Origin: Arboricoccus pini
Lineage (GTDB): Bacteria > Pseudomonadota > Alphaproteobacteria > Geminicoccales > Geminicoccaceae
Length of the DNA stretch: 64,000 bases
Direction: 5' to 3'
NCBI RefSeq assembly: GCF_900187945.1
Contig: NZ_FYEH01000006.1
Span: 1-64,000, forward strand
Part shown: positions 1-64,000 of the stretch, piece by piece
Layout: each line of letters opens with the position of its first letter
Numbering within the stretch: the first letter of the stretch is position 1
Position numbers and translations under genes: made by a program
Notes under the pieces: model-generated
Database searches by the model: none
Seen by the model: the letters and a program-made list of their open reading frames with translations, nothing else
Told to the model about the DNA's origin: nothing

Positions 1-711
1 AGGCGCGACCGCAGGCGCACGGCCCAGGCCATGGCGGCTGGACGTACCGCCCAGGAGATGGCGCTCGTCAATCGCGTCCCCGTCATGGAAGTCGAGAAGC
101 TGCTGCGGGACGAGGAGTTCCAGGAGCTGCTTCGGCATTACAGCGCGGTGGCATCGCTCCCTTATGAGGAGCGCATCGCCCGGCTGGCGCCCCTGGCGCT
201 CTCCATCCTGGAGATGGGGCTGGAGACGGGCGACATGCGGGTCGCCATGTTCGTCCTCCATGAGCAGCACCGGGGCCGCGATCCGGCCCGGAGCATGGCC
301 GAGCGCTTCGTCGCCCGGGCCGAGGCCGCCGCGCGGGAGACGCAGCCCAGGCCCGAGCGTCGCGAGGCCGCACCGCCGGCCGAGCCGCGCCAGCCGCCGG
401 GCGACTGGAGCCATTGCGCGGCGATACCCGAGCACCAGGAGGAAGCGGAAGCGCTGGCCCTGGCCGATCTGCGCCGGGTGGCGCGGGACAATCGGGCTGA
501 GCTGAACCGGCTGGCGGACAAGCTGGCGTCCGAGGCCGAGCGGATGGGTACGGGCCTTGGGCCCAGCGCGCTGCCGGCGTTGCGCCTTGAGGCGGTGGCG
601 CGAGGTGTGGCGCGGTACTGGCACGAACGGCCGGCCGAGAGCATGCAGGCGGCGATACGCTTGCAGGGTGCGAGGAAGATCGGCCGCTACGGGACCGGCC
701 CGCCCTCGTGA
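1..711 (+). CDS. Hypothetical helix-turn-helix protein, 5' partial
   Basis: The reading frame is open back to base 1, so the start may lie outside the window. The first internal ATG is at 31, which gives 226 residues. The N-terminal 45 residues (around TAQEMALVNRVPVMEVEKLL) read like a small helix-turn-helix of the kind found in phage small-terminase or transposase-like proteins. An Ala/Arg/Glu-rich linker and a helical C-terminus follow. No catalytic motif is visible and the function is unknown. It ends just before a strong hairpin shared with the convergent hydrolase gene. Confidence 0.5.
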   Translation, partial: RRDRRRTAQAMAAGRTAQEMALVNRVPVMEVEKLLRDEEFQELLRHYSAVASLPYEERIARLAPLALSILEMGLETGDMRVAMFVLHEQHRGRDPARSMAERFVARAEAAARETQPRPERREAAPPAEPRQPPGDWSHCAAIPEHQEEAEALALADLRRVARDNRAELNRLADKLASEAERMGTGLGPSALPALRLEAVARGVARYWHERPAESMQAAIRLQGARKIGRYGTGPPS

Positions 712-770
712 TGGTGGCCGGGTAAGACTCGATCCTGACCCGCGACCGACAATCCCGCCCCAACCCGGGT

Positions 771-791
771 CCAGGGGGCGGTGCCCCCTGG
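771..791. terminator. Perfect GC hairpin between convergent genes
   Basis: CCAGGGGGC and GCCCCCTGG form a perfect 9-bp stem around a GGT loop. It lies between the convergent ends of the first gene and the SleB-type hydrolase. There is no T-run, so it could be a bidirectional terminator or a dispersed GC-rich palindromic repeat. Confidence 0.4.
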
Positions 792-803
792 CCGCCGGAG
801 GCC

Positions 804-1604
804 CTAACAATCTCCCTTCTGATACGTCCGCGTCTCAGGGTCGTAGGTGCCGGTACTGCATGTGCCGCCTTCGGCGATGACGGAACGATCGATGGGGACG
901 AGCCAGTCGGGGTTGATGGGGTGGCGTTTGCCTCGGGCGCGGATGGGGTTGGCCTTCTGGAAGGCGGCCCAGTCCTTGGCGACCTGGCTGCAATCCAGCG
1001 CGGGGCCGGTGCTGGATTCGCCGGGAGCGTAACTGGTCATGAAGACGTGGCCGCCGATGGCGGCGGTACGTTTAAGCTTGGCGAACCATGAGCATTTGGC
1101 GGGATCCATCAGGTGCGGATTGACGAAGAAGAGGGCGCCGTCGGTGGAATCCGGGGATGTGGGGCCCGCGCTGGCGACACCATTGGGGCCGAGGGCGACC
1201 AGACGGGCGATTTCGTCAAGCGCGGTGCGGTCGACGCCGAAATCGGCCAATGCCGAGGCCATGTCGGCCTTGGCCGGGTTCGCCAGCGCGTCGCGAAGGC
1301 GTTTGCTCATGGTGACGGGCTGAAATTCGCCGGGCGCCCTGACGACGTCGCAAGCGCTCTTGGCGAAGCGGGGATCGTCCATACGGTTGCGGATGACCTG
1401 GATAACGGCGCGTCGGCCGAGTTCACCCTCGCCGCCGGCTTCGGCGTATGTGACCATGGCGATGCATTTCTGATCGGCTGTCAGCGTTGTGCTAGGGCTG
1501 GGTTCGCCTGCCCGGCCTGGATGCGGCATCAGGAGGGAGGCGAGCAGGATCAGTGCCGCCAGTTTCAGGTATCTTGCTGATGCGGCGGGCCGGGTCGATG
1601 CCAT
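804..1604 (-). CDS. Secreted SleB/CwlJ-type cell wall hydrolase
   Basis: This is a Hydrolase_2 family (SleB/CwlJ) peptidoglycan hydrolase, predicted to be periplasmic. I chose the ATG at 1604 because the protein then begins with a good signal peptide (hydrophobic LAALILLASLLM, then GRAGEP); the frame extends further upstream without a plausible start. The catalytic region shows YAEAGGEGELGRRAV, with the expected Glu after the hydrophobic strand, then VIRNRM and the late conserved block GALFFVNPHLMD...WFAKLK...GGHVFMTSY. Family members cleave the glycan strand during cell-wall remodelling or spore germination; in Gram-negatives the role is usually wall turnover. A paralogue lies directly upstream on the same strand. 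Confidence 0.85.
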   Translation of the reverse strand: MASTRPAASARYLKLAALILLASLLMPHPGRAGEPSPSTTLTADQKCIAMVTYAEAGGEGELGRRAVIQVIRNRMDDPRFAKSACDVVRAPGEFQPVTMSKRLRDALANPAKADMASALADFGVDRTALDEIARLVALGPNGVASAGPTSPDSTDGALFFVNPHLMDPAKCSWFAKLKRTAAIGGHVFMTSYAPGESSTGPALDCSQVAKDWAAFQKANPIRARGKRHPINPDWLVPIDRSVIAEGGTCSTGTYDPETRTYQKGDC

Positions 1605-1630
1605 GTGGACGGCGGGCGAAACGGGAGGGA

Positions 1631-2479
1631 TCAACGCGCCGCGATCAGGCTGTTGCTCACGCGGGTATCGATGCGACCGCCAAGGACGACCGTCACGCGC
1701 CGGCGATCCTCGGGTTGGCGGCTGCGACCGATCCACCGGCCATCGCCGTCACGCAAGACCATGCCCACGCTCCGGGGCAGAGGCTGGCCGATGCCGTTGG
1801 CAGCCATTTTGCCGGTACCGGCGACGCTGCAATCGATGGCTGGATCGGCGTGTTTCTCATTGCTGGCATATTCGGTCATGAAGACGTGACCGCCGATCTC
1901 GGCCGTCTTCTTCAGGCCGGCGAACCAGGGGCATTTGTCGGCGTCCATGAAGAAGGGATTGACGAAGAAGAGGGCGCCGACGGTCGGATCCTTGACCTTG
2001 ACGCCGGCCAGGGCGGCGCTGGCGGTCGTGACGGCGGCGCTCATACGGTCAGGATCGATGCTGCCGAAGGCGGCCGAGTAGGGATAAGCCTCGGGATCGG
2101 CCAGGACCTCGCGCAGGCTGGCGTTCTGGCTCACGGGCTGGAACTGGTTCGGCTGCAGGACGACCTTGCAGGCATCGGAAGGGAAGGAGGCGCTTTTCAT
2201 CCGATTACGTATGACGCGCACGACGGCGTCCATGCCTTTGGTGCCGTCGATCGCCGCCTCGGCGTAGGCGACCAGCGCCATGCAGCGTACCTGTCGGCCG
2301 AGATCCGAACGCTCCGCGGCCGGCCCGTCGACAAAGGTGGCTGTGCGCGCCGTGACGCCCGCCAGGGCTGGCGGTGCCGCGATCTGCAGGGCGACCAGGG
2401 CCAGCGCCGTCCAGCAGGCATGCACCGCTCGGACCCATCCCCCAGTCCCGCTTTTGCTCCCGCTCTCGAGCCCCCTCAA
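1631..2479 (-). CDS. Second SleB-type cell wall hydrolase, altered active-site region
   Basis: This is a paralogue of the downstream hydrolase with the same blocks: VIRNRM, FQPVSQNASLR, GALFFVNPFFMD, GGHVFMTEY. The start is probably a TTG at 2479, with a clean GGAGGT Shine-Dalgarno at 2485-2490 and 5-nt spacing; no ATG fits. The encoded N-terminus contains a hydrophobic stretch (WTALALVALQIAAPPALAG) consistent with a signal peptide. The usual EAxGE motif reads EAAIDG, so the first Glu is kept and the second acidic position is disturbed. The two hydrolases are probably a tandem duplication; this one may be diverging in activity or specificity. Confidence 0.75.
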   Translation of the reverse strand: MRGLESGSKSGTGGWVRAVHACWTALALVALQIAAPPALAGVTARTATFVDGPAAERSDLGRQVRCMALVAYAEAAIDGTKGMDAVVRVIRNRMKSASFPSDACKVVLQPNQFQPVSQNASLREVLADPEAYPYSAAFGSIDPDRMSAAVTTASAALAGVKVKDPTVGALFFVNPFFMDADKCPWFAGLKKTAEIGGHVFMTEYASNEKHADPAIDCSVAGTGKMAANGIGQPLPRSVGMVLRDGDGRWIGRSRQPEDRRRVTVVLGGRIDTRVSNSLIAAR

Positions 2480-2667
2480 GCCGTACCTCCATCCAAGCGA
2501 CGATCTCGGCCTCGCCTCATCGGAAGTCCGCCTCGATCGGGTAATCTGAGCCAAAAATGGCGCGTCAAAATCTCTTTCTTTCTTTTTTTTGGCAAGCGCC
2601 TTTGCCCGCCCGGCTGACCGAGGACATCCTCTGCTATGCCACTTGGCGCCGAGGGCGGCACGCAAGG

Positions 2668-3033
2668 CTAGCTCTGAGCAACGCAGTTCTTGAACGCGAC
2701 GCCGTCTTTGAGCGTGAGGTGCGCCTTGCTGCCATCGGCCTCCAGGTGGATCTCGGAGTCGGCGTGGCCATCTTGCAGATAGGTATCCTCGCCTGGTCCG
2801 GTGGCGCGCAGGCTGTAGCGATCATAGCCGGTATCGACGACGGCGCGATCGCCCACGAAGGTGATCCGCAGGGTCTTGTCCTCCTCGCAGCGATAATCGA
2901 CCGCGTGGCCGGTAACACCGGCGGTCGGTGTGCCGGCATGGACGATTTGCGGCCCGGCACTGTCCTGGCCTCGGTGGCAGGCGGCCAGCAACAGAAGACC
3001 CAAGGGGGCGATACGGCGAAGCCAGCGGGTCAT
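2668..3033 (-). CDS. MliC-like lipoprotein (putative lysozyme inhibitor)
   Basis: This is a 121-residue predicted lipoprotein. A hydrophobic N-terminus ends in the lipobox LLAAC. The ATG at 3033 is preceded by GGAGGAG, a good ribosome binding site. The mature part has the MliC/PliC pattern: YRCEEDKTLRITF near the start, a central Tyr-containing strand (RYSLRAT), and a final FKNC whose Cys could pair with the earlier one. The family inhibits c-type lysozymes in the periplasm. Lying behind two wall hydrolases on the same strand, it would fit a wall-protection role. The family assignment rests on motif recall only. Confidence 0.6.
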   Translation of the reverse strand: MTRWLRRIAPLGLLLLAACHRGQDSAGPQIVHAGTPTAGVTGHAVDYRCEEDKTLRITFVGDRAVVDTGYDRYSLRATGPGEDTYLQDGHADSEIHLEADGSKAHLTLKDGVAFKNCVAQS

Positions 3034-3244
3034 TTTTGGGTCTCCTCCGGTATGTCTCGTGGCTGCGTCAGGCGATCCCTCAAGCCGCGGTCGGCTCGAG
3101 GGGACGACAACATAGCGCATAATCGGCTGGGAAGAAGTCCGGAGGCCGCCTTGGGCATCGGGACCCCCTCGCTGCTCGGATGTTTCGGGGCGGACAAAAC
3201 CGCTCTAGGGTTGCAGGGATGAGGGCGGCAGCAGGAACCAACGA

Positions 3245-4009
3245 ATGAGCGATCGGGTAAGCGCGCAGGAGATGGACGAGACCGCCGCCCCCCCGGCGAT
3301 GGCGCATGATCTGGAGCGGCACGAATGGCCGATACTCGAGAAGCTGAGCGACCGGCTCTACGCGCAGATCTATGACGAGATCGCGACCGGGGCCTTCCTG
3401 CCCGACACGCGCCTGCCCAGCGAGACCGCGCTGGCGCAGCGCTTTGCCGTCTCCCGGCCGGTGGTGCGCGAGGCTCTGGCGCGGCTGCGCGACCATGGCC
3501 TGATTAGTTCGCGCCAGGGCTCGGGATCCTGGGTGCGACGGCGCCCGAGCCAGGCCCTGCCGTGCTTCGCGCCCTTGAGCAATGTCGCGGACATCCAGCG
3601 CTCGTTCGAGTTCCGCATCGCCATTGAGGGCCAGGCGGCGGCCCTGGCGGCCGAGCGCCACGACGTGCGGACGCTCGCGCGCATCCGGGCGACGCACAAC
3701 GCCATTCAGCCTCTGACCGAGGCGCAGACGGCCGGTGCGCCGGCGGATTTCGCCTTTCACATGGCGGTGGCGGAGGCGGCCCGCAATCGTTTCTTCGCCG
3801 CGGCCCTGGCCATGCTGGAATCGCATGTGCAGACTGGCATGGAGGTTTCGCACAATCTGAGCCTGGGGCAGCCAGGCTACCGGCCCTCGATCGTGCAGCA
3901 GGAGCACGAAGCCGTCCTCGCGGCCATCGAGCGGGGAGATGCCAAGGCCGCGCGGCGGTTGATGGAATCGCATATCGACAATGCCCGCCGGCGCATGTTC
4001 GACGGGTGA
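3245..4009 (+). CDS. GntR-family regulator (FadR subfamily)
   Basis: This is a 254-residue FadR-type transcription factor. The N-terminal winged helix-turn-helix spans about residues 38-105 (LYAQIYDEIATGAF, LPSETALAQRFAVSRPVVRE, GLISSRQGSGSWV). A C-terminal all-helical FCD ligand-binding domain follows, with E-x(2)-H and H-type metal/ligand residues (FEFRIAIEG, FHMAVAEAARN, HEAVLAAIERGD). The family usually represses sugar-acid or organic-acid catabolic genes. The lactonase gene starts 52 bases downstream on the same strand, so that gene and its sugar lactone pathway are the likely target. Confidence 0.9.
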   Translation: MSDRVSAQEMDETAAPPAMAHDLERHEWPILEKLSDRLYAQIYDEIATGAFLPDTRLPSETALAQRFAVSRPVVREALARLRDHGLISSRQGSGSWVRRRPSQALPCFAPLSNVADIQRSFEFRIAIEGQAAALAAERHDVRTLARIRATHNAIQPLTEAQTAGAPADFAFHMAVAEAARNRFFAAALAMLESHVQTGMEVSHNLSLGQPGYRPSIVQQEHEAVLAAIERGDAKAARRLMESHIDNARRRMFDG

Positions 4010-4060
4010 CCCGGCTCGATGAGCGATCGCACATCGAGCCGGACTTCCAGGAAGGATCAC

Positions 4061-4942
4061 ATGGCAAAGGTCGAAATAGAGTGTGTGCTCGACATCAAGG
4101 CGAAGACGGGCGAAGGGGCCGTCTGGGACGTGCGCGATGCCGCCCTTTGGTGGTGCGACATCCCCAATGGCTGGCTCTATCGCTACGATCCGTCGTCCGG
4201 CCAGAATCGGCGCTTTGAGATCGGCGAGCCTTTGGGCTGTCTGGCGTTGCGCGAACAGGGCGGTCTCCTCCTGGCCCTACAGTCCGGCTTCTGGTTCTTT
4301 GACCCTCAGACGGGCGCGAAGACGAAGATCACGGATCCCGAGGCCGACAAGCCGCAAAATCGGTTCAATGACGGCACCACCGATCCAAAGGGTCGGTTTT
4401 GGGCGGGTACGATGAAGAACGCGGGCGCGCCGGAACCCAGCGGCTCGTTCTATCGCCTCGATCCGGACCTCGACGTGACCTTATGGAAGTCAGGCTTCTT
4501 CACGACCAACGGCCAGACATTCAGCCCCGATGGCCGCGTCTACTATTATTCCGACACCAACCGCGACGTGCGCACGATCTTTGCGGCCGATTACGACCTT
4601 GACACGGGCACGCCTTCGAACGAGCGAGTCTTCTTCGACACACGCGCGGTGGCCGGTCGCCCGGACGGCGCCACCGTCGATGCCGACGGCTGCTACTGGA
4701 TGGCCGGTGTCGGCGGCTGGCAGGTCGTGCGGCTGACGCCAGGGGGCGAGGTCGACCGGATCGTCGAGCTGCCCGTCGAGCGGCCGAGCAAGCCGATGTT
4801 CGGCGGGGCAGGGCTGGACGAGCTCTACGTCACCACGATCGCCACGGCCGAGCCCGATCCGGCCCAGCCGCAGGCGGGCGGGCTATTCAAGATCTCGGGC
4901 CTGGGCGTCAAGGGGTTGCCACAGCGTCGCTTTGCCGGCTGA
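4061..4942 (+). CDS. SMP-30/gluconolactonase family sugar lactonase
   Basis: This is a six-bladed beta-propeller lactonase of the SMP-30/GRE family, 293 residues. The ATG at 4061 follows AGGAAGGA with good spacing; an in-frame ATG at 4019 has no such site. Metal-site signatures are present: the Glu in TGEGAVWD near residue 18, NRFNDGTTDPKGRFWAGTM in the middle, and NGQTFSPDGRVYYYSDT and GRPDGATVDADG later. Family members hydrolyse sugar lactones such as arabino-, xylono- or gluconolactone. It is probably controlled by the adjacent GntR gene. Its stop lies 2 bases from the stop of convergent aroA. Confidence 0.9.
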   Translation: MAKVEIECVLDIKAKTGEGAVWDVRDAALWWCDIPNGWLYRYDPSSGQNRRFEIGEPLGCLALREQGGLLLALQSGFWFFDPQTGAKTKITDPEADKPQNRFNDGTTDPKGRFWAGTMKNAGAPEPSGSFYRLDPDLDVTLWKSGFFTTNGQTFSPDGRVYYYSDTNRDVRTIFAADYDLDTGTPSNERVFFDTRAVAGRPDGATVDADGCYWMAGVGGWQVVRLTPGGEVDRIVELPVERPSKPMFGGAGLDELYVTTIATAEPDPAQPQAGGLFKISGLGVKGLPQRRFAG

Positions 4943-4944
4943 GC

Positions 4945-6231
4945 TCAGTCGAGCTTTTCGAGGGCGACGCCCAGATCGGCCAATGCCTGCCAGAAACCTG
5001 GATACGTCTTGCCCACGCAGGTGGGATCGAGGATGGCGATGCCCCCGACCAGCAGGCCGACCAGCGCCATGCTCATGGCGATCCGATGGTCGGCATAGGT
5101 CTCGATGCGGGCGGGATGCCTGCTGCCCGCCAGGGCGGGATCGCCCATGACGATCAGGTCGTCGCCCTCCTCACGGGCAAGGCCGGGCCGGACGCGCTGC
5201 AACTCGCTGGCCATGGCATGGACGCGGTCGCATTCCTTGACCCGCAGATTGGCGATGCCGGTGAAGCGGACCGGACCCTCGTTGAAGGCGGCCAGGGCCG
5301 CCAGGGTTGGGACAGCGTCCTGCATCTGCGAGCCCTCGATGACGGAGGGCAGGCGGGGAAAGGCCCGGATCAGGGCGTAGGCCCTGGCGTCGGGCTGGGT
5401 GAAAGTCTCGGGCGGCAGACCCAGATCGACGTCGCCGCCGGTAAGGGCGGCCGCTGCCCAGAGATAGGTCGCGGCCGAGGCATCGGGCTCGATCATGAGG
5501 TCGGCCGCATGGTAGCGCGTGGGCGCCACGCGCCAGGCGCCCGGACCGAGCGGCGTCACCTCGGCCCCGAACGCCGCCATCGCCGCCTGCGTCAGATCGA
5601 CATAACCACGCGCGCCGATGGCCTGGCCCTTGAGCACAATCTCGACCGGCGCCTCGCCGAAGGCCGCCAGCATCAGGAGGGCCGAGACATATTGGCTGGA
5701 GAGGCCGGCGTCGATCTCCACCCGCCGGCCGGAAAAGCCGCCTTTGCCCTTGATGGTCACGGGCGGGCAGCCCGTCGGCGCGCTGGCCTCGATGCCGAGG
5801 CGCGCGAGCGCCTCGATCAGGGGAGCGATCGGTCGCTTGCGCATATGCGGGTCGCCATCGACGACGACCTCGCCCTCGACCAGGGAAGCGGCTGCGGTGA
5901 GAAAGCGCGTCGCCGTGCCTGCATTTCCCAGAAAAAGAGGCGCTGGCGGCGGCAGGAGCCGGCCCGTTCCGGCCACCACGAAGCTCGTGGCATCCGGCTC
6001 CTCGATCCGCACCCCCATGGCGACCAGCGCCTCGGCCATGCGCGCCGTGTCGTCGCTCTTGAGCGCTCCCTTGAGGTGGCTCCGGCCCTTCGCCAGGCCA
6101 GCCAGCAGCAGGGCACGGTTGGTGATCGACTTCGAGCCCGGCAGCACGACGCGCCCCCGGAGCGGCCGGGCCGGCGGCACGAGCAGCAAGGCGCGGGTGT
6201 CGAGATCGGCGAGTGCGAAAGACTGGTCCAT
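4945..6231 (-). CDS. aroA: 3-phosphoshikimate 1-carboxyvinyltransferase (EPSP synthase)
   Basis: This is the sixth step of the shikimate pathway: it joins PEP to shikimate-3-phosphate. The length is 428 residues, normal for the family. Motifs seen in order are LPGSKSITNRALLLAGLA (S3P/PEP binding, near residue 32), FLGNAGTATRFLTAA (near 100, containing the glycine contacted by glyphosate), SSQYVSALLMLA, EPDASAATYLWAAA, RVKECDRV and ETYADHRIAMSMAL near the C-terminus. It is a cytoplasmic enzyme. The gene is transcribed convergently with the lactonase gene, with almost no gap. Confidence 0.97.
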   Translation of the reverse strand: MDQSFALADLDTRALLLVPPARPLRGRVVLPGSKSITNRALLLAGLAKGRSHLKGALKSDDTARMAEALVAMGVRIEEPDATSFVVAGTGRLLPPPAPLFLGNAGTATRFLTAAASLVEGEVVVDGDPHMRKRPIAPLIEALARLGIEASAPTGCPPVTIKGKGGFSGRRVEIDAGLSSQYVSALLMLAAFGEAPVEIVLKGQAIGARGYVDLTQAAMAAFGAEVTPLGPGAWRVAPTRYHAADLMIEPDASAATYLWAAAALTGGDVDLGLPPETFTQPDARAYALIRAFPRLPSVIEGSQMQDAVPTLAALAAFNEGPVRFTGIANLRVKECDRVHAMASELQRVRPGLAREEGDDLIVMGDPALAGSRHPARIETYADHRIAMSMALVGLLVGGIAILDPTCVGKTYPGFWQALADLGVALEKLD

Positions 6232-6598
6232 GGGCGGACTACTCGGGTACCGATGAGGGGGGCTCTCCTCCTAGCCTGCCTCGCCGCCTTCTTCAAACCC
6301 ACAGGCGGCCGCGCATGCTGTATCGATATCGTCGCAGCGGGCATATAAGGCTGGATATGGTGCATGCGGCACAAGCGATTGACCCTGACCGAACAGAGCG
6401 ACGCACAAGCCCCGCCCCAGGCGGCCGTCGCGATGTGTCTGCGGCGTGCCACGGCAACGCGCCGTGCAAGGTCCGGGAGCCGGCCTTGGCCGCGACGCTT
6501 CCGATGATGTTCGCCGGCCGCGCACGAGTTTGCAGCCTTGAGCCCTGGGCATGACGCGAGACGAGATCCGCTCTCTTCCCACCTGCGGGGAGGCTGCA
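6232..6598. other. Gap between aroA and the phytochrome operon
   Basis: About 370 bases separate divergent aroA and the phytochrome operon, so promoters in both directions should lie here. I see no convincing gene. A forward frame of about 110 codons overlaps the aroA start but lacks any recognisable protein character. Confidence 0.4.
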
Positions 6599-6889
6599 AT
6601 GCTCGCAGCCGACCCCGCCACCGCCCTCGGTTCGCTCTATGTGCCCGAAGACTCGAGGCTAAACGGCCGTCTCATCGATCGGCATCTTCGCGCGACGGCG
6701 GCCGGGCTTCGCAAGGGACGCCTTGCCTATCTCACGAGAGCAGGCAAGGCGGGTCGCCGGGGGAATTTTTGCGCTGACCCCGACGATTTGATCGACACCG
6801 CAGCAAAAGCTGCGGTTTTGCAGGGAGCAGGCCGCACCTTCGACCTTTTACATGCCTGGCTGCGACCTGCCCTTGGGATCACCCCATGA
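6599..6889 (+). CDS. Small unknown protein coupled to bacteriophytochrome
   Basis: The protein is 96 residues from the ATG at 6599, which has GGGGAGG six bases upstream. An in-frame ATG at 6551 is possible but has no ribosome binding site. Its stop overlaps the phytochrome start in an ATGA junction, so the two are translationally coupled. It contains GLRKGRLAYLTRAGKAGRRG and ends LHAWLRPALGITP. It is too short to be a heme oxygenase and has no His pattern for one. I do not recognise the family. Confidence 0.6.
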   Translation: MLAADPATALGSLYVPEDSRLNGRLIDRHLRATAAGLRKGRLAYLTRAGKAGRRGNFCADPDDLIDTAAKAAVLQGAGRTFDLLHAWLRPALGITP

Positions 6890-9105
6890 CACCTGAGGCC
6901 CCTCTGGATATCGAAGCGTGCGTCCGCGAACCGATCTACAATCCGGGCACCATTCAGCCCCACGGCACACTTCTTGTCCTGGACCCGTCTACCTTTCGTG
7001 TGGTTCAGCGCGCGCGCAACCAGGTCGAATTCCTCGGATGCGACGATCTCCTCGACCAGGAGCTCGACGGTTCGCCGGGACTGGGCAGCCTCCTGGTCGA
7101 GCGGCTCCGCGCCTGGCGAACCGCCGACGAGCCCGTCCTCCTCACCTCGATCCTGCACCAGCACCGCCGACTGCAGGTCGCCGCAAACCGGACGGCACAG
7201 GGCATTCTCGTTGAGATCGAAGCCTCCGAGGAGGGCCACCCGACAGAGGCGTTCTATTCAAGAATGGGCCACGTTCTCGACATCCTTGGGAGCGCATCCG
7301 ATATCCCTGGCGCAGGCGCCATCGCGACCCGCGAGTTGCGTCACCTCACAGGATTCGATCGCGCCCTCCTCTACCGATTCGACAGAGCCTGGAACGGCAC
7401 CGTCATCGCCGAAGACGGCAATGGCCGCCTGCCCTCCTACATGGGCTTGCGCTTCCCGGCCGGCGATTTCCCTCCTCAGGCACGCGCTCTCTATAAGAAG
7501 AGCAGGTTGAGGCTCATATCCGACAAGGACCACATTCCCGTCCCGATAGAACCCTTGCTCAGTCCCCTCGATGGCAAGCCGCTCGATCTTGGCGCCACCA
7601 CGCTTCGCAGCGTCTCCCCTATCGATCTCGAATACATGCGCAACATGGGAACGGCGGCTTCCATGTCGACCGCCATCCTGCTCGATGGCGAACTCTGGGG
7701 CTTTCTTGTCTGCCACCATACCGAGCCGCGCCATCTTGGCACCTCGTTGCGCGCCGCCTGCGACTTACTCGGCCAGCTGATCGCGCAACGGATAGGCGCC
7801 ATCGAACGCATGGCGCAGCGTGGCGATCGCCTGGCCCGCCAGAGGCTCAAAGGCGCGTTGCTGAAGGGCATCTCGCGCGAGGGCGGCTTCGAGACCGGGC
7901 TCGTGCGCCACGGCGATATCTGGCTGCGCCTGGCCAGGGCCGAGGGAGCCTCCCTGGTCACCCAGGAGAACGTCTATTCCGTCGGCCGCACGCCGCCTTC
8001 GAGCGTGACGCAACGGCTGGCCATCCTTTTGCAGCAGCGGGGGGTGAAAGACCTCCTGGCGACCGAGCAGCTTTCCAGCTTCGCGCCCGAGTTCGAGCCG
8101 CATGCCGACACCGCAGCCGGTATGCTAGCGCTGCCTATCTCGCAACTCCACGCGAGCTACCTCATCTGGTATCGACCCGAGGTGATCCAAACAGTTCGCT
8201 GGGCGCGCGCCGCCGCCAAACCCCGGACGGCTGGCGAGCGCCTGACGTCCCGCGCCTCATTCGCCCAATGGACAGAACTGGTCCGCCTGCGCTCGGAGGT
8301 CTGGAGCCAGGTCGACATCGAGGCGGTCGGCAGCCTGCGTTCCTCCATTGTCGACTTCGTCCTGAAGCGCGCCGAGGAACGGGCCGCGCTCACGAGCGAG
8401 CTCGAGCGCAGCAACCACGAACTGGAATCCTTTTCCTATTCGATCAGCCACGACCTGCGCGCGCCCTTTCGACACATCGTCAGCTATGCCGAACTCATGG
8501 GCGAACGGCTGCCAGAACTCGACGAGACATCACGACACTACCTCGACACCATCAGCGCGGCGGCCCTCGCGGCGGGTCGGCTCGTCGACGATCTGCTCCG
8601 TTTCTCCCAGCTCGGCCGCGCCAGCCTCTCGCTCCACCCGATCGACATGCAAAAGCTGCTGAACGAGGTGTTGCACGCTCTGGAACCCGATGCGGCCGGA
8701 CGCCAGGTCGACTGGCGGGTCGGCGACCTGCCGCCCGCCTGGGGCGACACCCCGCTCGTGCGTCAGGCGGTTCACAACCTGATGGAGAATGCCCTCAAAT
8801 ATACACGCAAGCGGGATCTGGCCGTGATCAGCGTGGAGGGCCGCCAGAAAGACCAGACGACGGTCTATCGGATCACCGACAACGGCGTGGGCTTCGACAT
8901 GCGCCATGTCGGTAAACTGTTCGGCGTCTTTCAGCGCCTGCACCGGGTGGAAGATTTCGAAGGCAGCGGCATCGGCCTTGCCATCACCAAGCGCGTCATC
9001 GATCGGCATGGCGGCTGGATCCGCGCGGAAGGTGAACTGGACAAGGGGGCCTCATTCACATTTGCGTTGCCGAGGCAGGAGCAGAAGGAAGTGCCCTCGC
9101 GATGA
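6886..9105 (+). CDS. bphP: Bacteriophytochrome histidine kinase
   Basis: This is a red/far-red photoreceptor kinase of 739 residues, cytoplasmic. The PAS domain starts with the biliverdin-attachment Cys12 in EACVREPIYNPGTIQPHG, the classic bacteriophytochrome signature. The GAF domain carries FPAGDFPPQARALY, where the conserved Asp (residue 194) matches the PxSDIP aspartate that contacts the chromophore pyrroles. A PHY domain follows, then HisKA with phospho-acceptor His522 in SISHDLRAP, and a HATPase_c domain with NLMENALKYT, DNGVGF and GSGIGLAI. No bphO heme oxygenase is adjacent. The gene overlaps the genes on both sides by 4 bases, so the whole operon is probably co-translated. Confidence 0.95.
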   Translation: MTPEAPLDIEACVREPIYNPGTIQPHGTLLVLDPSTFRVVQRARNQVEFLGCDDLLDQELDGSPGLGSLLVERLRAWRTADEPVLLTSILHQHRRLQVAANRTAQGILVEIEASEEGHPTEAFYSRMGHVLDILGSASDIPGAGAIATRELRHLTGFDRALLYRFDRAWNGTVIAEDGNGRLPSYMGLRFPAGDFPPQARALYKKSRLRLISDKDHIPVPIEPLLSPLDGKPLDLGATTLRSVSPIDLEYMRNMGTAASMSTAILLDGELWGFLVCHHTEPRHLGTSLRAACDLLGQLIAQRIGAIERMAQRGDRLARQRLKGALLKGISREGGFETGLVRHGDIWLRLARAEGASLVTQENVYSVGRTPPSSVTQRLAILLQQRGVKDLLATEQLSSFAPEFEPHADTAAGMLALPISQLHASYLIWYRPEVIQTVRWARAAAKPRTAGERLTSRASFAQWTELVRLRSEVWSQVDIEAVGSLRSSIVDFVLKRAEERAALTSELERSNHELESFSYSISHDLRAPFRHIVSYAELMGERLPELDETSRHYLDTISAAALAAGRLVDDLLRFSQLGRASLSLHPIDMQKLLNEVLHALEPDAAGRQVDWRVGDLPPAWGDTPLVRQAVHNLMENALKYTRKRDLAVISVEGRQKDQTTVYRITDNGVGFDMRHVGKLFGVFQRLHRVEDFEGSGIGLAITKRVIDRHGGWIRAEGELDKGASFTFALPRQEQKEVPSR

Positions 9106-9455
9106 TACCACAGCGCCCCGTCGTCCTGGTCGAGGATCATCTAAACGATGTCGAGCTGAGGTTAACCGCTCCTGGGAAAATCAATCTGGCAAATTCCATT
9201 ATTGTTCTGCGTGATGGCGCCGAAGCGCTCAACGATCATCAGGCCCGGAGACCTTATCGGGATCGCGAGAGCGGGGATTCGGCCGTCATACTCGTGAACA
9301 TCAAACTGCCGGCAATCGGGTGCCATGATCTGGAGCTCAGCGCCTTCGTCGTCGAACCCGTCGAGTTGACCGCCTTCCTCTCGACGATCGAGGAGTTCAG
9401 CCTCTTTCAGGGCGTCATGAACACGCTCCCACCACGAGGGCGTCATGCCGTCTAG
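9102..9455 (+). CDS. Degenerate response regulator of the phytochrome operon
   Basis: This is 117 residues in the Rcp1-like CheY family that normally partners phytochromes. The N-terminus VVLVEDHLNDVEL has the acidic pair, IIVLRDGAEAL matches the second strand, and ILVNIKLP matches the phospho-acceptor strand, but the acceptor Asp is Asn66 (AAC at 9297). About 25 residues normally between that strand and the final Lys strand are missing, and the invariant Lys reads Glu (FVVEPVEL instead of xIVKPVxF). It therefore cannot be phosphorylated in the standard way. Either it is a decaying gene or a repurposed pseudo-receiver. It overlaps bphP by 4 bases and the hybrid kinase by 11. Confidence 0.75.
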   Translation: MIPQRPVVLVEDHLNDVELRLTAPGKINLANSIIVLRDGAEALNDHQARRPYRDRESGDSAVILVNIKLPAIGCHDLELSAFVVEPVELTAFLSTIEEFSLFQGVMNTLPPRGRHAV

Positions 9456-12186
9456 GCCAAGCCCCGGCGAGGCAACCGCGCCGATCAACATCCTGCTCGT
9501 CGAGGACAGCGACATCGACACGGATCTGATCCAGATCCATCTGCGCTCGCTTTGCCTGCCCTTCAGGCTCAAGCGGGTCGACCAGCGGACCGCCTATCTC
9601 GAGGCCCTGGGCAGCCAGCGCTTCGACGTCATCCTGGCTGATTACTCCCTCCCCGACTTCGACGGGCTGTCGGCGCTGCATCTGGCCCGTCAGACCTACA
9701 AGGACATTCCCTTCATCTTCGTCTCAGGCGTGGTCGGCGAGGATTTCGCCACAGGTGCCCTCAGGGAGGGGGCCACCGACTATGTGCTCAAGCGGACGCT
9801 GCAGCGCCTGCCCCGCGCCGTCGAGCGCGCCGTCGCCGAGATGCGCGAGCGAGCATATCGCCAGCGTGTCGAGGGTGCCCTAAGGCGCAGCGAAGTCAGC
9901 GTAAGGCTGGCGGTCGAGGCAGCCCGGGTCGGTATGTGGGCTGTCTATCCGCAGACCGGCGAGGTCACCCTGGATAGCCGCTGCCGTGCCCTTTATGGGC
10001 TGTCGATCGAGGAGCCCGTAGCTTTCCAGGCTTTACTTGGCAGCATTCACCCGGCCGACCGGGCGCGCATCGCCAAGGCCATCGAGAGCGTGGTCACGGC
10101 AACCATGCCCATGGAGTTCGACCAAGAATATCGTGTCGTCCCGCGCCACGGCGGCGAGCGCTGGCTGCACACGCGCGGCCAGAGCTTCCTCGAGAACGGC
10201 AAGTGCACCCGCTTTCTCGGCGTGATGCAGGACGTGACCGAGCAAAAGCGCGCGGCCGACGCTCTTCTGCGCGCCAACGAGACGCTGGAAGCCACCGTCG
10301 AGGAACGAACACGCGAGCGCGATCGCGTCTGGCAGCTTTCGCGCGATCTCATGCTGGTCGGCTGGTTCGATCGACCGCCCCTGGAACTCAATCCCGCCTG
10401 GACCGCGACGCTTGGCTGGTCAGTCGAGGAACTGATGGCCGCGCCGGTCCTGGAACACGTGCACGCCGAGGACCGGGAGCGGACGCGGATCGAGATCACG
10501 CGGGCCGGTCAGGGGCAGCCGACACGTCCGTTCGAGATTCGTCTGCGTCACAAGGATGGCAGCTTTCGCGCCATTGCCTGGTCGGTCGTAGCTTCCGGGG
10601 ACGTTCTCCACGCCGTCGGCCGGGACGTCACGCAGGAGCGGGCGGCACAGGAGCAGCTCCGTCAGGCACAGAAGATGGAGACGATCGGCCAGCTGACCGG
10701 CGGCGTGGCGCATGATTTCAATAATCTGCTTACCGTCATCGCCGGCAATCTCGAAACGGTTCAGCGGTTTGGCGCCGATCTGCCCGATCCCGAGGGCAGC
10801 CGCATCCGCAACGCCGCCGCCAATGCCGTCCACGGCGCCGAGCGGGCGGCAACACTCACCCAGCGCCTCCTCGCCTTCGCGCGCCGCCAGCCGCTCAATC
10901 CCAAGCCGGTCGATGTCAACCGACTGATTGAGGGGATGTCGGACCTCCTCCATCGTACGCTGGGCGAGCATATCGCCATCCACACCCTGCTCGGTCCCAG
11001 GCTCTGGCATAGTCATGTCGATCCGAACCAGCTGGAGGTCGCGGTCTTGAACCTGGCCGTCAATGCCAGGGATGCCATGGGCAATGGCGGCCAGCTCACC
11101 ATCGAGACCGCGAACACGCGGCTGGACGTCAAGGCTGCGGCCCGTGCCGAACTGGCCGCTGGCGACTACGTCGTGGTCGCGGTCACCGATACCGGCACGG
11201 GCATGACCGAAGGCGTGCTCGGGCAGGCCTTCGAGCCCTTTTTCACGACCAAGGATATCGGTCATGGCACCGGCCTTGGCCTCAGCCAAGTCTATGGCTT
11301 CGTCAAGCAGACTGGTGGCCACGTGAAGATCCACACTCGACTGGGGCGCGGGACCACTGTCAAGCTCTATCTGCCGAGCTGTCGCAGCAGCCATGGCGAC
11401 GAGGCGCCGGTCGCCCCGTCGGCCGCCCCGACCGGGCGGCACGGCGAGACCATCCTGGTCGTCGAGGATGATGAGGACGTGCGCAATTATTCGACCGAAC
11501 TCCTGGGCGAACTCGGCTATCGTTGTCTCGTGGCGGCCAACAGCCAAGCAGCCCTGGCCATCCTGCGAAACGATGTCGAGGTCACGCTTCTCTTCACCGA
11601 CATGGGCCTGCCAGGCGGTCTCAACGGCCGCGAGCTCGCCCAGGCCGCCCGGCGGCTCCGGCCCGGCCTCAAGGTCCTCTTCACAAGCGGCTATGCGACG
11701 CAAGCGATCGTCCATGGCGACAGGCTGGACCCGGGCGTTGAACTGATCAGCAAGCCCTTCACCTATCAGGCCCTGGCCGCGCACATACGGGGCGTGCTGG
11801 ACCGACCCAGCCTGTCGCGGACCATCCTCATCATCGAGGACGAGGCGCTGATCCGGGCGCTCGTCGCCGAATTGCTGCAGGAAGAAGGGTTCGCCACGCT
11901 CGAGGCCGGCTCGGGCCGCGAGGCGATGACGATTGTCGAGAGCGGCGAGAGCAGCATCGATGCCGTCATCCTCGACCTTGGCCTGCCCGACATGACGGGC
12001 GACGAGGTGGCCAGGAATATTCGCAGCCGGCAGGGCTCCGCTCTACCGATCGTCATCGCGACCGGCCATGATTCCATCTCGATCCGCGAGCGATTTGCGG
12101 GTGACAATCGCCTCGACGTCATCCAGAAGCCCTATGCGCGCTCGGCCATGCTTGATGCCCTCGCCCGGCTGCGCATTTCACCCTGA
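9445..12186 (+). CDS. Hybrid histidine kinase: REC-PAS-PAS-HisKA-HATPase-REC-REC
   Basis: This 913-residue multi-domain kinase has a receiver at about 15-130 (LLVEDSDIDTD, acceptor Asp in VILADYSLPDFDG, Lys in YVLKRT). Two PAS domains follow at about 150-265 and 295-400, separated by a short coiled coil. HisKA has the acceptor His in GGVAHDFNNLLTVIAGN; HATPase_c has NLAVNARDAM, DTGTGM, FFTTK and GTGLGLSQVYG. Two more receivers close the protein (TDMGLPGGLNG with SKPF; LDLGLPDMTG with QKPY). All three receivers keep Asp and Lys, unlike the degenerate regulator upstream. There is no transmembrane segment, so it is cytoplasmic. It probably takes over signalling from the phytochrome. Confidence 0.92.
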   Translation: MPSRPSPGEATAPINILLVEDSDIDTDLIQIHLRSLCLPFRLKRVDQRTAYLEALGSQRFDVILADYSLPDFDGLSALHLARQTYKDIPFIFVSGVVGEDFATGALREGATDYVLKRTLQRLPRAVERAVAEMRERAYRQRVEGALRRSEVSVRLAVEAARVGMWAVYPQTGEVTLDSRCRALYGLSIEEPVAFQALLGSIHPADRARIAKAIESVVTATMPMEFDQEYRVVPRHGGERWLHTRGQSFLENGKCTRFLGVMQDVTEQKRAADALLRANETLEATVEERTRERDRVWQLSRDLMLVGWFDRPPLELNPAWTATLGWSVEELMAAPVLEHVHAEDRERTRIEITRAGQGQPTRPFEIRLRHKDGSFRAIAWSVVASGDVLHAVGRDVTQERAAQEQLRQAQKMETIGQLTGGVAHDFNNLLTVIAGNLETVQRFGADLPDPEGSRIRNAAANAVHGAERAATLTQRLLAFARRQPLNPKPVDVNRLIEGMSDLLHRTLGEHIAIHTLLGPRLWHSHVDPNQLEVAVLNLAVNARDAMGNGGQLTIETANTRLDVKAAARAELAAGDYVVVAVTDTGTGMTEGVLGQAFEPFFTTKDIGHGTGLGLSQVYGFVKQTGGHVKIHTRLGRGTTVKLYLPSCRSSHGDEAPVAPSAAPTGRHGETILVVEDDEDVRNYSTELLGELGYRCLVAANSQAALAILRNDVEVTLLFTDMGLPGGLNGRELAQAARRLRPGLKVLFTSGYATQAIVHGDRLDPGVELISKPFTYQALAAHIRGVLDRPSLSRTILIIEDEALIRALVAELLQEEGFATLEAGSGREAMTIVESGESSIDAVILDLGLPDMTGDEVARNIRSRQGSALPIVIATGHDSISIRERFAGDNRLDVIQKPYARSAMLDALARLRISP

Positions 12187-12198
12187 AGGACGGATCTG

Positions 12199-12603
12199 TT
12201 GAGTTTCTGGCGCGACAAGCCGATGACGGCCATGACGGCCGCCGAATGGGAGCAGCTCTGCGATGGCTGTGGCCTTTGCTGCCAGATCCGTGTCGAGGAC
12301 GAGGATACCGGCGAGATCGCGCTGACCGATGCCGCCTGTCGGCTTCTCGACCTTTGCACCCACCGCTGCAGCGACTACGCCAACCGCCAGCGCCGCGTGC
12401 AGGATTGCGTCAAGGTGACCCCGGAGAACGTCATCGGCCTCGACTGGCTGCCGCATAGCTGCGCCTATCGGCTGGTGGCTTTCGGCGAAGATCTGCCCGA
12501 GTGGCATCATCTGGTCTGCGGCGACCGTATGCGGGTGCATACCGATGGGCCCTCGATGCTGGGCGACCTCGTCTCGGAGGATGAGGTTGAATGGGACGCT
12601 TGA
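12199..12603 (+). CDS. YcgN-family cysteine-cluster protein
   Basis: This is a UPF0260/YcgN family protein of 134 residues. The TTG at 12199 is favoured because the resulting SFWRDKPMTAMTAAEW matches the usual start of the family, and GAAGGA lies upstream. The CDGCGLCC cluster near residue 21 and later Cys in LCTHRC, DCVKV, HSCAY and LVCGD would form metal or Fe-S sites. No reaction is established for the family. It starts 12 bases after the hybrid kinase, but that may be coincidental. Confidence 0.88.
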   Translation: MSFWRDKPMTAMTAAEWEQLCDGCGLCCQIRVEDEDTGEIALTDAACRLLDLCTHRCSDYANRQRRVQDCVKVTPENVIGLDWLPHSCAYRLVAFGEDLPEWHHLVCGDRMRVHTDGPSMLGDLVSEDEVEWDA

Positions 12604-12637
12604 GGCCGAGCAGAAAGACCACGTCGATCAAGACCCG

Positions 12638-13687
12638 ATGACACTGCGAATCCTGGCCCGGCCGGCTTTCAAGAATCGCGACAAGCTGCCCTATAATTAT
12701 CTCCTCTACAGCCACCTTCGCGCGGCCGGCGCCAGGGTCGAGGAATATTCCTTTAGGCGCGCGCTCCTTGGCCGCTACGACATTTTCCACCTGCACTGGC
12801 CCGAGAGCCTGCTCGAGACTGCCAGCCTGTGGCGCTGCCTGTATTCGATGGCGGGTGCCATGCTGGTGATCGAGAGCCTGCGGCTGAAGGGGACGCGCAT
12901 CGTCTGGACAGGCCACGATCCCGCACCACATGATCTCCTGTTTCCTCGCCTGGAGCGCTTCTTCTTCGCCTATGTGCTAAGGCGGCTCGACGGGTTGATC
13001 GCACTAACCGGCAATGGCTACGACCTGCTTTGCGCCCAGCATGCGAGCCTGCGCCGCCTGCCCTTTGCCGTCGTCCCGCATGGTCATTTCAAGAACGTCC
13101 TGCCCGACGACATCTCCCGCGCTGCCGCCCGCCAGGCCCTGGGTCTGGCGGAAGACGCTCAAGTCCTCCTCTTCTTCGGCCAGATCCGCCCCTATAAGGG
13201 ACTGGAGCATCTGATCGCCGCCTTCAAGGCGCTGGACGATGGAGGCCAGATCAAGCTCGTCATCGCCGGGCGCCCCAACCGGCGCTCGTCGCATGCGGCC
13301 CTCGTGGCGAAACTTACCCAAGATGTCCCTGGCCTGCAGGCTCATCTCGAATTCATCCCGGTCGAGCGCATCCAGGTCTTCCTGCGCGCCGCCGACCTGG
13401 CCGTCCTTCCCTTCGCCCGCATCCTGAATTCCGGCTCGGTCATGCTGGCCCTCTCCTTCGGACTGCCCGTCCTGGCCCCGGCCCTGGGTGCTTTGCCCGA
13501 ATTGCAGGCGGCCGTCGGCCCGGACTGGCTGCGGCTCTTCGAGGGCGATCTCACGCCCGACCTCCTGAAGACGGCACTCCGCCAGCCGAAGCCACCGGAC
13601 CTCCCTCCGCTCGAGGCGTTCGACTGGCCGGCGATCGCTGACCAGACCCTGGCCGCCTTCGAACTCTTCCGGCGGCCTCGCCCATGA
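12638..13687 (+). CDS. GT4-like glycosyltransferase
   Basis: This is a 349-residue GT-B-fold glycosyltransferase. The N-terminal half has the acceptor-side pattern IFHLHWPES and TGHDPAPHD; the C-terminal half has FFGQIRPYKGLEHLIAAF (the GT4 nucleotide-sugar start), LVIAGRPNRRS, and DLAVLPFARILNSGSVMLALSFGLPVL, which replaces the EPFG block with an NSGS variant. It is likely a membrane-associated polysaccharide transferase; the substrate is not predictable. The ATG at 12638 is preferred over an upstream in-frame ATG inside the YcgN gene because homologous sequence begins at LRILARPAF. It overlaps the glycosylase start by 4 bases. Confidence 0.82.
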   Translation: MTLRILARPAFKNRDKLPYNYLLYSHLRAAGARVEEYSFRRALLGRYDIFHLHWPESLLETASLWRCLYSMAGAMLVIESLRLKGTRIVWTGHDPAPHDLLFPRLERFFFAYVLRRLDGLIALTGNGYDLLCAQHASLRRLPFAVVPHGHFKNVLPDDISRAAARQALGLAEDAQVLLFFGQIRPYKGLEHLIAAFKALDDGGQIKLVIAGRPNRRSSHAALVAKLTQDVPGLQAHLEFIPVERIQVFLRAADLAVLPFARILNSGSVMLALSFGLPVLAPALGALPELQAAVGPDWLRLFEGDLTPDLLKTALRQPKPPDLPPLEAFDWPAIADQTLAAFELFRRPRP

Positions 13688-14358
13688 GCGTACCGATGAG
13701 CCCACCACATGCCCTGGACGAGTCTGGCTTGCGCCGTGCCCTGGATCATCTGGCGACGCAGGATCAAGACGTCCAACTGGCCCTTGCACGGCTGGGCTAC
13801 CCCGCGCCCCGCATCCGCCCCGAGGGTTTCGCCACCCTTCTCCAGGCGATCGTCGCCCAGCAGCTCTCGACTCGGGCGGCGGCCGCGATCTGGGCGCGGG
13901 TCGAGGCGGCCTGCGGCCCGGACGGTGTCCGGCCTGAGGCGATCCTGGCCATGGACGAGCCGGCGCTTCGCGCCTGCGGCTTCTCCGGGCGCAAGATCGA
14001 GTACGCCCATGGTCTGGCCGAAAGCATTCTCACGGGCACGCTCGACACGGGGGCCCTGGCCAGGGCCGACGACGAGACGGCAATCCAGGCGATCGCCGCC
14101 CTTCGCGGCTTTGGCCGCTGGAGCGCTGAGATCTATCTTCTCTTCGCCCTTGGCCGGCCCGACGTCTTTCCTGCCGACGACCTTGCCCTGCAGATCGGCT
14201 TTCAACGCCTGAAGTGCCTGGAAGCTCGCCCCACCACCAAGGCGCTCCGCCTCCTGATCGAGCCCTGGGCACCCTGGCGGGGCGCCGGCGCCATCCTGCT
14301 CTGGCGGGTCTATGGCAGCGCCACGCTCGATGGAACGGCCACGCCGGCGGCCGGCTGA
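13684..14358 (+). CDS. DNA-3-methyladenine glycosylase (AlkA-like, HhH-GPD)
   Basis: This is a 224-residue HhH-GPD base-excision glycosylase that removes alkylated purines. Visible are AIVAQQLSTRAAAAIW, the helix-hairpin-helix and GPD loop ALRGFGRWSAEIYLL, and the catalytic Asp in VFPADDLALQIGFQ. The short form lacks the AlkA N-terminal domain. Its ATGA overlap with the glycosyltransferase gene suggests co-transcription without a functional link. Confidence 0.9.
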   Translation: MSVPMSPPHALDESGLRRALDHLATQDQDVQLALARLGYPAPRIRPEGFATLLQAIVAQQLSTRAAAAIWARVEAACGPDGVRPEAILAMDEPALRACGFSGRKIEYAHGLAESILTGTLDTGALARADDETAIQAIAALRGFGRWSAEIYLLFALGRPDVFPADDLALQIGFQRLKCLEARPTTKALRLLIEPWAPWRGAGAILLWRVYGSATLDGTATPAAG

Positions 14359-14463
14359 GCGCGACGGCGCCATGCTTGTGACAACAGGCCCGAACTGGTA
14401 ATTACCAATACCCTTCCAGGTGGCCCGCCACGGGCGCCCCCAAACTTGTGAGATCGGTTTTCG

Positions 14464-17247
14464 GTGGCTAGCAACCTCACGCCGCGTCCCTTCGAGATCG
14501 TCCCGATCGAAGACGAAATGAGGCGCTCCTACCTCGATTACGCAATGAGCGTGATCGTCAGCCGTGCCCTTCCGGACGTACGCGACGGACTAAAGCCGGT
14601 GCAGCGGCGCATCCTCTATGCCATGCGCGAGGGCGGCTACGGATCCGACCGGCCCCACCGCAAGTCCGCCAAGATGGTGGGCGAGGTGATGGGCAACTTC
14701 CATCCGCACGGCGACTCGGCGATCTACGACGCCATGGTCCGCATGGCGCAGGACTTCACGATGCGCCTGCCGCTGATCGACGGCCAGGGCAATTTCGGCT
14801 CGATGGACGACGATCCGCCAGCGGCCATGCGCTATACCGAGGCCCGCCTCGCCAGGGCCGCCGACGCGCTCTTGCAGGATATTGACAAGGACACCGTCGA
14901 TTTCCGCGCCAATTATGACGAGAGTACGGTCGAGCCCGTCGTGCTCCCGGCCCAGTATCCGAACCTCCTGGTGAATGGTGCCGGCGGCATCGCCGTCGGC
15001 ATGGCGACCAACATTCCGCCGCACAATCTGGGCGAGCTCATCGACGCCTGCATAGCCCTTCTGCAAAACCCACAGATCGACACGAGCGAGCTTCTCGAGA
15101 TCGTCAAAGGTCCCGATTTCCCGACCGGTGCCATCATTCTTGGCCGTGCCGGCATCCAACAAGCCTACACGACCGGCCGCGGTTCCGTCATCGTGCGCTC
15201 GCGCACGCATTTCGAGCAGGTGCGGGACCGTCAGGCGATCATCGTCACCGAGGTACCCTATCAGGTCAACAAGGCCCGCATGGTCGAGCGCATCGCCGAG
15301 GTGGTGCGCGAGAAGCGGGTCGAGGGGATCGCCGACCTCAGGGACGAGAGCGACCGGCACGGCGTGCGCGTCGTCATCGAGGTCAAGCGCGACGCCGACC
15401 CCGAGGTCGTCTTGAACCAGCTGTTCAAGTTCACCTCGCTCCAGACCAGCTGGGGTATCAACATGGTGGCGCTGGTGGGTGGCCGGCCCCAGATCGTCAC
15501 CCTCAGGGACATCCTCGAGGCATTCCTCGAGTTCCGCGAGGAAGTCATTATCCGGCGGACCGCCTTCGACCTCGGCAAGGCGCGCGACCGTGCCCACGTC
15601 CTAGTCGGTTTGGCGGCCGCCGTAGCCGACATCGATGCCGTCATTAGCCTCGTCCGCGCCGCGCCCAATCCGCAGGCGGCGCGTGAGGAATTGATGGCCC
15701 GCGCCTGGCCCACCGAGCAGATCGCCCCGTTCCTGGAGCTGATCGAGCCCGAGGAGGGAACCGAACGCCAGGATGCCTCGACCTTCAGGCTGAGCGAGCG
15801 CCAGGCTCGTGCCATCCTTGATCTGCAGCTGCAGCGCCTGACCGGGCTCGAACGCGAGAAGATCACCGGCGAGCTTGGCGAGATCGCCTTGCGCATCCAT
15901 GAGCTCCTCAAGATCCTGCGCTCGCGCGAGCGGCTGCTCGAAGTGACGACCCAGGAACTCCTGGACGTCAGGGAGCGCTTTGCCAACGAGCGCCGCACCG
16001 AGATCGATATCCATTCCGAACCGGACATGGATATCGAGGACTTGATCCAGCGCGAGGACATGGTCGTCACCGTCACGGTCAACGGCTACATCAAGCGCGT
16101 CCCGCTCACGACCTTCCGCGCCCAGCGGCGAGGCGGCAAGGGCCGGGCCGGCATGCGCACCCACGACGACGACATCGTGGGCAATCTCTTCGTCGCCAAT
16201 ACGCACACGCCCATGCTCTTCTTCTCGAGCCTGGGCCGGGTCTACAAGCTCAAGGTCTACAAGCTGCCGCTCGGCACGCCGCAAGCGCGTGGCAAAGCGA
16301 TGATCAATCTCTTCGCCGCCCTTGAGAAAAATGAGTCGATCACGGCGGTCATGCCCCTGCCCGAGGACGAGACGAGCTGGGCCGAGATGAGCGTCTTCTT
16401 CGCCACCGCGCGCGGCAAGGTCCGGCGCAACGCGCTGGCCGATTTCGTTCGCGTGCCCTCGAACGGCAAGATCGCCATGGGCCTGGACGGCGACGACAAG
16501 CTGGTCGGTGCGGAAGTCTGCGACGACAGCCACGACATCCTCCTGGCCGCCGCCGGCGGCAAGGCCATCCGCTTCCCGGCAAGCTCCGTGCGCGTCTTCC
16601 GCTCGCGCAGCTCGGAGGGCGTCTGGGGCATGGACCTGGCCGATGGCGACCGCGTCATCTCCATGTCGATCCTCGACCATATCGAGCTCTCGACCGAGCA
16701 GCGCGACGAAGTGCTCCGCTGGGCCAACGCGCGTCGGCGCCAGCTCAATAATGGTCTCTCCAATGGCGAGGAGGGCGAGTCCGCCGAACCCGTCGAGACG
16801 GCCTTCGAGCCGCAATTCCTCTCGCGGGAGGAACTGGATGCCTATGTCGATCGCGAGCAGCTTGTGCTGACGGTGACGGCCAATGGCTTTGGCAAGCGCA
16901 CTTCGGCTTTCGAATACCGGGTCACGCGCCGAGGTGGCCAGGGCATCATCAATATCGAGACCTCGGCAAGAAATGGCGGGGTCACAGCTGCCTTCCCCGT
17001 CGCCAATGGCGACCAGCTCATGCTCGTTACGGATCGCGGCAAGACGATCCGCATGCCGGTCAAGGACATCCGTATCGCCGGTCGCAACACGCAGGGCGTC
17101 AAGCTTTTCACGACCGATGGTGCTGAGCAGGTCGTCTCGGCAGCGCATCTCCCGGAGACGGAGGGCGAGAGCGTCGACGAAGTGGCCGACGAGGAAATCC
17201 TGGACGGAGAAGAGCCAACCACCTCCTCCGCCGACGACCCGGCCTGA
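14464..17247 (+). CDS. gyrA: DNA gyrase subunit A
   Basis: This is the type II topoisomerase subunit that breaks and rejoins DNA and pairs with GyrB. The length is 927 residues, with a GTG start at 14464. [22 protein letters not shown] marks the N-terminus (split here by position only). The quinolone-resistance region reads [12 protein letters not shown], so the Ser and Asp linked to quinolone sensitivity are wild type. The catalytic Tyr lies in MRYTEARL. The C-terminal pinwheel has the GyrA box QRRGGKG. An acidic tail (EEILDGEEP) ends the protein. coaD follows 40 bases later. Confidence 0.97.
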
Positions 17248-17287
17248 TCAGCCGGGCTGCTATCGCCGCCATAAAGGACCGCCATCC

Positions 17288-17794
17288 ATGTCCGAGCCGC
17301 GCGTTGGCGTCTATCCGGGTACCTTCGACCCGATTCATAACGGGCATGTCGACATCATTCGTCGGGCGGCAGCCCTGGTCGACCGTCTGATCGTCGCCGT
17401 GGCGATCAATGCCGGCAAGGATCCCTGCTTCGACCTCGAGCACCGCACGATGATGGTCGAGCATGAAATCGCCGGCATCAGCGCCACCTTGCCACCAGGC
17501 CATGTGGTCGAAGTCCGCTCTTTTAAGAACCTCTTGATGCAATTTGCCGCTGAGGTACGGGCCACGATGGTCATTCGCGGCCTTCGGGCCGTCTCCGACT
17601 TTGAATACGAATTCCAGATGGCCGCAAACAATAAGAGGCTGCATCCGGAGATCGAAACCGCCTTCCTCATGGCATCGGAGCACCATCAGTTCCTGGGCTC
17701 GCGCTTCGTCAAGGAGATCAATGCCCTGGGCGGTGACGTCTCGTCGATGGTCTCGCCCTTCGTCCTAGCCGAACTCGACCGTAGGCAACGCTGA
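17288..17794 (+). CDS. coaD: Phosphopantetheine adenylyltransferase
   Basis: This is the penultimate step of coenzyme A synthesis: ATP plus 4'-phosphopantetheine gives dephospho-CoA. It is 168 residues, family-typical. YPGTFDPIHNGHVDIIRRA carries the nucleotidyltransferase HxGH motif (HNGH). RGLRAVSDFEYEFQMA and SSMVSPFVLAEL are the later substrate-binding blocks. The ATG at 17288 lies 40 bases after gyrA, the common alphaproteobacterial order. Confidence 0.96.
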   Translation: MSEPRVGVYPGTFDPIHNGHVDIIRRAAALVDRLIVAVAINAGKDPCFDLEHRTMMVEHEIAGISATLPPGHVVEVRSFKNLLMQFAAEVRATMVIRGLRAVSDFEYEFQMAANNKRLHPEIETAFLMASEHHQFLGSRFVKEINALGGDVSSMVSPFVLAELDRRQR

Positions 17795-17904
17795 AGCCGT
17801 CTCAGCTTGCGACTTCAGCACCCGCTTCCACCGAGATCGGCAGCCGGGCCGCCGGCCCCCTGCCACTGCTCATCCGGATAAATAGCTGCTTCGGGGACCG
17901 GTTT

Positions 17905-18969
17905 TTGGACGTTTCGCTGTTCGATTTCGACCTGCCTTCAGACCTGATCGCACAGACGCCCGCCGTCAATCGCGACGCAGCACGGCTGCTGACGATCGGC
18001 GCAACGCTCGCGGACCGTGCGATCGTCGAATTGCCGGACCTGCTGCGCCCAGGCGACCTTCTGATCGTCAACGATACACGCGTGCTTCCCGTCCGCTTCG
18101 AAGGCCACCGCGCGGCCTCGGGTGAACGGCCGGCCCTGGTCTTCGCAGCGACGCTCGTCGAGCCCTCGGGCACCGATCACTGGTGGGCCCTTTGCCGCCC
18201 CGCCAAGCGGCTGCGGGCGGGCGATCCGGTCCGCCTGGGGCAGACGCTCCTGGCTCGCGTGGCGGGCAAGGATGACGAAGGCCGGGTTCTTTTGGCCTTC
18301 GAGCTGGAAGGCCAGGCGTTGCTTGCCGGCATCAAGGCCGAAGGCGCCATGCCGCTGCCACCTTATATCCACCGGCCGGCCGGTGCGACGGCGGCCGACC
18401 GGCTGCGCTACCAGACGGTCTTTGCAGCAAGGGACGGCGCGGTAGCGGCGCCGACGGCAGCGCTCCATTTCACCGAGGCCCTGCTGGCCAGGCTGGCAGC
18501 CGCCGGCATCGAGCGCGCCAGCCTCACCCTTCATGTGGGGATGGGAACGTTCCAGCCGGTCAAGGCCGAAGACACGGCCGGGCATATCATGCACGAGGAA
18601 TGGTACGAGTTACCAGCCGCCACGGTCGCCGCCATCGAGCGGACGCGCGCCCAGGGCGGGCGCGTCGTGGCCGTCGGCACGACGGTTCTGCGCACCCTCG
18701 AGAGCGCGCTCGACGATCAGGGCCGGATCGTCGCCCGCAGCGGCCGGACGGGCATCTTCATCACGCCCGGCTGGCAGTTTCGCACGGCCGATCTTCTCCT
18801 TACCAACTTCCACCTGCCGCGCTCGACCCTCTTCATGCTGGTCTCGGCCTTCGGCGGCATGGACCGCCTGAAGGCCGCCTACGCGCATGCGATCAAAGAA
18901 CGTTACCGCTTCTTCTCCTACGGCGATGCCTGCCTGATCGAACGGGCCGAGGCGAGCCTGCCCGGATAA
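17905..18969 (+). CDS. queA: S-adenosylmethionine:tRNA ribosyltransferase-isomerase
   Basis: QueA transfers and isomerises the ribosyl part of SAM onto preQ1 in tRNA, making epoxyqueuosine. It is 354 residues. The start is a TTG at 17905 (product begins DVSLFDFDLPSDLIAQTP, which matches the family start), with GGGGA upstream. Conserved blocks: LLIVNDTRVLPVRF, GAMPLPPYIHR, RYQTVFA, GAVAAPTAALHFT, LHVGMGTFQPVK, GTTVLRTLES and TNFHLPRSTLFMLVSAF. tgt, its pathway partner and usual neighbour, is 12 kb away in this genome and has an odd zinc site. Confidence 0.95.
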   Translation: MDVSLFDFDLPSDLIAQTPAVNRDAARLLTIGATLADRAIVELPDLLRPGDLLIVNDTRVLPVRFEGHRAASGERPALVFAATLVEPSGTDHWWALCRPAKRLRAGDPVRLGQTLLARVAGKDDEGRVLLAFELEGQALLAGIKAEGAMPLPPYIHRPAGATAADRLRYQTVFAARDGAVAAPTAALHFTEALLARLAAAGIERASLTLHVGMGTFQPVKAEDTAGHIMHEEWYELPAATVAAIERTRAQGGRVVAVGTTVLRTLESALDDQGRIVARSGRTGIFITPGWQFRTADLLLTNFHLPRSTLFMLVSAFGGMDRLKAAYAHAIKERYRFFSYGDACLIERAEASLPG

Positions 18970-19013
18970 GCGAGCGGCCCTCAGGCGCGAGTCGATGAGG
19001 GCTACCGGCGGCC

Positions 19014-20792
19014 TCAGGCCGCCGGCTCGACGATGCGGGCAGCCTCGGGGTCGATGACGAGGCGGCGCTCGTGGTAGCGAGCGACGCTCGGCTTGTGCGC
19101 GATGCTGACCAGCGTCGTCTGGGCAAGGCGCTCCTTCAAGAGGCCGTAGAGATAGGCTTCGGTCGGCTCGTCCAGGGCAGAGGTCGCCTCGTCGAGAAAG
19201 AGCCAGTCGGGATTGAAGAGCAAGGCGCGGGCGATGGCCAAGCGCTGCTGCTCGCCGGGCGAGAGATGAATCGACCAGTTCTCCTGCTCACCCAGCCGGT
19301 CCTTGAGATGCCCCAGCCGGCAAAGCTCCAGGACGCTTGCCATCTCGGCCTGCGTGTGCGCCTCGGGCTTGTCGGGATAGCAGAGCGTGGCCGCGAGCGT
19401 ACCGATCGGCAGATAGGGCCGCTGGGGCAAGAAGAGATTGCGCGTGCCTAACGGCAGGGTGAGCTTGCCCTTGCCGAAGGGCCAAAGGCCGGCCAGGACG
19501 CGAAAGAGGGTGGACTTGCCGCTTCCCGAGGGACCCTGGAGGAGGACGGACTGCCCCTTCTCGATGGCAAAGCCCGTGCCCTTCAGGATGACGTGGCCGT
19601 CCGGCAGGGCGATGTCGGCATCGTCGAGGACGAGCCGGTCGCCACGCTGCACGACGTCGAAGCCCGGGTGCCTCGCCTGGTCGCGATGCGTCACCGACAT
19701 CGCCTCGGCGAACTGGGTGAGACGATCGACGGTGGCCTTCCAGTCGGCCAGACCGGAGAAGCTGTCGACGAACCAGGACATCGCACCTTGCACCTGGCCG
19801 AAGGCCGAGGAGATCTGCATGACCTGGCCCAACTGGATGGCCCCCGCGAAATAGCGCGGTGCGGCCACAAGGAAGGGGAAGATGATGGCCGCCTGACCAT
19901 AGAACGAGGTCAGCCAGGTCAGCCGCTTATTATAGACCATATAGTCGTAGAACGTATCGTAGACCCGGCCGAAGGCACCATTCAGGCGGCGGCGCTCATC
20001 CGGCTCGCCGCCATAGAGCGCTATGCTTTCCGCATTCTCGCGAATGCGGGTCATCTGATAGCGGAAATCGGCGTTGAAACGCTCGAGCATGAAATTGATG
20101 CGCACCAGCGGCCGGCCCACATAGTAGGTCAGCACCGAGCCGATCGCCGCGTAGACCAGCGCCACCCAGAACATATAGCCCGGTATCGTGATGCCGAGGA
20201 ACTCGATCGGTCCGGAGAGCGCCCAAAGGATGAAGGAAAAGGTGATCAGCGAGACGATGTTGGAGAGCAGGCCCACCGAGATCGAGAGCGTCTGGGTGGT
20301 GAACAGCGCCACATCCTGCTCGATACGCTGCTCGGGATTGTCGGCACCGTGATTGGCCAGCTCCATGCGGTAATACGTCCGCTCCGAGAGCCAGTCGCGA
20401 AAATAGATATTCGTCACCCAGCGCCGCCAGCGGATGGTCAAGAGCTGCCTTAGCCAGAGCGTATAGACGCCGATCACGATGAAGACGAAGGCAAGGACGG
20501 CAAAGACGCCCATCTCCCACCAAAATGTCGCTTCGTCCTTGGCCTGGAGGGCATCATAGAAGCGGCCATACCAGTCATTGAACAGCTTGGAGAGCCAGAC
20601 CTGGACGAAATTGAGCACGATGACGGCAAGAAGGAGGACGCGCGCCACGGAGCGTTCCTTCGCCTTGAACCGGACGAACCAGAACTGGACCTGGGTATCC
20701 TCGTCCGAAAACCAGTAGGGCTTGGCGAGCTGCCAGATCTTCGAGAGGAAGCCCCTCGTATCGGCGATGCGACGGACGAGATTGGTCGACAT
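19014..20792 (-). CDS. SbmA/YddA-type ABC transporter, fused permease-ATPase
   Basis: This is a 592-residue half-transporter of the ABC_membrane_2 (SbmA/BacA-like, YddA) group. The N-terminal part has about five or six hydrophobic segments between residues 50 and 320. The C-terminal ATPase has Walker A GPSGSGKST, Q-loop FLPQRPYLPIGT, signature LSPGEQQRLAIARALL, Walker B LFLDEATSALDE and switch His in SIAHKPS. The family moves peptides, cobalamin or unknown compounds across the inner membrane. It is probably monocistronic. Confidence 0.92.
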   Translation of the reverse strand: MSTNLVRRIADTRGFLSKIWQLAKPYWFSDEDTQVQFWFVRFKAKERSVARVLLLAVIVLNFVQVWLSKLFNDWYGRFYDALQAKDEATFWWEMGVFAVLAFVFIVIGVYTLWLRQLLTIRWRRWVTNIYFRDWLSERTYYRMELANHGADNPEQRIEQDVALFTTQTLSISVGLLSNIVSLITFSFILWALSGPIEFLGITIPGYMFWVALVYAAIGSVLTYYVGRPLVRINFMLERFNADFRYQMTRIRENAESIALYGGEPDERRRLNGAFGRVYDTFYDYMVYNKRLTWLTSFYGQAAIIFPFLVAAPRYFAGAIQLGQVMQISSAFGQVQGAMSWFVDSFSGLADWKATVDRLTQFAEAMSVTHRDQARHPGFDVVQRGDRLVLDDADIALPDGHVILKGTGFAIEKGQSVLLQGPSGSGKSTLFRVLAGLWPFGKGKLTLPLGTRNLFLPQRPYLPIGTLAATLCYPDKPEAHTQAEMASVLELCRLGHLKDRLGEQENWSIHLSPGEQQRLAIARALLFNPDWLFLDEATSALDEPTEAYLYGLLKERLAQTTLVSIAHKPSVARYHERRLVIDPEAARIVEPAA

Positions 20793-20917
20793 GATACTCC
20801 TGGCGTGGCGCCTTGACGCGCCTGGCTCGATGAAACCGGCGCTGGCCGCAATGTGGCCCAGCCGGAATTAACCCCAAAGTGAAAGTTCGACCAAGAAGCC
20901 GCCGGCAATTTTTGGCC

Positions 20918-20984
20918 GTCTATCGGCCTTCGGCCTGCTTCAGACGGGAGTCAGGGTCTATCGGCCTTCGGCCCTGCTTGAGAC
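20918..20984. repeat. Two imperfect copies of a GTCTATCGGCCTTCGG unit
   Basis: GTCTATCGGCCTTCGGCC-TGCTTCAGAC occurs at 20918-20945 and again, with small differences, at 20956-20984. Each copy contains a GGCC-TTC-GGCC mini-hairpin. They lie upstream of the ABC transporter gene, in the 230-base gap before the small membrane protein gene. Confidence 0.6.
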
Positions 20985-21022
20985 TGAGGCTATCCGGCCG
21001 AGCCTGGTGATACCGGAGGCGA

Positions 21023-21262
21023 TCACTCGTGGCCGATCTCGTCATCGTGACCGCTCCGGCTGCTTTTGACGGCCAGCCCCATGAGGACGATCGCCAGAAT
21101 GATCGAGAGCGACGTGCCCAGCGCCAGGGCGATCATCCCGTGCAGGCCGATCGGCAGATCCGCCGCCTGTGTCCACACCCACCAGGCGACCATGCCGGCC
21201 ACGACGATCATGGCCAGGATCAGCAGGATCGAGAGCCACGTGCCACCACTCCAGCGTGTCAT
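21023..21262 (-). CDS. Small two-helix membrane protein
   Basis: The protein is 79 residues from the ATG at 21262; a GTG at 21346 would extend it by 28 non-hydrophobic residues. Two clear membrane segments (LSILLILAMIVVAGMVAWWV and IALALGTSLSIILAIVLMGL) are followed by a short charged tail with two His. No known function. Confidence 0.65.
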   Translation of the reverse strand: MTRWSGGTWLSILLILAMIVVAGMVAWWVWTQAADLPIGLHGMIALALGTSLSIILAIVLMGLAVKSSRSGHDDEIGHE

Positions 21263-21401
21263 TGTTTTGTCCGGGACAAACGGATCGGCCGGTTGCGGGC
21301 CACGCGTTGCGCAGGTTTCATGCGCTAGAAGGTATCGCTCGGACACCCATTATGCCAGACCATCGCCCAACCTTACCAAGCCCCGCCCCAGGAAAGGCTG
21401 G

Positions 21402-22526
21402 ATGAGCGAACGCGAGCGCTGGACGACCATGACCCTTCTTCAGGACCGCCTGGAGCTGCAGGATCGCTGCGTGCTCGACATTGGCTGTGGCGACAATGCC
21501 CTCGTCGCAACGCTCCAGGCGGCGGGTGCCCGGTCTTTGGGCCTGGACTTGCCCGGCCGGCCAAAGGCGGTATCGGGCACGCTGTTCGTCGCCGCCAGCG
21601 GCCTTGCACTTCCCTTCGCGGCAGCCAGCTTCGATCTCGTCCTCTTCCACAACAGCCTCCACCATCTCCCTCGGGGCCAGATGCAGGCGGGACTGGCGGC
21701 GGCCCTCCGCTGTCTTTGCCCGAAGGGCGATCTCATCGTCATCGAGCCCCGGCCGTCGGGCGAGCTTTTCGAGCTTTTCCGGCCGATCGATGACGAGACA
21801 GCGATCCGGGGCGAGGCGCAGACGCTGGCGATGGAGGGTCTGCCCGGCGCCCGGATCGTCGAGTGCCTGGAATATCTGAGCGAGCGGCGCATCGAGCACG
21901 CCGATGACCTGCTGCGGCGCGCGGTCGGCGTCGATCCATCACGAGGTGCGATCATCGAACGCGCCGCCCCGGCGATCCGGGAGGCTTTCGCGCGAGCGGG
22001 CAAGCCGCATCCGGAGGGCGGACGACTCTTCCTGCAACCAATGCTGTTCGTCCATATGCGCCGGGAGCGCCCCGTCGCTCTGCAACTCGAGGAGGCGACC
22101 GACCGGGCAGCGCGCGATGCCTGTCTGGCCCTCCGTCGCCACGTCTTCGTCGAGGAACAAGGCGTGCCTCTGGCCGAGGAATATGAGCCATTCGACAAGG
22201 AAGCGCCGATGCTCCTCGCCCGCATGGATGGCGAGCCTGCCGGAACGCTGCGCTGGCAGACGCTGCCCGACGGGCGGGTGAAAATTCAACGTGTGGCCGT
22301 GGCCAGGCATTGGCGTCGCCGGGGCATCGCCGCGCACATGCTGGAGGTCCTGCTTGAACGGCTTGACGCGGCCGGCATTCCGGAGACGATCCTTTCAGCA
22401 CAGCTCGATGCCCAGCCACTCTACCGGCGTTTCGGCTATCAGGCTTTCGGCCCGGTCTTTCCTGATGGCGGCATTTCGCATATCAGCATGGCCCGCCCGC
22501 ACCCAGCGCGGCAAAAGCGAAGATGA
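21402..22526 (+). CDS. SAM methyltransferase fused to GNAT acetyltransferase
   Basis: A single 374-residue frame carries two enzymes. The N-terminal half is a class I methyltransferase (motif I VLDIGCGDN at about residue 24, DLVLFHNSLHHLPRGQM, PKGDLIVIEPRP). The C-terminal half is a GNAT N-acetyltransferase (RHVFVEEQGVPLAEEYEPFD, VKIQRVAVARHWRRRGIA as the acetyl-CoA loop, LYRRFGYQAFG). The ATG at 21402 has AGGAAAGG upstream. The linker is near residue 220. The substrate is unknown; a common target for both steps is possible but is inference. Confidence 0.88.
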   Translation: MSERERWTTMTLLQDRLELQDRCVLDIGCGDNALVATLQAAGARSLGLDLPGRPKAVSGTLFVAASGLALPFAAASFDLVLFHNSLHHLPRGQMQAGLAAALRCLCPKGDLIVIEPRPSGELFELFRPIDDETAIRGEAQTLAMEGLPGARIVECLEYLSERRIEHADDLLRRAVGVDPSRGAIIERAAPAIREAFARAGKPHPEGGRLFLQPMLFVHMRRERPVALQLEEATDRAARDACLALRRHVFVEEQGVPLAEEYEPFDKEAPMLLARMDGEPAGTLRWQTLPDGRVKIQRVAVARHWRRRGIAAHMLEVLLERLDAAGIPETILSAQLDAQPLYRRFGYQAFGPVFPDGGISHISMARPHPARQKRR

Positions 22527-22603
22527 TCACTCAAGCGCGCCTACCCAAAGCGCTGCCTTTTTGAATGTCCCACGATCCAAAACACGAACAGGAGCCCAAA
22601 CCG

Positions 22604-23515
22604 ATGCGGCTAGCCCTCAAGAGCCTTACCCTGGCGGCAGCCATCGTCGGCGGCACATGGTTGACGGCCGACGCTCAGGACGCATCCACGCCGCCGGTCC
22701 AGGCGGCACCCTTGCCGAGCCCGGACACGGTGGTCGCGGTCGTCAATGGCCAGAATATCCTTCTGGGCGACGTCGAAGCCGCTCAGACCATGCTGCCGGA
22801 GCAGTACCGCCAGGTACCCCTGCAGGCGATCTTCGATCCGCTGCTCGAGCGCCTCGTCGACGCACGTCTCCTGGCCGAACAGGCCGAGAAGGACAAGATT
22901 GAGGATCGCCCCGAGGTCAAGGAAGCGCTGGCCGAGGCCCGCCGCCAGGTCCTGCAGCAGCAGATCGTCGAGGCGGCCGTCAAGGCCGGCACGACGGATG
23001 ACAAGCTCAAGGCCATCTATGAAAAGATGAAGGGCCAGCCGGACTTCGCGCAGGAAGAGGTGCATGCGCACCATATCCTCCTGCAGAGCGAAGCCGAGGC
23101 GCAGGACGTCATCAAGCAACTCGACAAGGGCGCCAAGTTCGACGAGTTGGCAAAGAAGCTCTCCAAGGATCCCTCGGCGGCGTCCAATGCCGGCGATCTC
23201 GGCTGGTTCACCCGCGGCACGATGGTCAAGGAGTTCGCCGACGCGGCCTTCACAATCAAACCCGGCACCGTCAGCCAGACCCCGGTCCAGAGCCAGTTCG
23301 GCTGGCACGTCATCCGGGTCGACGAGAAGCGCACCAAGATCCCGACCTTCGAGGAGAAGGAAGCCGAGATCCGCGACCAGACGGCGCGCGAGATTGTCAC
23401 CGCCCTCGTAGCCGACGTTCGCAAGGATGCTAAGGTCCAGACCTTCCAGATCGACGGCTCGCCCAAGCCGGCCGAGAGCGCGCCGACGACCCCGGCGGCC
23501 CCCGCCAACCCATAG
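22604..23515 (+). CDS. Periplasmic parvulin-type peptidyl-prolyl isomerase
   Basis: This is a 303-residue PpiC/SurA-like folding catalyst. A signal peptide (LTLAAAIVGGTWLTADAQD) begins at the ATG at 22604, which has AGGAG upstream. A helical SurA_N-like region covers about 50-140. The rotamase domain starts at EEVHAHHILLQSEAEAQDV and runs through FDELAKKLSKDPSAA, AGDLGWFTRGTMVKEF and SQFGWHVIRVDEKR. A Pro/Ala-rich tail ends the protein. It lies just upstream of argJ in the same direction. Confidence 0.92.
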   Translation: MRLALKSLTLAAAIVGGTWLTADAQDASTPPVQAAPLPSPDTVVAVVNGQNILLGDVEAAQTMLPEQYRQVPLQAIFDPLLERLVDARLLAEQAEKDKIEDRPEVKEALAEARRQVLQQQIVEAAVKAGTTDDKLKAIYEKMKGQPDFAQEEVHAHHILLQSEAEAQDVIKQLDKGAKFDELAKKLSKDPSAASNAGDLGWFTRGTMVKEFADAAFTIKPGTVSQTPVQSQFGWHVIRVDEKRTKIPTFEEKEAEIRDQTAREIVTALVADVRKDAKVQTFQIDGSPKPAESAPTTPAAPANP

Positions 23516-23625
23516 ACCGCCATCGCGCGGCCAGGCTTCGCGCGCATCATGGCTTGACCGGCCAGCCAGGGATCGGCTTGAAGAGGCCGCGTCCTGGTCC
23601 GGCCGCAAGCGCGAGGAGCATCGTC

Positions 23626-24864
23626 ATGGCGAAGATCACCGAGACATCGCCCCTGGCACCGCCCTCCTTTCCAGCCCTGCCGGCAGTGGCGGGGTTCCGC
23701 TTCGCCACGCTCGAAGCCGGCATCCGCTATAAGGGACGGCGCGATCTGACGCTGATCGAGGCTGCCCCGGGTACGAGCGTCGCCGCCGTCTTCACCAAAT
23801 CCGCCACGGCCGGCCATCCCGTCCTCTGGGGCCGTCGCATCCTGCCGCATGGCAAGGCGCGTGCCGTCATCATCAACGCGGGCAACGCCAACGTCTTTCG
23901 CGGCGCCGAGGGCGATGCCGCGGTCAAGGCCGAAGCGGAGATGCTGGCGGCCGCCCTCGACTGCGCGCCCGAAGAGATCTACGTGGCCTCAACCGGGGTC
24001 ATCGGCGAGCGCCTGCCGGTCGAGAAGATCATCGACGCGATTCCGGCTTTGATCCCGGCCCTGGCCGTGGACGGCATCGCCGCCGCCGCGTCCGCCATCA
24101 TGACGACGGACACCTTCCCCAAGGGCGCGCTCGCCACGGCGGAGCTCGGCGGCAAGACGGTAACCATCGCCGGCATCGCCAAGGGCTCGGGCATGATCGC
24201 GCCTGACATGGCAACCATGCTGGCCTTCGTCGTCACCGACGCCGACCTGCCGCCCGCCATTCTCCAGCCCCTCCTCCTGGAGGGCTCGGACAAGAGCTTC
24301 AATGCCACGACCGTCGATGGAGATACCTCAACCTCGGACACGCTTCTCCTTCTGGCCAGCGGCAAGGCCGGCAACACGCCGGTAACCGGCATCGAGGATC
24401 CGGCATTGGCGGCCTTCAAGGCGGCCCTAGACCATGTCCTCCTCGATCTGGCCCTTCAGGTGGTGCGCGACGGCGAAGGGGCGCAAAAGCTGATCCAGAT
24501 CTCCGTCAGCGGTGCCCTTGATGACCGGGCTGCCCGGCGGCTGGGCCTCGTCGTCGCCAACTCACCCTTGGTCAAGACCGCGATTGCCGGCGGCGATGCC
24601 AACTGGGGACGGATCATCATGGCCGTGGGCAGAGCCGGCGAGACGATCGAGCTCGCAAGGCTGGGCGTCGCCTTCGGCGGTACGCCCGTCGCCCGCAACG
24701 GCGGCGCCGTGCCGGATCTCGACGAGGCACCTGTCGCCGCTCATCTGGCAGGTCAGAAGATCGACATCGACATCGAGGTCGGCACCGGGCCGGGTAAAGC
24801 CACCGTCTGGACCTGCGATCTGACGCACGGCTACATCGATATCAACGCCGATTATCGCTCATGA
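23626..24864 (+). CDS. argJ: Bifunctional ornithine acetyltransferase/N-acetylglutamate synthase
   Basis: ArgJ recycles the acetyl group from N-acetylornithine to glutamate in arginine synthesis. It is 412 residues. The self-cleavage and nucleophile region is KGSGMIAPDMATMLAFVVTD, where Thr in the DMATML block becomes the new N-terminus of the beta chain. SFNATTVDGDTSTSDT and the oxyanion-type STGVIGERLPVEK are also present. The ATG at 23626 follows GAGGAG. mutT overlaps its stop by 4 bases. Confidence 0.96.
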   Translation: MAKITETSPLAPPSFPALPAVAGFRFATLEAGIRYKGRRDLTLIEAAPGTSVAAVFTKSATAGHPVLWGRRILPHGKARAVIINAGNANVFRGAEGDAAVKAEAEMLAAALDCAPEEIYVASTGVIGERLPVEKIIDAIPALIPALAVDGIAAAASAIMTTDTFPKGALATAELGGKTVTIAGIAKGSGMIAPDMATMLAFVVTDADLPPAILQPLLLEGSDKSFNATTVDGDTSTSDTLLLLASGKAGNTPVTGIEDPALAAFKAALDHVLLDLALQVVRDGEGAQKLIQISVSGALDDRAARRLGLVVANSPLVKTAIAGGDANWGRIIMAVGRAGETIELARLGVAFGGTPVARNGGAVPDLDEAPVAAHLAGQKIDIDIEVGTGPGKATVWTCDLTHGYIDINADYRS

Positions 24865-25310
24865 GTGATGGAGCCGGCTGCGCGGCGGTGCCCGAGCCGA
24901 GCTCGACGGGCCGGCTGCTCCTGGTGGCTGCCTGCGCGCTTCTTGACGCCGACGGTCGCGTCCTCGTGACGGAGCGTCCAGCCGGCAAGGCGATGGCCGG
25001 CTTGTGGGAATTTCCGGGCGGCAAGCTGGAGCCGGGCGAGAGCCCCGAGGCCTGCCTCGTTCGCGAACTCTTCGAGGAATTGGGCGTGCGCACGAAGCCC
25101 GCCTGCCTGGCCCCCTTGACCTTCGCGAGCCACACCTACCCGGACTTCCACCTGCTGATGCCGCTCTATGTCTGCCGCGTCTTCGATGGTGCGCCGGCGG
25201 GCCGGGAAAACCAGGCCATCCGCTGGTGCCGGGTGCATGAGCTGCGTAATCTCGCCATGCCGCCGGCCGATCTGCCGCTCATCGCCCATCTGGAGGAGTT
25301 GCTGACCTGA
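24861..25310 (+). CDS. mutT: MutT-type Nudix hydrolase (8-oxo-dGTP diphosphatase)
   Basis: This is a 149-residue Nudix hydrolase with a full Nudix box (GGKLEPGESPEACLVREL then FEELG). Its size and the preceding ERPAGKAMAGLWEFPGG block match MutT, which removes oxidised dGTP. The ATGA overlap with argJ indicates a shared mRNA, an arrangement known in other alphaproteobacteria. Confidence 0.92.
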   Translation: MSDGAGCAAVPEPSSTGRLLLVAACALLDADGRVLVTERPAGKAMAGLWEFPGGKLEPGESPEACLVRELFEELGVRTKPACLAPLTFASHTYPDFHLLMPLYVCRVFDGAPAGRENQAIRWCRVHELRNLAMPPADLPLIAHLEELLT

Positions 25311-25367
25311 GCGTCGTCCCGGGTCGCCATTCCTCGCTCGTTGTCCCTCCTGGAGGACACAAGCCCG

Positions 25368-25763
25368 ATGCAGCCCATCGATTACGCCGACGCCTCGCCT
25401 GAGGTCAGGGCAGTCTATGACGACATCATGGCGAGCCGCGGTGTCACCGACGTCAATAATTTCTGGAAGTATCTGGCGAACGATCCCAAGGGATTGCGGC
25501 GCACCTGGACCAGCGTGAAGGAGATCATGGCGCCGGGCGCCCTCGACCCGCTCGTCAAGGAAATGCTCTATGTGGCGGTCAGCGCCAGCAATGGCTGCGA
25601 CTACTGCATCGCCAGCCATACGGCTGCGGCAAGGAAGGCCGGCATGAGCGACGCCATGCTGGGCGAACTCCTGGCCGTCGTCGGCATGGCGAACGAGACC
25701 AACCGCCTGGCACAGGGCTATCGCATCCCGGTCGATGCCCAGTTTGGCGGCCCCAAAGACTAG
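25368..25763 (+). CDS. Carboxymuconolactone decarboxylase/AhpD-like protein
   Basis: This 131-residue AhpD-like alkylhydroperoxidase-fold protein carries the redox motif CDYCIASHT (CxxCxxxH) after KEMLYVAVSASNG. Such proteins act in peroxide or thiol redox, or in ring decarboxylation. The ATG at 25368 is preferred, with GGAGGA upstream; an earlier TTG is possible. Confidence 0.88.
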   Translation: MQPIDYADASPEVRAVYDDIMASRGVTDVNNFWKYLANDPKGLRRTWTSVKEIMAPGALDPLVKEMLYVAVSASNGCDYCIASHTAAARKAGMSDAMLGELLAVVGMANETNRLAQGYRIPVDAQFGGPKD

Positions 25764-25769
25764 AGGCTT

Positions 25770-25824
25770 TCTTGCGGCTATCGCGCGTCGCGCTGCTTGA
25801 GCCGGGGAATCTTGCGGCTATCGC
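25770..25824. repeat. Short direct repeat TCTTGCGGCTATCGC
   Basis: Two exact 15-base copies lie at 25770-25784 and 25810-25824, a spacing of 40, between the AhpD-like and HNH genes. The function is unknown. Confidence 0.5.
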
Positions 25825-25875
25825 AACTGCGGACGCTTCCCGGTCTCGGCTGGCTGTCGGCGCGGAGAGGAAGAG

Positions 25876-26304
25876 CTACCAGCGTCGATGCGGGCCGTCG
25901 AAGAGATCACCCAAGGCACGGCGCAGGCGGATCGTTATTGCCCGGCGGCGGCCATGCTCGGGACGATCGTGACGGAGATGGCAGCGCTGGCAGAGGGCGG
26001 CCAGATTCTCCTTGCGGGAATTGCCGGGATTATGGTCGAGATGCGCCGTGCTGAGCACGAAACGCCGCAAAACGACATGGGTGTACTCGACGAAATCGGG
26101 CCAGGGTGCTTCCTCACCCTTGTCGCCGCGCCAGCGCCGCTGTTCCTCGTCGAACCAGCGGCCATCGGGAAGCTGGCTCAAGGGAACGCGGTCGGGACGG
26201 CCGCACCACTCGCATCGTCCCTTGGCGCGATCGAAACGGATGCGACGGCTGATAAGAGGCCAGTCGATCGGATAATACCAACGGAGATCCGGATGGATCG
26301 GCAT
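25876..26304 (-). CDS. HNH endonuclease-like protein
   Basis: This is about 142 residues of HNH nuclease type. CEWCGRP gives the first zinc-binding pair, STAHLDHNPGNSRKENLAAL the His-rich catalytic core, and CQRCHLRHD the second pair. The ATG at 26304 gives a start (PIHPDLRWYYPIDWPLISRR) like relatives; an ATG at 26331 adds nine residues. A stand-alone HNH of this kind can be a McrA-like or phage-derived nuclease; its target is unknown. Confidence 0.82.
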   Translation of the reverse strand: MPIHPDLRWYYPIDWPLISRRIRFDRAKGRCEWCGRPDRVPLSQLPDGRWFDEEQRRWRGDKGEEAPWPDFVEYTHVVLRRFVLSTAHLDHNPGNSRKENLAALCQRCHLRHDRPEHGRRRAITIRLRRALGDLFDGPHRRW

Positions 26305-26379
26305 GCAGGGCTTCGCTCTCTCCTGCCGCATCGCTGATCGGGAAACGGGGCAAGGATGCGGCGGCTTCTTGGAACGACT

Positions 26380-26964
26380 ATGAGGGCAAGGGTTGGCCGA
26401 AGGTCAAGAGCGCTGGCGGCACTGCCGCTCCTGGCTTGGCTGGCGGCCTGTGCAGGCGAGCCCAGCTTCAGGGGCGCCGAGCCGATCGGCGATGCCCGCC
26501 TGGCCCGCGCCCATCTGCGCGCCATGGTCGATAACGGGCCGGTGCCGGCTGAGCTCCGCCAGGTGCCCGAGAGCCTGGGCCCGGCCGATACGGTCAGGGC
26601 AGCCGCCAGCGGCATCCAGTTCTTGAAGCCGGTCTTCGACCCGGTCGTGGTGCCGCCCGGCCGCATCGAGGGAGCCCGGCTGGTTCTCTGGTTCGACGGT
26701 CCGCGCGTCGCCGCCGATGTCTGCGCCGGCCGCAATACGGTCCAGCCGATACCACGCCGGCAACCTGAATTGTCGGCGGCCTGGTGCGAGGGTCCGAACG
26801 CCGTGGCCGGCATTGTCGGCGTCGCGGCCGACTCCTCGCGGGCCGCCATGGAGCGCCTGGTCTGGCAGGCCAGCGGCCGGCTCTTCCCCGACACCTATGT
26901 CGACGATACCGGCCTCGATTTCTGGGGCATGAAGGTTCGTCCTGGTGGCAGCGTCGGCTTCTAG
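26380..26964 (+). CDS. Hypothetical lipoprotein
   Basis: This is 194 residues with a basic N-terminus and a hydrophobic stretch ending in the lipobox LAAC. The start is at 26380 (GGAAC upstream) or 26356. The mature part has LVLWFDGPRVAADVC and PELSAAWCEGP, whose Cys could pair, and a C-terminal DFWGMKVRPG. I do not recognise the family; outer-membrane or periplasmic location is likely. Confidence 0.65.
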   Translation: MRARVGRRSRALAALPLLAWLAACAGEPSFRGAEPIGDARLARAHLRAMVDNGPVPAELRQVPESLGPADTVRAAASGIQFLKPVFDPVVVPPGRIEGARLVLWFDGPRVAADVCAGRNTVQPIPRRQPELSAAWCEGPNAVAGIVGVAADSSRAAMERLVWQASGRLFPDTYVDDTGLDFWGMKVRPGGSVGF

Positions 26965-27101
26965 GCCCGGGCAGCCCGTCTCGGCCAGCGAACTCGTCAT
27001 GCGCGACGCAATCGCCCTCTCGGCCCATGGAGGTTCACCATGGGGCGCCGGATCCTCGATCGGCCGGCGCCCTTGAAGACAGCGGCCATCCGAGCGCACC
27101 G

Positions 27102-27590
27102 CTAGCGCTCGGGCGGTGGCGGGCTTGCATCCTCGGTCGCACGCACGGGATCCTCGGCCTCGGGCAGGACGACCAAATTTTGCATCTGAGCTGCTGTCAT
27201 GTCGGTTCGAAGCGCGCCGTCCGGCGCCCAGCGCACCGCGCGCCGTCCGAGCAGGAAGGCCGTTCCTCCCACACCCATAAAGCCGCCCGTCTTGACGACG
27301 AAGTGGGTGACCTCGCCGCTCTCAAGGTCAAGCTCCAGGTCGACGATCGTGCCAAGGCTCTTGCCATCGATGCCCAGCACCGGCTTGTTCAGCAATTGGC
27401 TGGCGCGGACCGCATCGACCGGCAGGATCGCCGCCGCCTGGGGTGGTGGACGCGCCGACGCCCCCTCGCTCGAGGCCGCCGGCGATCCGCCCGGAAAACG
27501 GCCCGTGGGCGAGCCGGGCAGACCTTCTTCCGCCAGGGCCGGCAAGCTCGCCAGCAGCAGGCACAGCAGGAGAGAAGGGCAGACACGCAT
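27102..27590 (-). CDS. Secreted PRC-barrel protein
   Basis: The protein is 162 residues. The ATG at 27590 has AGGAGG upstream and starts a signal peptide (SLLLCLLLASLPALAEE). A Pro/Ala-rich linker precedes a PRC-barrel domain (LLNKPVLGIDGKSLGTIVDLE, VTHFVVKTGG, FLLGRRAVRW). PRC barrels often mediate binding; the secreted alphaproteobacterial type has no fixed function. Confidence 0.82.
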   Translation of the reverse strand: MRVCPSLLLCLLLASLPALAEEGLPGSPTGRFPGGSPAASSEGASARPPPQAAAILPVDAVRASQLLNKPVLGIDGKSLGTIVDLELDLESGEVTHFVVKTGGFMGVGGTAFLLGRRAVRWAPDGALRTDMTAAQMQNLVVLPEAEDPVRATEDASPPPPER

Positions 27591-27783
27591 GACGACCTCC
27601 TTTCCTTCATGTTTGGCCCTTTTGGGGCGAATGGTGGGCATATCAGATGTTCCCGGCCATTGTCTCCGCTTCGGGATCAGTCTGACTGCCCACAACCCAA
27701 TAGTTGAATCGACCCGACGCGTCTAAATCCGCTACGAAGCGAGAGCTTAACGAGACTTCATGACCCGATCCGGAGACCCCCAC

Positions 27784-28368
27784 ATGTTACGCCTTGCCAA
27801 GGCTGCCCTTCTGACGATTTTCGTGGCCGTACCACTGGCCGCCCATGCCGAGCCCGTCGCCTACACGCTCGACAAGTCACATACCTCGATCACCTTCGAC
27901 GTCGACCATTTCGGCTTTTCGACGGTCCATGGTCGCTTCCCAGACTTTGACGGCACGATCACCCTTGATCAGCAAAAGCCCGAGAACAGCAAGGTGGCGT
28001 TCACGGTCAAGGCTGCCAGCATCGACACGCAGTGGGACAAGCGTGACGAGCATCTTCGCTCCGACGCATTCTTCAATGTCGCGAAGTTTCCTGACATCAC
28101 CTTCACGAGCACCAAGGTAGTCGTCGACAAGAAAGACAAGAACGCCGCGGAGGTTACTGGCAACCTGACGCTGATCGGCGTCACCAAGCCCGTCACCTTC
28201 CACGTCAAGCTACGCAAGCTTGAGAAGAGCCCGATCACCCAGAAGATGACGGCCGGCCTTGAGGTCGAGGGCAAGATCAAGCGCACCGATTTTGGCATGT
28301 CGGCCTATGCGCCGATGGTCGGTGACGAGATACCGCTGCGGATCGACACCGAAGCCTTCATCAACTGA
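27784..28368 (+). CDS. YceI-family periplasmic protein
   Basis: This is a YceI lipocalin-like protein of 194 residues with a signal peptide (LLTIFVAVPLAAHAEP). Conserved: YTLDKSHTSITFDVDHFGFSTV, RDEHLRSDAFFNVAKFP, LTLIGVTKPVTFHV and the late DFGMSAYAPMVGDEIPL. The family binds isoprenoid lipids. The ATG at 27784 has a nearby GGAG. It is followed by a divergent YceI relative and cytochrome b561 in the same direction, a common trio. Confidence 0.94.
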   Translation: MLRLAKAALLTIFVAVPLAAHAEPVAYTLDKSHTSITFDVDHFGFSTVHGRFPDFDGTITLDQQKPENSKVAFTVKAASIDTQWDKRDEHLRSDAFFNVAKFPDITFTSTKVVVDKKDKNAAEVTGNLTLIGVTKPVTFHVKLRKLEKSPITQKMTAGLEVEGKIKRTDFGMSAYAPMVGDEIPLRIDTEAFIN

Positions 28369-28394
28369 GCATCCGATCTCCAGGAGGCCCGCGC

Positions 28395-28958
28395 ATGCGC
28401 CGGTTCAAGACGATCTACCTGCTGTTGGCGGCTCTTTCGCTGGCGCCGGCGACGGCGCGTGCGGCCAACTGGCAGCTCGAGCCCGCTCAGTCCCGGCTTG
28501 CCGTCGACTTCAAGCAAGGCGGCGGCGAGATTAAGGCCGCGTTCGACCGCTTCGCGGGTACCATCGAGTTCGACCCCAATGATCTCGAACACGCCGCGAT
28601 CACGATGACCATTGACCTCACGAGCTTTGCCAGCGGCGATGCCGGGCGCGACGGCCAGGCAAAGAGCGCGTCTTGGCTCGATGCCGACAAGACGCAGCAG
28701 GCGGTCTACAAGACCCTATCGATCGCAAGGCATGCAGGCGACGTCTACACCGTCCAGGCGGAACTGACACTCCGTGGCGTCACGCAGCATCTGACGCACG
28801 ACGTGACGATCACCATCGACGGCGATCAGGCGCATGCCACCGGCAGCGTGTCGCTGCCGAGGCTCGATTATGGCGTCGGCAAGGAGGCGGACCCCAGCGG
28901 CGACACCGTAAGCCTCGATGTCGGCGTAAGCTTCGACGTCAGCGCCAAACGGAGCTGA
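28395..28958 (+). CDS. Second, divergent YceI-family protein
   Basis: This is 187 residues with a signal peptide and an AGGAGG site before the ATG at 28395. It has the YceI pattern in a more divergent form (NWQLEPAQSRLAVDFKQGG, SASWLDADKTQQAVYKT, LTLRGVTQHLTHDVTI, LDYGVGKEADPSGDT). It probably binds a lipid or quinone and may work with the cytochrome b561 encoded 5 bases downstream. Confidence 0.88.
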   Translation: MRRFKTIYLLLAALSLAPATARAANWQLEPAQSRLAVDFKQGGGEIKAAFDRFAGTIEFDPNDLEHAAITMTIDLTSFASGDAGRDGQAKSASWLDADKTQQAVYKTLSIARHAGDVYTVQAELTLRGVTQHLTHDVTITIDGDQAHATGSVSLPRLDYGVGKEADPSGDTVSLDVGVSFDVSAKRS

Positions 28959-28963
28959 ACAGC

Positions 28964-29518
28964 ATGGCGACGATGAACACCGCAAATGGATGGGGCTGGC
29001 CCGCCCGCCTGCTCCACTGGGGGATGGCACTCCTTATCGTCGCCATCTGGCTCCTCGGTCGTTACATGGTGAGCCTGCCCGACAGCGCCATGATGGCGAA
29101 GTTCGACGATTACCAGCTCCATAAGAGCCTGGGACTGACGGCCTTCGCGCTGGGCGTGGTGCGGCTGCTCTGGCGCACCTTGAACCCTGCACCCGCCATG
29201 CCGCCCCACATGCCGGGCTGGGAGCGGCTGGCCGCGCATGCGAGCCACGCTCTCCTCTATGTCCTGATCCTGGGAATTCCGCTCTCGGGCTATCTCATGG
29301 CCTCCAGCTCGACGCTGGGCATTCCCACCATCTACTTCAAGATCTGGCACGTGCCCCACCTTCTAGGTCCGAACGCCGCCGCCGAGACGACTTTCAAGTG
29401 GGTACACGATCAACTGGGCTGGCTCCTCGTCATCGTTCTTGGCTTGCATGTGGCTGCGGCCCTCAAGCATCAGGTCATCGACCGGGACGATATTCTAAAG
29501 CGGATGCTCAAAGGCTGA
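28964..29518 (+). CDS. Cytochrome b561
   Basis: This is a 184-residue di-heme membrane cytochrome with four membrane segments. Heme-ligand His candidates are in ARLLHWGMALL, FDDYQLHKSLG, LAAHASHALLY and VLGLHVAAALKHQ. It would pass electrons between quinol and periplasmic acceptors. The ATG at 28964 follows GGAG. It is the third gene of the YceI-YceI-b561 cluster, as in E. coli yceI-yceJ. Confidence 0.93.
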   Translation: MATMNTANGWGWPARLLHWGMALLIVAIWLLGRYMVSLPDSAMMAKFDDYQLHKSLGLTAFALGVVRLLWRTLNPAPAMPPHMPGWERLAAHASHALLYVLILGIPLSGYLMASSSTLGIPTIYFKIWHVPHLLGPNAAAETTFKWVHDQLGWLLVIVLGLHVAAALKHQVIDRDDILKRMLKG

Positions 29519-30047
29519 CCACGCACGTCAGGTCGAGTTGTCGCACGGCTCGTCAAGGCCGCCTTTATAAGGCCCGGCTCGCAAGATGTGCTGGATCACG
29601 CCCGGCTGATCGCCTGAGCCGTCCTCTAGTTCGGCGGAGTCGATGGCTGGATGCCTGTCCTGGACGCTGGCGAAGACGCGCAGACCTGCGCGAGGGCGGC
29701 GGCGGCGATATCGACAACGTACTGGCATGGGCTGTGAGCATGGCTGGCTTCCGTTCCTGCATGGAAGCCTCAGCTAGCGTCGTTGCAGACCCTCCACCAG
29801 CAACGTCCAGCAGCCGCCAGACAGCCTGCTGTGATCAACGGTCGCAGCGGATATTCATCCATTCCGAGAGGTCGTTGCATCTCGGGCACGATCGATAAAA
29901 AGCCTTTTATCCTAGGCGGTTGGCCTGTGACTAAAAAGCTTCACAAAGGTTAACGCCGCCAACCGAGTCTGCAATGCTGCGTTGCAACACACCCGCTACC
30001 GCTCAACTCCGGCGAGGCGCATCTAACAGCACGAAGCAACCGCCAAG
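29519..30047. other. Non-coding gap, nothing recognised
   Basis: This is a gap of 529 bases. Short frames on both strands lack ribosome binding sites and recognisable protein features. The last 130 bases become more AT-rich (AAGCTTCACAAAGGTTAACG) and probably hold the promoter of the DUF1127 gene. Confidence 0.5.
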
Positions 30048-30284
30048 ATGGACATCCCGAACATGGCACTCTTCGCAAAACTCTCATCGCTCATCGAGCG
30101 CCGCCGCCGCGAAAGCCAGACCGCCTACGAGCTCTCGCTCCTGAGCGACCGCGACCTCTCCGACCTCGGCATCTCGCGCATCGACATCAAGCGCCTTGCC
30201 CGTGAAAGCGCTGAGAATGGCGTGATCGACCTTTACGACTGGCGCGATCGTCGCGACGCCGTCGCCACCGGCCTTGCCGCCTGA
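30048..30284 (+). CDS. DUF1127 (YjiS-like) small protein
   Basis: This is 78 residues with the DUF1127 core: YELSLLSDRDLSDLGISRIDIKRLARES. Some alphaproteobacterial DUF1127 proteins bind RNA and adjust phosphate, nitrogen or stress responses. The start may be 30048 or the ATG at 30063. A clear terminator lies about 108 bases downstream. Confidence 0.88.
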   Translation: MDIPNMALFAKLSSLIERRRRESQTAYELSLLSDRDLSDLGISRIDIKRLARESAENGVIDLYDWRDRRDAVATGLAA

Positions 30285-30391
30285 TCGGCGATGTCGCGCG
30301 CAAGCGCTGAAAGACGGTTCAAAGCAACCGTCGAGAGTTCGTCGACAGAACCGAGGCGAACGTCGCCGGGCATGATTGCCCCTCCTGAAAC

Positions 30392-30425
30392 AAGGCGTGA
30401 TCACCTTTAGTGATCGCGCCTTTTT
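30392..30425 (+). terminator. Rho-independent terminator after DUF1127
   Basis: The stem AAGGCGTGATCA/TGATCGCGCCTT (12 bp with one G-T pair) surrounds a 7-base loop and runs into TTTTT. It is a classic intrinsic terminator for the DUF1127 transcript. Confidence 0.85.
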
Positions 30426-30643
30426 CATGTTCAGTGCCATCTCCAACACGACCGATCCCGCGTCCGACAGATGTCGTTCGCTTAGCTGATGCGGCCGGAC
30501 CCAAGGAATAAGGCGAGCATTCCCACCTAGGCTCGCTAATCGAATCTGACTGACGCGGTGCCGGCAAAGCGCAATCGACTTGGCCGCGGCCCGGATGTCG
30601 GCTTTTGCCCGCGTGCAGGTCGGGCAGATGATCAACCGACAAT

Positions 30644-31977
<1,334 letters not shown>

Positions 31978-32415
31978 TCGGCGATGCACCTCTCAGGACA
32001 ACAGGCCTCCGCGACATGCCGTACGTCCACCGATAGGTCGGATCTTCCACCGCTCCCGCTCGATAGGAGCGGATGTCCGAGCATGCCGGGCGCCACGAGC
32101 TGCGACGAGGCGAGAAAGGTCGGCCTCCTGGGCGTGGCGCAGCGGCCCAGACGATCGGCCGCATAGGCGATAGTGCCGACCCGGCCGATCGCAGCCCAAT
32201 CAAGAGCTGCCGATCAACACCGACCGCATCATCATCCGCCGTACCGATGCTAGACCTCGCATTCGACCATGTAGCTGGTAGCAGACGATCGTTGCCATGC
32301 GGCGCTTAATCGGGCGCCCCCTGACGCTAGGCTGCCCCCGTGCCACAGCGCAGACGGCCTTGCCCTGCCTTGAATGGACCCGCCGGCTTGCGCCCGCCGC
32401 GCCGACAATGGTGAC
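31978..32415. other. Non-coding gap, nothing recognised
   Basis: This is a gap of 438 bases between the convergent tgt and P-type ATPase genes. Only short frames without start signals are present. An inverted pair near 32052-32070 (CGCTCC and GGAGCG) might help termination. Confidence 0.45.
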
Positions 32416-34710
32416 CTAACGCCACCGGAGCAAGCGCAGCGCGTTCAAGGTGACAAGGACCGTCGCTCCCGTATCTGCCAGGATCGCCGGCCAGAGTCCG
32501 GTCAGGCCAACGAGCGTGGTGATCAAAAAGACGAGCTTTAGACCGAGCGCCACGGCCACGTTCTGGTGGATGTTGGCAAGCGTGGCGCGCGAGAGGCGGA
32601 TGAGAGCCGGCACGTCCTGCACCTTGGCCTTCAAGAGCGCTATGTCGGCTGTTTCCAGCGCGACGTCCGTCCCGCCACCCATGGCGATTCCGACCGACGC
32701 CGCCGCCAGGGCCGGCGCGTCGTTGATCCCGTCGCCCACCATGGCGACGGGACCACCCTGGCGCAGGCGACCGATCTCGGTCAGCTTCTGGTCGGGGAGG
32801 AGTTCGCTCATGACCTCGACGCCCAAGGTCGCCCCAATCGCCGCCGCCGCACGCCGGTTATCGCCTGTGAGCATATTTGACGTGATCCCTAGGCGTCGGA
32901 GCTCGGCGATGGCAGCAGCCGCGTCCTCGCGAGGCTCGTCACGCAGGGCGATTACGCCAAGGGGGCGGCCCGACGCTATGACGACCACGACCGTCTTGCC
33001 CGCCGATTCCAGCTCGGCCACGCGCCGGCCATCCGCCTCCGCCAAGTTCGCATGACGGGGTGCCAGCACCGCCACGCGAGCGCCTTCCACGTCCGCCTCG
33101 ACGCCGCGACCAGCCTCGGCCTTCGCATTGCTGGTATTGGGCAAGACGATCTGCCGCGCCGTTGCCGCCTGGAGGATGGCACGCGCCAAGGGATGGCTCG
33201 AACCGCCCTCGACGGCGGCGGCCAGACGAAGGATCTCCAAGTCGTCGCCTTCACCCAGTGGCTCGATGTCGGTGACCGCCGGCTCGCCTCGGGTCAGCGT
33301 CCCCGTCTTGTCGAAGGCGATCGACTTGACCTTGCCGATCGCTTCCAGGGCCGCACCACTCTTGACGAGCAGGCCACGTCGCGTGCCGGCCGCCAGCCCC
33401 GAGGTGATGGCGGCCGGGGTGGAGAGGACCAGGGCGCAAGGACAGCCGATCAGGAGGAGCGCCAGGCCGCGATAGATCCAGGTATCCCAGGGAGCACCGA
33501 ACAGCAGGGGCGGCAGGAGTACGGTGAGCAGTGCCACGCCAACCACGGCTGGTGTGTAATAGGTGCTGAACCGCTCGATGAAGCGGGCGGTCGGCGAACG
33601 CGCCGCTTCCGCCTCCTCAACCATCTGGATGATGCGCGCGATCGTGTTGTCCGACGCGGCCCGCTCTGTCTCCACGGTGAGCGCCGCGCTGCCATTGACG
33701 CTACCGGCCAGGACCTGCTCGCCCACCCCCTTGGGGACGGGCACGGATTCGCCGGTAACCGGGCTCTCGTCAAGCTCGGAGAGGCCCTCCAGAATCCGAC
33801 CGTCGACAGGGACACGATCACCCGGCCGCACCAGCACATGCTGGCCGATCGCCACCTCCTCCGCCGGCACCGTGCGCGTCTGCCCGGCTTCGACCAAAAG
33901 GGCAGTACGCGGCACAAGAGCGCCTAGCGCCTGGATGCCCGCCCGGGCACGCCCTGCCGCCAGGCCTTCCATGACCTCACCCAGGGTGAAGAGGAAGACG
34001 ACGACGGCGGCCTCGGTCGGCGCACCGATCAAGAGCGCACCGATCGTGGCGACGGTCATCAGCATCTCGATGCTGAAAGGTGACCCGGCACGGGCCAGCG
34101 CGAACGCCCGCCGGCCGGCCCAATAGAGTCCAACAAGGGCGGCCGGCAACTCGGCCCAGCCTTGGGTCACCGGCAGCAGGAGACCCGCTAGATAGCCCGC
34201 GACGAGTAATACGCCGATCGCCGCGAGCCAACGGAAACGCCTGGCCTGCCACCAGGCCCCTTTCTCTGGCGTCCCATGATCATGGGCATGCGCAGCCGAA
34301 GCGGCTTGCGCCTTTCCCTGCCCATGCGCGTGATCGTGCCCATCCTCGTGGTCATGGTCATGGTCATGGTGATCATGACCGTGGTCGTCATCGTGATCAT
34401 GACTGTCGCCAAGGTCGTGGCCACAGCATGAGTCGCTTGCCGGTTCCGGCGCGCGTGCGGCCTCATCCTGCAGGAGACGTGCGTCATAGCCCAGGCTGCG
34501 GATCTGCGCCTCGATCGAGGCCCGGGGAGTCTGGCCTTCGTCGAGAGCGAAGGCCAGCGTCTGACGCTGAAAACTCACGGCGACGTCGGACACGCCGGGC
34601 TTGCGCCTGACAGCAGTCTCGATCTTGCCCGCACAGCTGGCGCAATCCATGCCGCCAATGCGATAGCGCAATGGCTGGCGGGCAGGAAGGACGGTGGTGT
34701 CGGCGACCAT
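32416..34710 (-). CDS. Zn/Cd/Pb-exporting P1B-type ATPase
   Basis: This is a 764-residue ZntA/CadA-type exporter of the inner membrane. The N-terminal HMA domain has GGMDCASCAGK, followed by an exceptionally His/Asp-rich linker at about residues 95-150. The membrane part carries the CPC motif (IGCPCALVLSTPAA). The cytoplasmic part has TGES, phosphorylation motif DKTGTLTRGE, GGSSHPLA and GDGINDAPAL. The CPC motif with the His-rich linker fits zinc, cadmium or lead. The divergent MerR gene and the 19-bp-spacer promoter between them indicate metal-induced expression. Confidence 0.95.
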   Translation of the reverse strand: MVADTTVLPARQPLRYRIGGMDCASCAGKIETAVRRKPGVSDVAVSFQRQTLAFALDEGQTPRASIEAQIRSLGYDARLLQDEAARAPEPASDSCCGHDLGDSHDHDDDHGHDHHDHDHDHEDGHDHAHGQGKAQAASAAHAHDHGTPEKGAWWQARRFRWLAAIGVLLVAGYLAGLLLPVTQGWAELPAALVGLYWAGRRAFALARAGSPFSIEMLMTVATIGALLIGAPTEAAVVVFLFTLGEVMEGLAAGRARAGIQALGALVPRTALLVEAGQTRTVPAEEVAIGQHVLVRPGDRVPVDGRILEGLSELDESPVTGESVPVPKGVGEQVLAGSVNGSAALTVETERAASDNTIARIIQMVEEAEAARSPTARFIERFSTYYTPAVVGVALLTVLLPPLLFGAPWDTWIYRGLALLLIGCPCALVLSTPAAITSGLAAGTRRGLLVKSGAALEAIGKVKSIAFDKTGTLTRGEPAVTDIEPLGEGDDLEILRLAAAVEGGSSHPLARAILQAATARQIVLPNTSNAKAEAGRGVEADVEGARVAVLAPRHANLAEADGRRVAELESAGKTVVVVIASGRPLGVIALRDEPREDAAAAIAELRRLGITSNMLTGDNRRAAAAIGATLGVEVMSELLPDQKLTEIGRLRQGGPVAMVGDGINDAPALAAASVGIAMGGGTDVALETADIALLKAKVQDVPALIRLSRATLANIHQNVAVALGLKLVFLITTLVGLTGLWPAILADTGATVLVTLNALRLLRWR

Positions 34711-34742
34711 GACGGGCCTCTTGCAATTGATGCACGCCTGAC

Positions 34743-34773
34743 AATATCGGACCTGTAGTAGCTATAGGTTCAA
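34743..34773 (-). promoter_or_regulatory. MerR-type promoter and operator of the metal ATPase gene
   Basis: Read on the reverse strand, TTGAAC (34768-34773) and GATATT (34743-34748) are 19 bases apart, the stretched spacing typical of MerR-controlled promoters. The dyad ACCTGTAG-TAG-CTATAGGT (34751-34769) lies in the spacer and has one mismatch. It sits between the ATPase gene and the divergent MerR regulator gene. Confidence 0.75.
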
Positions 34774-34788
34774 GAGGTTTTCGCACGC

Positions 34789-35235
34789 ATGGACGCCGCC
34801 TTCTCGATTGGCGATCTCGCGGCCCGGACCGGCACCAAAGTTGAAACGATCCGTTATTACGAAAAATCCGGGCTGATGCCGCCCGTGGCACGCACAGCCG
34901 GCGGCCACCGGGCCTACAACAAGGGCCATCTCGATCGCCTGGCCTTCATCCGCCATAGCCGGGAGCTTGGCTTTCCCCTGGAGAGCGTCCGCACGCTTCT
35001 GGCGCTAAGCGATCGGCCGGATCAGTCCTGCGCCGAAGTTGACAAGGTGGCGCACAATCACCTCCGCGCGGTCCGCGATCGCATCGCTCGCCTCAGATCG
35101 CTCGAGACCGAGCTCGTGCGGATGATCGAGGACGGCAGGCACGGCCAGGTCGGCGACTGCCGAGTCATCGAGGTCCTGGCGGACCAGAGCCACGCGCATT
35201 GCCTGCACGATCATCACGACGGAAAGGATCTCTGA
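34789..35235 (+). CDS. MerR-family metal-responsive regulator
   Basis: This is a 148-residue MerR family regulator of the ZntR/CadR/PbrR group. The winged helix-turn-helix is FSIGDLAARTGTKVETIRYYEKSGL and GGHRAYNKGHLDRLAFIRHSRELGF. The metal-binding side has Cys in DQSCAEVDKV and GDCRVIEVL, and a terminal HAHCLHDHHD that could bind metal. It should activate the divergent ATPase gene by untwisting the promoter described above. Confidence 0.92.
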   Translation: MDAAFSIGDLAARTGTKVETIRYYEKSGLMPPVARTAGGHRAYNKGHLDRLAFIRHSRELGFPLESVRTLLALSDRPDQSCAEVDKVAHNHLRAVRDRIARLRSLETELVRMIEDGRHGQVGDCRVIEVLADQSHAHCLHDHHDGKDL

Positions 35236-35244
35236 GGCCAGGGC

Positions 35245-36474
35245 CTAGAGCGGAAGCGGTTCGAGCTTACGCAGACGGAGACCGACGGCCACGGCCAGGA
35301 GGAGCAGCCCGCCGGTGACTGTAGTTACGCCGGCCCATCCGTGGCTGGACCAAGCAAGGCCGGTCGAAGTGCCGACGATGCTCGATCCCATATAATAGGC
35401 CAAAAGGTAGAGCGAGGATGCCTGCGCGCGGTCGACACGTGCCCGCCGACCAACCCAGGAACTGGCGATCGAGTGAGCCGCGAAAAAGCCGGCGGTCAAC
35501 AGCGCCACGCCCAGGAAAATGAATGCCAGCGAAGAGAGCGCTGTCAGGAGCAGGCCTAACAGCATCACCATCATGAAGACCCAAAGGACCCGGCGTCGGC
35601 CCAAGCGGTCGGCCACCTTGCCCGCCCAGGCCGAACTCAAGATGCCCAGAGAATAGACGATGAAGACAACGCCGACGGCCGTCTGGCTGAGATTGTAGGG
35701 AGGTGTCGTCAGCCGAAAGCCAAGATAATTATAGACGCTCACGAAACTGCCCATCAGCAGGAAGCCCGTCGCAAAAAGCAACCGCAGTCCTGGATCGGCA
35801 AAATGGTGGAGCAACGAGCGCATGAGGGCCGGCGGGTCGAAGCTGCGCGCTGTGAAATGGCGCGACTCCGGCAGCACGTTCCAAAAGGCGATACCGATCA
35901 CGAGGCTGAGAGCGCCGAGCGAGCCAAGGGCGACGCGCCAGGAGGCATAGTCGGCCAGTATTGAGGTTATCAGGCGTCCGCCCAGGCCGCCGATCGCATT
36001 GCCGCCGATATAAATGCCCATGGCCGCGCCCAGATGGGTCGGCTCGACCTCCTCCGCCAAATACGCCATGCCGACCGCGGGAAGGCCGCTCAACGCGATT
36101 CCTTCAAGCGCGCGAAACAACAGGAGAAGGCCAAAGGTCGGCGAGAAGGCCGCCAGCAGGTCGAAGCAGGCTGCCAGGATGATCGAAACGGTCATGATCC
36201 CCTTGCGGCCGACCACCTCGGAAAGCGAGCTCGCAAAGACCAACCCAATGCCCACCGTGCCCGTGGTCACGGAAAGCGCCAGGCTGGCCGAGGCGGCGCC
36301 CAGCCCGAAATATTCGGTGAACATCGGAAAGAGCGGCTGCGTGTTGTAGAGCAAGGCGAAGGTGGCAAAGCCGCCCAAAAACAGCCCGAACGCGGCCCGG
36401 CGGTACTCGATCGTGCCAACGCGAATCAATGTCGGCCGCGATGCCCCATCGTCCAAAGGAGCGACCTTGCTCAT
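35245..36474 (-). CDS. MFS transporter (YnfM-like)
   Basis: This is a 409-residue major facilitator superfamily exporter with 12 predicted membrane segments. The signature loop between segments 2 and 3 reads SSLSEVVGRKGIM and the matching second-half loop VADRLGRRRVLW. FALLYNTQPLFPMF near the start resembles the YnfM/arabinose-efflux group. The ATG at 36474 is preferred; a TTG at 36525 would add 17 residues. The substrate is not predictable. Confidence 0.88.
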   Translation of the reverse strand: MSKVAPLDDGASRPTLIRVGTIEYRRAAFGLFLGGFATFALLYNTQPLFPMFTEYFGLGAASASLALSVTTGTVGIGLVFASSLSEVVGRKGIMTVSIILAACFDLLAAFSPTFGLLLLFRALEGIALSGLPAVGMAYLAEEVEPTHLGAAMGIYIGGNAIGGLGGRLITSILADYASWRVALGSLGALSLVIGIAFWNVLPESRHFTARSFDPPALMRSLLHHFADPGLRLLFATGFLLMGSFVSVYNYLGFRLTTPPYNLSQTAVGVVFIVYSLGILSSAWAGKVADRLGRRRVLWVFMMVMLLGLLLTALSSLAFIFLGVALLTAGFFAAHSIASSWVGRRARVDRAQASSLYLLAYYMGSSIVGTSTGLAWSSHGWAGVTTVTGGLLLLAVAVGLRLRKLEPLPL

Positions 36475-36642
36475 GCCACGTCCCTGCTCTTGCCAACGAC
36501 GCTCATTTATATGACGTGCGCTCAAGAATCAGCCCCTTGCGGCACATGGCTTCCAAGCCCGCAGAGCGGAACTGACCCTTGAAGCATGCAGCCGCGCGGA
36601 CCGTCCGGCCGGCCTATGGCGGCAGGCGTAAGCTTGGTCGAG

Positions 36643-38241
36643 CTAGCGCTTCATGATCGAACCCAATACACCGCGCACGATCTGCCGTCCCACTTGGCTG
36701 CCAACCGACCTGGCCAGCGATTTGACCAATGCCTCGCCAGCACTCTGGCGCCGACCACCGCCGCCGCCCAGAATGTCGTCAAGAATGGAGCCTCCCTGGA
36801 CCGGGGGAGGTGCCGCCGCCGTTCGTCGAGCTGCCGGGGCGGGAGCCGATGCCTGGGCGGGAGCGGATGCCGTCGGCTGGGAGCGGCGAAAAGCGCCGCC
36901 CCAGGGATCGTTGCTCCGCGTTGGCGCGCTTGGCACCTCGCGTGGGCTCGGTTCCTCGACGCTGGTCGTCCGCGCGTTCAGCCGCTCGAAGGCAGAGTCC
37001 CGGTCGACCGGCTGGTCATATTTGTCCTTGAGCGGGCTGCGCTCGATAAGAGCCTTGCGCTCCTCCGCCGTAATGGCGCCCATGCGTGAGCGCGGCGGCA
37101 GAATCTTCGCCCGGTCGACGATGGCGGGCACGCCACCTGGCTGCAGCATGGAGACGAGTGCCTCACCAACGCCCATCTCGCCGATCACGTCCGCAGTCTT
37201 GAAGGCAGGGTTCGGACGGAATGTCTCAGCTGCCACGCGAACAGCTTTTTGATCGGTGGGCGTGAAGGCACGCAACGCGTGCTGGACGCGATTACCCAGT
37301 TGTCCCAGAACCGACGAGGGCAGGTCTTGTGGGCTCTGCGTAACGAAATAAACCCCAACGCCCTTGGAGCGGACCAGCCGGACCACCTGCTCGATCTTAT
37401 CGATCAAGGCCTTGGGGGCGTCATTGAAGAGGAGATGCGCCTCGTCGAAGAAAAAGACGAGCTTGGGCTTGGCCAGATCGCCGACCTCCGGCAACTGCTC
37501 GAACAACTCCGAGAGCAGCCAGAGAAGGAAGGTCGCGTAAAGACGCGGGCTGCGAACCAGTTCATCGGCCGCCAGGATGCTGACCGCGCCGCGTCCGTCC
37601 GGAGCCAGCAGCATGAGATCCCCGAGTTCGAGGGCCGGCTCCCCGAAAAATGGCTCACCGCCCTGCTGCTCGATTCCCAAGAGACGTCGCTGGATCGTCC
37701 CGATCGTCGCCTTGCTGACATGGCCGTAACGGCTGGAGAGATCATCAGCGCGCTCGGCCACATACGCCAGGATGGCCTGCAAGTCCTTGAAGTCGAGAAG
37801 AAGAAGCCCCTCGTCGTCGGCAAGCTTGAAGGCGATATTCAAGACACCTTCCTGCACCTCGTTCAACTCGAGGAGGCGCGCCAGGAGCAAAGGGCCCATC
37901 TCGGCCACCGTGGCCCGGACCGGATGGCCTTGTCGACCGAAGAGATCAAGCAGGATGACAGGCGTGGCCTCGTAGGCGAAATCGGTCTCGCCCAACTCGG
38001 CCGCCCTGCTCTCCACCTTGGGATTGGGACTGCCCGTCTGCGAGAGGCCGGCCAGATCACCCTTGATGTCGGCGCAAAAGACCGGCACGCCCGCCCGGCT
38101 GAAACCTTCGGCCATCACCTGCAGCGTGATCGTCTTGCCCGTGCCCGTGGCACCGGCGATCAGCCCGTGCCTGTTGCCCAGCGCCAGTTGTAGATACTGC
38201 GCCTCCTGCCCTCGTCCGAGCAGCACGGCCTCCGTCGCCAT
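36643..38241 (-). CDS. HerA-like ATPase, DUF853 (YjgR)
   Basis: This is a 532-residue DUF853 ATPase. Walker A is GATGTGKT, Walker B the acidic strand LVFFFDEAHLLF, and a helicase HerA-like body contains FVTQSPQDLPSSVLGQLGNRVQHALRAF. A low-complexity Ala/Pro stretch leads to a Gly-rich, basic C-terminus. The ATG at 38241 has GGAG upstream. The biological role of the family is not settled. Confidence 0.92.
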   Translation of the reverse strand: MATEAVLLGRGQEAQYLQLALGNRHGLIAGATGTGKTITLQVMAEGFSRAGVPVFCADIKGDLAGLSQTGSPNPKVESRAAELGETDFAYEATPVILLDLFGRQGHPVRATVAEMGPLLLARLLELNEVQEGVLNIAFKLADDEGLLLLDFKDLQAILAYVAERADDLSSRYGHVSKATIGTIQRRLLGIEQQGGEPFFGEPALELGDLMLLAPDGRGAVSILAADELVRSPRLYATFLLWLLSELFEQLPEVGDLAKPKLVFFFDEAHLLFNDAPKALIDKIEQVVRLVRSKGVGVYFVTQSPQDLPSSVLGQLGNRVQHALRAFTPTDQKAVRVAAETFRPNPAFKTADVIGEMGVGEALVSMLQPGGVPAIVDRAKILPPRSRMGAITAEERKALIERSPLKDKYDQPVDRDSAFERLNARTTSVEEPSPREVPSAPTRSNDPWGGAFRRSQPTASAPAQASAPAPAARRTAAAPPPVQGGSILDDILGGGGGRRQSAGEALVKSLARSVGSQVGRQIVRGVLGSIMKR

Positions 38242-38397
38242 TTCGCTTTCTCCACGATGCCCCACGGCATCGATCATAAGGAGGCACGACAATATTCGGC
38301 AACTGCGCGGCCTGTCTTACAATCATGGACACGGGTCTAAAGTTGCCTTACGAAAGCTTTAATAACGAGTACAACATAGGTCCATCAGGGAGAGACC

Positions 38398-39783
38398 ATG
38401 CTCGCCAAAGCCGCGCCTTTCTTGGCACGACGCGCCCTTATCGGCGTCCTCACCGCAGGCCTGCTTGCCGGTAGTGCGCTCGCCTCGACCGCTGGCGCTG
38501 AGACCCTTACGGTCTGGTGGAACAAAGGTTTCTATCCGGCCGAAGACGAGGCTTTCGACCAAGTGGTCGCAGAATGGGAGAAGGCCACCGGCAACAAGGT
38601 CAATCTCTCCTATTATTCAACGGGCGACATTCCGGCCAAGATCATTTCGGCGATCACCACGGGCCAGGTGCCTGACATCGCCTATGCCGATCTGAACGAT
38701 TTCGCCATCGTACCGCAGCAGGCCTGGAAGGGCGCGCTCGAGGACGTCTCGGACGTCGTCAAGCCGGTAGAGAACAAGTTTACCCCGACAGCACTCAAGG
38801 GAGCCAATCTCTATAACGACCAGGAAAAGAAGCGCTCTTATTACGCCGTCCCGCTCAAGCAACAGGCTCTCCACAACTTCATCTGGAAGCCGATGATCGA
38901 GGAGGCCGGCTATAGCGAAAAGGATATCCCGCTCGACAACTGGGATAAATACTGGGCCTTTTTCGGCGACGCACAGAAAAAGCTGCGCGCCAAGCGGCAG
39001 CGCGTCTTCGCGCTGGGCTTTCCGATGTCAACGGTCGATTCGGACAATTACTATACATTCAACCAGTTGGCCCTGGCCTATGGAGCCCGCTTCGTCAAAC
39101 CGGACGGCACGCTCAATCTGGACGATCCGAAGGCGAAGGAGGGGGCGATCAAAGCCATCACCTTCCTGACGCAGGCCTACGCCGACGGCTTGGTGCCGCA
39201 GGGTGCGATCAACTGGGGTGATCCCGACAACAACGCCGCCTTCTTCAGCAAACAGATCATCATGACGTCGAATGCGTCCGTGTCGATCCCGGTATCGAAG
39301 TCGGATGACGAGAAGACCTACCACGAGATCATCACACAGCCACAACCGACGGGTCCCGACGGCCAGCCGGTAAGCAGCCTGGTCGCCGTCAAGATCGCCG
39401 TGATCCCCAAAGGCGCGCCGCAGGTCAAGCTCGCCAAGGATTTTTTGAGCTTCTTGATCGAGCCGGAGCGCCTCGACAGCTATTTGAGGGCGGCGCGTGG
39501 CCGCTGGCTGCCGGTCATGCCTGAATTGATCAAGAGCGATCCCTTCTGGACCGACCCCACCAATCCGCACATCCCGGTCGCCGTCAAGCAGGAGCTGGAG
39601 GGCCCGACCGAGCCCTGGCCGTTCGTCTACAATCCCGCCTACAGCCAGGTGAATGCCGAGCAGGTGTGGGGCAAGGCGATCGGCGACGTCATCACCAACG
39701 GGCTGACGCCAGAGAAGGCAACTGAGAAGGCGTTCGCGCGGATCAGGGAAATCTTCGCACAGTACCAGATCGCTCAGAACTGA
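38398..39783 (+). CDS. Sugar ABC transporter substrate-binding protein
   Basis: This is a 461-residue family 1 solute-binding protein. A signal peptide (ALIGVLTAGLLAGSALASTAGA) precedes LTVWWNKGFYPAEDEAFDQVVAEWEKATG, a typical sugar-binding-protein start. Blocks GQVPDIAYADLNDF and NWGDPDNNAAFFSKQIIM follow. It is the first gene of an operon with two permeases. The substrate is likely an oligosaccharide or polyol; it is not determined from sequence. Confidence 0.92.
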   Translation: MLAKAAPFLARRALIGVLTAGLLAGSALASTAGAETLTVWWNKGFYPAEDEAFDQVVAEWEKATGNKVNLSYYSTGDIPAKIISAITTGQVPDIAYADLNDFAIVPQQAWKGALEDVSDVVKPVENKFTPTALKGANLYNDQEKKRSYYAVPLKQQALHNFIWKPMIEEAGYSEKDIPLDNWDKYWAFFGDAQKKLRAKRQRVFALGFPMSTVDSDNYYTFNQLALAYGARFVKPDGTLNLDDPKAKEGAIKAITFLTQAYADGLVPQGAINWGDPDNNAAFFSKQIIMTSNASVSIPVSKSDDEKTYHEIITQPQPTGPDGQPVSSLVAVKIAVIPKGAPQVKLAKDFLSFLIEPERLDSYLRAARGRWLPVMPELIKSDPFWTDPTNPHIPVAVKQELEGPTEPWPFVYNPAYSQVNAEQVWGKAIGDVITNGLTPEKATEKAFARIREIFAQYQIAQN

Positions 39784-39789
39784 GGCAGC

Positions 39790-40692
39790 ATGGCGAAAGC
39801 AACCTCGGAGCGGGCGCCGCCGCTGACGCGCAGCGATACCGGCCGGCAGCCACGCAAGCTGGCACCGGAGCATCTCTGGGGGGTCGTCTTCGTCCTCCCC
39901 TATATCGCCATCTTCCTGCTTTTCGTGGTCTACCCGGTGGGCTACGGGCTCTGGCTCGGCGCCGATTGGACGAAGCTGCAAGCGCTCTTTGCCGACCCGC
40001 TCTACTATCGAACGGCAGTCAACACGCTCATTCTTCTTCTGGTGGGCGTGAACCTCAAGATGTTCATAGCATTACTGCTCTCAGGCTATCTGCTCCAGCC
40101 TTATAAGTGGATGCCGTTCGTCTTCATGCTCATTGTCCTGCCCTGGGCAATGCCGGCCATCCCGACCTTCATCTCGGTGCGCTGGATGCTGAACGGTCAA
40201 TGGGGCCTGATCAACAACTTTATCTGGACGTTTTGGGAGATCGAGGGGCCCGGCTGGCTCACCAGTCCCAGCCTCGCCATGGGCTCGGTCGTCACCTTTT
40301 ATCTCTGGAAGTGGGTGCCGTTCTGGACGGTCATCTTCGTCGCCGGCCGGACCGCGATTCCCAAGGAGCTCTACGAGGCCGCAGCCATCGACGGCGCTCG
40401 CGGGCTGCAGATGTTCCGCTTCGTGACCTTCCCGATGATGGCCAGCCTCTATCTTATCTGCACCGTGCTTTCGATGATCTGGACGCTGGGCGACTATAAC
40501 ACGGTCCGCTTCATCACGGGCGGCGGCCCCGTCCTCTCGACGCATGTGCTGGCCACACTGGGCATACGCGACGCCTTTGAAGTGGGCGATCCCGGTCTCG
40601 GGATGGCAGCGGTGATCTCGGCCTTGCCGCTGCTGGTGCCACTCGTCGCTTTTCTGGTGTGGAAAATGAACAAGGAGCACGTCCAGCTATGA
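39790..40692 (+). CDS. Sugar ABC transporter permease (MalF/UgpA type)
   Basis: This is a 300-residue inner-membrane permease with six membrane segments. The ATPase-contact EAA loop reads KELYEAAAIDGARGLQMF. It begins 6 bases after the binding-protein gene and overlaps the next permease by 4 bases. Confidence 0.93.
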   Translation: MAKATSERAPPLTRSDTGRQPRKLAPEHLWGVVFVLPYIAIFLLFVVYPVGYGLWLGADWTKLQALFADPLYYRTAVNTLILLLVGVNLKMFIALLLSGYLLQPYKWMPFVFMLIVLPWAMPAIPTFISVRWMLNGQWGLINNFIWTFWEIEGPGWLTSPSLAMGSVVTFYLWKWVPFWTVIFVAGRTAIPKELYEAAAIDGARGLQMFRFVTFPMMASLYLICTVLSMIWTLGDYNTVRFITGGGPVLSTHVLATLGIRDAFEVGDPGLGMAAVISALPLLVPLVAFLVWKMNKEHVQL

Positions 40693-41564
40693 GCGCGGCT
40701 GAAACCGCCCCCGCGCACGCGGTGGGCAAAGGCGGCATCGGCGCCCACCTCGCTGCGCTCCTGATCGCCCTCCTCCTCCTCTTCTGGACGCTCTTGCCGA
40801 TCTACAACATGATCCTGGTCGCGCTCGAACCCGGCGACTCCGTCTTCTCGGGTGCGCTCTGGCCCGAGACTTTCAGCCTCGAAAATTTCCGCATCGTCTT
40901 CACCCAGGACCACTGGTACCTGAAGCATTTCTGGTTGCAGATGCTCAACAGCCTGATCGTCGGGCTGGCGGCCGCTTTCTTCACGGTGCTGATCGGCTCG
41001 ATGGCGAGCTTCTCCATCCAGCGGCTCAGGCTGCGCTACGGCACGCTGCTATCGAACACGGCTCTGCTCAGCTACGCCATCCCGCTCTCGTTCCTGGCAA
41101 TCCCGTTTTACAATATTCTCCATAATTACGGGCTCCTGGACAATCTCTGGGCCTTGATCATCGTGGCCGTCACCTTTGCCACGCCCTATGCGATCTTCAT
41201 CTTCTCACAATACAGCGCCAGCATCCCGATCGAGCTCGACGAGGCAGCACGAATCGACGGTGCCAGTGTACCGCAGATCTATTTCAAGCTTTATATGCCA
41301 CTCATGCGGCCGGCCCTGGTGGCTGTCGGCACCTACGCCCTCCTGCTCGCCTGGAACGAATATCTCTATGCGTTCCTGCTGCTTTCCTCGGAGACGACGG
41401 TCACGGTGCCGGTAGCACTTGGCTATTTCCTTTCCAGCGACGACAGTCCCTGGAACATCCTGATGGCAGCGGCGCTGATCTACTCCATCCCGCCGCTCGT
41501 CATCTATTATGCGATGCGCAGGCACATGACGACCGGCTTGACGGTAGGCTCCGTCAAAGGATGA
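40689..41564 (+). CDS. Sugar ABC transporter permease (MalG/UgpE type)
   Basis: This is a 291-residue partner permease with six membrane segments and an EAA loop (PIELDEAARIDGASVPQIYF). The ATG at 40689 overlaps the previous stop (ATGA). No ATPase gene accompanies the operon; the next gene is a tRNA. A shared MsmX/UgpC-like ATPase elsewhere is expected. Confidence 0.93.
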   Translation: MSAAETAPAHAVGKGGIGAHLAALLIALLLLFWTLLPIYNMILVALEPGDSVFSGALWPETFSLENFRIVFTQDHWYLKHFWLQMLNSLIVGLAAAFFTVLIGSMASFSIQRLRLRYGTLLSNTALLSYAIPLSFLAIPFYNILHNYGLLDNLWALIIVAVTFATPYAIFIFSQYSASIPIELDEAARIDGASVPQIYFKLYMPLMRPALVAVGTYALLLAWNEYLYAFLLLSSETTVTVPVALGYFLSSDDSPWNILMAAALIYSIPPLVIYYAMRRHMTTGLTVGSVKG

Positions 41565-41640
41565 TCCCACAAGCTGCCGCGAGGGCCGCTTGTGACCCTT
41601 GCCCACGGGCATTCGTCCCCTTATGTTCCGCCGCGCCGGC

Positions 41641-41715
41641 GGACCCCTAGCTCAATGGTAGAGCATTCGACTTTTAATCGACCGGTTCCGGGTTCGAGTC
41701 CCGGGGGGTCCACCA
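41641..41715 (+). tRNA. tRNA-Lys (anticodon UUU)
   Basis: This is a 75-base tRNA with encoded CCA. The acceptor GGACCCC pairs with GGGGTCC; the D arm is GCTC/GAGC; the anticodon loop CTTTTAA gives UUU; the T arm is CCGGG-TTCGAGT-CCCGG. The top pair of the anticodon stem is mismatched (T-C). Its 3' end is the integration target of the element to the right. Confidence 0.95.
41699..41715. repeat. attL (tRNA 3' end copy)
   Basis: TCCCGGGGGGTCCACCA, the end of tRNA-Lys, is identical to 58034-58050. Confidence 0.92.
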
Positions 41716-41781
41716 CCGGCCTACTAACGTGTTGAAACGCCGTCGAAATCCAGTAATATCAAGACTTTGAGGCGCCCAAGA

Positions 41782-41803
41782 GGTACACACAGCAGGTACA
41801 CAC
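41782..41803. repeat. Putative integrase arm sites next to attL
   Basis: GGTACACAC occurs at 41782-41790 and 41795-41803, a 13-base period, between the tRNA and the integrase start. The same pair occurs near attR, so these are probably integrase arm-binding sites. Confidence 0.65.
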
Positions 41804-41816
41804 GGGCTTCAAAGCG

Positions 41817-43376
41817 ATGGTTGCGATGGCCTCACCTTGGCGACATCCGAGCACCGGCGTCTATCACCTAAGGCGGCGCATTCCGCTGGACCTTCGAGCG
41901 GCTTTTCACGGCCGTGACATCGTAAAGCGCTCACTGAGGACCAAAGACCCAGCCGAGGCCAAACGGCTCTTTGTTGCCGCCAATGCTGAGCTGGAGGCGG
42001 AGTTTGAGGCGGCCCGAAAGCGGCACCCGGCCAGCAATGCCCTCTCGCCGCTTCCTGCCCAACGAGAGATCACCAGCGAAGACGTGAACCGCATAGGCCA
42101 CAACTTCCTTGTGCAACTCCTAGAGGAAGACGAAGGGGCGCGCTCCGAAGGCTTGGACGACAGGTATTTTCGGAAGCTCACGGACACCTCTGAGTGGGTT
42201 CAAGAGATCGCCCGCATCAGCTTGGCCCGAGGCGATCTCTCACTCAACGATGACAACATTTCGGAGGCGCTAGCTGCTGAGGGCTTGAGTGCTGAAAAAG
42301 ACTCGCCCGCGTATCGAGCCGTGGGAATGGCGATCCTTAAGGCGTTCGTTACAGCCGGTGAGTTGGAGAGCCGCCGCAATCAAGGCGAGGTGGTTAACAC
42401 GCCAGATCGCATTGAACCGCCCGGCGTGACACCCAGCGGCCCAACCTTGAGCCAACTCTGTGAGCGCTGGGCAGCCGCGACGAACCCAACGGGACGCACG
42501 GCAAAAGAGTGGGCCATGTCCGCCCGCCGTTTCGATGAAATCACCAAGAGCACTCCTATTGAGGCACTCACGGTCGAGCAGATCGAGGCTTACCGCGATA
42601 GCCTTCTGGCGTCAGGGAAGCACCCCGCCACGGCTAAGAAGCTTGTGGGGGCAGTCCGCACCCTCCTGAACTTCGCCACCGAGAAACGCCTCATCCCAGC
42701 CAATCCGGCTGCATCCGTGCGCGTCAAGGTGACCAAGGCGCCGTTGAAGCGACGGCTTCCGTTCGACGCTGACGACCTCAGGACGATCTTCAAGGGCTTC
42801 CCGGTGTTCACCCAGCGGGAAAGGCCGAAGGCTGGCGGCGGTGAGGCGGCCTACTGGCTTCCGCTTTTGGCGCTCTATACGGGGGCCAGATTGGAGGAAC
42901 TGGGGCAGGCTCTCCTGTCGGACGTGAGGACAAGCCCTGATGGCATTCCTTATCTAGACATCAACGACGATGACCCTGGCAAGAGCCTGAAGACCATCAG
43001 CAGCCGCAGGCGCATTCCGCTGCATCCTCGCCTCATCGAACTCGGCTTTGGCACCTATGCCGATGACCTCCGGTCCAAAGGGCAGGTCAGGCTATTCCCT
43101 GAGCTTCAGCCCGACGTGTTCGGCAAATGGACCGGCAACTGGTCCAAGTGGTGGGGACGCTACAGCAGGCAGCACGGCATGACCGATCCGCGAAAAGTCT
43201 TTCATAGCTTCCGGCATGCGTTCAAGGATGCTTGCCGAGACGCGGATATACCGCGAGAGGTCCATGACGCACTTACGGGCCACTCAGAGGGCCGCAATGA
43301 GGGCGAAGGGTATGGCACCGGGTTCAGCCTTAAGAGGCTCCATGAGGCGATCTGCAAGCTCAGCTATAAGCCGTAG
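41817..43376 (+). CDS. int: Tyrosine recombinase (integrase)
   Basis: This is a 519-residue phage-type integrase. An N-terminal DUF6538-like domain (GVYHLRRRIPLDLR) and a SAM-like core-binding domain (TPIEALTVEQIEAYRDSLL) precede the catalytic domain. Active-site residues: Arg358 in YTGARLEEL, HSFRHAFKD, LTGHSE and the nucleophile Tyr499 in GYGTGFSL. It catalyses integration into and excision from the tRNA-Lys gene. It lies 101 bases from the tRNA. Its end overlaps the next gene's start. Confidence 0.95.
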   Translation: MVAMASPWRHPSTGVYHLRRRIPLDLRAAFHGRDIVKRSLRTKDPAEAKRLFVAANAELEAEFEAARKRHPASNALSPLPAQREITSEDVNRIGHNFLVQLLEEDEGARSEGLDDRYFRKLTDTSEWVQEIARISLARGDLSLNDDNISEALAAEGLSAEKDSPAYRAVGMAILKAFVTAGELESRRNQGEVVNTPDRIEPPGVTPSGPTLSQLCERWAAATNPTGRTAKEWAMSARRFDEITKSTPIEALTVEQIEAYRDSLLASGKHPATAKKLVGAVRTLLNFATEKRLIPANPAASVRVKVTKAPLKRRLPFDADDLRTIFKGFPVFTQRERPKAGGGEAAYWLPLLALYTGARLEELGQALLSDVRTSPDGIPYLDINDDDPGKSLKTISSRRRIPLHPRLIELGFGTYADDLRSKGQVRLFPELQPDVFGKWTGNWSKWWGRYSRQHGMTDPRKVFHSFRHAFKDACRDADIPREVHDALTGHSEGRNEGEGYGTGFSLKRLHEAICKLSYKP

Positions 43377-43713
43377 CGCCCTCTCGTTGCTCTTTCTAAC
43401 CTCGGCATGCACGCAACCTGAGCAGGCCGGTGGGGCGGACGCCAATGCAACATACCACGTGGCCGATACGGCGGACGGCTTCACGCTCTCGCTAGATTAT
43501 TCCCGCTACCAGTTCATCCCCGAGACGGATGCGCTGATTGCCTCTTGCAAATCGGCTTTGCTCAGTCGCGCCTATGAGGTTGCAGAGGAGCGCGGACGGG
43601 AGTTGGAGCCGATCAACGAGCAGCGCATAAAAGTGTCTACTGGTCGCAACGGCGTGACCGGCATAACCTCGTGCGCAGCCAGCGTGCCTGCAAGTTACCG
43701 CAGAGGGTCCTGA
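43342..43713 (+). CDS. Small lipoprotein carried by the element
   Basis: This is 123 residues from the ATG at 43342 (AGAGG upstream), overlapping the integrase end by 35 bases. A basic N-terminus and hydrophobic stretch end in a lipobox (FLTSAC). Two later Cys (IASCKSALL, ITSCAAS) could form a disulfide. The function is unknown. It might serve surface exclusion or envelope protection, as many prophage lipoproteins do; that is inference. Confidence 0.65.
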   Translation: MRRSASSAISRSALSLLFLTSACTQPEQAGGADANATYHVADTADGFTLSLDYSRYQFIPETDALIASCKSALLSRAYEVAEERGRELEPINEQRIKVSTGRNGVTGITSCAASVPASYRRGS

Positions 43714-43717
43714 AGAG

Positions 43718-44695
43718 ATGCTCGTGGAAGCAATTTGTCCAATCTGGGATGTTCCGGCCGAGCGCGATCCTATCGTTGGAAATGCCGTCACCTACCGTTC
43801 TCCGCGAACGGACGGCGCATATACCTTAATCCGCGCCGCCCTGCCGATGCTCCAGAATCTCGATGAGGCTGCTAAGGCACGCCTAACTTCATGGGTGGTC
43901 GAGCAGCACCGCGCCGGCGATGAGTCTCCGAGGATCACATCAGACACCCTGTCCTTGATTGAAAACAAGCACTCTATGCCACTGAACCGCAGGTTCGATC
44001 AGCTACTACTGTTCTTCGCCACCCGAGAGCGCATACTCGGCTATAGGCTCGATCTCGGGAACCAGCACACAAACCAGTTTTCAGATGATGGGGCGGCGGC
44101 TGCGGCATGGACCGAGTGCAGAACGATCCAAGAGTTAGCCAATCTTTGTCGTCTTCTTATGGGGCGTCGCCTTGTCCAATTTAACGGCGGCGAACTTTCA
44201 CTGACTGTGAATGGGTATGAGCGGCTTGAGGTCCTGCAGACGCAACCCACTGTCTCTCTCCAAGGCTTCGTTGCGATGTGGTTCGATACCACGATGGACG
44301 ACGTCTACCAGCGAGGCATTGCACCTGCCATCGAAGACTGCCGCTACACTCCAATGAGGATCGACCGCAAGGAGCACATCAATAAGATTGACGATGAGAT
44401 CATAGCCGAGATCAGAAGGTCACGCTTCATGATCGCTGATTTTACCTGCGGCACCATCTCAGATGGTGAGCGCAAAGAAGCAATTGCCCGCGGTGGTGTT
44501 TATTACGAGGCGGGGTTTGCTCGGGGTCTGAACATACCCGTCTTCTGGACTTGCCGCAAAGACATGATCGAACACGTCCACTTCGACACGAGACAATACG
44601 CGCACATCTTGTGGGAAGACCCCGATGAACTCAGGAAGAAGCTAAAGAACTGTATCGAGGCGGTGCTCGGCACGCGGTATATTAGCGCCCCTTGA
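43718..44695 (+). CDS. Nucleoside deoxyribosyltransferase-like protein, possible defence cargo
   Basis: This is 325 residues. The C-terminal third has the nucleoside 2-deoxyribosyltransferase-like pattern: GFVAMWFDTTMDDVY, AIEDCRYTPMRIDRKEH, IDDEIIAEIRRSRFMIADFT, GGVYYEAGFARGLNIPVFWTC and HFDTRQYAHILW. The N-terminal 180 residues look like a sensor or helix-turn-helix region of unknown type. Such domains act as nucleotide or NAD-related effectors in several conflict systems (established for the superfamily, not for this protein). Position beside the integrase fits accessory cargo. Confidence 0.7.
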   Translation: MLVEAICPIWDVPAERDPIVGNAVTYRSPRTDGAYTLIRAALPMLQNLDEAAKARLTSWVVEQHRAGDESPRITSDTLSLIENKHSMPLNRRFDQLLLFFATRERILGYRLDLGNQHTNQFSDDGAAAAAWTECRTIQELANLCRLLMGRRLVQFNGGELSLTVNGYERLEVLQTQPTVSLQGFVAMWFDTTMDDVYQRGIAPAIEDCRYTPMRIDRKEHINKIDDEIIAEIRRSRFMIADFTCGTISDGERKEAIARGGVYYEAGFARGLNIPVFWTCRKDMIEHVHFDTRQYAHILWEDPDELRKKLKNCIEAVLGTRYISAP

Positions 44696-44981
44696 CCAAG
44701 TGGCCCTCGGCCGCCGCCAGCACGACTTTCATTCGTTGCGGCGATCCACCATAGCGGCCTCGGGGCTGAGTACGGGTCGCCTCACTTCTTGCACTCCGGG
44801 CTGCCCGCATAGACACCCGCCTTATCGAACTTTGCCCACCGGCATGCATGACCCGCGTCTATCATGAGACGGCCTAGGTCTTGTCCACCAGTCTGACAGA
44901 AGCCCACTTTTCTAGCGTGATTCCATCGGTTGCACGCTTGCTCGCAGGTCACGTCACTGAGCGCATCGAGTGGAAAAGCAT
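44696..44981. other. Short non-coding gap in the element
   Basis: These 286 bases lack a supported gene. They probably hold the promoter for the following small-gene operon. Confidence 0.4.
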
Positions 44982-45182
44982 ATGACCCTAGGTGGGCCTA
45001 CCACGCCCAAGCCACGGAGAAACAATCCCGAGACCAAGTCCGACCGCTACAACTCTATCGCCGATCGTCTGGCGGCCACCGATAGTCCGCACCAGATGCT
45101 CCTCCTAGAGGCCATCGCCGCGCTACGCCAAGCGGCACAGGATGCGAAGCGGATGAGTGGCACCAAGAAGGGCACCAAATGA
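44982..45182 (+). CDS. Small unknown protein of the element
   Basis: This is 66 residues from the ATG at 44982 (GGAAAAG upstream; a GTG at 44970 is possible). It is basic, with a central helix LLLEAIAALRQAAQDAKRM. It overlaps the next gene by 4 bases. Unrecognised. Confidence 0.55.
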   Translation: MTLGGPTTPKPRRNNPETKSDRYNSIADRLAATDSPHQMLLLEAIAALRQAAQDAKRMSGTKKGTK

Positions 45183-45373
45183 CCCGCGTTGATCGAGACA
45201 CGTTTCGTCGGTTCATTGAGGAATATCCGGGCGTCCTGACCCCCGAGTGGAACAGCGAGGGTGACCCGCCGATCCGCGACTGGCGGGACGCGCAGGGCAT
45301 TCTACGCGCCAGCCATCAGCTTCCCGCCGAGGAAGGGGATACGCAGGACGAGTGGTTCGAGGTGGACGCATGA
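45179..45373 (+). CDS. Small acidic unknown protein of the element
   Basis: This is 64 acidic residues with many Asp, Glu and Trp (DTQDEWFEVDA at the end). It has ATGA overlaps with both neighbours, so it belongs to a coupled four-gene unit ending in Rha. Acidic small phage proteins may be DNA mimics, but nothing here proves that. Confidence 0.6.
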   Translation: MTRVDRDTFRRFIEEYPGVLTPEWNSEGDPPIRDWRDAQGILRASHQLPAEEGDTQDEWFEVDA

Positions 45374-45741
45374 AGCATCTAGCCGTCCTGCTATCTCTGC
45401 TAGCCGCTGCCCCGGCCGTGGCCGCGACACCTCGCGTTGTCGATGGCGACACGCTGGTCCTCGATGGCACGCGGTGGAGGCTGTGCGGTATTGATGCGCC
45501 CGAGCACGATGCGCCTGGCGGCTCAGAGGCTACGGCATACTTACACAAGCTCGTAGACGGCCGAGACGTAACGTGCAGCCTCGCCTGCAACCGAACAGAC
45601 CGATACGGACGCAGCGTGGGGTTCTGTAGCGTCGCAGGTAAGGACCTTGGCCGCCTCATGATCGACGCCGGGCATGCCTGCCGCTGGGCGCGCTATGATA
45701 ACGGCGTCTATCGAGGTGCCGAAGAGTGCAAGAGGCGCTGA
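45370..45741 (+). CDS. Secreted staphylococcal-nuclease-like protein
   Basis: This is a 123-residue SNase-like nuclease. A signal peptide (AVLLSLLAAAPAVAAT) leads into VVDGDTLVLDGTRWRLCGIDAPE, with the calcium-site Asp residues and catalytic Arg and Glu, and then DRYGRSVG with the second catalytic Arg. Four Cys could form disulfides, as suits a periplasmic enzyme. It may degrade incoming DNA in the periplasm or serve superinfection control; this is inference. Confidence 0.88.
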   Translation: MKHLAVLLSLLAAAPAVAATPRVVDGDTLVLDGTRWRLCGIDAPEHDAPGGSEATAYLHKLVDGRDVTCSLACNRTDRYGRSVGFCSVAGKDLGRLMIDAGHACRWARYDNGVYRGAEECKRR

Positions 45742-46279
45742 AAAGGCAGCCGCCCGCCAACGTGGTGCAGTCACCGCCCACGCCTTCAAGCAGTGGTTCC
45801 ACAAGACGCTCATACCTGAGGTCGAGCGCCGGATGGCCCCCACGGAGAAGGTTCGCTTCGGCTTTATTGACGAGGCCAAGCCCGAAGAGAAAGCCCCAGC
45901 CGCCCCCGTCAATGACCGCCTCGCGCACCTCGTGGGCGGCACCGAACTCGTCACCGCGCGTGACGGCAAGGTGTTCACCACGAGCCTTCAGGTGGCGAAG
46001 GTCTTTGGGAAGCGCCACGACAACATCCTAAGCCTGATCGACAGCATCTCGTATCAGGCGGGGAGCACTGCACTTGATTTTAAGTTCAGTAGCTACACAG
46101 ACGTCACGGGGCGCAAGCTGCGGATGTTCGAGATGGGCCGAGACGGGTTCACGCTCCTCGCCATGGGTTTCACTGGGGCCAAGGACCCGATCGAGCAGGC
46201 GGGGGCAGTCTGCTCAATTTTAAGCAGACCCCCACATAGAGCCTCAAGGCGGCCACATAGGACTTCAGCTCAAAATTGA
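45695..46279 (+). CDS. Rha-type phage regulatory protein, C-terminus altered
   Basis: The pRha domain is clear: LVTARDGKVFTTSLQVAKVF, GKRHDNILSLID and a tail FEMGRDGFTLLAMGFTGAK. The normal continuation (KxxxFKxxYIxAFNxME) is replaced by a short unrelated Arg-rich tail that runs into a palindromic region. The start is uncertain: ATG at 45695 or GTG at 45716, both inside the SNase gene. Rha proteins act as phage antirepressors or interfere with infection; this copy may be truncated. Confidence 0.75.
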   Translation: MITASIEVPKSARGAEKAAARQRGAVTAHAFKQWFHKTLIPEVERRMAPTEKVRFGFIDEAKPEEKAPAAPVNDRLAHLVGGTELVTARDGKVFTTSLQVAKVFGKRHDNILSLIDSISYQAGSTALDFKFSSYTDVTGRKLRMFEMGRDGFTLLAMGFTGAKDPIEQAGAVCSILSRPPHRASRRPHRTSAQN

Positions 46280-46281
46280 GC
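46208..46281. promoter_or_regulatory. Pair of operator-like palindromes
   Basis: GCTCAATTTTAAGC (46212-46225) and GCTCAAAATTGAGC (46268-46281) are near-identical when one is read on the opposite strand. The first is embedded in GTCTGCT...AGCAGAC. The pair spans the end of the Rha gene. They look like binding sites for a dimeric repressor or a structured terminator. Confidence 0.5.
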
Positions 46282-47482
46282 AGAAGTGCGTCAGCCTGAT
46301 AACTAGCATCCTAATGGACGCCGCAGTGTGCAGCATGGCGCTTCCAATGGCCTCAGCCACCTCCCAGAAAACACGCTAAAGTAACGTAACGCTAACGCCG
46401 GCAGGTATCACCCTACATGCCAACCCCGTATCGCGCGTTCTTGCCCACCCCCGCCTGACGCTACGGGCATGTTTGAGAGCCTTGGGCGGACTTGATGACG
46501 GCCTCAGGTTCCAAGCGGGAGGCTTAGGCGAACATCTCGTACCGCCCGGAACCATATCGCGTCTCATGGCGAGCCTGTAGAGCACCCGCTGGTTAACTAT
46601 AGGCGCTCCCATGGTGAACTCTAGGAGTATCACCTGTATCTATTATCTATGGAGTCTCTAAGGAAGTCCTATAGATTATCTTTTCATACCATACTTTTAC
46701 AGATGAAGTCAAGGTCGAAAACACAGATGAGCGCGCTATTGGGCCAGTTTAGATAGATATACTAGGTGAACTGCATTCACGGCACAGCACCGTCTGAGCC
46801 TGCCCCCGCCACCGCGATATTCTGTGCAAAAATCTCAGCCCCTTACATAGAGCAAAGTCACGGCCCTTCCCCCATGGCCCCCTCGGAGTCCACCGAAAGG
46901 TTGGCCTAGGGCAGCCTCTTGCCGTGCTACACCCGTACTACGCCACATGCATTCCCATTGGTCAGTCCAAAGGTGAGGCACTGGGTCCTAATGTGCCACA
47001 GGCTGACCACAGGTCCACGCTAAGTCGTTGATATTGCTCAGTGTGCAACGGATACGCAATCCGTTCAAATATTGTCATAAAGGGTATTATTAATCACAAT
47101 TGTTTGGTGTCCTTCGGCGGTCCTCGGGATTGTTCCACGGAGGCACAGAGCGGGGGCATCTGTCGCTGTTTGGGTTCACCTGGAGCTGCGCTATACGGGT
47201 ATCCCGCAGAAAAAGCTAAGGGTCGAGTTTAGCATACCTACAGGTCAAACCCTGTGGAGCGCGGTGAAGCGGGCGTCCTCGCGGGGCGCTGCGGCTCACT
47301 GCTGGCCTAGTTCGTCTTACTGGTCTTTGTGGTTGATGGTCACCGATTGATGGACGAGCTGCTGGCCTGAGTGGTCGGTGGTTCGTCTATCTTCTTTAAT
47401 TCATTCCGGAGGACTTCGGGCCTGACCATTAGAAGACCTGCGCAACGACAGACGAAAGGCAAACTGCGAATGACCGACCACA
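46282..47482. other. 1.2 kb non-coding, AT-richer control region of the element
   Basis: No convincing frame is present. It is clearly more AT-rich than its surroundings (46660-46780 and 47065-47110). It contains a perfect inverted repeat at 47047-47065. It lies between the regulatory genes and the ParB/PolA-like genes, where an origin, partition site or control RNA would be expected. That role is inference. Confidence 0.5.
47047..47065. repeat. Perfect inverted repeat AACGGAT-ATCCGTT
   Basis: A 7-bp stem with a 5-base spacer (ACGCA) is followed by an AT-rich stretch with a TATTAT box near 47086. It may be an operator or a partition/origin element. Confidence 0.5.
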
Positions 47483-48355
47483 ATGAAGACCGCTGGAAAC
47501 CCAGAAATGACGATCACGACTACCTTCTCTTTTGGCGACGGCCATCCGCCTGCCCAGATTGAAGTCGAACGCAGCGAGCAGCCTACGCGCCGCAGCCTTC
47601 ACGCCCTTGCCACGATCTTCCCGAAGATGTCGCAGGAGGCCTTTGATGACCTCGTGGCTGACATCAAGGAACACGGCCAGAGGGAGCCAATAACCGTCCA
47701 CGGGGTCACCGGTGAAGTGATCGACGGGCGTCACCGCTACGAGGCGTGCCTGAAGCTCGGCCTAGAGCCGGTACTCAGGGTCTTCGGAGGTAAAGACGAG
47801 GAGCTTCCCGCCCTTGTCATGTCCTTGAACAGCCACCGGAGGATGTTGACGACGGAGCAGCGGTCCATGGTTGCCGCAAAGATGGCAACACTGGCTGTCG
47901 GGAGGCCCGCACAGGAAATGGGGCCAGCTGGCCCTATTAATTCTGACAGCGAGGAAGAGGCCCCAGTTGATCTATCTGCTGCCGTGTCGATCCCCGACGC
48001 TGCACAGGCCATGAATGTGTCCCCGAGGTCCGTGAAGCGTGCCAAGCGTATCCTCGCATCGGGAAACCAAGAGATCATCGCCAAAGTGGAGGCCGGAGAG
48101 ATGCGGTTGAATACGGCAATCAATACAATCGATCCGCCCAAGCCCTATGAGCATAAGCGCAGTGAAGCCGATAGGCGCACCCAGCTCGCCCTCTTGGTTG
48201 GCGCATACTACGGACGTGTTTGCTCCCGGCCCTCTTTCCCGAAGAACGCAACTGAGGTGGGCATAGCAGCGAAGAACCTTGGCTTTAGTATCCATGACGC
48301 AGACGCCTTGGCCCGGCTCCTCGGTGCGTACGTGCAGGATGTGACGGACTTCTAG
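47483..48355 (+). CDS. ParB/Spo0J-like DNA-binding protein
   Basis: This is 290 residues. The N-terminal ParB/sulfiredoxin-like domain (AFDDLVADIKEHGQREPITV, EVIDGRHRYEACLKLG) is followed by a helix-turn-helix (SIPDAAQAMNVSPRSVKRAKRIL) and a C-terminal region with little similarity. No ParA is encoded nearby. Such orphan ParB-like proteins in mobile elements serve as regulators or partition factors. The start is at 47483, or an ATG at 47507. Confidence 0.85.
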   Translation: MKTAGNPEMTITTTFSFGDGHPPAQIEVERSEQPTRRSLHALATIFPKMSQEAFDDLVADIKEHGQREPITVHGVTGEVIDGRHRYEACLKLGLEPVLRVFGGKDEELPALVMSLNSHRRMLTTEQRSMVAAKMATLAVGRPAQEMGPAGPINSDSEEEAPVDLSAAVSIPDAAQAMNVSPRSVKRAKRILASGNQEIIAKVEAGEMRLNTAINTIDPPKPYEHKRSEADRRTQLALLVGAYYGRVCSRPSFPKNATEVGIAAKNLGFSIHDADALARLLGAYVQDVTDF

Positions 48356-48457
48356 GTCCACTATCCAACAACATCAGGGTGCATCCTCGCCTCTCCTCTC
48401 CTTTGATTGACCATCATGGGGGGGATGGGTGAGGTGTGCCCATGTAAGAAGGCCAGC

Positions 48458-49816
48458 ATGGACGAACCAGCAGCATTACTCATAGTAGACACCGGGGAGG
48501 GGCACAGAGGGGTAAATACTACCACTTGTTGGACCCGAGAGCAGCTAGAGCGGTCCTCCCGCCTTGAATTGACCCGGCAACCTGCCACCCCAGCCGGTCA
48601 TGCTCTGATCAGGACCATAGCCAGCCGCATAGTGGACCACGAGCAATCCCGAGGCAGGCGCAAGAGGGGCCAAGCCGAGATCGATGTCCTTTATCGTGGC
48701 CTAGGCTGCGTCGTCGGTGGCGTGCTTGCGCAGTGGGCTGAGACGCGGCTCCCAGTGTACCGCTCCACCTCTAACATATCCGCCTTCACCGGCCTTCCCG
48801 TGTCGTTCCGACAGTTCCTCTACCTGATGGACACCCTGGAGACACTTGGGCTTCTCAATAAGAAGCGCTCGTGTTTCACCGATTACGGCTTTGGGCGCAC
48901 CTACAAGGCGGCTCAGTATTGGCCCTCCGAAGCGCTCCTAGCGTTCGCGTCTTCACACGGCATCGACCCGATCCGTGACTACCCAGCCGTATCCTATGGC
49001 TCCCCGAGCAAGCTTCCGCCGCAAGGGCCGATTGTTGTCGAAGAGCACGCCACGAAGCAGGCCCTCGGCAATGGCAAGTCCGTCAAGGTCAAGGGCAAGT
49101 CGATTGCCTACGACCCGCTGGACCCGCTGGCTATCGAGTATGCCGAGTTCATTGCTCGCCTCAATCAGCGAGTGGCCGAGGCCGACATCAAGGGCGTATC
49201 CACGCCAGCCTTCTTCATCAAGTGCAGCGGCAGCCTCAACCTTCACAGCCGCATCTACAACGGAGATTGCGAAGTGAATTATCAGAATATCCCGAAAGAG
49301 CGCCGCAGAGCTGAGGTGATCATTGATGGCGAGCCCACCGCTGAGATCGATTATCACGCCTCGTGGCTCTCCCTTCTATATGCAGCCTCCGGGACTGCGC
49401 TCCCAAAGGGGGACCTCTACACCATCCCCGAGTTGGACCGAGCTTGCGTCAAGGCGTTCGTCACGGCCACCATTGGCAATGGCAAGCCGCTGAAGAGTTG
49501 GCCTTCCCGAGCAAAGGCAGCGGCCAAGGGCCGGCCACCGTTCAAGGTGGTTGCAGCCAAGGTGCTAGCCAAGCATCCAGTTCTGCATCACCCGGCCGTT
49601 CTAGTGGGTGTTCACCCCGAATACTGCGCCAAGGCGCTGATGCACATCGAAGCGGGCCTTCTTCGCGCCGCCATCGACTTCTTTGCGCCAGGCGTAGCGC
49701 TCCCCCTGCATGACGCTCTGATCGTTCCCAAAGGGATGGCGCAGCGGGCCAAGGAAGCAATGCTTCGTGCTGCCGCCCTCGTCGACGCCGAGATGCGGGT
49801 GACCATCACCGGCTGA
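48458..49816 (+). CDS. Putative replication protein with PolA-like palm motifs
   Basis: This is 452 residues from the ATG at 48458 (AGAAGG upstream); in-frame ATGs at 48407-48425 are possible. The middle N-terminal part (YRSTSNISAFTGLPVSFRQF then LMDTLETLGLLNKK) looks like a winged helix. The C-terminal half has three blocks in family A polymerase order: AEIDYHASWLSLLYA (Asp298, motif A), RACVKAFVTATIGN (Arg328-x3-Lys332, motif B) and ALPLHDALIVP (His418-Asp419, motif C). The spacing is shorter than in PolA. I infer a minimal polymerase or Rep protein for the element; no published family name comes to mind. Confidence 0.6.
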   Translation: MDEPAALLIVDTGEGHRGVNTTTCWTREQLERSSRLELTRQPATPAGHALIRTIASRIVDHEQSRGRRKRGQAEIDVLYRGLGCVVGGVLAQWAETRLPVYRSTSNISAFTGLPVSFRQFLYLMDTLETLGLLNKKRSCFTDYGFGRTYKAAQYWPSEALLAFASSHGIDPIRDYPAVSYGSPSKLPPQGPIVVEEHATKQALGNGKSVKVKGKSIAYDPLDPLAIEYAEFIARLNQRVAEADIKGVSTPAFFIKCSGSLNLHSRIYNGDCEVNYQNIPKERRRAEVIIDGEPTAEIDYHASWLSLLYAASGTALPKGDLYTIPELDRACVKAFVTATIGNGKPLKSWPSRAKAAAKGRPPFKVVAAKVLAKHPVLHHPAVLVGVHPEYCAKALMHIEAGLLRAAIDFFAPGVALPLHDALIVPKGMAQRAKEAMLRAAALVDAEMRVTITG

Positions 49817-49856
49817 CCGGCACAAGCAAACCCAACTCCTTGAAAAGTAACCCAAA

Positions 49857-50102
49857 ATGACCCACGCAGGTTCTACCTTTTCGCGCCGACCGATCCAAGT
49901 AAAGACGGTCACAAGGCAAATCCAACCGCATATCACCGCGTCTGATGAGGCCGTCATGGCTGACCTCAAGGAGCGCTTCCGGCACGCCTACGGAAAGCCG
50001 CCGTCAACCTCTATGCTGGTCAGCATTGCCCTCCAGCACCTTGGGCAGGACGTGCTAGTCCTCAATAGGCCCTTCCCCAGCCTCCATCTGGTGGACGCCT
50101 GA
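49857..50102 (+). CDS. Small unknown protein, possibly ribbon-helix-helix
   Basis: This is 81 residues. The region ITASDEAVMADLKERFRHAY followed by STSMLVSIALQHLG has the beta-alpha-alpha rhythm of small DNA-binding proteins. It is in line with the polymerase-like gene and may regulate it. Unrecognised. Confidence 0.55.
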   Translation: MTHAGSTFSRRPIQVKTVTRQIQPHITASDEAVMADLKERFRHAYGKPPSTSMLVSIALQHLGQDVLVLNRPFPSLHLVDA

Positions 50103-50103
50103 T

Positions 50104-50280
50104 ATGCTCCAGCGCCTCCAGTTCCCCTGCATCCTGTGCCTTCGCCTGCTGAGCGTCGCAGTCTCAGTGCTCCTCCTCGGGGCCATCCCCAACCCGTGGA
50201 TCAGCGTGCCCTTGGTCGTTGCAGCGACCCTCCATGCCCTCTGTGAAATCCACAAGGTCGAGGCCGATGGACGCCAGTAG
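50104..50280 (+). CDS. 58-residue membrane protein of the element
   Basis: This short frame has GGTGGA ahead of its ATG and starts one base after the previous stop. It encodes two hydrophobic segments (LLSVAVSVLLLGAIPNPW and ISVPLVVAATLHALCEI) with a charged tail. Its end overlaps the next gene by 14 bases. It could be a holin-like or exclusion protein; there is no proof. Confidence 0.5.
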   Translation: MLQRLQFPCILCLRLLSVAVSVLLLGAIPNPWISVPLVVAATLHALCEIHKVEADGRQ

Positions 50281-50737
50281 CACCACCCGTGCCCTCTTCA
50301 AGCTCGACCACCTCGCATCACTGTTGACCGTCTGCTGTGAGACGTGCCGAGAACGGCGCCCCCTTTCGTCCCACATCAGCGCCCGCAGATTGCTCTCAGT
50401 CGAGGACGGCTGTGCCCGCACCCGCCTCCGCTACACCTGCCAGCGGTGCCTCTTCGAGGGGCGTCGAACGCCTCGTCATGATGATGAGATGGATCTGGTG
50501 TTCGCTCGCGCTCGCGCAGCCAAAGAGGCAAAGTCGAGAGTCCATCAGGCGATACTTGCCAAGTACCCCGGAGCCGAGGCGGTGGAAGGCTTGATGCTCA
50601 CGCTGGTCCCCCATGGGGAGCACCGAGACCCGTACAATCCGTTCCAGCGCGGCCCCTCGATCAACCCGCGTAAGGTTGCAGCCAGACGGCGAGCCAAGCT
50701 CAGACGCCAAGCCCGCCCCAAGGAGCAACCGCGGTGA
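50267..50737 (+). CDS. Unknown protein with Cys pairs
   Basis: This is 156 residues from the ATG at 50267. CCETCRERR and CQRCLFEGRR form two CxxC pairs suggestive of zinc binding. The C-terminus is very basic (RKVAARRRAKLRRQARPK), so nucleic-acid binding is likely. It contains one copy of a 40-base repeat that recurs near 51.4 kb in another frame. Confidence 0.6.
   Translation: MDASSTTRALFKLDHLASLLTVCCETCRERRPLSSHISARRLLSVEDGCARTRLRYTCQRCLFEGRRTPRHDDEMDLVFARARAAKEAKSRVHQAILAKYPGAEAVEGLMLTLVPHGEHRDPYNPFQRGPSINPRKVAARRRAKLRRQARPKEQPR
50381..50420. repeat. 40-base repeat, copy 1
   Basis: GCCCGCAGATTGCTC... matches 51360-51399 at 37 of 40 bases, but the two copies are read in different frames by their genes. 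Confidence 0.8.
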
Positions 50738-50877
50738 TTATCGGCATCAACCTTTCCCGCCCCATCTCGCCACCTCCTCCACCGCCGCAAGCCTGAGCTG
50801 AGGACATCTCAGCCATAGTACCCGCCACAAGCCGGAGACTGAAGCCATGCGCCCAATTCGATCAGATACACGAGACC

Positions 50878-51201
50878 ATGACCCAACAACTCATCGACAT
50901 CACCCTGTCTGCCCAGAGGTTTCACTCAAGGCGTGATCCTTCCCAGGCGGTCTACACCAAGGACGGCCGTTTCCTCCTTGAGGGCAGTACACCACTAGCC
51001 AGCGTCTCGCGCTTGTTTTTGGCACAGTCCGCCGACCCCCAGGCGCGCCTTCGCGTGACCTACCCCGATGGCCGCGTGTCGGTCACACCCGGGACTATCC
51101 AGAGCCTCGCACAGTGGGCCTACGAGGGTGGCGATAAGCAGCCGCTCCACCGCGTTCCGTATCAGGCATATGACGCCGCTGCCCTAGAGCGCGCGGCCTA
51201 A
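50878..51201 (+). CDS. Small unknown protein of the element
   Basis: This is 107 residues with a beta-rich look (AVYTKDGRFLLEGSTPLA, LRVTYPDGRVSVTPG). No family recognised. It follows a 140-base gap that contains a small GCTGAG/CTCAGC hairpin at 50797-50813. Confidence 0.55.
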   Translation: MTQQLIDITLSAQRFHSRRDPSQAVYTKDGRFLLEGSTPLASVSRLFLAQSADPQARLRVTYPDGRVSVTPGTIQSLAQWAYEGGDKQPLHRVPYQAYDAAALERAA

Positions 51202-51327
51202 GCTCGCACCAAACAGCCGAACGTGCCTCCACAGGATGCTCCGCCACAACGCGAAGCCCGAGCACGTCTCGTCGCCCTTCGCAGCCTCGTCGCTGCTTCT
51301 CACCGTAATCCCTAGGACATCATCATC

Positions 51328-51747
51328 ATGACCAAAACAAAGCCGACCGCTCCTAAGGCGCCCGCAGATTGCTCGCTGTCGAGGACGGCTGCGCCCGCAG
51401 TTCCGCCTAGAGCACCAGCAGCGAAGACGACCCCTCAAGCAACGCCGCTAGTGCAGCTGCAAGACTCAGTCCGAGTTCAGCCCCCGGCACCGAAGCCCAC
51501 CGTCAGCACGCACGAGAAGAACGGAATTACCTTCACGCGCATCGACGCTGGGGTCCCCGAAGCCCTGCGCCAAGTCCCGTATGAGCAAGATGGCAGCAAC
51601 AAAGGCTCCTACCTCGGGCACGCTCCGCCCCTCAAAGGTACGTTCGTCGCCGGAGAGGGCTGCTTCGTCACGGACATCGATCGCATCGGTGGGAAGTTCG
51701 TCGAAGTACGGCGTCCTGCCGCCACATGCACGCGCACCGACAATTGA
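51328..51747 (+). CDS. Unknown Pro/Ala-rich protein of the element
   Basis: This is 139 residues. A disordered Pro/Ala/Thr-rich first half precedes a compact second half (GITFTRIDAGVPEAL, GHAPPLKGTFVAGEGCF). AGGACA lies ahead of the ATG. It carries copy 2 of the 40-base repeat. Unrecognised. Confidence 0.5.
   Translation: MTKTKPTAPKAPADCSLSRTAAPAVPPRAPAAKTTPQATPLVQLQDSVRVQPPAPKPTVSTHEKNGITFTRIDAGVPEALRQVPYEQDGSNKGSYLGHAPPLKGTFVAGEGCFVTDIDRIGGKFVEVRRPAATCTRTDN
51360..51399. repeat. 40-base repeat, copy 2
   Basis: It differs at 3 of 40 bases from 50381-50420. Here the frame reads PADCSLSRTAAP, where copy 1 is read as RRLLSVEDGCAR. Confidence 0.8.
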
Positions 51748-51794
51748 CCCCCGCCCCTTCACCCGCACCAACATCATCGAAAGACAGTGACACC

Positions 51795-52346
51795 ATGACC
51801 ACGGACAACACCAATCCCGATGCAGCCCTCTCGGCCATCTACGCCCCTGAGGCAGTCAAACGGGAACTCCGCGCACAGCAGGATGCCGCAGCGGCAGCAG
51901 CACGCAGCGCCCAGCGCCAAGCCAGCGGTGGCCCCAGTGACGCACAGCTCCGCGCCGCAGGCATCGCCACAAGTCAGGCAGACACCCAGCGCATGCTCCT
52001 AGAAAGAGCCGCAGCAGAGCGCGCCGCAATGATCGCCAAGCTGCGCGCCCAGAGCGCCGTCACTCAGGCCCAGACTGACGCCATCAAGGCTCGGTGGGCG
52101 GCCGCCGCTCCCCCGATGACCATCGAGACGGCCGCTGAACGAGAATATAAGGCCAAAGGCCAAGTCCACCGCTTCAGGTCCTCCACCGGCGATATCCTAA
52201 CGCACCGCATGGCTCGCCAGGGTGACCGCTATGTTACCCCAGACGGCATGGAGATGGCCGTGGAAATGGCCCGTGCCCAAGGCCACCTCACGCGCAACCC
52301 GGATGGCACCTATAGCGAGGCCAACCCGTCTTTTCCAAAGCGGTGA
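51795..52346 (+). CDS. Unknown helical protein, possible virion-associated
   Basis: This is 183 residues from the ATG at 51795. An Ala-rich helical region (AAAAAARSAQRQASGG, AAAERAAMIAKLRAQSAV) is followed by a compact C-terminus (GDILTHRMARQGDRYVTPDG). Its place in a series leading to the gp15-like gene might suggest a small internal virion protein, but I have no motif for that. Confidence 0.5.
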   Translation: MTTDNTNPDAALSAIYAPEAVKRELRAQQDAAAAAARSAQRQASGGPSDAQLRAAGIATSQADTQRMLLERAAAERAAMIAKLRAQSAVTQAQTDAIKARWAAAAPPMTIETAAEREYKAKGQVHRFRSSTGDILTHRMARQGDRYVTPDGMEMAVEMARAQGHLTRNPDGTYSEANPSFPKR

Positions 52347-52921
52347 GCGGCCCGCAAGACAAGAAGCCCGCTACTCCCACACCCGCCCTGTCCTCCAATC
52401 AGCGGGAACCCGATGTCCAACCAGAGGGGACCCCTAAGGATGACACCGGGATCACCGATGGCTCCGAAGCTTTCGGCGAAGACCGACTTGCCGTCGTCAA
52501 TGAAGTCGCTGCGCAGATCGCCCCTGAACACCAGACGGCCCTAGTCCAGAGCTTCATTGAAGGCGACGGTGAGGTCAGTGGCTCGTTGATCAAGGCGGTT
52601 GCCATGACGACCGGCGTAGAAGCCTCGAAGATCGAAGCTGCGGTCAATGCCGCTGTGGACGGATACCGAGCATCCGCAACGGCCACTCTTGATGACCTCG
52701 CTGGTTCCTGCGGCCTTCACCTGCCCGAGGGATACTCGGTCAACCTAGATGGTGTTGTGGAGCACGTCCTGTCGCTGCCGGACGGCAAGGACATCATCAA
52801 GAAAGCCCAGATTGACTATCTGCGCACCCGCTCACCTGCCGTTCTCTACGACCTTCTCGACAAGGCAGTGACCGTTGCCGTGAGGGCGGATCGAGCCGCA
52901 GCAGCAGCTAAGGCGAAGTAG
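52343..52921 (+). CDS. Unknown acidic protein of the element
   Basis: This is 192 residues from a GTG at 52343 overlapping the previous stop (GTGA). A disordered acidic N-terminus leads into a helical body (EVAAQIAPEHQTALVQSF, SKIEAAVNAAVDGYRAS, VLYDLLDKAVTVAVRADRAA). It could be a scaffold-type protein; that is only a guess. A terminator follows it. Confidence 0.5.
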   Translation: MSGPQDKKPATPTPALSSNQREPDVQPEGTPKDDTGITDGSEAFGEDRLAVVNEVAAQIAPEHQTALVQSFIEGDGEVSGSLIKAVAMTTGVEASKIEAAVNAAVDGYRASATATLDDLAGSCGLHLPEGYSVNLDGVVEHVLSLPDGKDIIKKAQIDYLRTRSPAVLYDLLDKAVTVAVRADRAAAAAKAK

Positions 52922-52951
52922 TCGTCCAAGCACTCGCCACAAGTGACACGC

Positions 52952-52983
52952 AGAGGGCCGCCTAGGAGCGGCTCTTTGCTTTT
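52952..52983 (+). terminator. Intrinsic terminator inside the element
   Basis: AGAG(GG)CCGC-CTAGGA-GCGGCTCT forms a stem with a two-base bulge followed by TTTGCTTTT. It separates the upstream small genes from the gp15-like group. Confidence 0.65.
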
Positions 52984-52998
52984 CTACAGGACAACCAC

Positions 52999-53415
52999 AT
53001 GGACGAATATACGCCAGAGCAGCGGGCTACCCTCGCTGCCCTCATCGCCCGATCCCGGGATCTCGAGGCTGACACTCGTTACTACCGGGCGCTCTTCGAT
53101 GAACAGATACAAGCCTCAAAGCCCAAACGAACGCCGCTAGAGCGCCTGATGGAACACGCCGATCCGACCACGGGTGTCCTCTGGGTCAACGAGCACAACC
53201 AAGCCCGAAGGACGGGCGAAGACGTCTCGCGGCTCTTCTTTGAGGCGACCGGAATGAGTCCCAACGAATGCCGTGATGGTGGAGGCGTAGTCTTCGAGCC
53301 AACGCTTACCCAAACACGCGAAGCAGCCCGACAGGGCCGCTCAACTCCCTACCTCTCAAGAATGCACGCCATTTACTACCGCGTCCGCATCGAGCCGAAG
53401 GAAGTCAGCCAATGA
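52999..53415 (+). CDS. Small unknown protein upstream of the gp15-like gene
   Basis: This is 138 residues with AGGAC ahead of the ATG. Helical N-terminus (YTPEQRATLAALIARSRDLE), basic overall. It overlaps the next gene by 4 bases. Unrecognised. Confidence 0.55.
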   Translation: MDEYTPEQRATLAALIARSRDLEADTRYYRALFDEQIQASKPKRTPLERLMEHADPTTGVLWVNEHNQARRTGEDVSRLFFEATGMSPNECRDGGGVVFEPTLTQTREAARQGRSTPYLSRMHAIYYRVRIEPKEVSQ

Positions 53416-53612
53416 CCACCAACTATCAAATTCTAAAGCTCCAAGAGGAAATCAGCGCGCTCCTTGAGCGTGACCTTGAAGGATTGGCTGCGCGTCTGAC
53501 GCTGCATTTCGGCGTCCCGCATACCCCGGAAATGGCCCGACCATTTGCACGGCGGCTCGTCGAGGTCGCCCCGCTCTACGCGTTTCTCGACAACACCCCC
53601 CCTAAGAACTGA
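53412..53612 (+). CDS. 66-residue unknown protein
   Basis: This is one small helical protein (LQEEISALLERDLEGLAARL) coupled to its upstream neighbour and ending 2 bases before the gp15-like gene. It may be a chaperone or partner for that large protein; inference from position only. Confidence 0.5.
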   Translation: MTTNYQILKLQEEISALLERDLEGLAARLTLHFGVPHTPEMARPFARRLVEVAPLYAFLDNTPPKN

Positions 53613-53614
53613 AC

Positions 53615-56176
53615 ATGGCCGACACAAACGATACCATCCTCTCGCGCTCGGTCCGTTCAGGCGGCCAGCGCCCTGTCCCCTCTAGGGACAACCCCCTGCG
53701 TTCACTTGCAGGCCAAGGCCGCGATGTTTCCACCACGGGAAACTTCATGGTGGCAGGAGCTAGGCCCAACGGCTCGGACACCGAGCAGGCCATGGCGCTA
53801 GCGCGATCCCTCAAGGACTTCGCTCCAGACCTCGGTAACTTCTTCGGCACCCTTGAGGACAGCCGCAAGCAGGCAATGGAGCAGGCATACGAGAGCAAGC
53901 TCGGTGGGCTGACCTTGGATGAGGTCAAAGCCAAAGTTGCCGAAGGGCGGATCGATAACTACGACGACCCTTACTTTCAGGCAGCACTCCACAAAGGCAT
54001 CGGCATCAAGCAGGCGCAGGCGGACATCTTGGACCTCCAGTCCCGCATGGCCGGCCAGAAGACCGACAACGGGGACCCCATCGATCCCACCGACCCTGAT
54101 GCCATAGACCACGCCAAGTCCGCCCTGTATCAGCAACGCATGGGGCAATATGAGGGAAACGAGTATTTCACCTCAGGCTATCTCCCGCTCCTCGATCAGG
54201 TGGGCTCACAGCTAACAACGGCAGCGGCAGAGGGGCGCAACAGCAAGCTCAAGACGGCGGCTATTGACACGGCTGGGGCAGCCATCGAACAGACGCTTAG
54301 CAACGGCAAGGCTAGCGGGGCCGACATCAACACGACCTTGGCCGGCATCAATAGCAGCCGAGCCGGACTGATGAAGGTCTATAATTTCGCGCCTCAGGAC
54401 TGGGATAACATCCTCCTGGCGACCGCTGACAAATATGCTGACCGTGGGGATGCCACCACGGCTTCGGCAATCCTAGATTACCGCAATGAGGCCGGCGGTT
54501 CCCTTTCGGGGAAACTCTCCTTGTCCCCCAAGGTGTCTGCGATCAGGGAGAAGGCCCTCGCTCAGCAGTCAAAGACCAACAGCGAGGCCTTCATCAATGC
54601 CCGCGTGCAGGCCCGCCAGATGGCCTCTAATGGAGAGGACCCGTCAGATTACATCGCCAGTGTTGAGGGGAAGGCCCCCGGCACCTTCTCAGCGAGTGAA
54701 CGCGTTGCCCTGAGTGACCAAGCGTTGGACCGGCAGCGAACCCTTCGTGCCCAGCAAGAGGAGGCCACCGCTAGGTTCGCCATTGATCAGCAGAACGCCA
54801 ACGCCAAGAACGCCATCCTTGCCCACAATATGGCTGGTAGTGAGCCTCCCCGTGGTTCCGATATGATCCCGGCCGGTCTCACCCTGACGGATGTGCAGGT
54901 GCCGAAGTACTCCTATGGCAAGTCCGAGCCGGAGATGATCACGTATACGGCAGAGCAGCAGAGGAACGATCTAGCACAGCGCTATTTCAATCAGCCTGAT
55001 CGGCCCGGCGAGACACCATCTCAGCGGTTTGAGCGAGAAAGCCTTTGGGCAGAGGCTAATGGGATAACTGACGGCGCAAGCTGGATGTCTATCGCTAAGA
55101 GTGCCCCCGCCGCACTCTCTGTGGCTGGGGCCACGGGAAACATTCAGTCCACCAATATGAAAAGCCTTCAGACTGGCTATGCAACGTACAATGCCCTCCG
55201 CACCCGTGGTTCTGATAACTACCTTGCCCGCCTTCTACCGCAGGACACGCGGGACACTTATGAAGGTATCCGGTTCCTGACCACGGAAGGCGGCCAGACC
55301 TTCGAAGACGCCGCAAGGACGGTCGCAAAGTCCCGCTTTGATGAGAGCAAGCTCACTGTTGAGGACAAAACTATACGCGCGTCCAAGCTGGAGGACGCCG
55401 TTTCTGGCATTACCAGTTCACTCCGTGATGGCTGGTTTAGCGGCCCATCTGGAGGCGGCCAAGGTCTGGCTATATCCAACCCCGGAGACATCCAAGCCCG
55501 CATCAGGGACCTTGCCCAGCGCCTCGTGGTCAACGGCCTTCCTCAGGACGTAGCTGTGGCTCAGGCTGCCAAGCGGGTGCAGGACACCACGGTCAACATC
55601 AACGGCTACGCTACGTCATCCCTCGGCCTCCCTGACGGTATTGCTCCCGCAGCCGAGCAGTACGCCCAACAGTGGATCAAGGATCATCCTGAAGACGAGC
55701 TTGAGGCAAAGGACCTGAAGTTCGTTCCCCTTAACGACACCGGGGGCGGCTTTGCCATGGTGGATGCGCGGGGCGGCCTCGGTCGCAGCATCATCCCCTA
55801 TGTGTCTCCGCAGGCCATCATGAAGTCCTACCAAGACCTTAAGCTGGGCCAGCTACAGGACGCACGTGCTGCTGAAGCTGCCCGCCGTGAAAACAATGCG
55901 AGGAACGCAAAGGACCGCCTGTCCACCGGCAGTGCACCTCAGGCATCCTCGGCTGCTACCTCTGGGCAGGGTCCGGTCAATGTCAGCGGGTTCGTCAAAG
56001 GCGTCGCTGATGAGAACCTGCAAGCCCAGACGGAGGCGTCTGAGGCAGGCGCAAACGGACAGTATGTCCCCATTGAGCCAGCACCGGGTATCCCGCCGCA
56101 GTCCATCACGGACCTTATCGGCAAGCTGACGGGCCTCGGTGTGGACACTGCGCCGGGCAGTAAGGGCCAGCACTGA
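53615..56176 (+). CDS. T7 gp15-like internal virion (ejection) protein
   Basis: This is 853 residues, mostly helical with no transmembrane or enzymatic motif. The block NYDDPYFQAALHKGIG at about residues 116-131 resembles the DDPYxxxALxxxxG block of T7 gp15-type internal virion proteins, and the layout (disordered start, long helical body, disordered Gln/Ser/Gly-rich end) fits. In podoviruses such proteins form the ejection tube across the envelope. It is the largest gene of the element, and its usual partners (portal, capsid, gp14, gp16) are absent. Similarity is by eye, so medium confidence. Confidence 0.55.
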   Translation: MADTNDTILSRSVRSGGQRPVPSRDNPLRSLAGQGRDVSTTGNFMVAGARPNGSDTEQAMALARSLKDFAPDLGNFFGTLEDSRKQAMEQAYESKLGGLTLDEVKAKVAEGRIDNYDDPYFQAALHKGIGIKQAQADILDLQSRMAGQKTDNGDPIDPTDPDAIDHAKSALYQQRMGQYEGNEYFTSGYLPLLDQVGSQLTTAAAEGRNSKLKTAAIDTAGAAIEQTLSNGKASGADINTTLAGINSSRAGLMKVYNFAPQDWDNILLATADKYADRGDATTASAILDYRNEAGGSLSGKLSLSPKVSAIREKALAQQSKTNSEAFINARVQARQMASNGEDPSDYIASVEGKAPGTFSASERVALSDQALDRQRTLRAQQEEATARFAIDQQNANAKNAILAHNMAGSEPPRGSDMIPAGLTLTDVQVPKYSYGKSEPEMITYTAEQQRNDLAQRYFNQPDRPGETPSQRFERESLWAEANGITDGASWMSIAKSAPAALSVAGATGNIQSTNMKSLQTGYATYNALRTRGSDNYLARLLPQDTRDTYEGIRFLTTEGGQTFEDAARTVAKSRFDESKLTVEDKTIRASKLEDAVSGITSSLRDGWFSGPSGGGQGLAISNPGDIQARIRDLAQRLVVNGLPQDVAVAQAAKRVQDTTVNINGYATSSLGLPDGIAPAAEQYAQQWIKDHPEDELEAKDLKFVPLNDTGGGFAMVDARGGLGRSIIPYVSPQAIMKSYQDLKLGQLQDARAAEAARRENNARNAKDRLSTGSAPQASSAATSGQGPVNVSGFVKGVADENLQAQTEASEAGANGQYVPIEPAPGIPPQSITDLIGKLTGLGVDTAPGSKGQH

Positions 56177-56256
56177 CGCTTGGTGGAGGGGAGCAGCAGC
56201 CTCGCCGCTGCCTCCTCTTCTTCAACGCCGCAATCAAACCCAAGGAGATTTAAGCG

Positions 56257-57438
56257 ATGCGTACCAAGCAGCCTTTGCCTTGGGCAGAGGGCGACAAGAT
56301 CGGCAGTACGCTCTTCACGTTCCTCAGTGAGGCCGAGGGAAGCAAGCCGCGTAAGGCTGTTGTGGCGTGTGCATGCTCGCCGGGAATGCCCGTCACGGTC
56401 GAGGTGAACAACCTGAAGAGCGGCAATACCACCTCCTGCGGGTGCCGACGCGGTCGCAACCAACACAGCACCAAGAGGCGCAACCAGCACCAAGAAGAAG
56501 AAGACATGGGCAGACCATACAAGCCGCAGTGGCGAACCGGAGAGTCGATTGGGAACAGCCCCTACATCCTCAAAGAAGAACTCGGACTCCTCCCTACGGG
56601 CAGTACGGTAACCCGCCATATCCTACTCACCTGCACCGGCTGCGGCGCTGATCGGCCTATCCAGCTGTCCAACGCCAAGCGCGGCACACTGCATTGCCCG
56701 ACATGCGGGGGTTCGGACTATCTAGAGGAGAGCGAGCGGCTGGAGCGGGAGCAAGAGCGGCTGACCTATGAGGCCTCCAAGGCGGACGAAGGCACCGCTG
56801 CTGATCTCTACGCCGCTCTAGATGAGATCGAAGGTAGGCTACGGCGGCTCAAGCGTGAGCGAGCAATCGGGACTGATCGGCTCTACAACATCCCCCTCCC
56901 GCCAGACTACCGCTGGTATAATAGGCCAACCCCGAGCACCCCTGAGACCCACCTAGACGCCACCCAGATGGCGATGCAGGGTCCCGCATGGATCGGCCTA
57001 GACCACTGCCTCAGGGTGCTCTCCTTCGATTGCCATCTAGCCGGGTGGCCTCGGGATACCGGCGTGCCCCGCTGGAGGATGGTGGAGGAACTGGCTGCCA
57101 ATCTGCCGTCAGCGTGCCCCTATACGGGCGAAGAGCTGAACCTTGAGGGTACATGGTGTGCTGCTGGGCGACCGCCTCACGGTCATCACCCCGAGGGCCA
57201 TAAGCACTGGCTCAGGGTGGCCGATCCCGAGACAGCCGATCTAGGTGGCAGTTATTTCTTCGGGCCGCGTGGTACTTTTCAGCTCATCACGGCTCCCAAG
57301 CCGCCCACTGAGCCACCCAGAGGAACGCCTACGGTCGCCCTAATGGACCCGACTGACGGCTTTCGGCCTAACAATCTAATTGTGTGCTCGTGGCATGCCC
57401 TTGAGAAGGAAAGCGACCAATGCCCGATAGCGGCTTGA
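56257..57438 (+). CDS. Tandem zinc-ribbon protein with HNH-like C-terminus
   Basis: This is 393 residues with AAGGAG ahead of the ATG. Two similar N-terminal modules (GDKIGSTLFTFL...CAC...SCGC and GESIGNSPYIL...CTGC...CPTC) look like zinc-ribbon DNA-binding repeats of phage endonucleases. A coiled coil (EESERLEREQERLTYEASK) follows. The C-terminus has CPYTGEELNL and DPTDGFRPNNLIVCSWHAL, which matches the CPxTGxxL / GYxxGNxxxVC pattern of HNH-like nucleases. Activity is not proven; the function may be homing or packaging. Confidence 0.6.
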   Translation: MRTKQPLPWAEGDKIGSTLFTFLSEAEGSKPRKAVVACACSPGMPVTVEVNNLKSGNTTSCGCRRGRNQHSTKRRNQHQEEEDMGRPYKPQWRTGESIGNSPYILKEELGLLPTGSTVTRHILLTCTGCGADRPIQLSNAKRGTLHCPTCGGSDYLEESERLEREQERLTYEASKADEGTAADLYAALDEIEGRLRRLKRERAIGTDRLYNIPLPPDYRWYNRPTPSTPETHLDATQMAMQGPAWIGLDHCLRVLSFDCHLAGWPRDTGVPRWRMVEELAANLPSACPYTGEELNLEGTWCAAGRPPHGHHPEGHKHWLRVADPETADLGGSYFFGPRGTFQLITAPKPPTEPPRGTPTVALMDPTDGFRPNNLIVCSWHALEKESDQCPIAA

Positions 57439-57536
57439 GGAAGTCCCAGCAGCGAGGTCCTGCACAAGGTGTTGCTTTTGGTCAGCCGACAGAGGCCGCC
57501 ATTCTTCAGGCGATCAGCGGGAAACGGTAAGCTGGC

Positions 57537-57830
57537 CTAGCTAGCACACTTCTTAATGAACGACGTGCGGGCAGCACCGTGAAGCTTCTTGGTGTCAGCA
57601 TCAGCGGCACACTTAGCGCTGCCATCCGTCGTCGTAGCGGTCGCCTTTGAGGACAGGCAGGTGCTCATGAAGCTCTTGCGTGCATCCCCGGATAGACCCT
57701 TCGTCTTCGCATCTGCATTGCAGGTCGTCATCTTGTTCTGCTGCGAGTTGGCCGCATGGGCCACATCGGGCAGTCCAGAGTAAAGCACCGCAGCCAGCGC
57801 GATAGCCGAAGACAACAAAGCTGCACGCAT
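57537..57830 (-). CDS. PsiF-repeat periplasmic protein
   Basis: This is 97 residues: a signal peptide (ALAAVLYSGLPDVAHA) followed by two PsiF repeats (CNADAKTKGLSGDARKSFMSTCL and its copy, shortened here). AGGAGGT lies ahead of the ATG at 57830. In E. coli psiF is induced by phosphate starvation; the function is unknown. It is the only element gene on the reverse strand and sits at the attR end, as cargo often does. Confidence 0.88.
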   Translation of the reverse strand: MRAALLSSAIALAAVLYSGLPDVAHAANSQQNKMTTCNADAKTKGLSGDARKSFMSTCLSSKATATTTDGSAKCAADADTKKLHGAARTSFIKKCAS

Positions 57831-57949
57831 GATCCACCTCCTAGTTGATGCCCCAACGCGAGCTGAAGCTTGCGGCCGACCATCGCAGCGATGAGGCCTC
57901 GTGGAAAGCTAAAACGCCGGTCGAAGCTGTCGAGATCAGCCTTGCCTCA

Positions 57950-57971
57950 GGTACACGGAACAGGTACACAC
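57950..57971. repeat. Putative integrase arm sites next to attR
   Basis: GGTACACGG (57950-57958) and GGTACACAC (57963-57971) have the same 13-base period as the pair beside attL. AAACGCCG lies upstream of both pairs. Confidence 0.65.
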
Positions 57972-58033
57972 AGCACCGACCTCAGCGCACTTAAGTCATT
58001 GATTTTGCTTGGATAGAAGGCCCCATAGGCGTT

Positions 58034-58050
58034 TCCCGGGGGGTCCACCA
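58034..58050. repeat. attR (displaced tRNA 3' end)
   Basis: TCCCGGGGGGTCCACCA matches the end of tRNA-Lys exactly; this is the original 3' end displaced by the insertion. Confidence 0.9.
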
Positions 58051-58411
58051 ATACACATGCAAGCTGCTGATTCACCTATAAGAATCAAGCCCAGCGGGCA
58101 TCCCCAGCATTGGTGTTGTCGCGTTCCGCCCGCCGCCATGTGCATTCGACGGCAGTGATCCTCAGCCCGCTTGATAAGCAGCGTTCGATATGCCCGGCCT
58201 GCAAGCAGCCACGCCGAGCGGCGCCTCGCTTTCGCGAGGGGGGCCACCCTCCAGGCGCTCGGAACGCTCCGGCGGGCTGGCGCGCATCACACCTCCGCGG
58301 CGCACCAACGGTCCTGGCTTTGCGTACACGGGCGTAGGCCTTGCCGGAGCCGCATTACAGCGCCTCTTGAGACACGTCCCGGCGGCACACCGAAGCCGTC
58401 ATCGACAGGCC

Positions 58412-58621
58412 TTACGCGGCAGATTGCTCTACGTCGACCGCAGCGACCGGCTTAGATGAGTTGGCCTCAACCAACGGCACCTCTATCGGCGAATCGGGCA
58501 AGGAGGGCGACACCGCTTCAATCGCGACGTTCTTCACGGGTCGCTCCAAGCAGCGAATTATATCCACCCTCCCCGGACGAATCACGGCGATGGCATCCCT
58601 GCTCACTCTAAACGTATGCAT
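58412..58621 (-). CDS. Small RPGRVD-motif protein A
   Basis: This is 69 residues, with GGGGG ahead of the ATG. It begins with FRVSRDAIAVIRPGRVDIIRC, closely like the protein encoded at 58900. The rest is low-complexity and ends in AA. It is probably a family member of unknown function. Confidence 0.5.
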   Translation of the reverse strand: MHTFRVSRDAIAVIRPGRVDIIRCLERPVKNVAIEAVSPSLPDSPIEVPLVEANSSKPVAAVDVEQSAA

Positions 58622-58899
58622 CCGACCCCCGCTAAATCAACTTAAAGATGCGTGATTTATCGACAAGAAACCGTGCAGATCACGTGAAATGACCGTGAAT
58701 CCAGAGAAGGCCGCTGTGCCGCAAGGCAGATTTGCAACAAGCAGCAGTCCTTGAGAACTCAACCAAAACGCATCGACCGCTACGGCCTGCTGAGGCGGCT
58801 TGCGACCGCCACGGAGGTGTGGCCTACTTTTCCAGCGGTTCTCGCTGATGCCAGCTTGAGCACGGCACCCAATGGAATCGGGCGCAGGCTATGACCGCT

Positions 58900-59085
58900 T
58901 CAGGCGGCCTTGCTCTGCGACGATTGCTGGGGAGCGTTCGCCGTCACACGCGACAGGGCATCAATGTTATGGGCCTTGCCACGGACAACCGCCGGCTGAG
59001 CAGCGACGCAAACGCAACGTCGAAGGTCGACCCGGCCAGGACGGACAATGGCAATAGCTGTATCATCTAAACGAATGGTCTTCAT
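58900..59085 (-). CDS. Small RPGRVD-motif protein B
   Basis: This is 61 residues from the ATG at 59085 (GAGGG upstream). It shares the first 24 residues' pattern with protein A (IRLDDTAIAIVRPGRVDLRRC) and then diverges. Two neighbouring copies with conserved protein sequence argue that these are real genes. Confidence 0.5.
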   Translation of the reverse strand: MKTIRLDDTAIAIVRPGRVDLRRCVCVAAQPAVVRGKAHNIDALSRVTANAPQQSSQSKAA

Positions 59086-60007
59086 CGCGCCAACCCTCAA
59101 CCTTTGGTAGCGGCGTAATGATCTTCATTTCGATAAAATGCAATAGGAATTTGAGAGATAAATTTATCTTTTTGAGGGCACGGAACCTTTGATTGCCAGA
59201 CCTCTCGAAATGCAAACTTTCAACCAGGCCGACTCGGGCAGGCGCGGCGTCAAAAGCGGCGATCTCACCCCTTGCCTTGACCTCTACGGTAAGCACGACC
59301 GGTAAGATCCGGGCCCATCAAGGTCGCCCGTTGAGCAAATCTGGTCAGGAGGTTCTGGTTGATCGTTAAAATGACCCTCGTCGGGTCAGCGGACGCACGA
59401 GCCCCCCGGATCTAGCGCCGTCTGCGTCGCTACTCCCCGGTGGTCATTCCCTCACCGACGGCATTGGCCGGCCGACCTTATCGGATGAAGAGCAGGGCAC
59501 CTTTGGCCGACCCCACCGCTGGGCCTCTAACAATATGCCTCTAAGGGCTGCGAAGCCGGAAGGCCAAAGCCGTCATCACCATTCTAAATGGGTGAAATGC
59601 TTCCGACCAAGTTGCAAGGGCCCGCGCCAGAATGGCGGCTCTCTCTCAAACTCGATGGTGCAGGAAACCGGCACGCTGTTCCAGCCGTTCCCGGGTCACG
59701 AACCACAGGCCTAGGGGTCGGCCAGTCCTTTTATGGCTCACGAGGTGACGACGATGTGCATACCTTCCCTCTTGAGCCGGCTGCAGGCAAGACTGAAATC
59801 CCGTTTCGTCTATGCCGATGCCTTCGCTCGTATGATTAAGGAATCCACCGTGGGCCGGTCGATTACATGGGCCGTACGAGGATCGCCGCATCTCTCGTCA
59901 GGTAGCTGCGCACGTAAATCGACAATGAGCAGTCGTCAGCTTCTACAATGTTATAAGGGGAGCCCGCTGCGCTTCGATGCGTCGAGCCAGAGTCGAGCAA
60001 TATCGTC
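59086..60007. other. Gene-poor stretch
   Basis: No supported gene is present. A reverse frame ending at 59063 (start 59296) has a faint resemblance to the small RPGRVD proteins but no good start. Frames near 59588-59891 lack protein features. Confidence 0.4.
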
Positions 60008-60571
60008 TCACCGGCGACGGCTGCGAATCGCAGCCAGCCCGGCCAGTAGCAGCGACAGGCTAACGGGCAAGAGCGCGCTTGCCAGGCAATAACGCTCGAC
60101 TTGCCGCGAACGACGATACTCCAGGCGGCCTGAAGGCAACGCGCCTGTCGGCCTCATGATGGGAATAGCGCGTGCCGTCAGCACCTGCGCCATGGTAGCA
60201 CTGACGATCCGTCCCCAGGCCAGCAGCGGCGTCACAGCGGAATAGGCGGCGGCGCCCGGGCCATCATCGAAACTCAGGAGAGCATACCAAACTCGATTTG
60301 GACTCTCCTCCGCCGGCCGGCTCCTCGAAACCAGAGCGTTGCCGCCGCCAGTCGGAGCCAGGCACCGCGGCGCGCCCGCCTCCGAGCAATCGAGCAGGCT
60401 CGGTTCGCCTACGGCCTCGGGCATCCCAACGGCCGGGAGCCGATCGGCATGGATGGCGGCGACTGCGACTGTCCGCTTCGTCAAGTCGCCACAAGGACGA
60501 TCGATCGGCACGGCCGCCGACGCATTCAGCATCAGCAATGACAGTACAAGCACCGCCAGAGCCTTGAACAC
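60008..60571 (-). CDS. Secreted protein with C-terminal sorting-like tail
   Basis: This is 187 residues from a GTG at 60571 with AGGAGG five bases upstream. It has a signal peptide (LAVLVLSLLMLNASAAVP), a middle with Cys pairs (RPCGDL, LLDCSEA, RCLAPT), and an end ALLPVSLSLLLAGLAAIRSRRR-like tail (hydrophobic helix plus Arg cluster). The tail resembles PEP/VPLPA-CTERM sorting signals, though the PEP box itself is not clear. Confidence 0.6.
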   Translation of the reverse strand: MFKALAVLVLSLLMLNASAAVPIDRPCGDLTKRTVAVAAIHADRLPAVGMPEAVGEPSLLDCSEAGAPRCLAPTGGGNALVSRSRPAEESPNRVWYALLSFDDGPGAAAYSAVTPLLAWGRIVSATMAQVLTARAIPIMRPTGALPSGRLEYRRSRQVERYCLASALLPVSLSLLLAGLAAIRSRRR

Positions 60572-60723
60572 GCCATCCTCCTGCGCACCTGGCACACGCC
60601 GACCTGACCGACCGAATCAGGCGTCCAAAAACCACAAAGGTTAATTTATGTCAAGAAAGATCAACCTTAATGATCGCATTCGCAGGGCCGTTCTTAACGC
60701 GGCGTTAATCTTGAGGCCGCATC

Positions 60724-60957
60724 ATGATGATGTCCCTACAGATGGATGTGTCATTCATGCGCTTCACCGATCTTGCGCCTCAGCCATTCGCGGCGCTGCA
60801 TCTCCTTCAAGTCATCGCCGCATTCTCGATCCTGTCTTTTTGGATCGGCGCACCACTATACGTCGCGCTGCTTGTCGCACCGCTAGCCGGGCTCTTCCCC
60901 TTAACGGGACCGATTCTGGGACTAAGTTGCGGACTTATGGCCTGGTCATGGCTATAG
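60724..60957 (+). CDS. Small membrane protein
   Basis: This is up to 77 residues (start at one of several ATGs between 60724 and 60757). Two hydrophobic stretches (LLQVIAAFSILSFWIGAP and ALLVAPLAGLFPLTG) make a real membrane protein plausible. The function is unknown. Confidence 0.45.
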   Translation: MMMSLQMDVSFMRFTDLAPQPFAALHLLQVIAAFSILSFWIGAPLYVALLVAPLAGLFPLTGPILGLSCGLMAWSWL

Positions 60958-61077
60958 GCTGATCGCCGCTAACGGCAGACCAGGCGTCGGGCAAGCCTGC
61001 AACAGCTCGACTGGCCAAGCCGCGAAGATCGATTCAGAGGCTGGCGGCGCGTTCTTGGCCCTATACCTTTAGGGCCG

Positions 61078-61296
61078 CTAGCCGCCGGCGAGCTCGAGGG
61101 TCCTGGATTCGGCTGCCTGGTCAGCCGGTATACTGGCTAGAATCGGCATTGCGGCACCGTTGTCCGTGACAGGCGCGGCGATAACACACCCATTACGGAC
61201 CACGGCAGCTGTCCCCGCAGCCCGTATCACCAATCGGACCCGGCCCGCCGAAATCTGTGCTTCAACGTTTGAACTGAGCCTTATCGACTTTGTCAT
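61078..61296 (-). CDS. Small protein C, distant RPGRVD-like
   Basis: This is 72 residues. It begins SIRLSSNVEAQISAGRVRL, a looser match to the N-terminal pattern of the small proteins at 58.4 and 58.9 kb, and ends in a Gly/Ala-rich tail. No clear ribosome binding site. Confidence 0.4.
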   Translation of the reverse strand: MTKSIRLSSNVEAQISAGRVRLVIRAAGTAAVVRNGCVIAAPVTDNGAAMPILASIPADQAAESRTLELAGG

Positions 61297-61465
61297 GACC
61301 GCGCGCCGTAGTGATGATCAACCAGGGATAGCAGGGTTGATTAAGCGGACGCACATCAAGAAACCGTGAATTTACTAAAATGCAATTCATTGGCCCTATG
61401 CAATGAGGTGCAAGGCTGCCCAGCTCAAGCTGATCGGGCATGCAAACCTGAACGCGACCGTCTTA

Positions 61466-63271
61466 TCAAAGGGCGGCAATGTAAGCGCGCCAGCCGCCAT
61501 AGGAAGAAATATCCAGGGCACCGTCCTGGCCCGCCGGCTCCAGGATGAACCCCTTCGGGGTACTGCCGTCGTCGAGGTACGTCGTACCGATGCCTAAGGG
61601 TGCCGGAATATCGGCAACGAAGGCGCCAAACCCGGCGGCCGGCAGTGCCCAGACCTCAACCTCGATGGCCGCGCCCCTACGGTCGGCCACCCGGACGAGT
61701 CCGGGGCGGGCGGGCGGGCCGCCCGGCAGCGCCAGCAGACGATAATACGGCTTTGTTTTCGTCGCACGGAGGAAGCGCGCACCGCGCCGGACGAGTTCGC
61801 CATTGAGCGGCATGCCCGAGAGATGCGCGCCGACGACCACGACCTCTATCTCGTCGCCAACGGCTGTCGCCTGCCCGACCGGTGCTTCCGGCACCGGCGT
61901 GGTACTCGCCCCAAGCATGACGCCGGCGGCAGCATGCAGACGCATGCCCAAGGATGCCAGCAGACCATCCTGGCCGCGCCCGGCGATCAAGGTGACACCC
62001 GAGGGAAAACCGTCAGCGCGAAAGCGTGACGGCACCGCCAGCGCCGCGAGGTCCAGCAGATTGACGAAGTTCGTATAAGTCCCCAGCTCGCTATTGGGAC
62101 CGATCGGATCTACTTCAAGCTCCTCCAGCTTGCGGGGCCGAGGATAGGTCGGCACCACCAGCAGATCGATCCGCGCCAGGATCGACTGGGCTGCCCGCCG
62201 CAGCGCTGCCAATTTGTACTGGCCGGCAAAGGCATCGGCGGCGCTATAAGCCTTGGCGCCTTCGATGATCCGCCTCGTCGTCGGATGAAGAATGTCCGGT
62301 CGCGTCTCCATGACGTCTCGGATGGCCTGATAGCGCTCGGCCACCCAGGGGCCAGCATAGAGCAAAGCGGCCACGTCGAAGAGTGGCTGCATGTCGACCG
62401 GCACGATCTCGACCTCGCTCAAGGCCTGGAGATCGCCCATTGCCGCGTCGAAGGCGGCTTCGGCCAGCGCGTCGCCGCCAAAGACGCGACTGCTGGCGTC
62501 AGGCACGCCGACCCGGAGGCGCGGTGGCAGACGCGATGGCATACCCCCGACAGGCAAGTCGCGGCAAAAGCCGTCCATGGGATCGTAGCCTTGCATGACG
62601 CGAAAGACCGTGTCGGCGTCGCCGACCGTGCTGGCAAAGACGGAGATCGTATCGAGCGTGCGGCAGGCCGGGACCACGCCACGGGTCGAAACACTGCCCA
62701 ATGAAGGCTTGAGACCGACAATGTTATTGAGTCCAGCCGGCACGCGACCCGAACCGGCGGTATCCGTGCCAAGCGCAAAGGTCACGAGGCCACGTGCCAC
62801 AGCCACGGCCGAACCGGAGCTGGAGCCGCCGGGTACATAGGCTGCATCAATGGCGTTGCGCGGAACCGGATAGGGCGTGCGCACGCCCACCAGGCCCGTG
62901 GCGAACTGGTCGAGATTGGTCTTGCCGATGGGAATGGCGCCGGCGGCTCGCAGCCGTTGCACTGCGAACGCGTCGACCGCGGCCTTATACGCAAAGTCCG
63001 GGCAGCCTGCCGTTGTCGGCAGGCCGACAACGTCGATGTTGTCCTTGACAGCGAATGGTACACCCCAGAGCGGTCGGCTCTTGGGATCGAAAGGCCCAAG
63101 GGCCTTGATCTCCGACAATATTTCGGCCTCGGATCGCAGAGTAATAAAGATCCCCGGATCGTCGAGGACGGCCATTCGACGATAGAGCTCGGCGATCACG
63201 AGCGTAGGATCGCTATCCCGGGCGTAAGCCTCGTGGAGTGCTCCGATCGTCGGAAACGCGCGCACCATCAT
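61466..63271 (-). CDS. atzF: Allophanate hydrolase
   Basis: This is a 601-residue amidase-signature enzyme that splits allophanate into ammonia and CO2 in urea or triazine breakdown. The catalytic Lys is in VPFAVKDNID; the Ser pair is in PGGSSSGSAVAVARG and GTDTAGSGRVPAG. The C-terminal domain (LNGELVRRGARFLRAT, YYRLLALPGGPPARPGL, GISSYGGWRAYIA-like end) is the allophanate-specific part. The ATG at 63271 follows GGGAAAAAG; the frame continues upstream without signals. The partner urea carboxylase gene is not in the window. Confidence 0.93.
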   Translation of the reverse strand: MMVRAFPTIGALHEAYARDSDPTLVIAELYRRMAVLDDPGIFITLRSEAEILSEIKALGPFDPKSRPLWGVPFAVKDNIDVVGLPTTAGCPDFAYKAAVDAFAVQRLRAAGAIPIGKTNLDQFATGLVGVRTPYPVPRNAIDAAYVPGGSSSGSAVAVARGLVTFALGTDTAGSGRVPAGLNNIVGLKPSLGSVSTRGVVPACRTLDTISVFASTVGDADTVFRVMQGYDPMDGFCRDLPVGGMPSRLPPRLRVGVPDASSRVFGGDALAEAAFDAAMGDLQALSEVEIVPVDMQPLFDVAALLYAGPWVAERYQAIRDVMETRPDILHPTTRRIIEGAKAYSAADAFAGQYKLAALRRAAQSILARIDLLVVPTYPRPRKLEELEVDPIGPNSELGTYTNFVNLLDLAALAVPSRFRADGFPSGVTLIAGRGQDGLLASLGMRLHAAAGVMLGASTTPVPEAPVGQATAVGDEIEVVVVGAHLSGMPLNGELVRRGARFLRATKTKPYYRLLALPGGPPARPGLVRVADRRGAAIEVEVWALPAAGFGAFVADIPAPLGIGTTYLDDGSTPKGFILEPAGQDGALDISSYGGWRAYIAAL

Positions 63272-63915
63272 CTTTTTCCCAAGCTGTGTCGGTCGCAAGA
63301 TTGCACCGCGACACACCGCCCGCAATCGAGCGGATGATCTACCGTCGCGGGATGCAGCGGCCATGAGGTCCTGGGCGGCAAGCGCGGTTGCAACCGGCGG
63401 AATGGGGATCGAAGGCGAGCCGCCCGCCATGGCGCCATGCTGCGTCGCGTCGACCTTACTCGACGCTATTCCTCTCGACGTAGCATCCGAACGACGAGGG
63501 AGAGCCGCGATCGAAATTGCGATCGATGGACAGGTACCGGCGGTGGGACGCAAGCGGGCGAGACGACGCTGTCGCCGCAAGGGCGGGTGGCGCTTGTTAT
63601 TCGCGGGAAGGATGGAACATGGTGCGCCCGCAGGGATGCGACTCCCAACGCTTTTGATCCCTGATTATACAAGGCTCTTTTCGACCAATACCGTTTCCGA
63701 CCGCGCTGCTGGCCCGCATGATGGCCCAATGCGCGACGTGGCCGTCCATATCGAAGGTGGTGATCACTCTTCGACCTTCGCATCCTCCGTCACACGAAAC
63801 CCGAAGATCCGGTAGGCGGAGAAAGGAGCGTCCCAAAGGGGCGCATGAACACACCCATCCCCGAAATGATCCTCAAGCGAGAAATGTTGCTGCGATCTGG
63901 CGTCATCGGTCGACC
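63272..63915. other. Non-coding gap, nothing recognised
   Basis: These 644 bases separate the allophanate hydrolase gene from the next reverse-strand gene. Frames here are fragmentary and lack recognisable proteins. Confidence 0.4.
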
Positions 63916-64000
63916 TCAGGCAGCCGGCTTCAGCACTACTTTGGTCCAGCCTTCATCACGGTTGTCGAAATGCTCGTACGCTGACGGCGCCTCATCCAGC
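63916..64000 (-). CDS. Zinc-dependent alcohol dehydrogenase, C-terminal fragment
   Basis: The last 27 codons of a reverse-strand gene run off the window edge. They read APSAYEHFDNRDEGWTKVVL then KPAA and stop. This ending (AYEHF...KVVLKP) is typical of zinc-dependent alcohol/formaldehyde dehydrogenases of the medium-chain family. Confidence 0.6.
   Translation of the reverse strand, partial: LDEAPSAYEHFDNRDEGWTKVVLKPAA

Follow-up and report, generated by a model that had tools for sequence, protein, structure and literature searches.

Introduction

What is encoded by a reading frame that carries three polymerase-like blocks behind a possible winged helix, and what would its product do on the element that bears it? 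The question is raised by one gene (product P0001) of the window, i.e., the whole stretch of 64,000 nucleotides of Arboricoccus pini DNA that was analysed. A preliminary description had proposed a minimal PolA-like palm fused to a winged-helix region, perhaps a combined initiator-polymerase. The assignment of P0001 as a winged-helix polymerase of the TV-Pol/divPolA2 type is well supported by sequence comparison and modelling.

Reading frame and motifs

The frame of P0001 (Table 1) is uninterrupted; Shine-Dalgarno-like AAGAAGG directly precedes ATG 48458, and an alternative start, TTG 48407, is possible. A single copy is present in the genome. The three blocks of the preliminary description were recovered at their places: Asp298 within EIDYHASWLSLLYA, R-x3-K as R328ACVK332 and HD as H418D419 in ALPLHDALIVP. 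Their family A order was borne out by profile alignment to D705, R754/K758 and H881/D882 of E. coli DNA polymerase I (Pol I), and the spacing is indeed shorter than in PolA (D298 to D419, 121 residues; 705 to 882 in E. coli Pol I, 177). The bare three-block pattern was returned by 3 of the 378 window ORFs of at least 60 aa and by 183 of 5000 shuffles of P0001; it is weak alone, and the case for the motifs rests on the homologues.

Pfam search of P0001 gave only Cdc6_C (E 0.24), NCBIfam no match, and phmmer against the PDB only RAP-domain matches (E 0.057 and 0.094); search of the PDB with the family profile gave nothing significant (best: ORC2 winged helix, E 0.22). Hits of Pfam and NCBIfam over 29 family members were confined to single members. 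Neither the model of P0001 nor the family scans showed a recognisable exonuclease domain, in line with the absence noted at the outset.

Table 1. Features of the polymerase gene and of the island that carries it (window positions; residue assignments and domains as predicted by alignment or model).
Feature	Position	Strand	Basis
tRNA-Lys (TTT), integration target	41641..41715	+	
attL, 17-bp direct repeat at tRNA 3' end	41699..41715	+	
Tyrosine integrase (DUF6538 + phage integrase), ORF intact	41817..43376	+	Pfam, PHROGs
Phage Rha-type regulator	45674..46279	+	Pfam, PHROGs
ParB-like protein directly upstream of P0001	47483..48355	+	Pfam, PHROGs
TV-Pol/divPolA2-type polymerase gene P0001, 452 aa	48458..49816	+	ORF, homologues, model
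N-terminal domain, residues 26-178	48533..48991	+	modelled alone, pLDDT 91.3, pTM 0.86
Winged helix-turn-helix, residues 72-156 (H72-96, H107-111, H117-129, E133-142, E148-156)	48671..48925	+	full and domain-alone models
Polymerase domain, ~residues 185-452 (hairpin, palm, fingers; thumb-like helix 223-241)	49010..49813	+	full model, fold comparison
R265 of beta-hairpin = Pol I R668	49250..49252	+	profile alignment; 53/54
D298, motif A catalytic Asp = Pol I D705	49349..49351	+	profile alignment; 54/54
W303 at Pol I E710 steric-gate position	49364..49366	+	H in 35/54, E in 1/54
D319, fingers = Pol I D732	49412..49414	+	posterior 0.34; 48/54
R328-x3-K332, motif B = Pol I R754/K758	49439..49453	+	posterior ~0.5; 52/54 each
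H418-D419, motif C = Pol I H881/D882	49709..49714	+	50/54, 54/54
attR, second exact copy of 17-bp repeat	58034..58050	+	

Homologues and equivalence to Pol I

The following sets were used: A2, 29 proteins (duplicates L001, L007-L009 and L034 and broken or short L015, L029 and L032 left out); A7, P0001 and relatives without the fragment L047; A8, without 3 of 17 sequences having little N-terminal domain; and a 54-row set, composed of A2, 16 relatives of A7, AUR84708, L053-L059 and the phage ICP1 protein (without L047 and L060) and taken as aligned by MAFFT, without hand-checking.

Conservation in homologues, proposed beforehand as a check, spoke for the motifs: the best-conserved residues include them (counts of the 54-row set in Table 1; both Asp invariant), and outside them R265 and R283 (53 of 54 each) and N236 (invariant in A2 and A7) are also conserved. 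At least one of R265, R283, R328, K332 and H418 is missing in 6 of the 54 homologues, AUR84708 among them. P0001 itself has I254 where at least 90% of A7 have R, H263-S264 where the family usually has G-G, and A420 where 43 of 54 homologues have S.

Comparison of the family with 21 Pol I sequences by hhalign gave E 5e-6 (probability 86%) and, with another match-column rule, E 2.1e-5 (77%); all such probabilities were below 90%. Controls for the latter setting: reversed Pol I alignment, E 0.52; best of 40 column shuffles, 0.074. The residues equivalent to those of E. coli Pol I are R265 (R668), Q276-P279 (Q677-P680), D298 (D705), H418 (H881) and D419 (D882), all with posterior of at least 0.94; R328 (R754) and K332 (K758) are aligned with posterior of only ~0.5, and R283 (R690; 0.44) and D319 (D732; 0.34) weakly, the register in the fingers depending on the common RxxxK spacing. 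By alignment, P0001 has what defines family A: motifs A, B and C in order, two putative catalytic Asp and R-x3-K. It differs from E. coli Pol I, matched residue by residue at these positions, in its tighter motif spacing, in having no recognised exonuclease domain, and in that E710, F762, Y766 and E883 of the latter are not conserved in its family.

Predicted structure

The AlphaFold2 model built from P0001 and 16 relatives had mean pLDDT 83.1 and pTM 0.60. Foldseek of this model against the PDB returned family A DNA polymerases first (E from 5.8e-5; TM ~0.3 of the whole query); VIA-align gave, over P0001 residues ~185-452, Z 14.1 with apPol (224 aligned, 3.5 Å), 13.6 with yeast mtRNAP and 13.5 with T7 RNAP. 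Fold prediction and fold comparison, the other check put forward earlier, were accordingly favourable: a palm is predicted and the matches are of family A, so that the modelled fold is that of a family A palm with fingers. Among viral models, unnamed or uncharacterised proteins were matched over nearly the whole of P0001 (E down to 1.2e-20), as was the 'DNA polymerase' of Rheinheimera phage Barba31A (E 2.9e-19, TM 0.43-0.45). TM over the viral matches was 0.40-0.50 and rmsd ~9-13 Å; the placement of the domains therefore differs.

A winged-helix-like N-terminus had been a guess. The N-terminal domain modelled alone (Table 1) bears it out, its helices and two-stranded wing following one another as in winged-helix domains, and at least 55 residues were aligned to the winged-helix stretch in 51 of 54 homologues. 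The observation of a motif-bearing mini polymerase with a winged helix is thereby confirmed. Against the PDB the domain gave no Foldseek match at E ≤0.001 (best E 0.037) and no VIA-align match of Z ≥8 (best Z 6.5, LmrR); many of the chains matched are presumably winged-helix proteins. The matches being weak and generic, a winged-helix fold is proposed from the model and no specific winged-helix family is claimed; kinship to one such family was considered and dropped, as no PDB match was significant, and a family's absence from the matches does not speak against it. A search of the literature on TV-Pol and divPolA2, which did not cover Iyer's additional file (TV-PolN alignment), found no winged-helix assignment, and within the searches made the assignment appears to be new.

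The same domain (26-178) also aligned weakly with the N-terminal region 62-258 of T7 RNA polymerase (Z 5.8, 113 residues), tied with generic winged-helix matches; this alignment is a lead for RNA polymerase ancestry.

Relation to described polymerases

The features that define TV-Pol (Iyer 2008, PMC2579912) are a thumb formed by a bi-helical coiled coil, an absolutely conserved Arg in a beta-hairpin, two Asp in the palm and, in the fingers, a conserved Asp and RxxxK. One subset, associated with integrases, resolvases and transposases, was described there as having an N-terminal domain predicted to be all-helical, and another subset as having a D5-like helicase partner (PMC2579912). The hairpin Arg (R265), both palm Asp and, in the fingers, D319, R328 and K332 were found in the family at the frequencies of Table 1. 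For the thumb there is a single clear long helix, 223-241, ahead of the hairpin in the model, thumb-like only. P0001 further resembles TV-Pol in its extra N-terminal domain, in having no recognised nuclease fusion and in its place on a mobile element, with the neighbours of the first subset: an integrase in the island and in L037-L039, a resolvase in L176. The differences are the beta wing of the modelled N-terminal domain, against the all-helical prediction, and the element, in which no D5 helicase was recognised. Ma-LMM01, a TV-Pol carrier according to Iyer, gave no hit in the whole record; among its ORFs of at least 150 aa (150 of 162 kb) the best position-consistent match was MAP_030, beside transposases (E 1.1).

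The group divPolA2 of Caudoviricetes phages has AUR84708 as representative (Yutin 2024, PMC11348598, in the part available). The same part reports no detectable similarity of its N-terminal domain to known domains and no homologous thumb. AUR84708 (L066:2177-3469) matched profile A2, of which it is no row, with E 3.2e-41 over residues 20-423 of 430 (71 proteins searched). The match spans the N-terminal part too, the link being made via the family profile and not pairwise. As in divPolA2, a palm is predicted in P0001, no exonuclease is recognised and an N-terminal domain is added, and the model matches the Barba31A polymerase. Unlike the phage proteins, P0001 sits on a bacterial integrative element, its N-terminal domain models as a winged helix, and a thumb-like helix is seen in the model where none homologous was reported. 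From the AUR84708 match and the features of TV-Pol it follows that P0001 groups with divPolA2 and that this group carries the TV-Pol signature. P0001 is thus a member of a group that is known, if little studied, and not a new enzyme kind; the earlier remark that such a protein would be unusual holds only in part, since the class was published in 2008 under the name TV-Pol and in 2024 under that of divPolA2.

A third system for comparison is CcPol, the SCCmec primase with partner MP, which without MP only extends primers (PMC7581432 and PMC10061031, both in part). CcPol-MP and the PolA-SSB pairs share with P0001 a polymerase of family A that is borne by an integrative element and is proposed to synthesise the element's DNA, and CcPol needs an extra ssDNA-binding part; in CcPol this is a separate OB-fold protein, whereas the extra domain of P0001 is the predicted winged helix in the same chain. 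No gene for an OB-fold SSB or a helicase, the mark of PolA-SSB pairs, was found by sequence scans adjoining P0001.

Ribonucleotide gate

E710 and F762 of Pol I discriminate against ribonucleotides; CcPol keeps both, and CcPol-MP used only dNTPs in the assays (Bebel 2020, PMC7581432, in the part available). To the knowledge of these authors, as given in that part, no other TV-Pol had been characterised as of 2020. In the reference Pol I set, E is present at 710 in 21 of 21 sequences and F or Y at 762 in 21 of 21. In the P0001 family the 710 position holds E in a single member (Table 1), and the 762 position F in 1 of 54 and Y in none of 54. The position of Pol I Y766 (T7 RNAP Y639) is N or G in 49 of 54. 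The residue after the motif C Asp is Ser in 43 of 54 members and in 20 of 20 T7-like RNA polymerases; it is E in 20 of 20 readable Pol I sequences (Ser in 0 of 20).

As far as the searches went, loss of E710 and of F762, each in 53 of 54 members, appears to be new. What E710 mutations do in the Klenow enzyme bears on such a loss. Judged from the alignment, the lost gate would admit NTPs, and the products of the P0001 active site may be RNA or mixed primers. CcPol, compared by description, takes dNTPs only and has both gate residues, which P0001 has lost, and is therefore an imperfect precedent (PMC7581432, in part).

The island

P0001 lies within a 16.3-kb island that starts at tRNA-Lys. The 17-bp att repeat has no further match in the window with up to 2 mismatches allowed, and in 100 simulated sequences the longest match to the tRNA was at most 12 bases. 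The integrase starts 101 bases past tRNA-Lys. G+C is 60.0% in the island and 65.0% in the left flank; the right flank is also low (61.4%). The ParB-like protein scored under the curated cut-off of Pfam ParB_N, its PHROG ParB matches being stronger; a conserved ParB-TV-Pol pair was rejected, no ParB homologue being found among the ORFs of the other loci searched. The island also carries an SNase gene and a protein with an HNH-type PHROG match. Neither a D5 helicase nor an SSB was recognised in 18 element proteins, of which 8 were scanned with Pfam and PHROGs and 10 with PHROGs only, so the usual primase partners are not evident.

Two further island genes were recorded. The product of 43718-44695 has a C-terminal TIR/deoxyribosyltransferase-like part (PADLOC TIR effector, E 3.4e-5; PHROG 16139, E 2.3e-41) and is a possible defence gene by these matches; the 853-aa protein 53615-56176 matched nothing in PHROGs or PADLOC, and in Pfam only RE_TdeIII, below threshold (E 2.1e-4).

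Distribution of relatives

As single query P0001 found 4 phage records (2 with E <0.001) and 4 plasmids (2 with E <0.001). Of 31 whole genomes of its order it matched none but its own, and of 96 relatives 3, its own among them; single-protein scans of genome contigs and viral contigs gave no relative, nor did two later viral scans. Of the 385 alphaproteobacterial genomes sampled, 26 were matched by a six-member profile, a count that includes the genome of the window and two suppliers of profile rows. A 29-row profile matched 24 of 398 genomes sampled across the phylum, 23 being from the same class as the window (again with the window's own and several row suppliers). Queries with two other members matched 152 and 183 phage records, which include ICP1 and 115 Rheinheimera phages; homologue L020 matched the 115 Rheinheimera records and the genome of AUR84708 at E 2e-5. 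All 29 members of A2 match PHROG 4756, labelled unknown function. The group is thus widespread, yet in the phage records listed it is mostly labelled 'hypothetical protein'.

Pfam scans covered selected genes among 241 neighbour ORFs (for L041 and L042, without the nearest small ORFs). The ORF directly upstream of the polymerase is an integrase in L037, L038 (frames overlapping by 4 bases) and L039; L005 has a divergent integrase and an HTH gene just before the polymerase; the upstream genes scanned in L040-L042 gave no Pfam match. Restriction or methylase genes lie near the polymerase in L004, L005, L042, L044, L050, L051 and L176. In G135 (L176, contig 14), the 19,900 of 21,261 contig bases covered form a tandem array in which a unit of 8.8-8.9 kb recurs with >99% identity between copies; the unit has genes for RepA_C, ParA-like, resolvase, Dam-type methylase and TV-Pol; by its sequence the array is perhaps a small circular plasmid assembled as concatemer, or tandem copies. 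The initiator of this unit is likely RepA, and since the unit has its own RepA, the TV-Pol need not initiate.

Possible function

Fold, catalytic residues, winged helix, element ends and relatedness to phage divPolA2 are supported by alignment and model. The explanation preferred for them, with a chance put just above even, is that P0001 would be a primase-polymerase serving its element, the winged helix holding the template and the loss of the gate admitting rNTPs. After excision or during transfer it would prime and extend strands on element DNA; the winged helix would hold single-stranded or origin-proximal template and so do in cis, by analogy, the job of MP for the SCCmec primase CcPol; the missing gate would allow start or extension with rNTPs as well as dNTPs; and bulk synthesis would be left to host or phage replicases. 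That an enzyme of this type is neither sole initiator nor sole replicase is suggested by the separate RepA beside one relative and by the regular PolB carried by barbaviruses (PMC11348598, in part).

A bolder reading makes the whole winged-helix TV-Pol/divPolA2 group self-contained single-chain initiator-primases: the fused winged helix would direct them to element DNA, and their family A palm, both Pol I ribonucleotide gates being lost, would make RNA or a mixture of RNA and DNA. It is rather unlikely; if true, priming would have a route that differs from those of DnaG, of AEP and of the CcPol-MP pair with its dNTP-only synthesis, and that integrative elements would have in common with small plasmids and with phages such as ICP1. 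A literature search found no report of activity for a winged-helix member. With the divPolA2 link, the winged helix and the gate loss, the choice between DNA polymerase, RNA polymerase and primase becomes directly testable with one purified protein.

P0001 might instead be a DNA polymerase that depends on a primer and serves the element in repair or gap filling, its winged helix adding DNA affinity only. Such an enzyme would agree with the top structural matches, which are family A DNA polymerases, and with CcPol, which without MP only extends primers (PMC7581432, in part). Repair is also one of the options weighed for divPolA2, the phages having a regular polymerase too (Yutin et al., PMC11348598, in part). 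Loss of the dNTP-selecting E710 and F762 in 53 of 54 members each would be odd for a DNA repair enzyme, however; integrases or a resolvase lie beside several relatives, and no repair-partner-like gene was recognised in the element, despite the SNase and the HNH-type match. Such a role is considered unlikely.

Less likely again is a single-subunit RNA polymerase that transcribes element genes or makes primer transcripts, the other option weighed by Yutin et al. (PMC11348598, in part). The Ser after the motif C Asp, as in T7-like enzymes, the family hairpin GR-[FL]-Y, which resembles T7 GRVY, the absence of both Pol I gate residues, the Z values for mtRNAP (13.6) and T7 RNAP (13.5), and a match of 1 of 29 members to PHROG RNA polymerase family 2051 (E 0.0059) all point this way. 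Kinship to T7 RNAP by sequence was rejected, the profile comparison being not significant (best E ~0.05, with a narrow set of RNAP templates); the Y639 position is N or G in 49 of 54, and no T7-like promoter-recognition domain was recognised, the N-terminal match of Z 5.8 being weak.

The combined initiator-polymerase first imagined, in which the winged helix would recognise the origin of the element, stands in its first half: a minimal family A palm with fingers and a winged helix are indeed joined in the model. The initiator role is improbable. The winged-helix stretch is widely aligned (51 of 54 members), and there are weak, non-significant resemblances to Cdc6/ORC winged helices (E 0.24 and 0.22) and, by Foldseek, to the replication proteins RTP, DnaD and Rep (E >0.03); against this, the matches of the winged helix are of a generic kind, with LmrR the best at Z 6.5, and one relative shares its unit with a separate RepA_C protein.

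A decaying remnant without function in this genome, as the departures from family consensus at 254, 263, 264 and 420 and the single copy might indicate, is very improbable, the ORF being intact, D298, R328, K332, H418 and D419 all retained, the att repeats exact and the integrase ORF intact. Membership in an anti-phage defence cassette, a possibility raised for PolA-SSB pairs (Rice 2023, PMC10061031, in part), is scarcely credible despite the TIR-like gene on the island and the restriction or methylase genes near some relatives, for P0001 has no PADLOC match and phages such as ICP1 also carry members.

Further observations on relatives

Gp100 of ICP1 (L062:2446-4119, MW794185.1), annotated hypothetical, belongs to the P0001 polymerase family: it matched profile A2, of which it is no row, with E 1.7e-42 (71 proteins searched); a literature search for it gave no relevant paper among the matches listed. 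Some genomic copies look broken from their reading frames: the copy in L015 (G179) is split into two ORFs by a stop, and the match G755:C35:456150-457448 has four in-frame stops. Single stops occur in six further matches of the 29-row profile in the phylum search and may be gene ends. One viral contig, L050, carries two divergent polymerases of the family (3087-4397 and 7816-8835), their starts 4.7 kb apart; a C5 methylase gene separates the two, and an SMC-like gene lies alongside.
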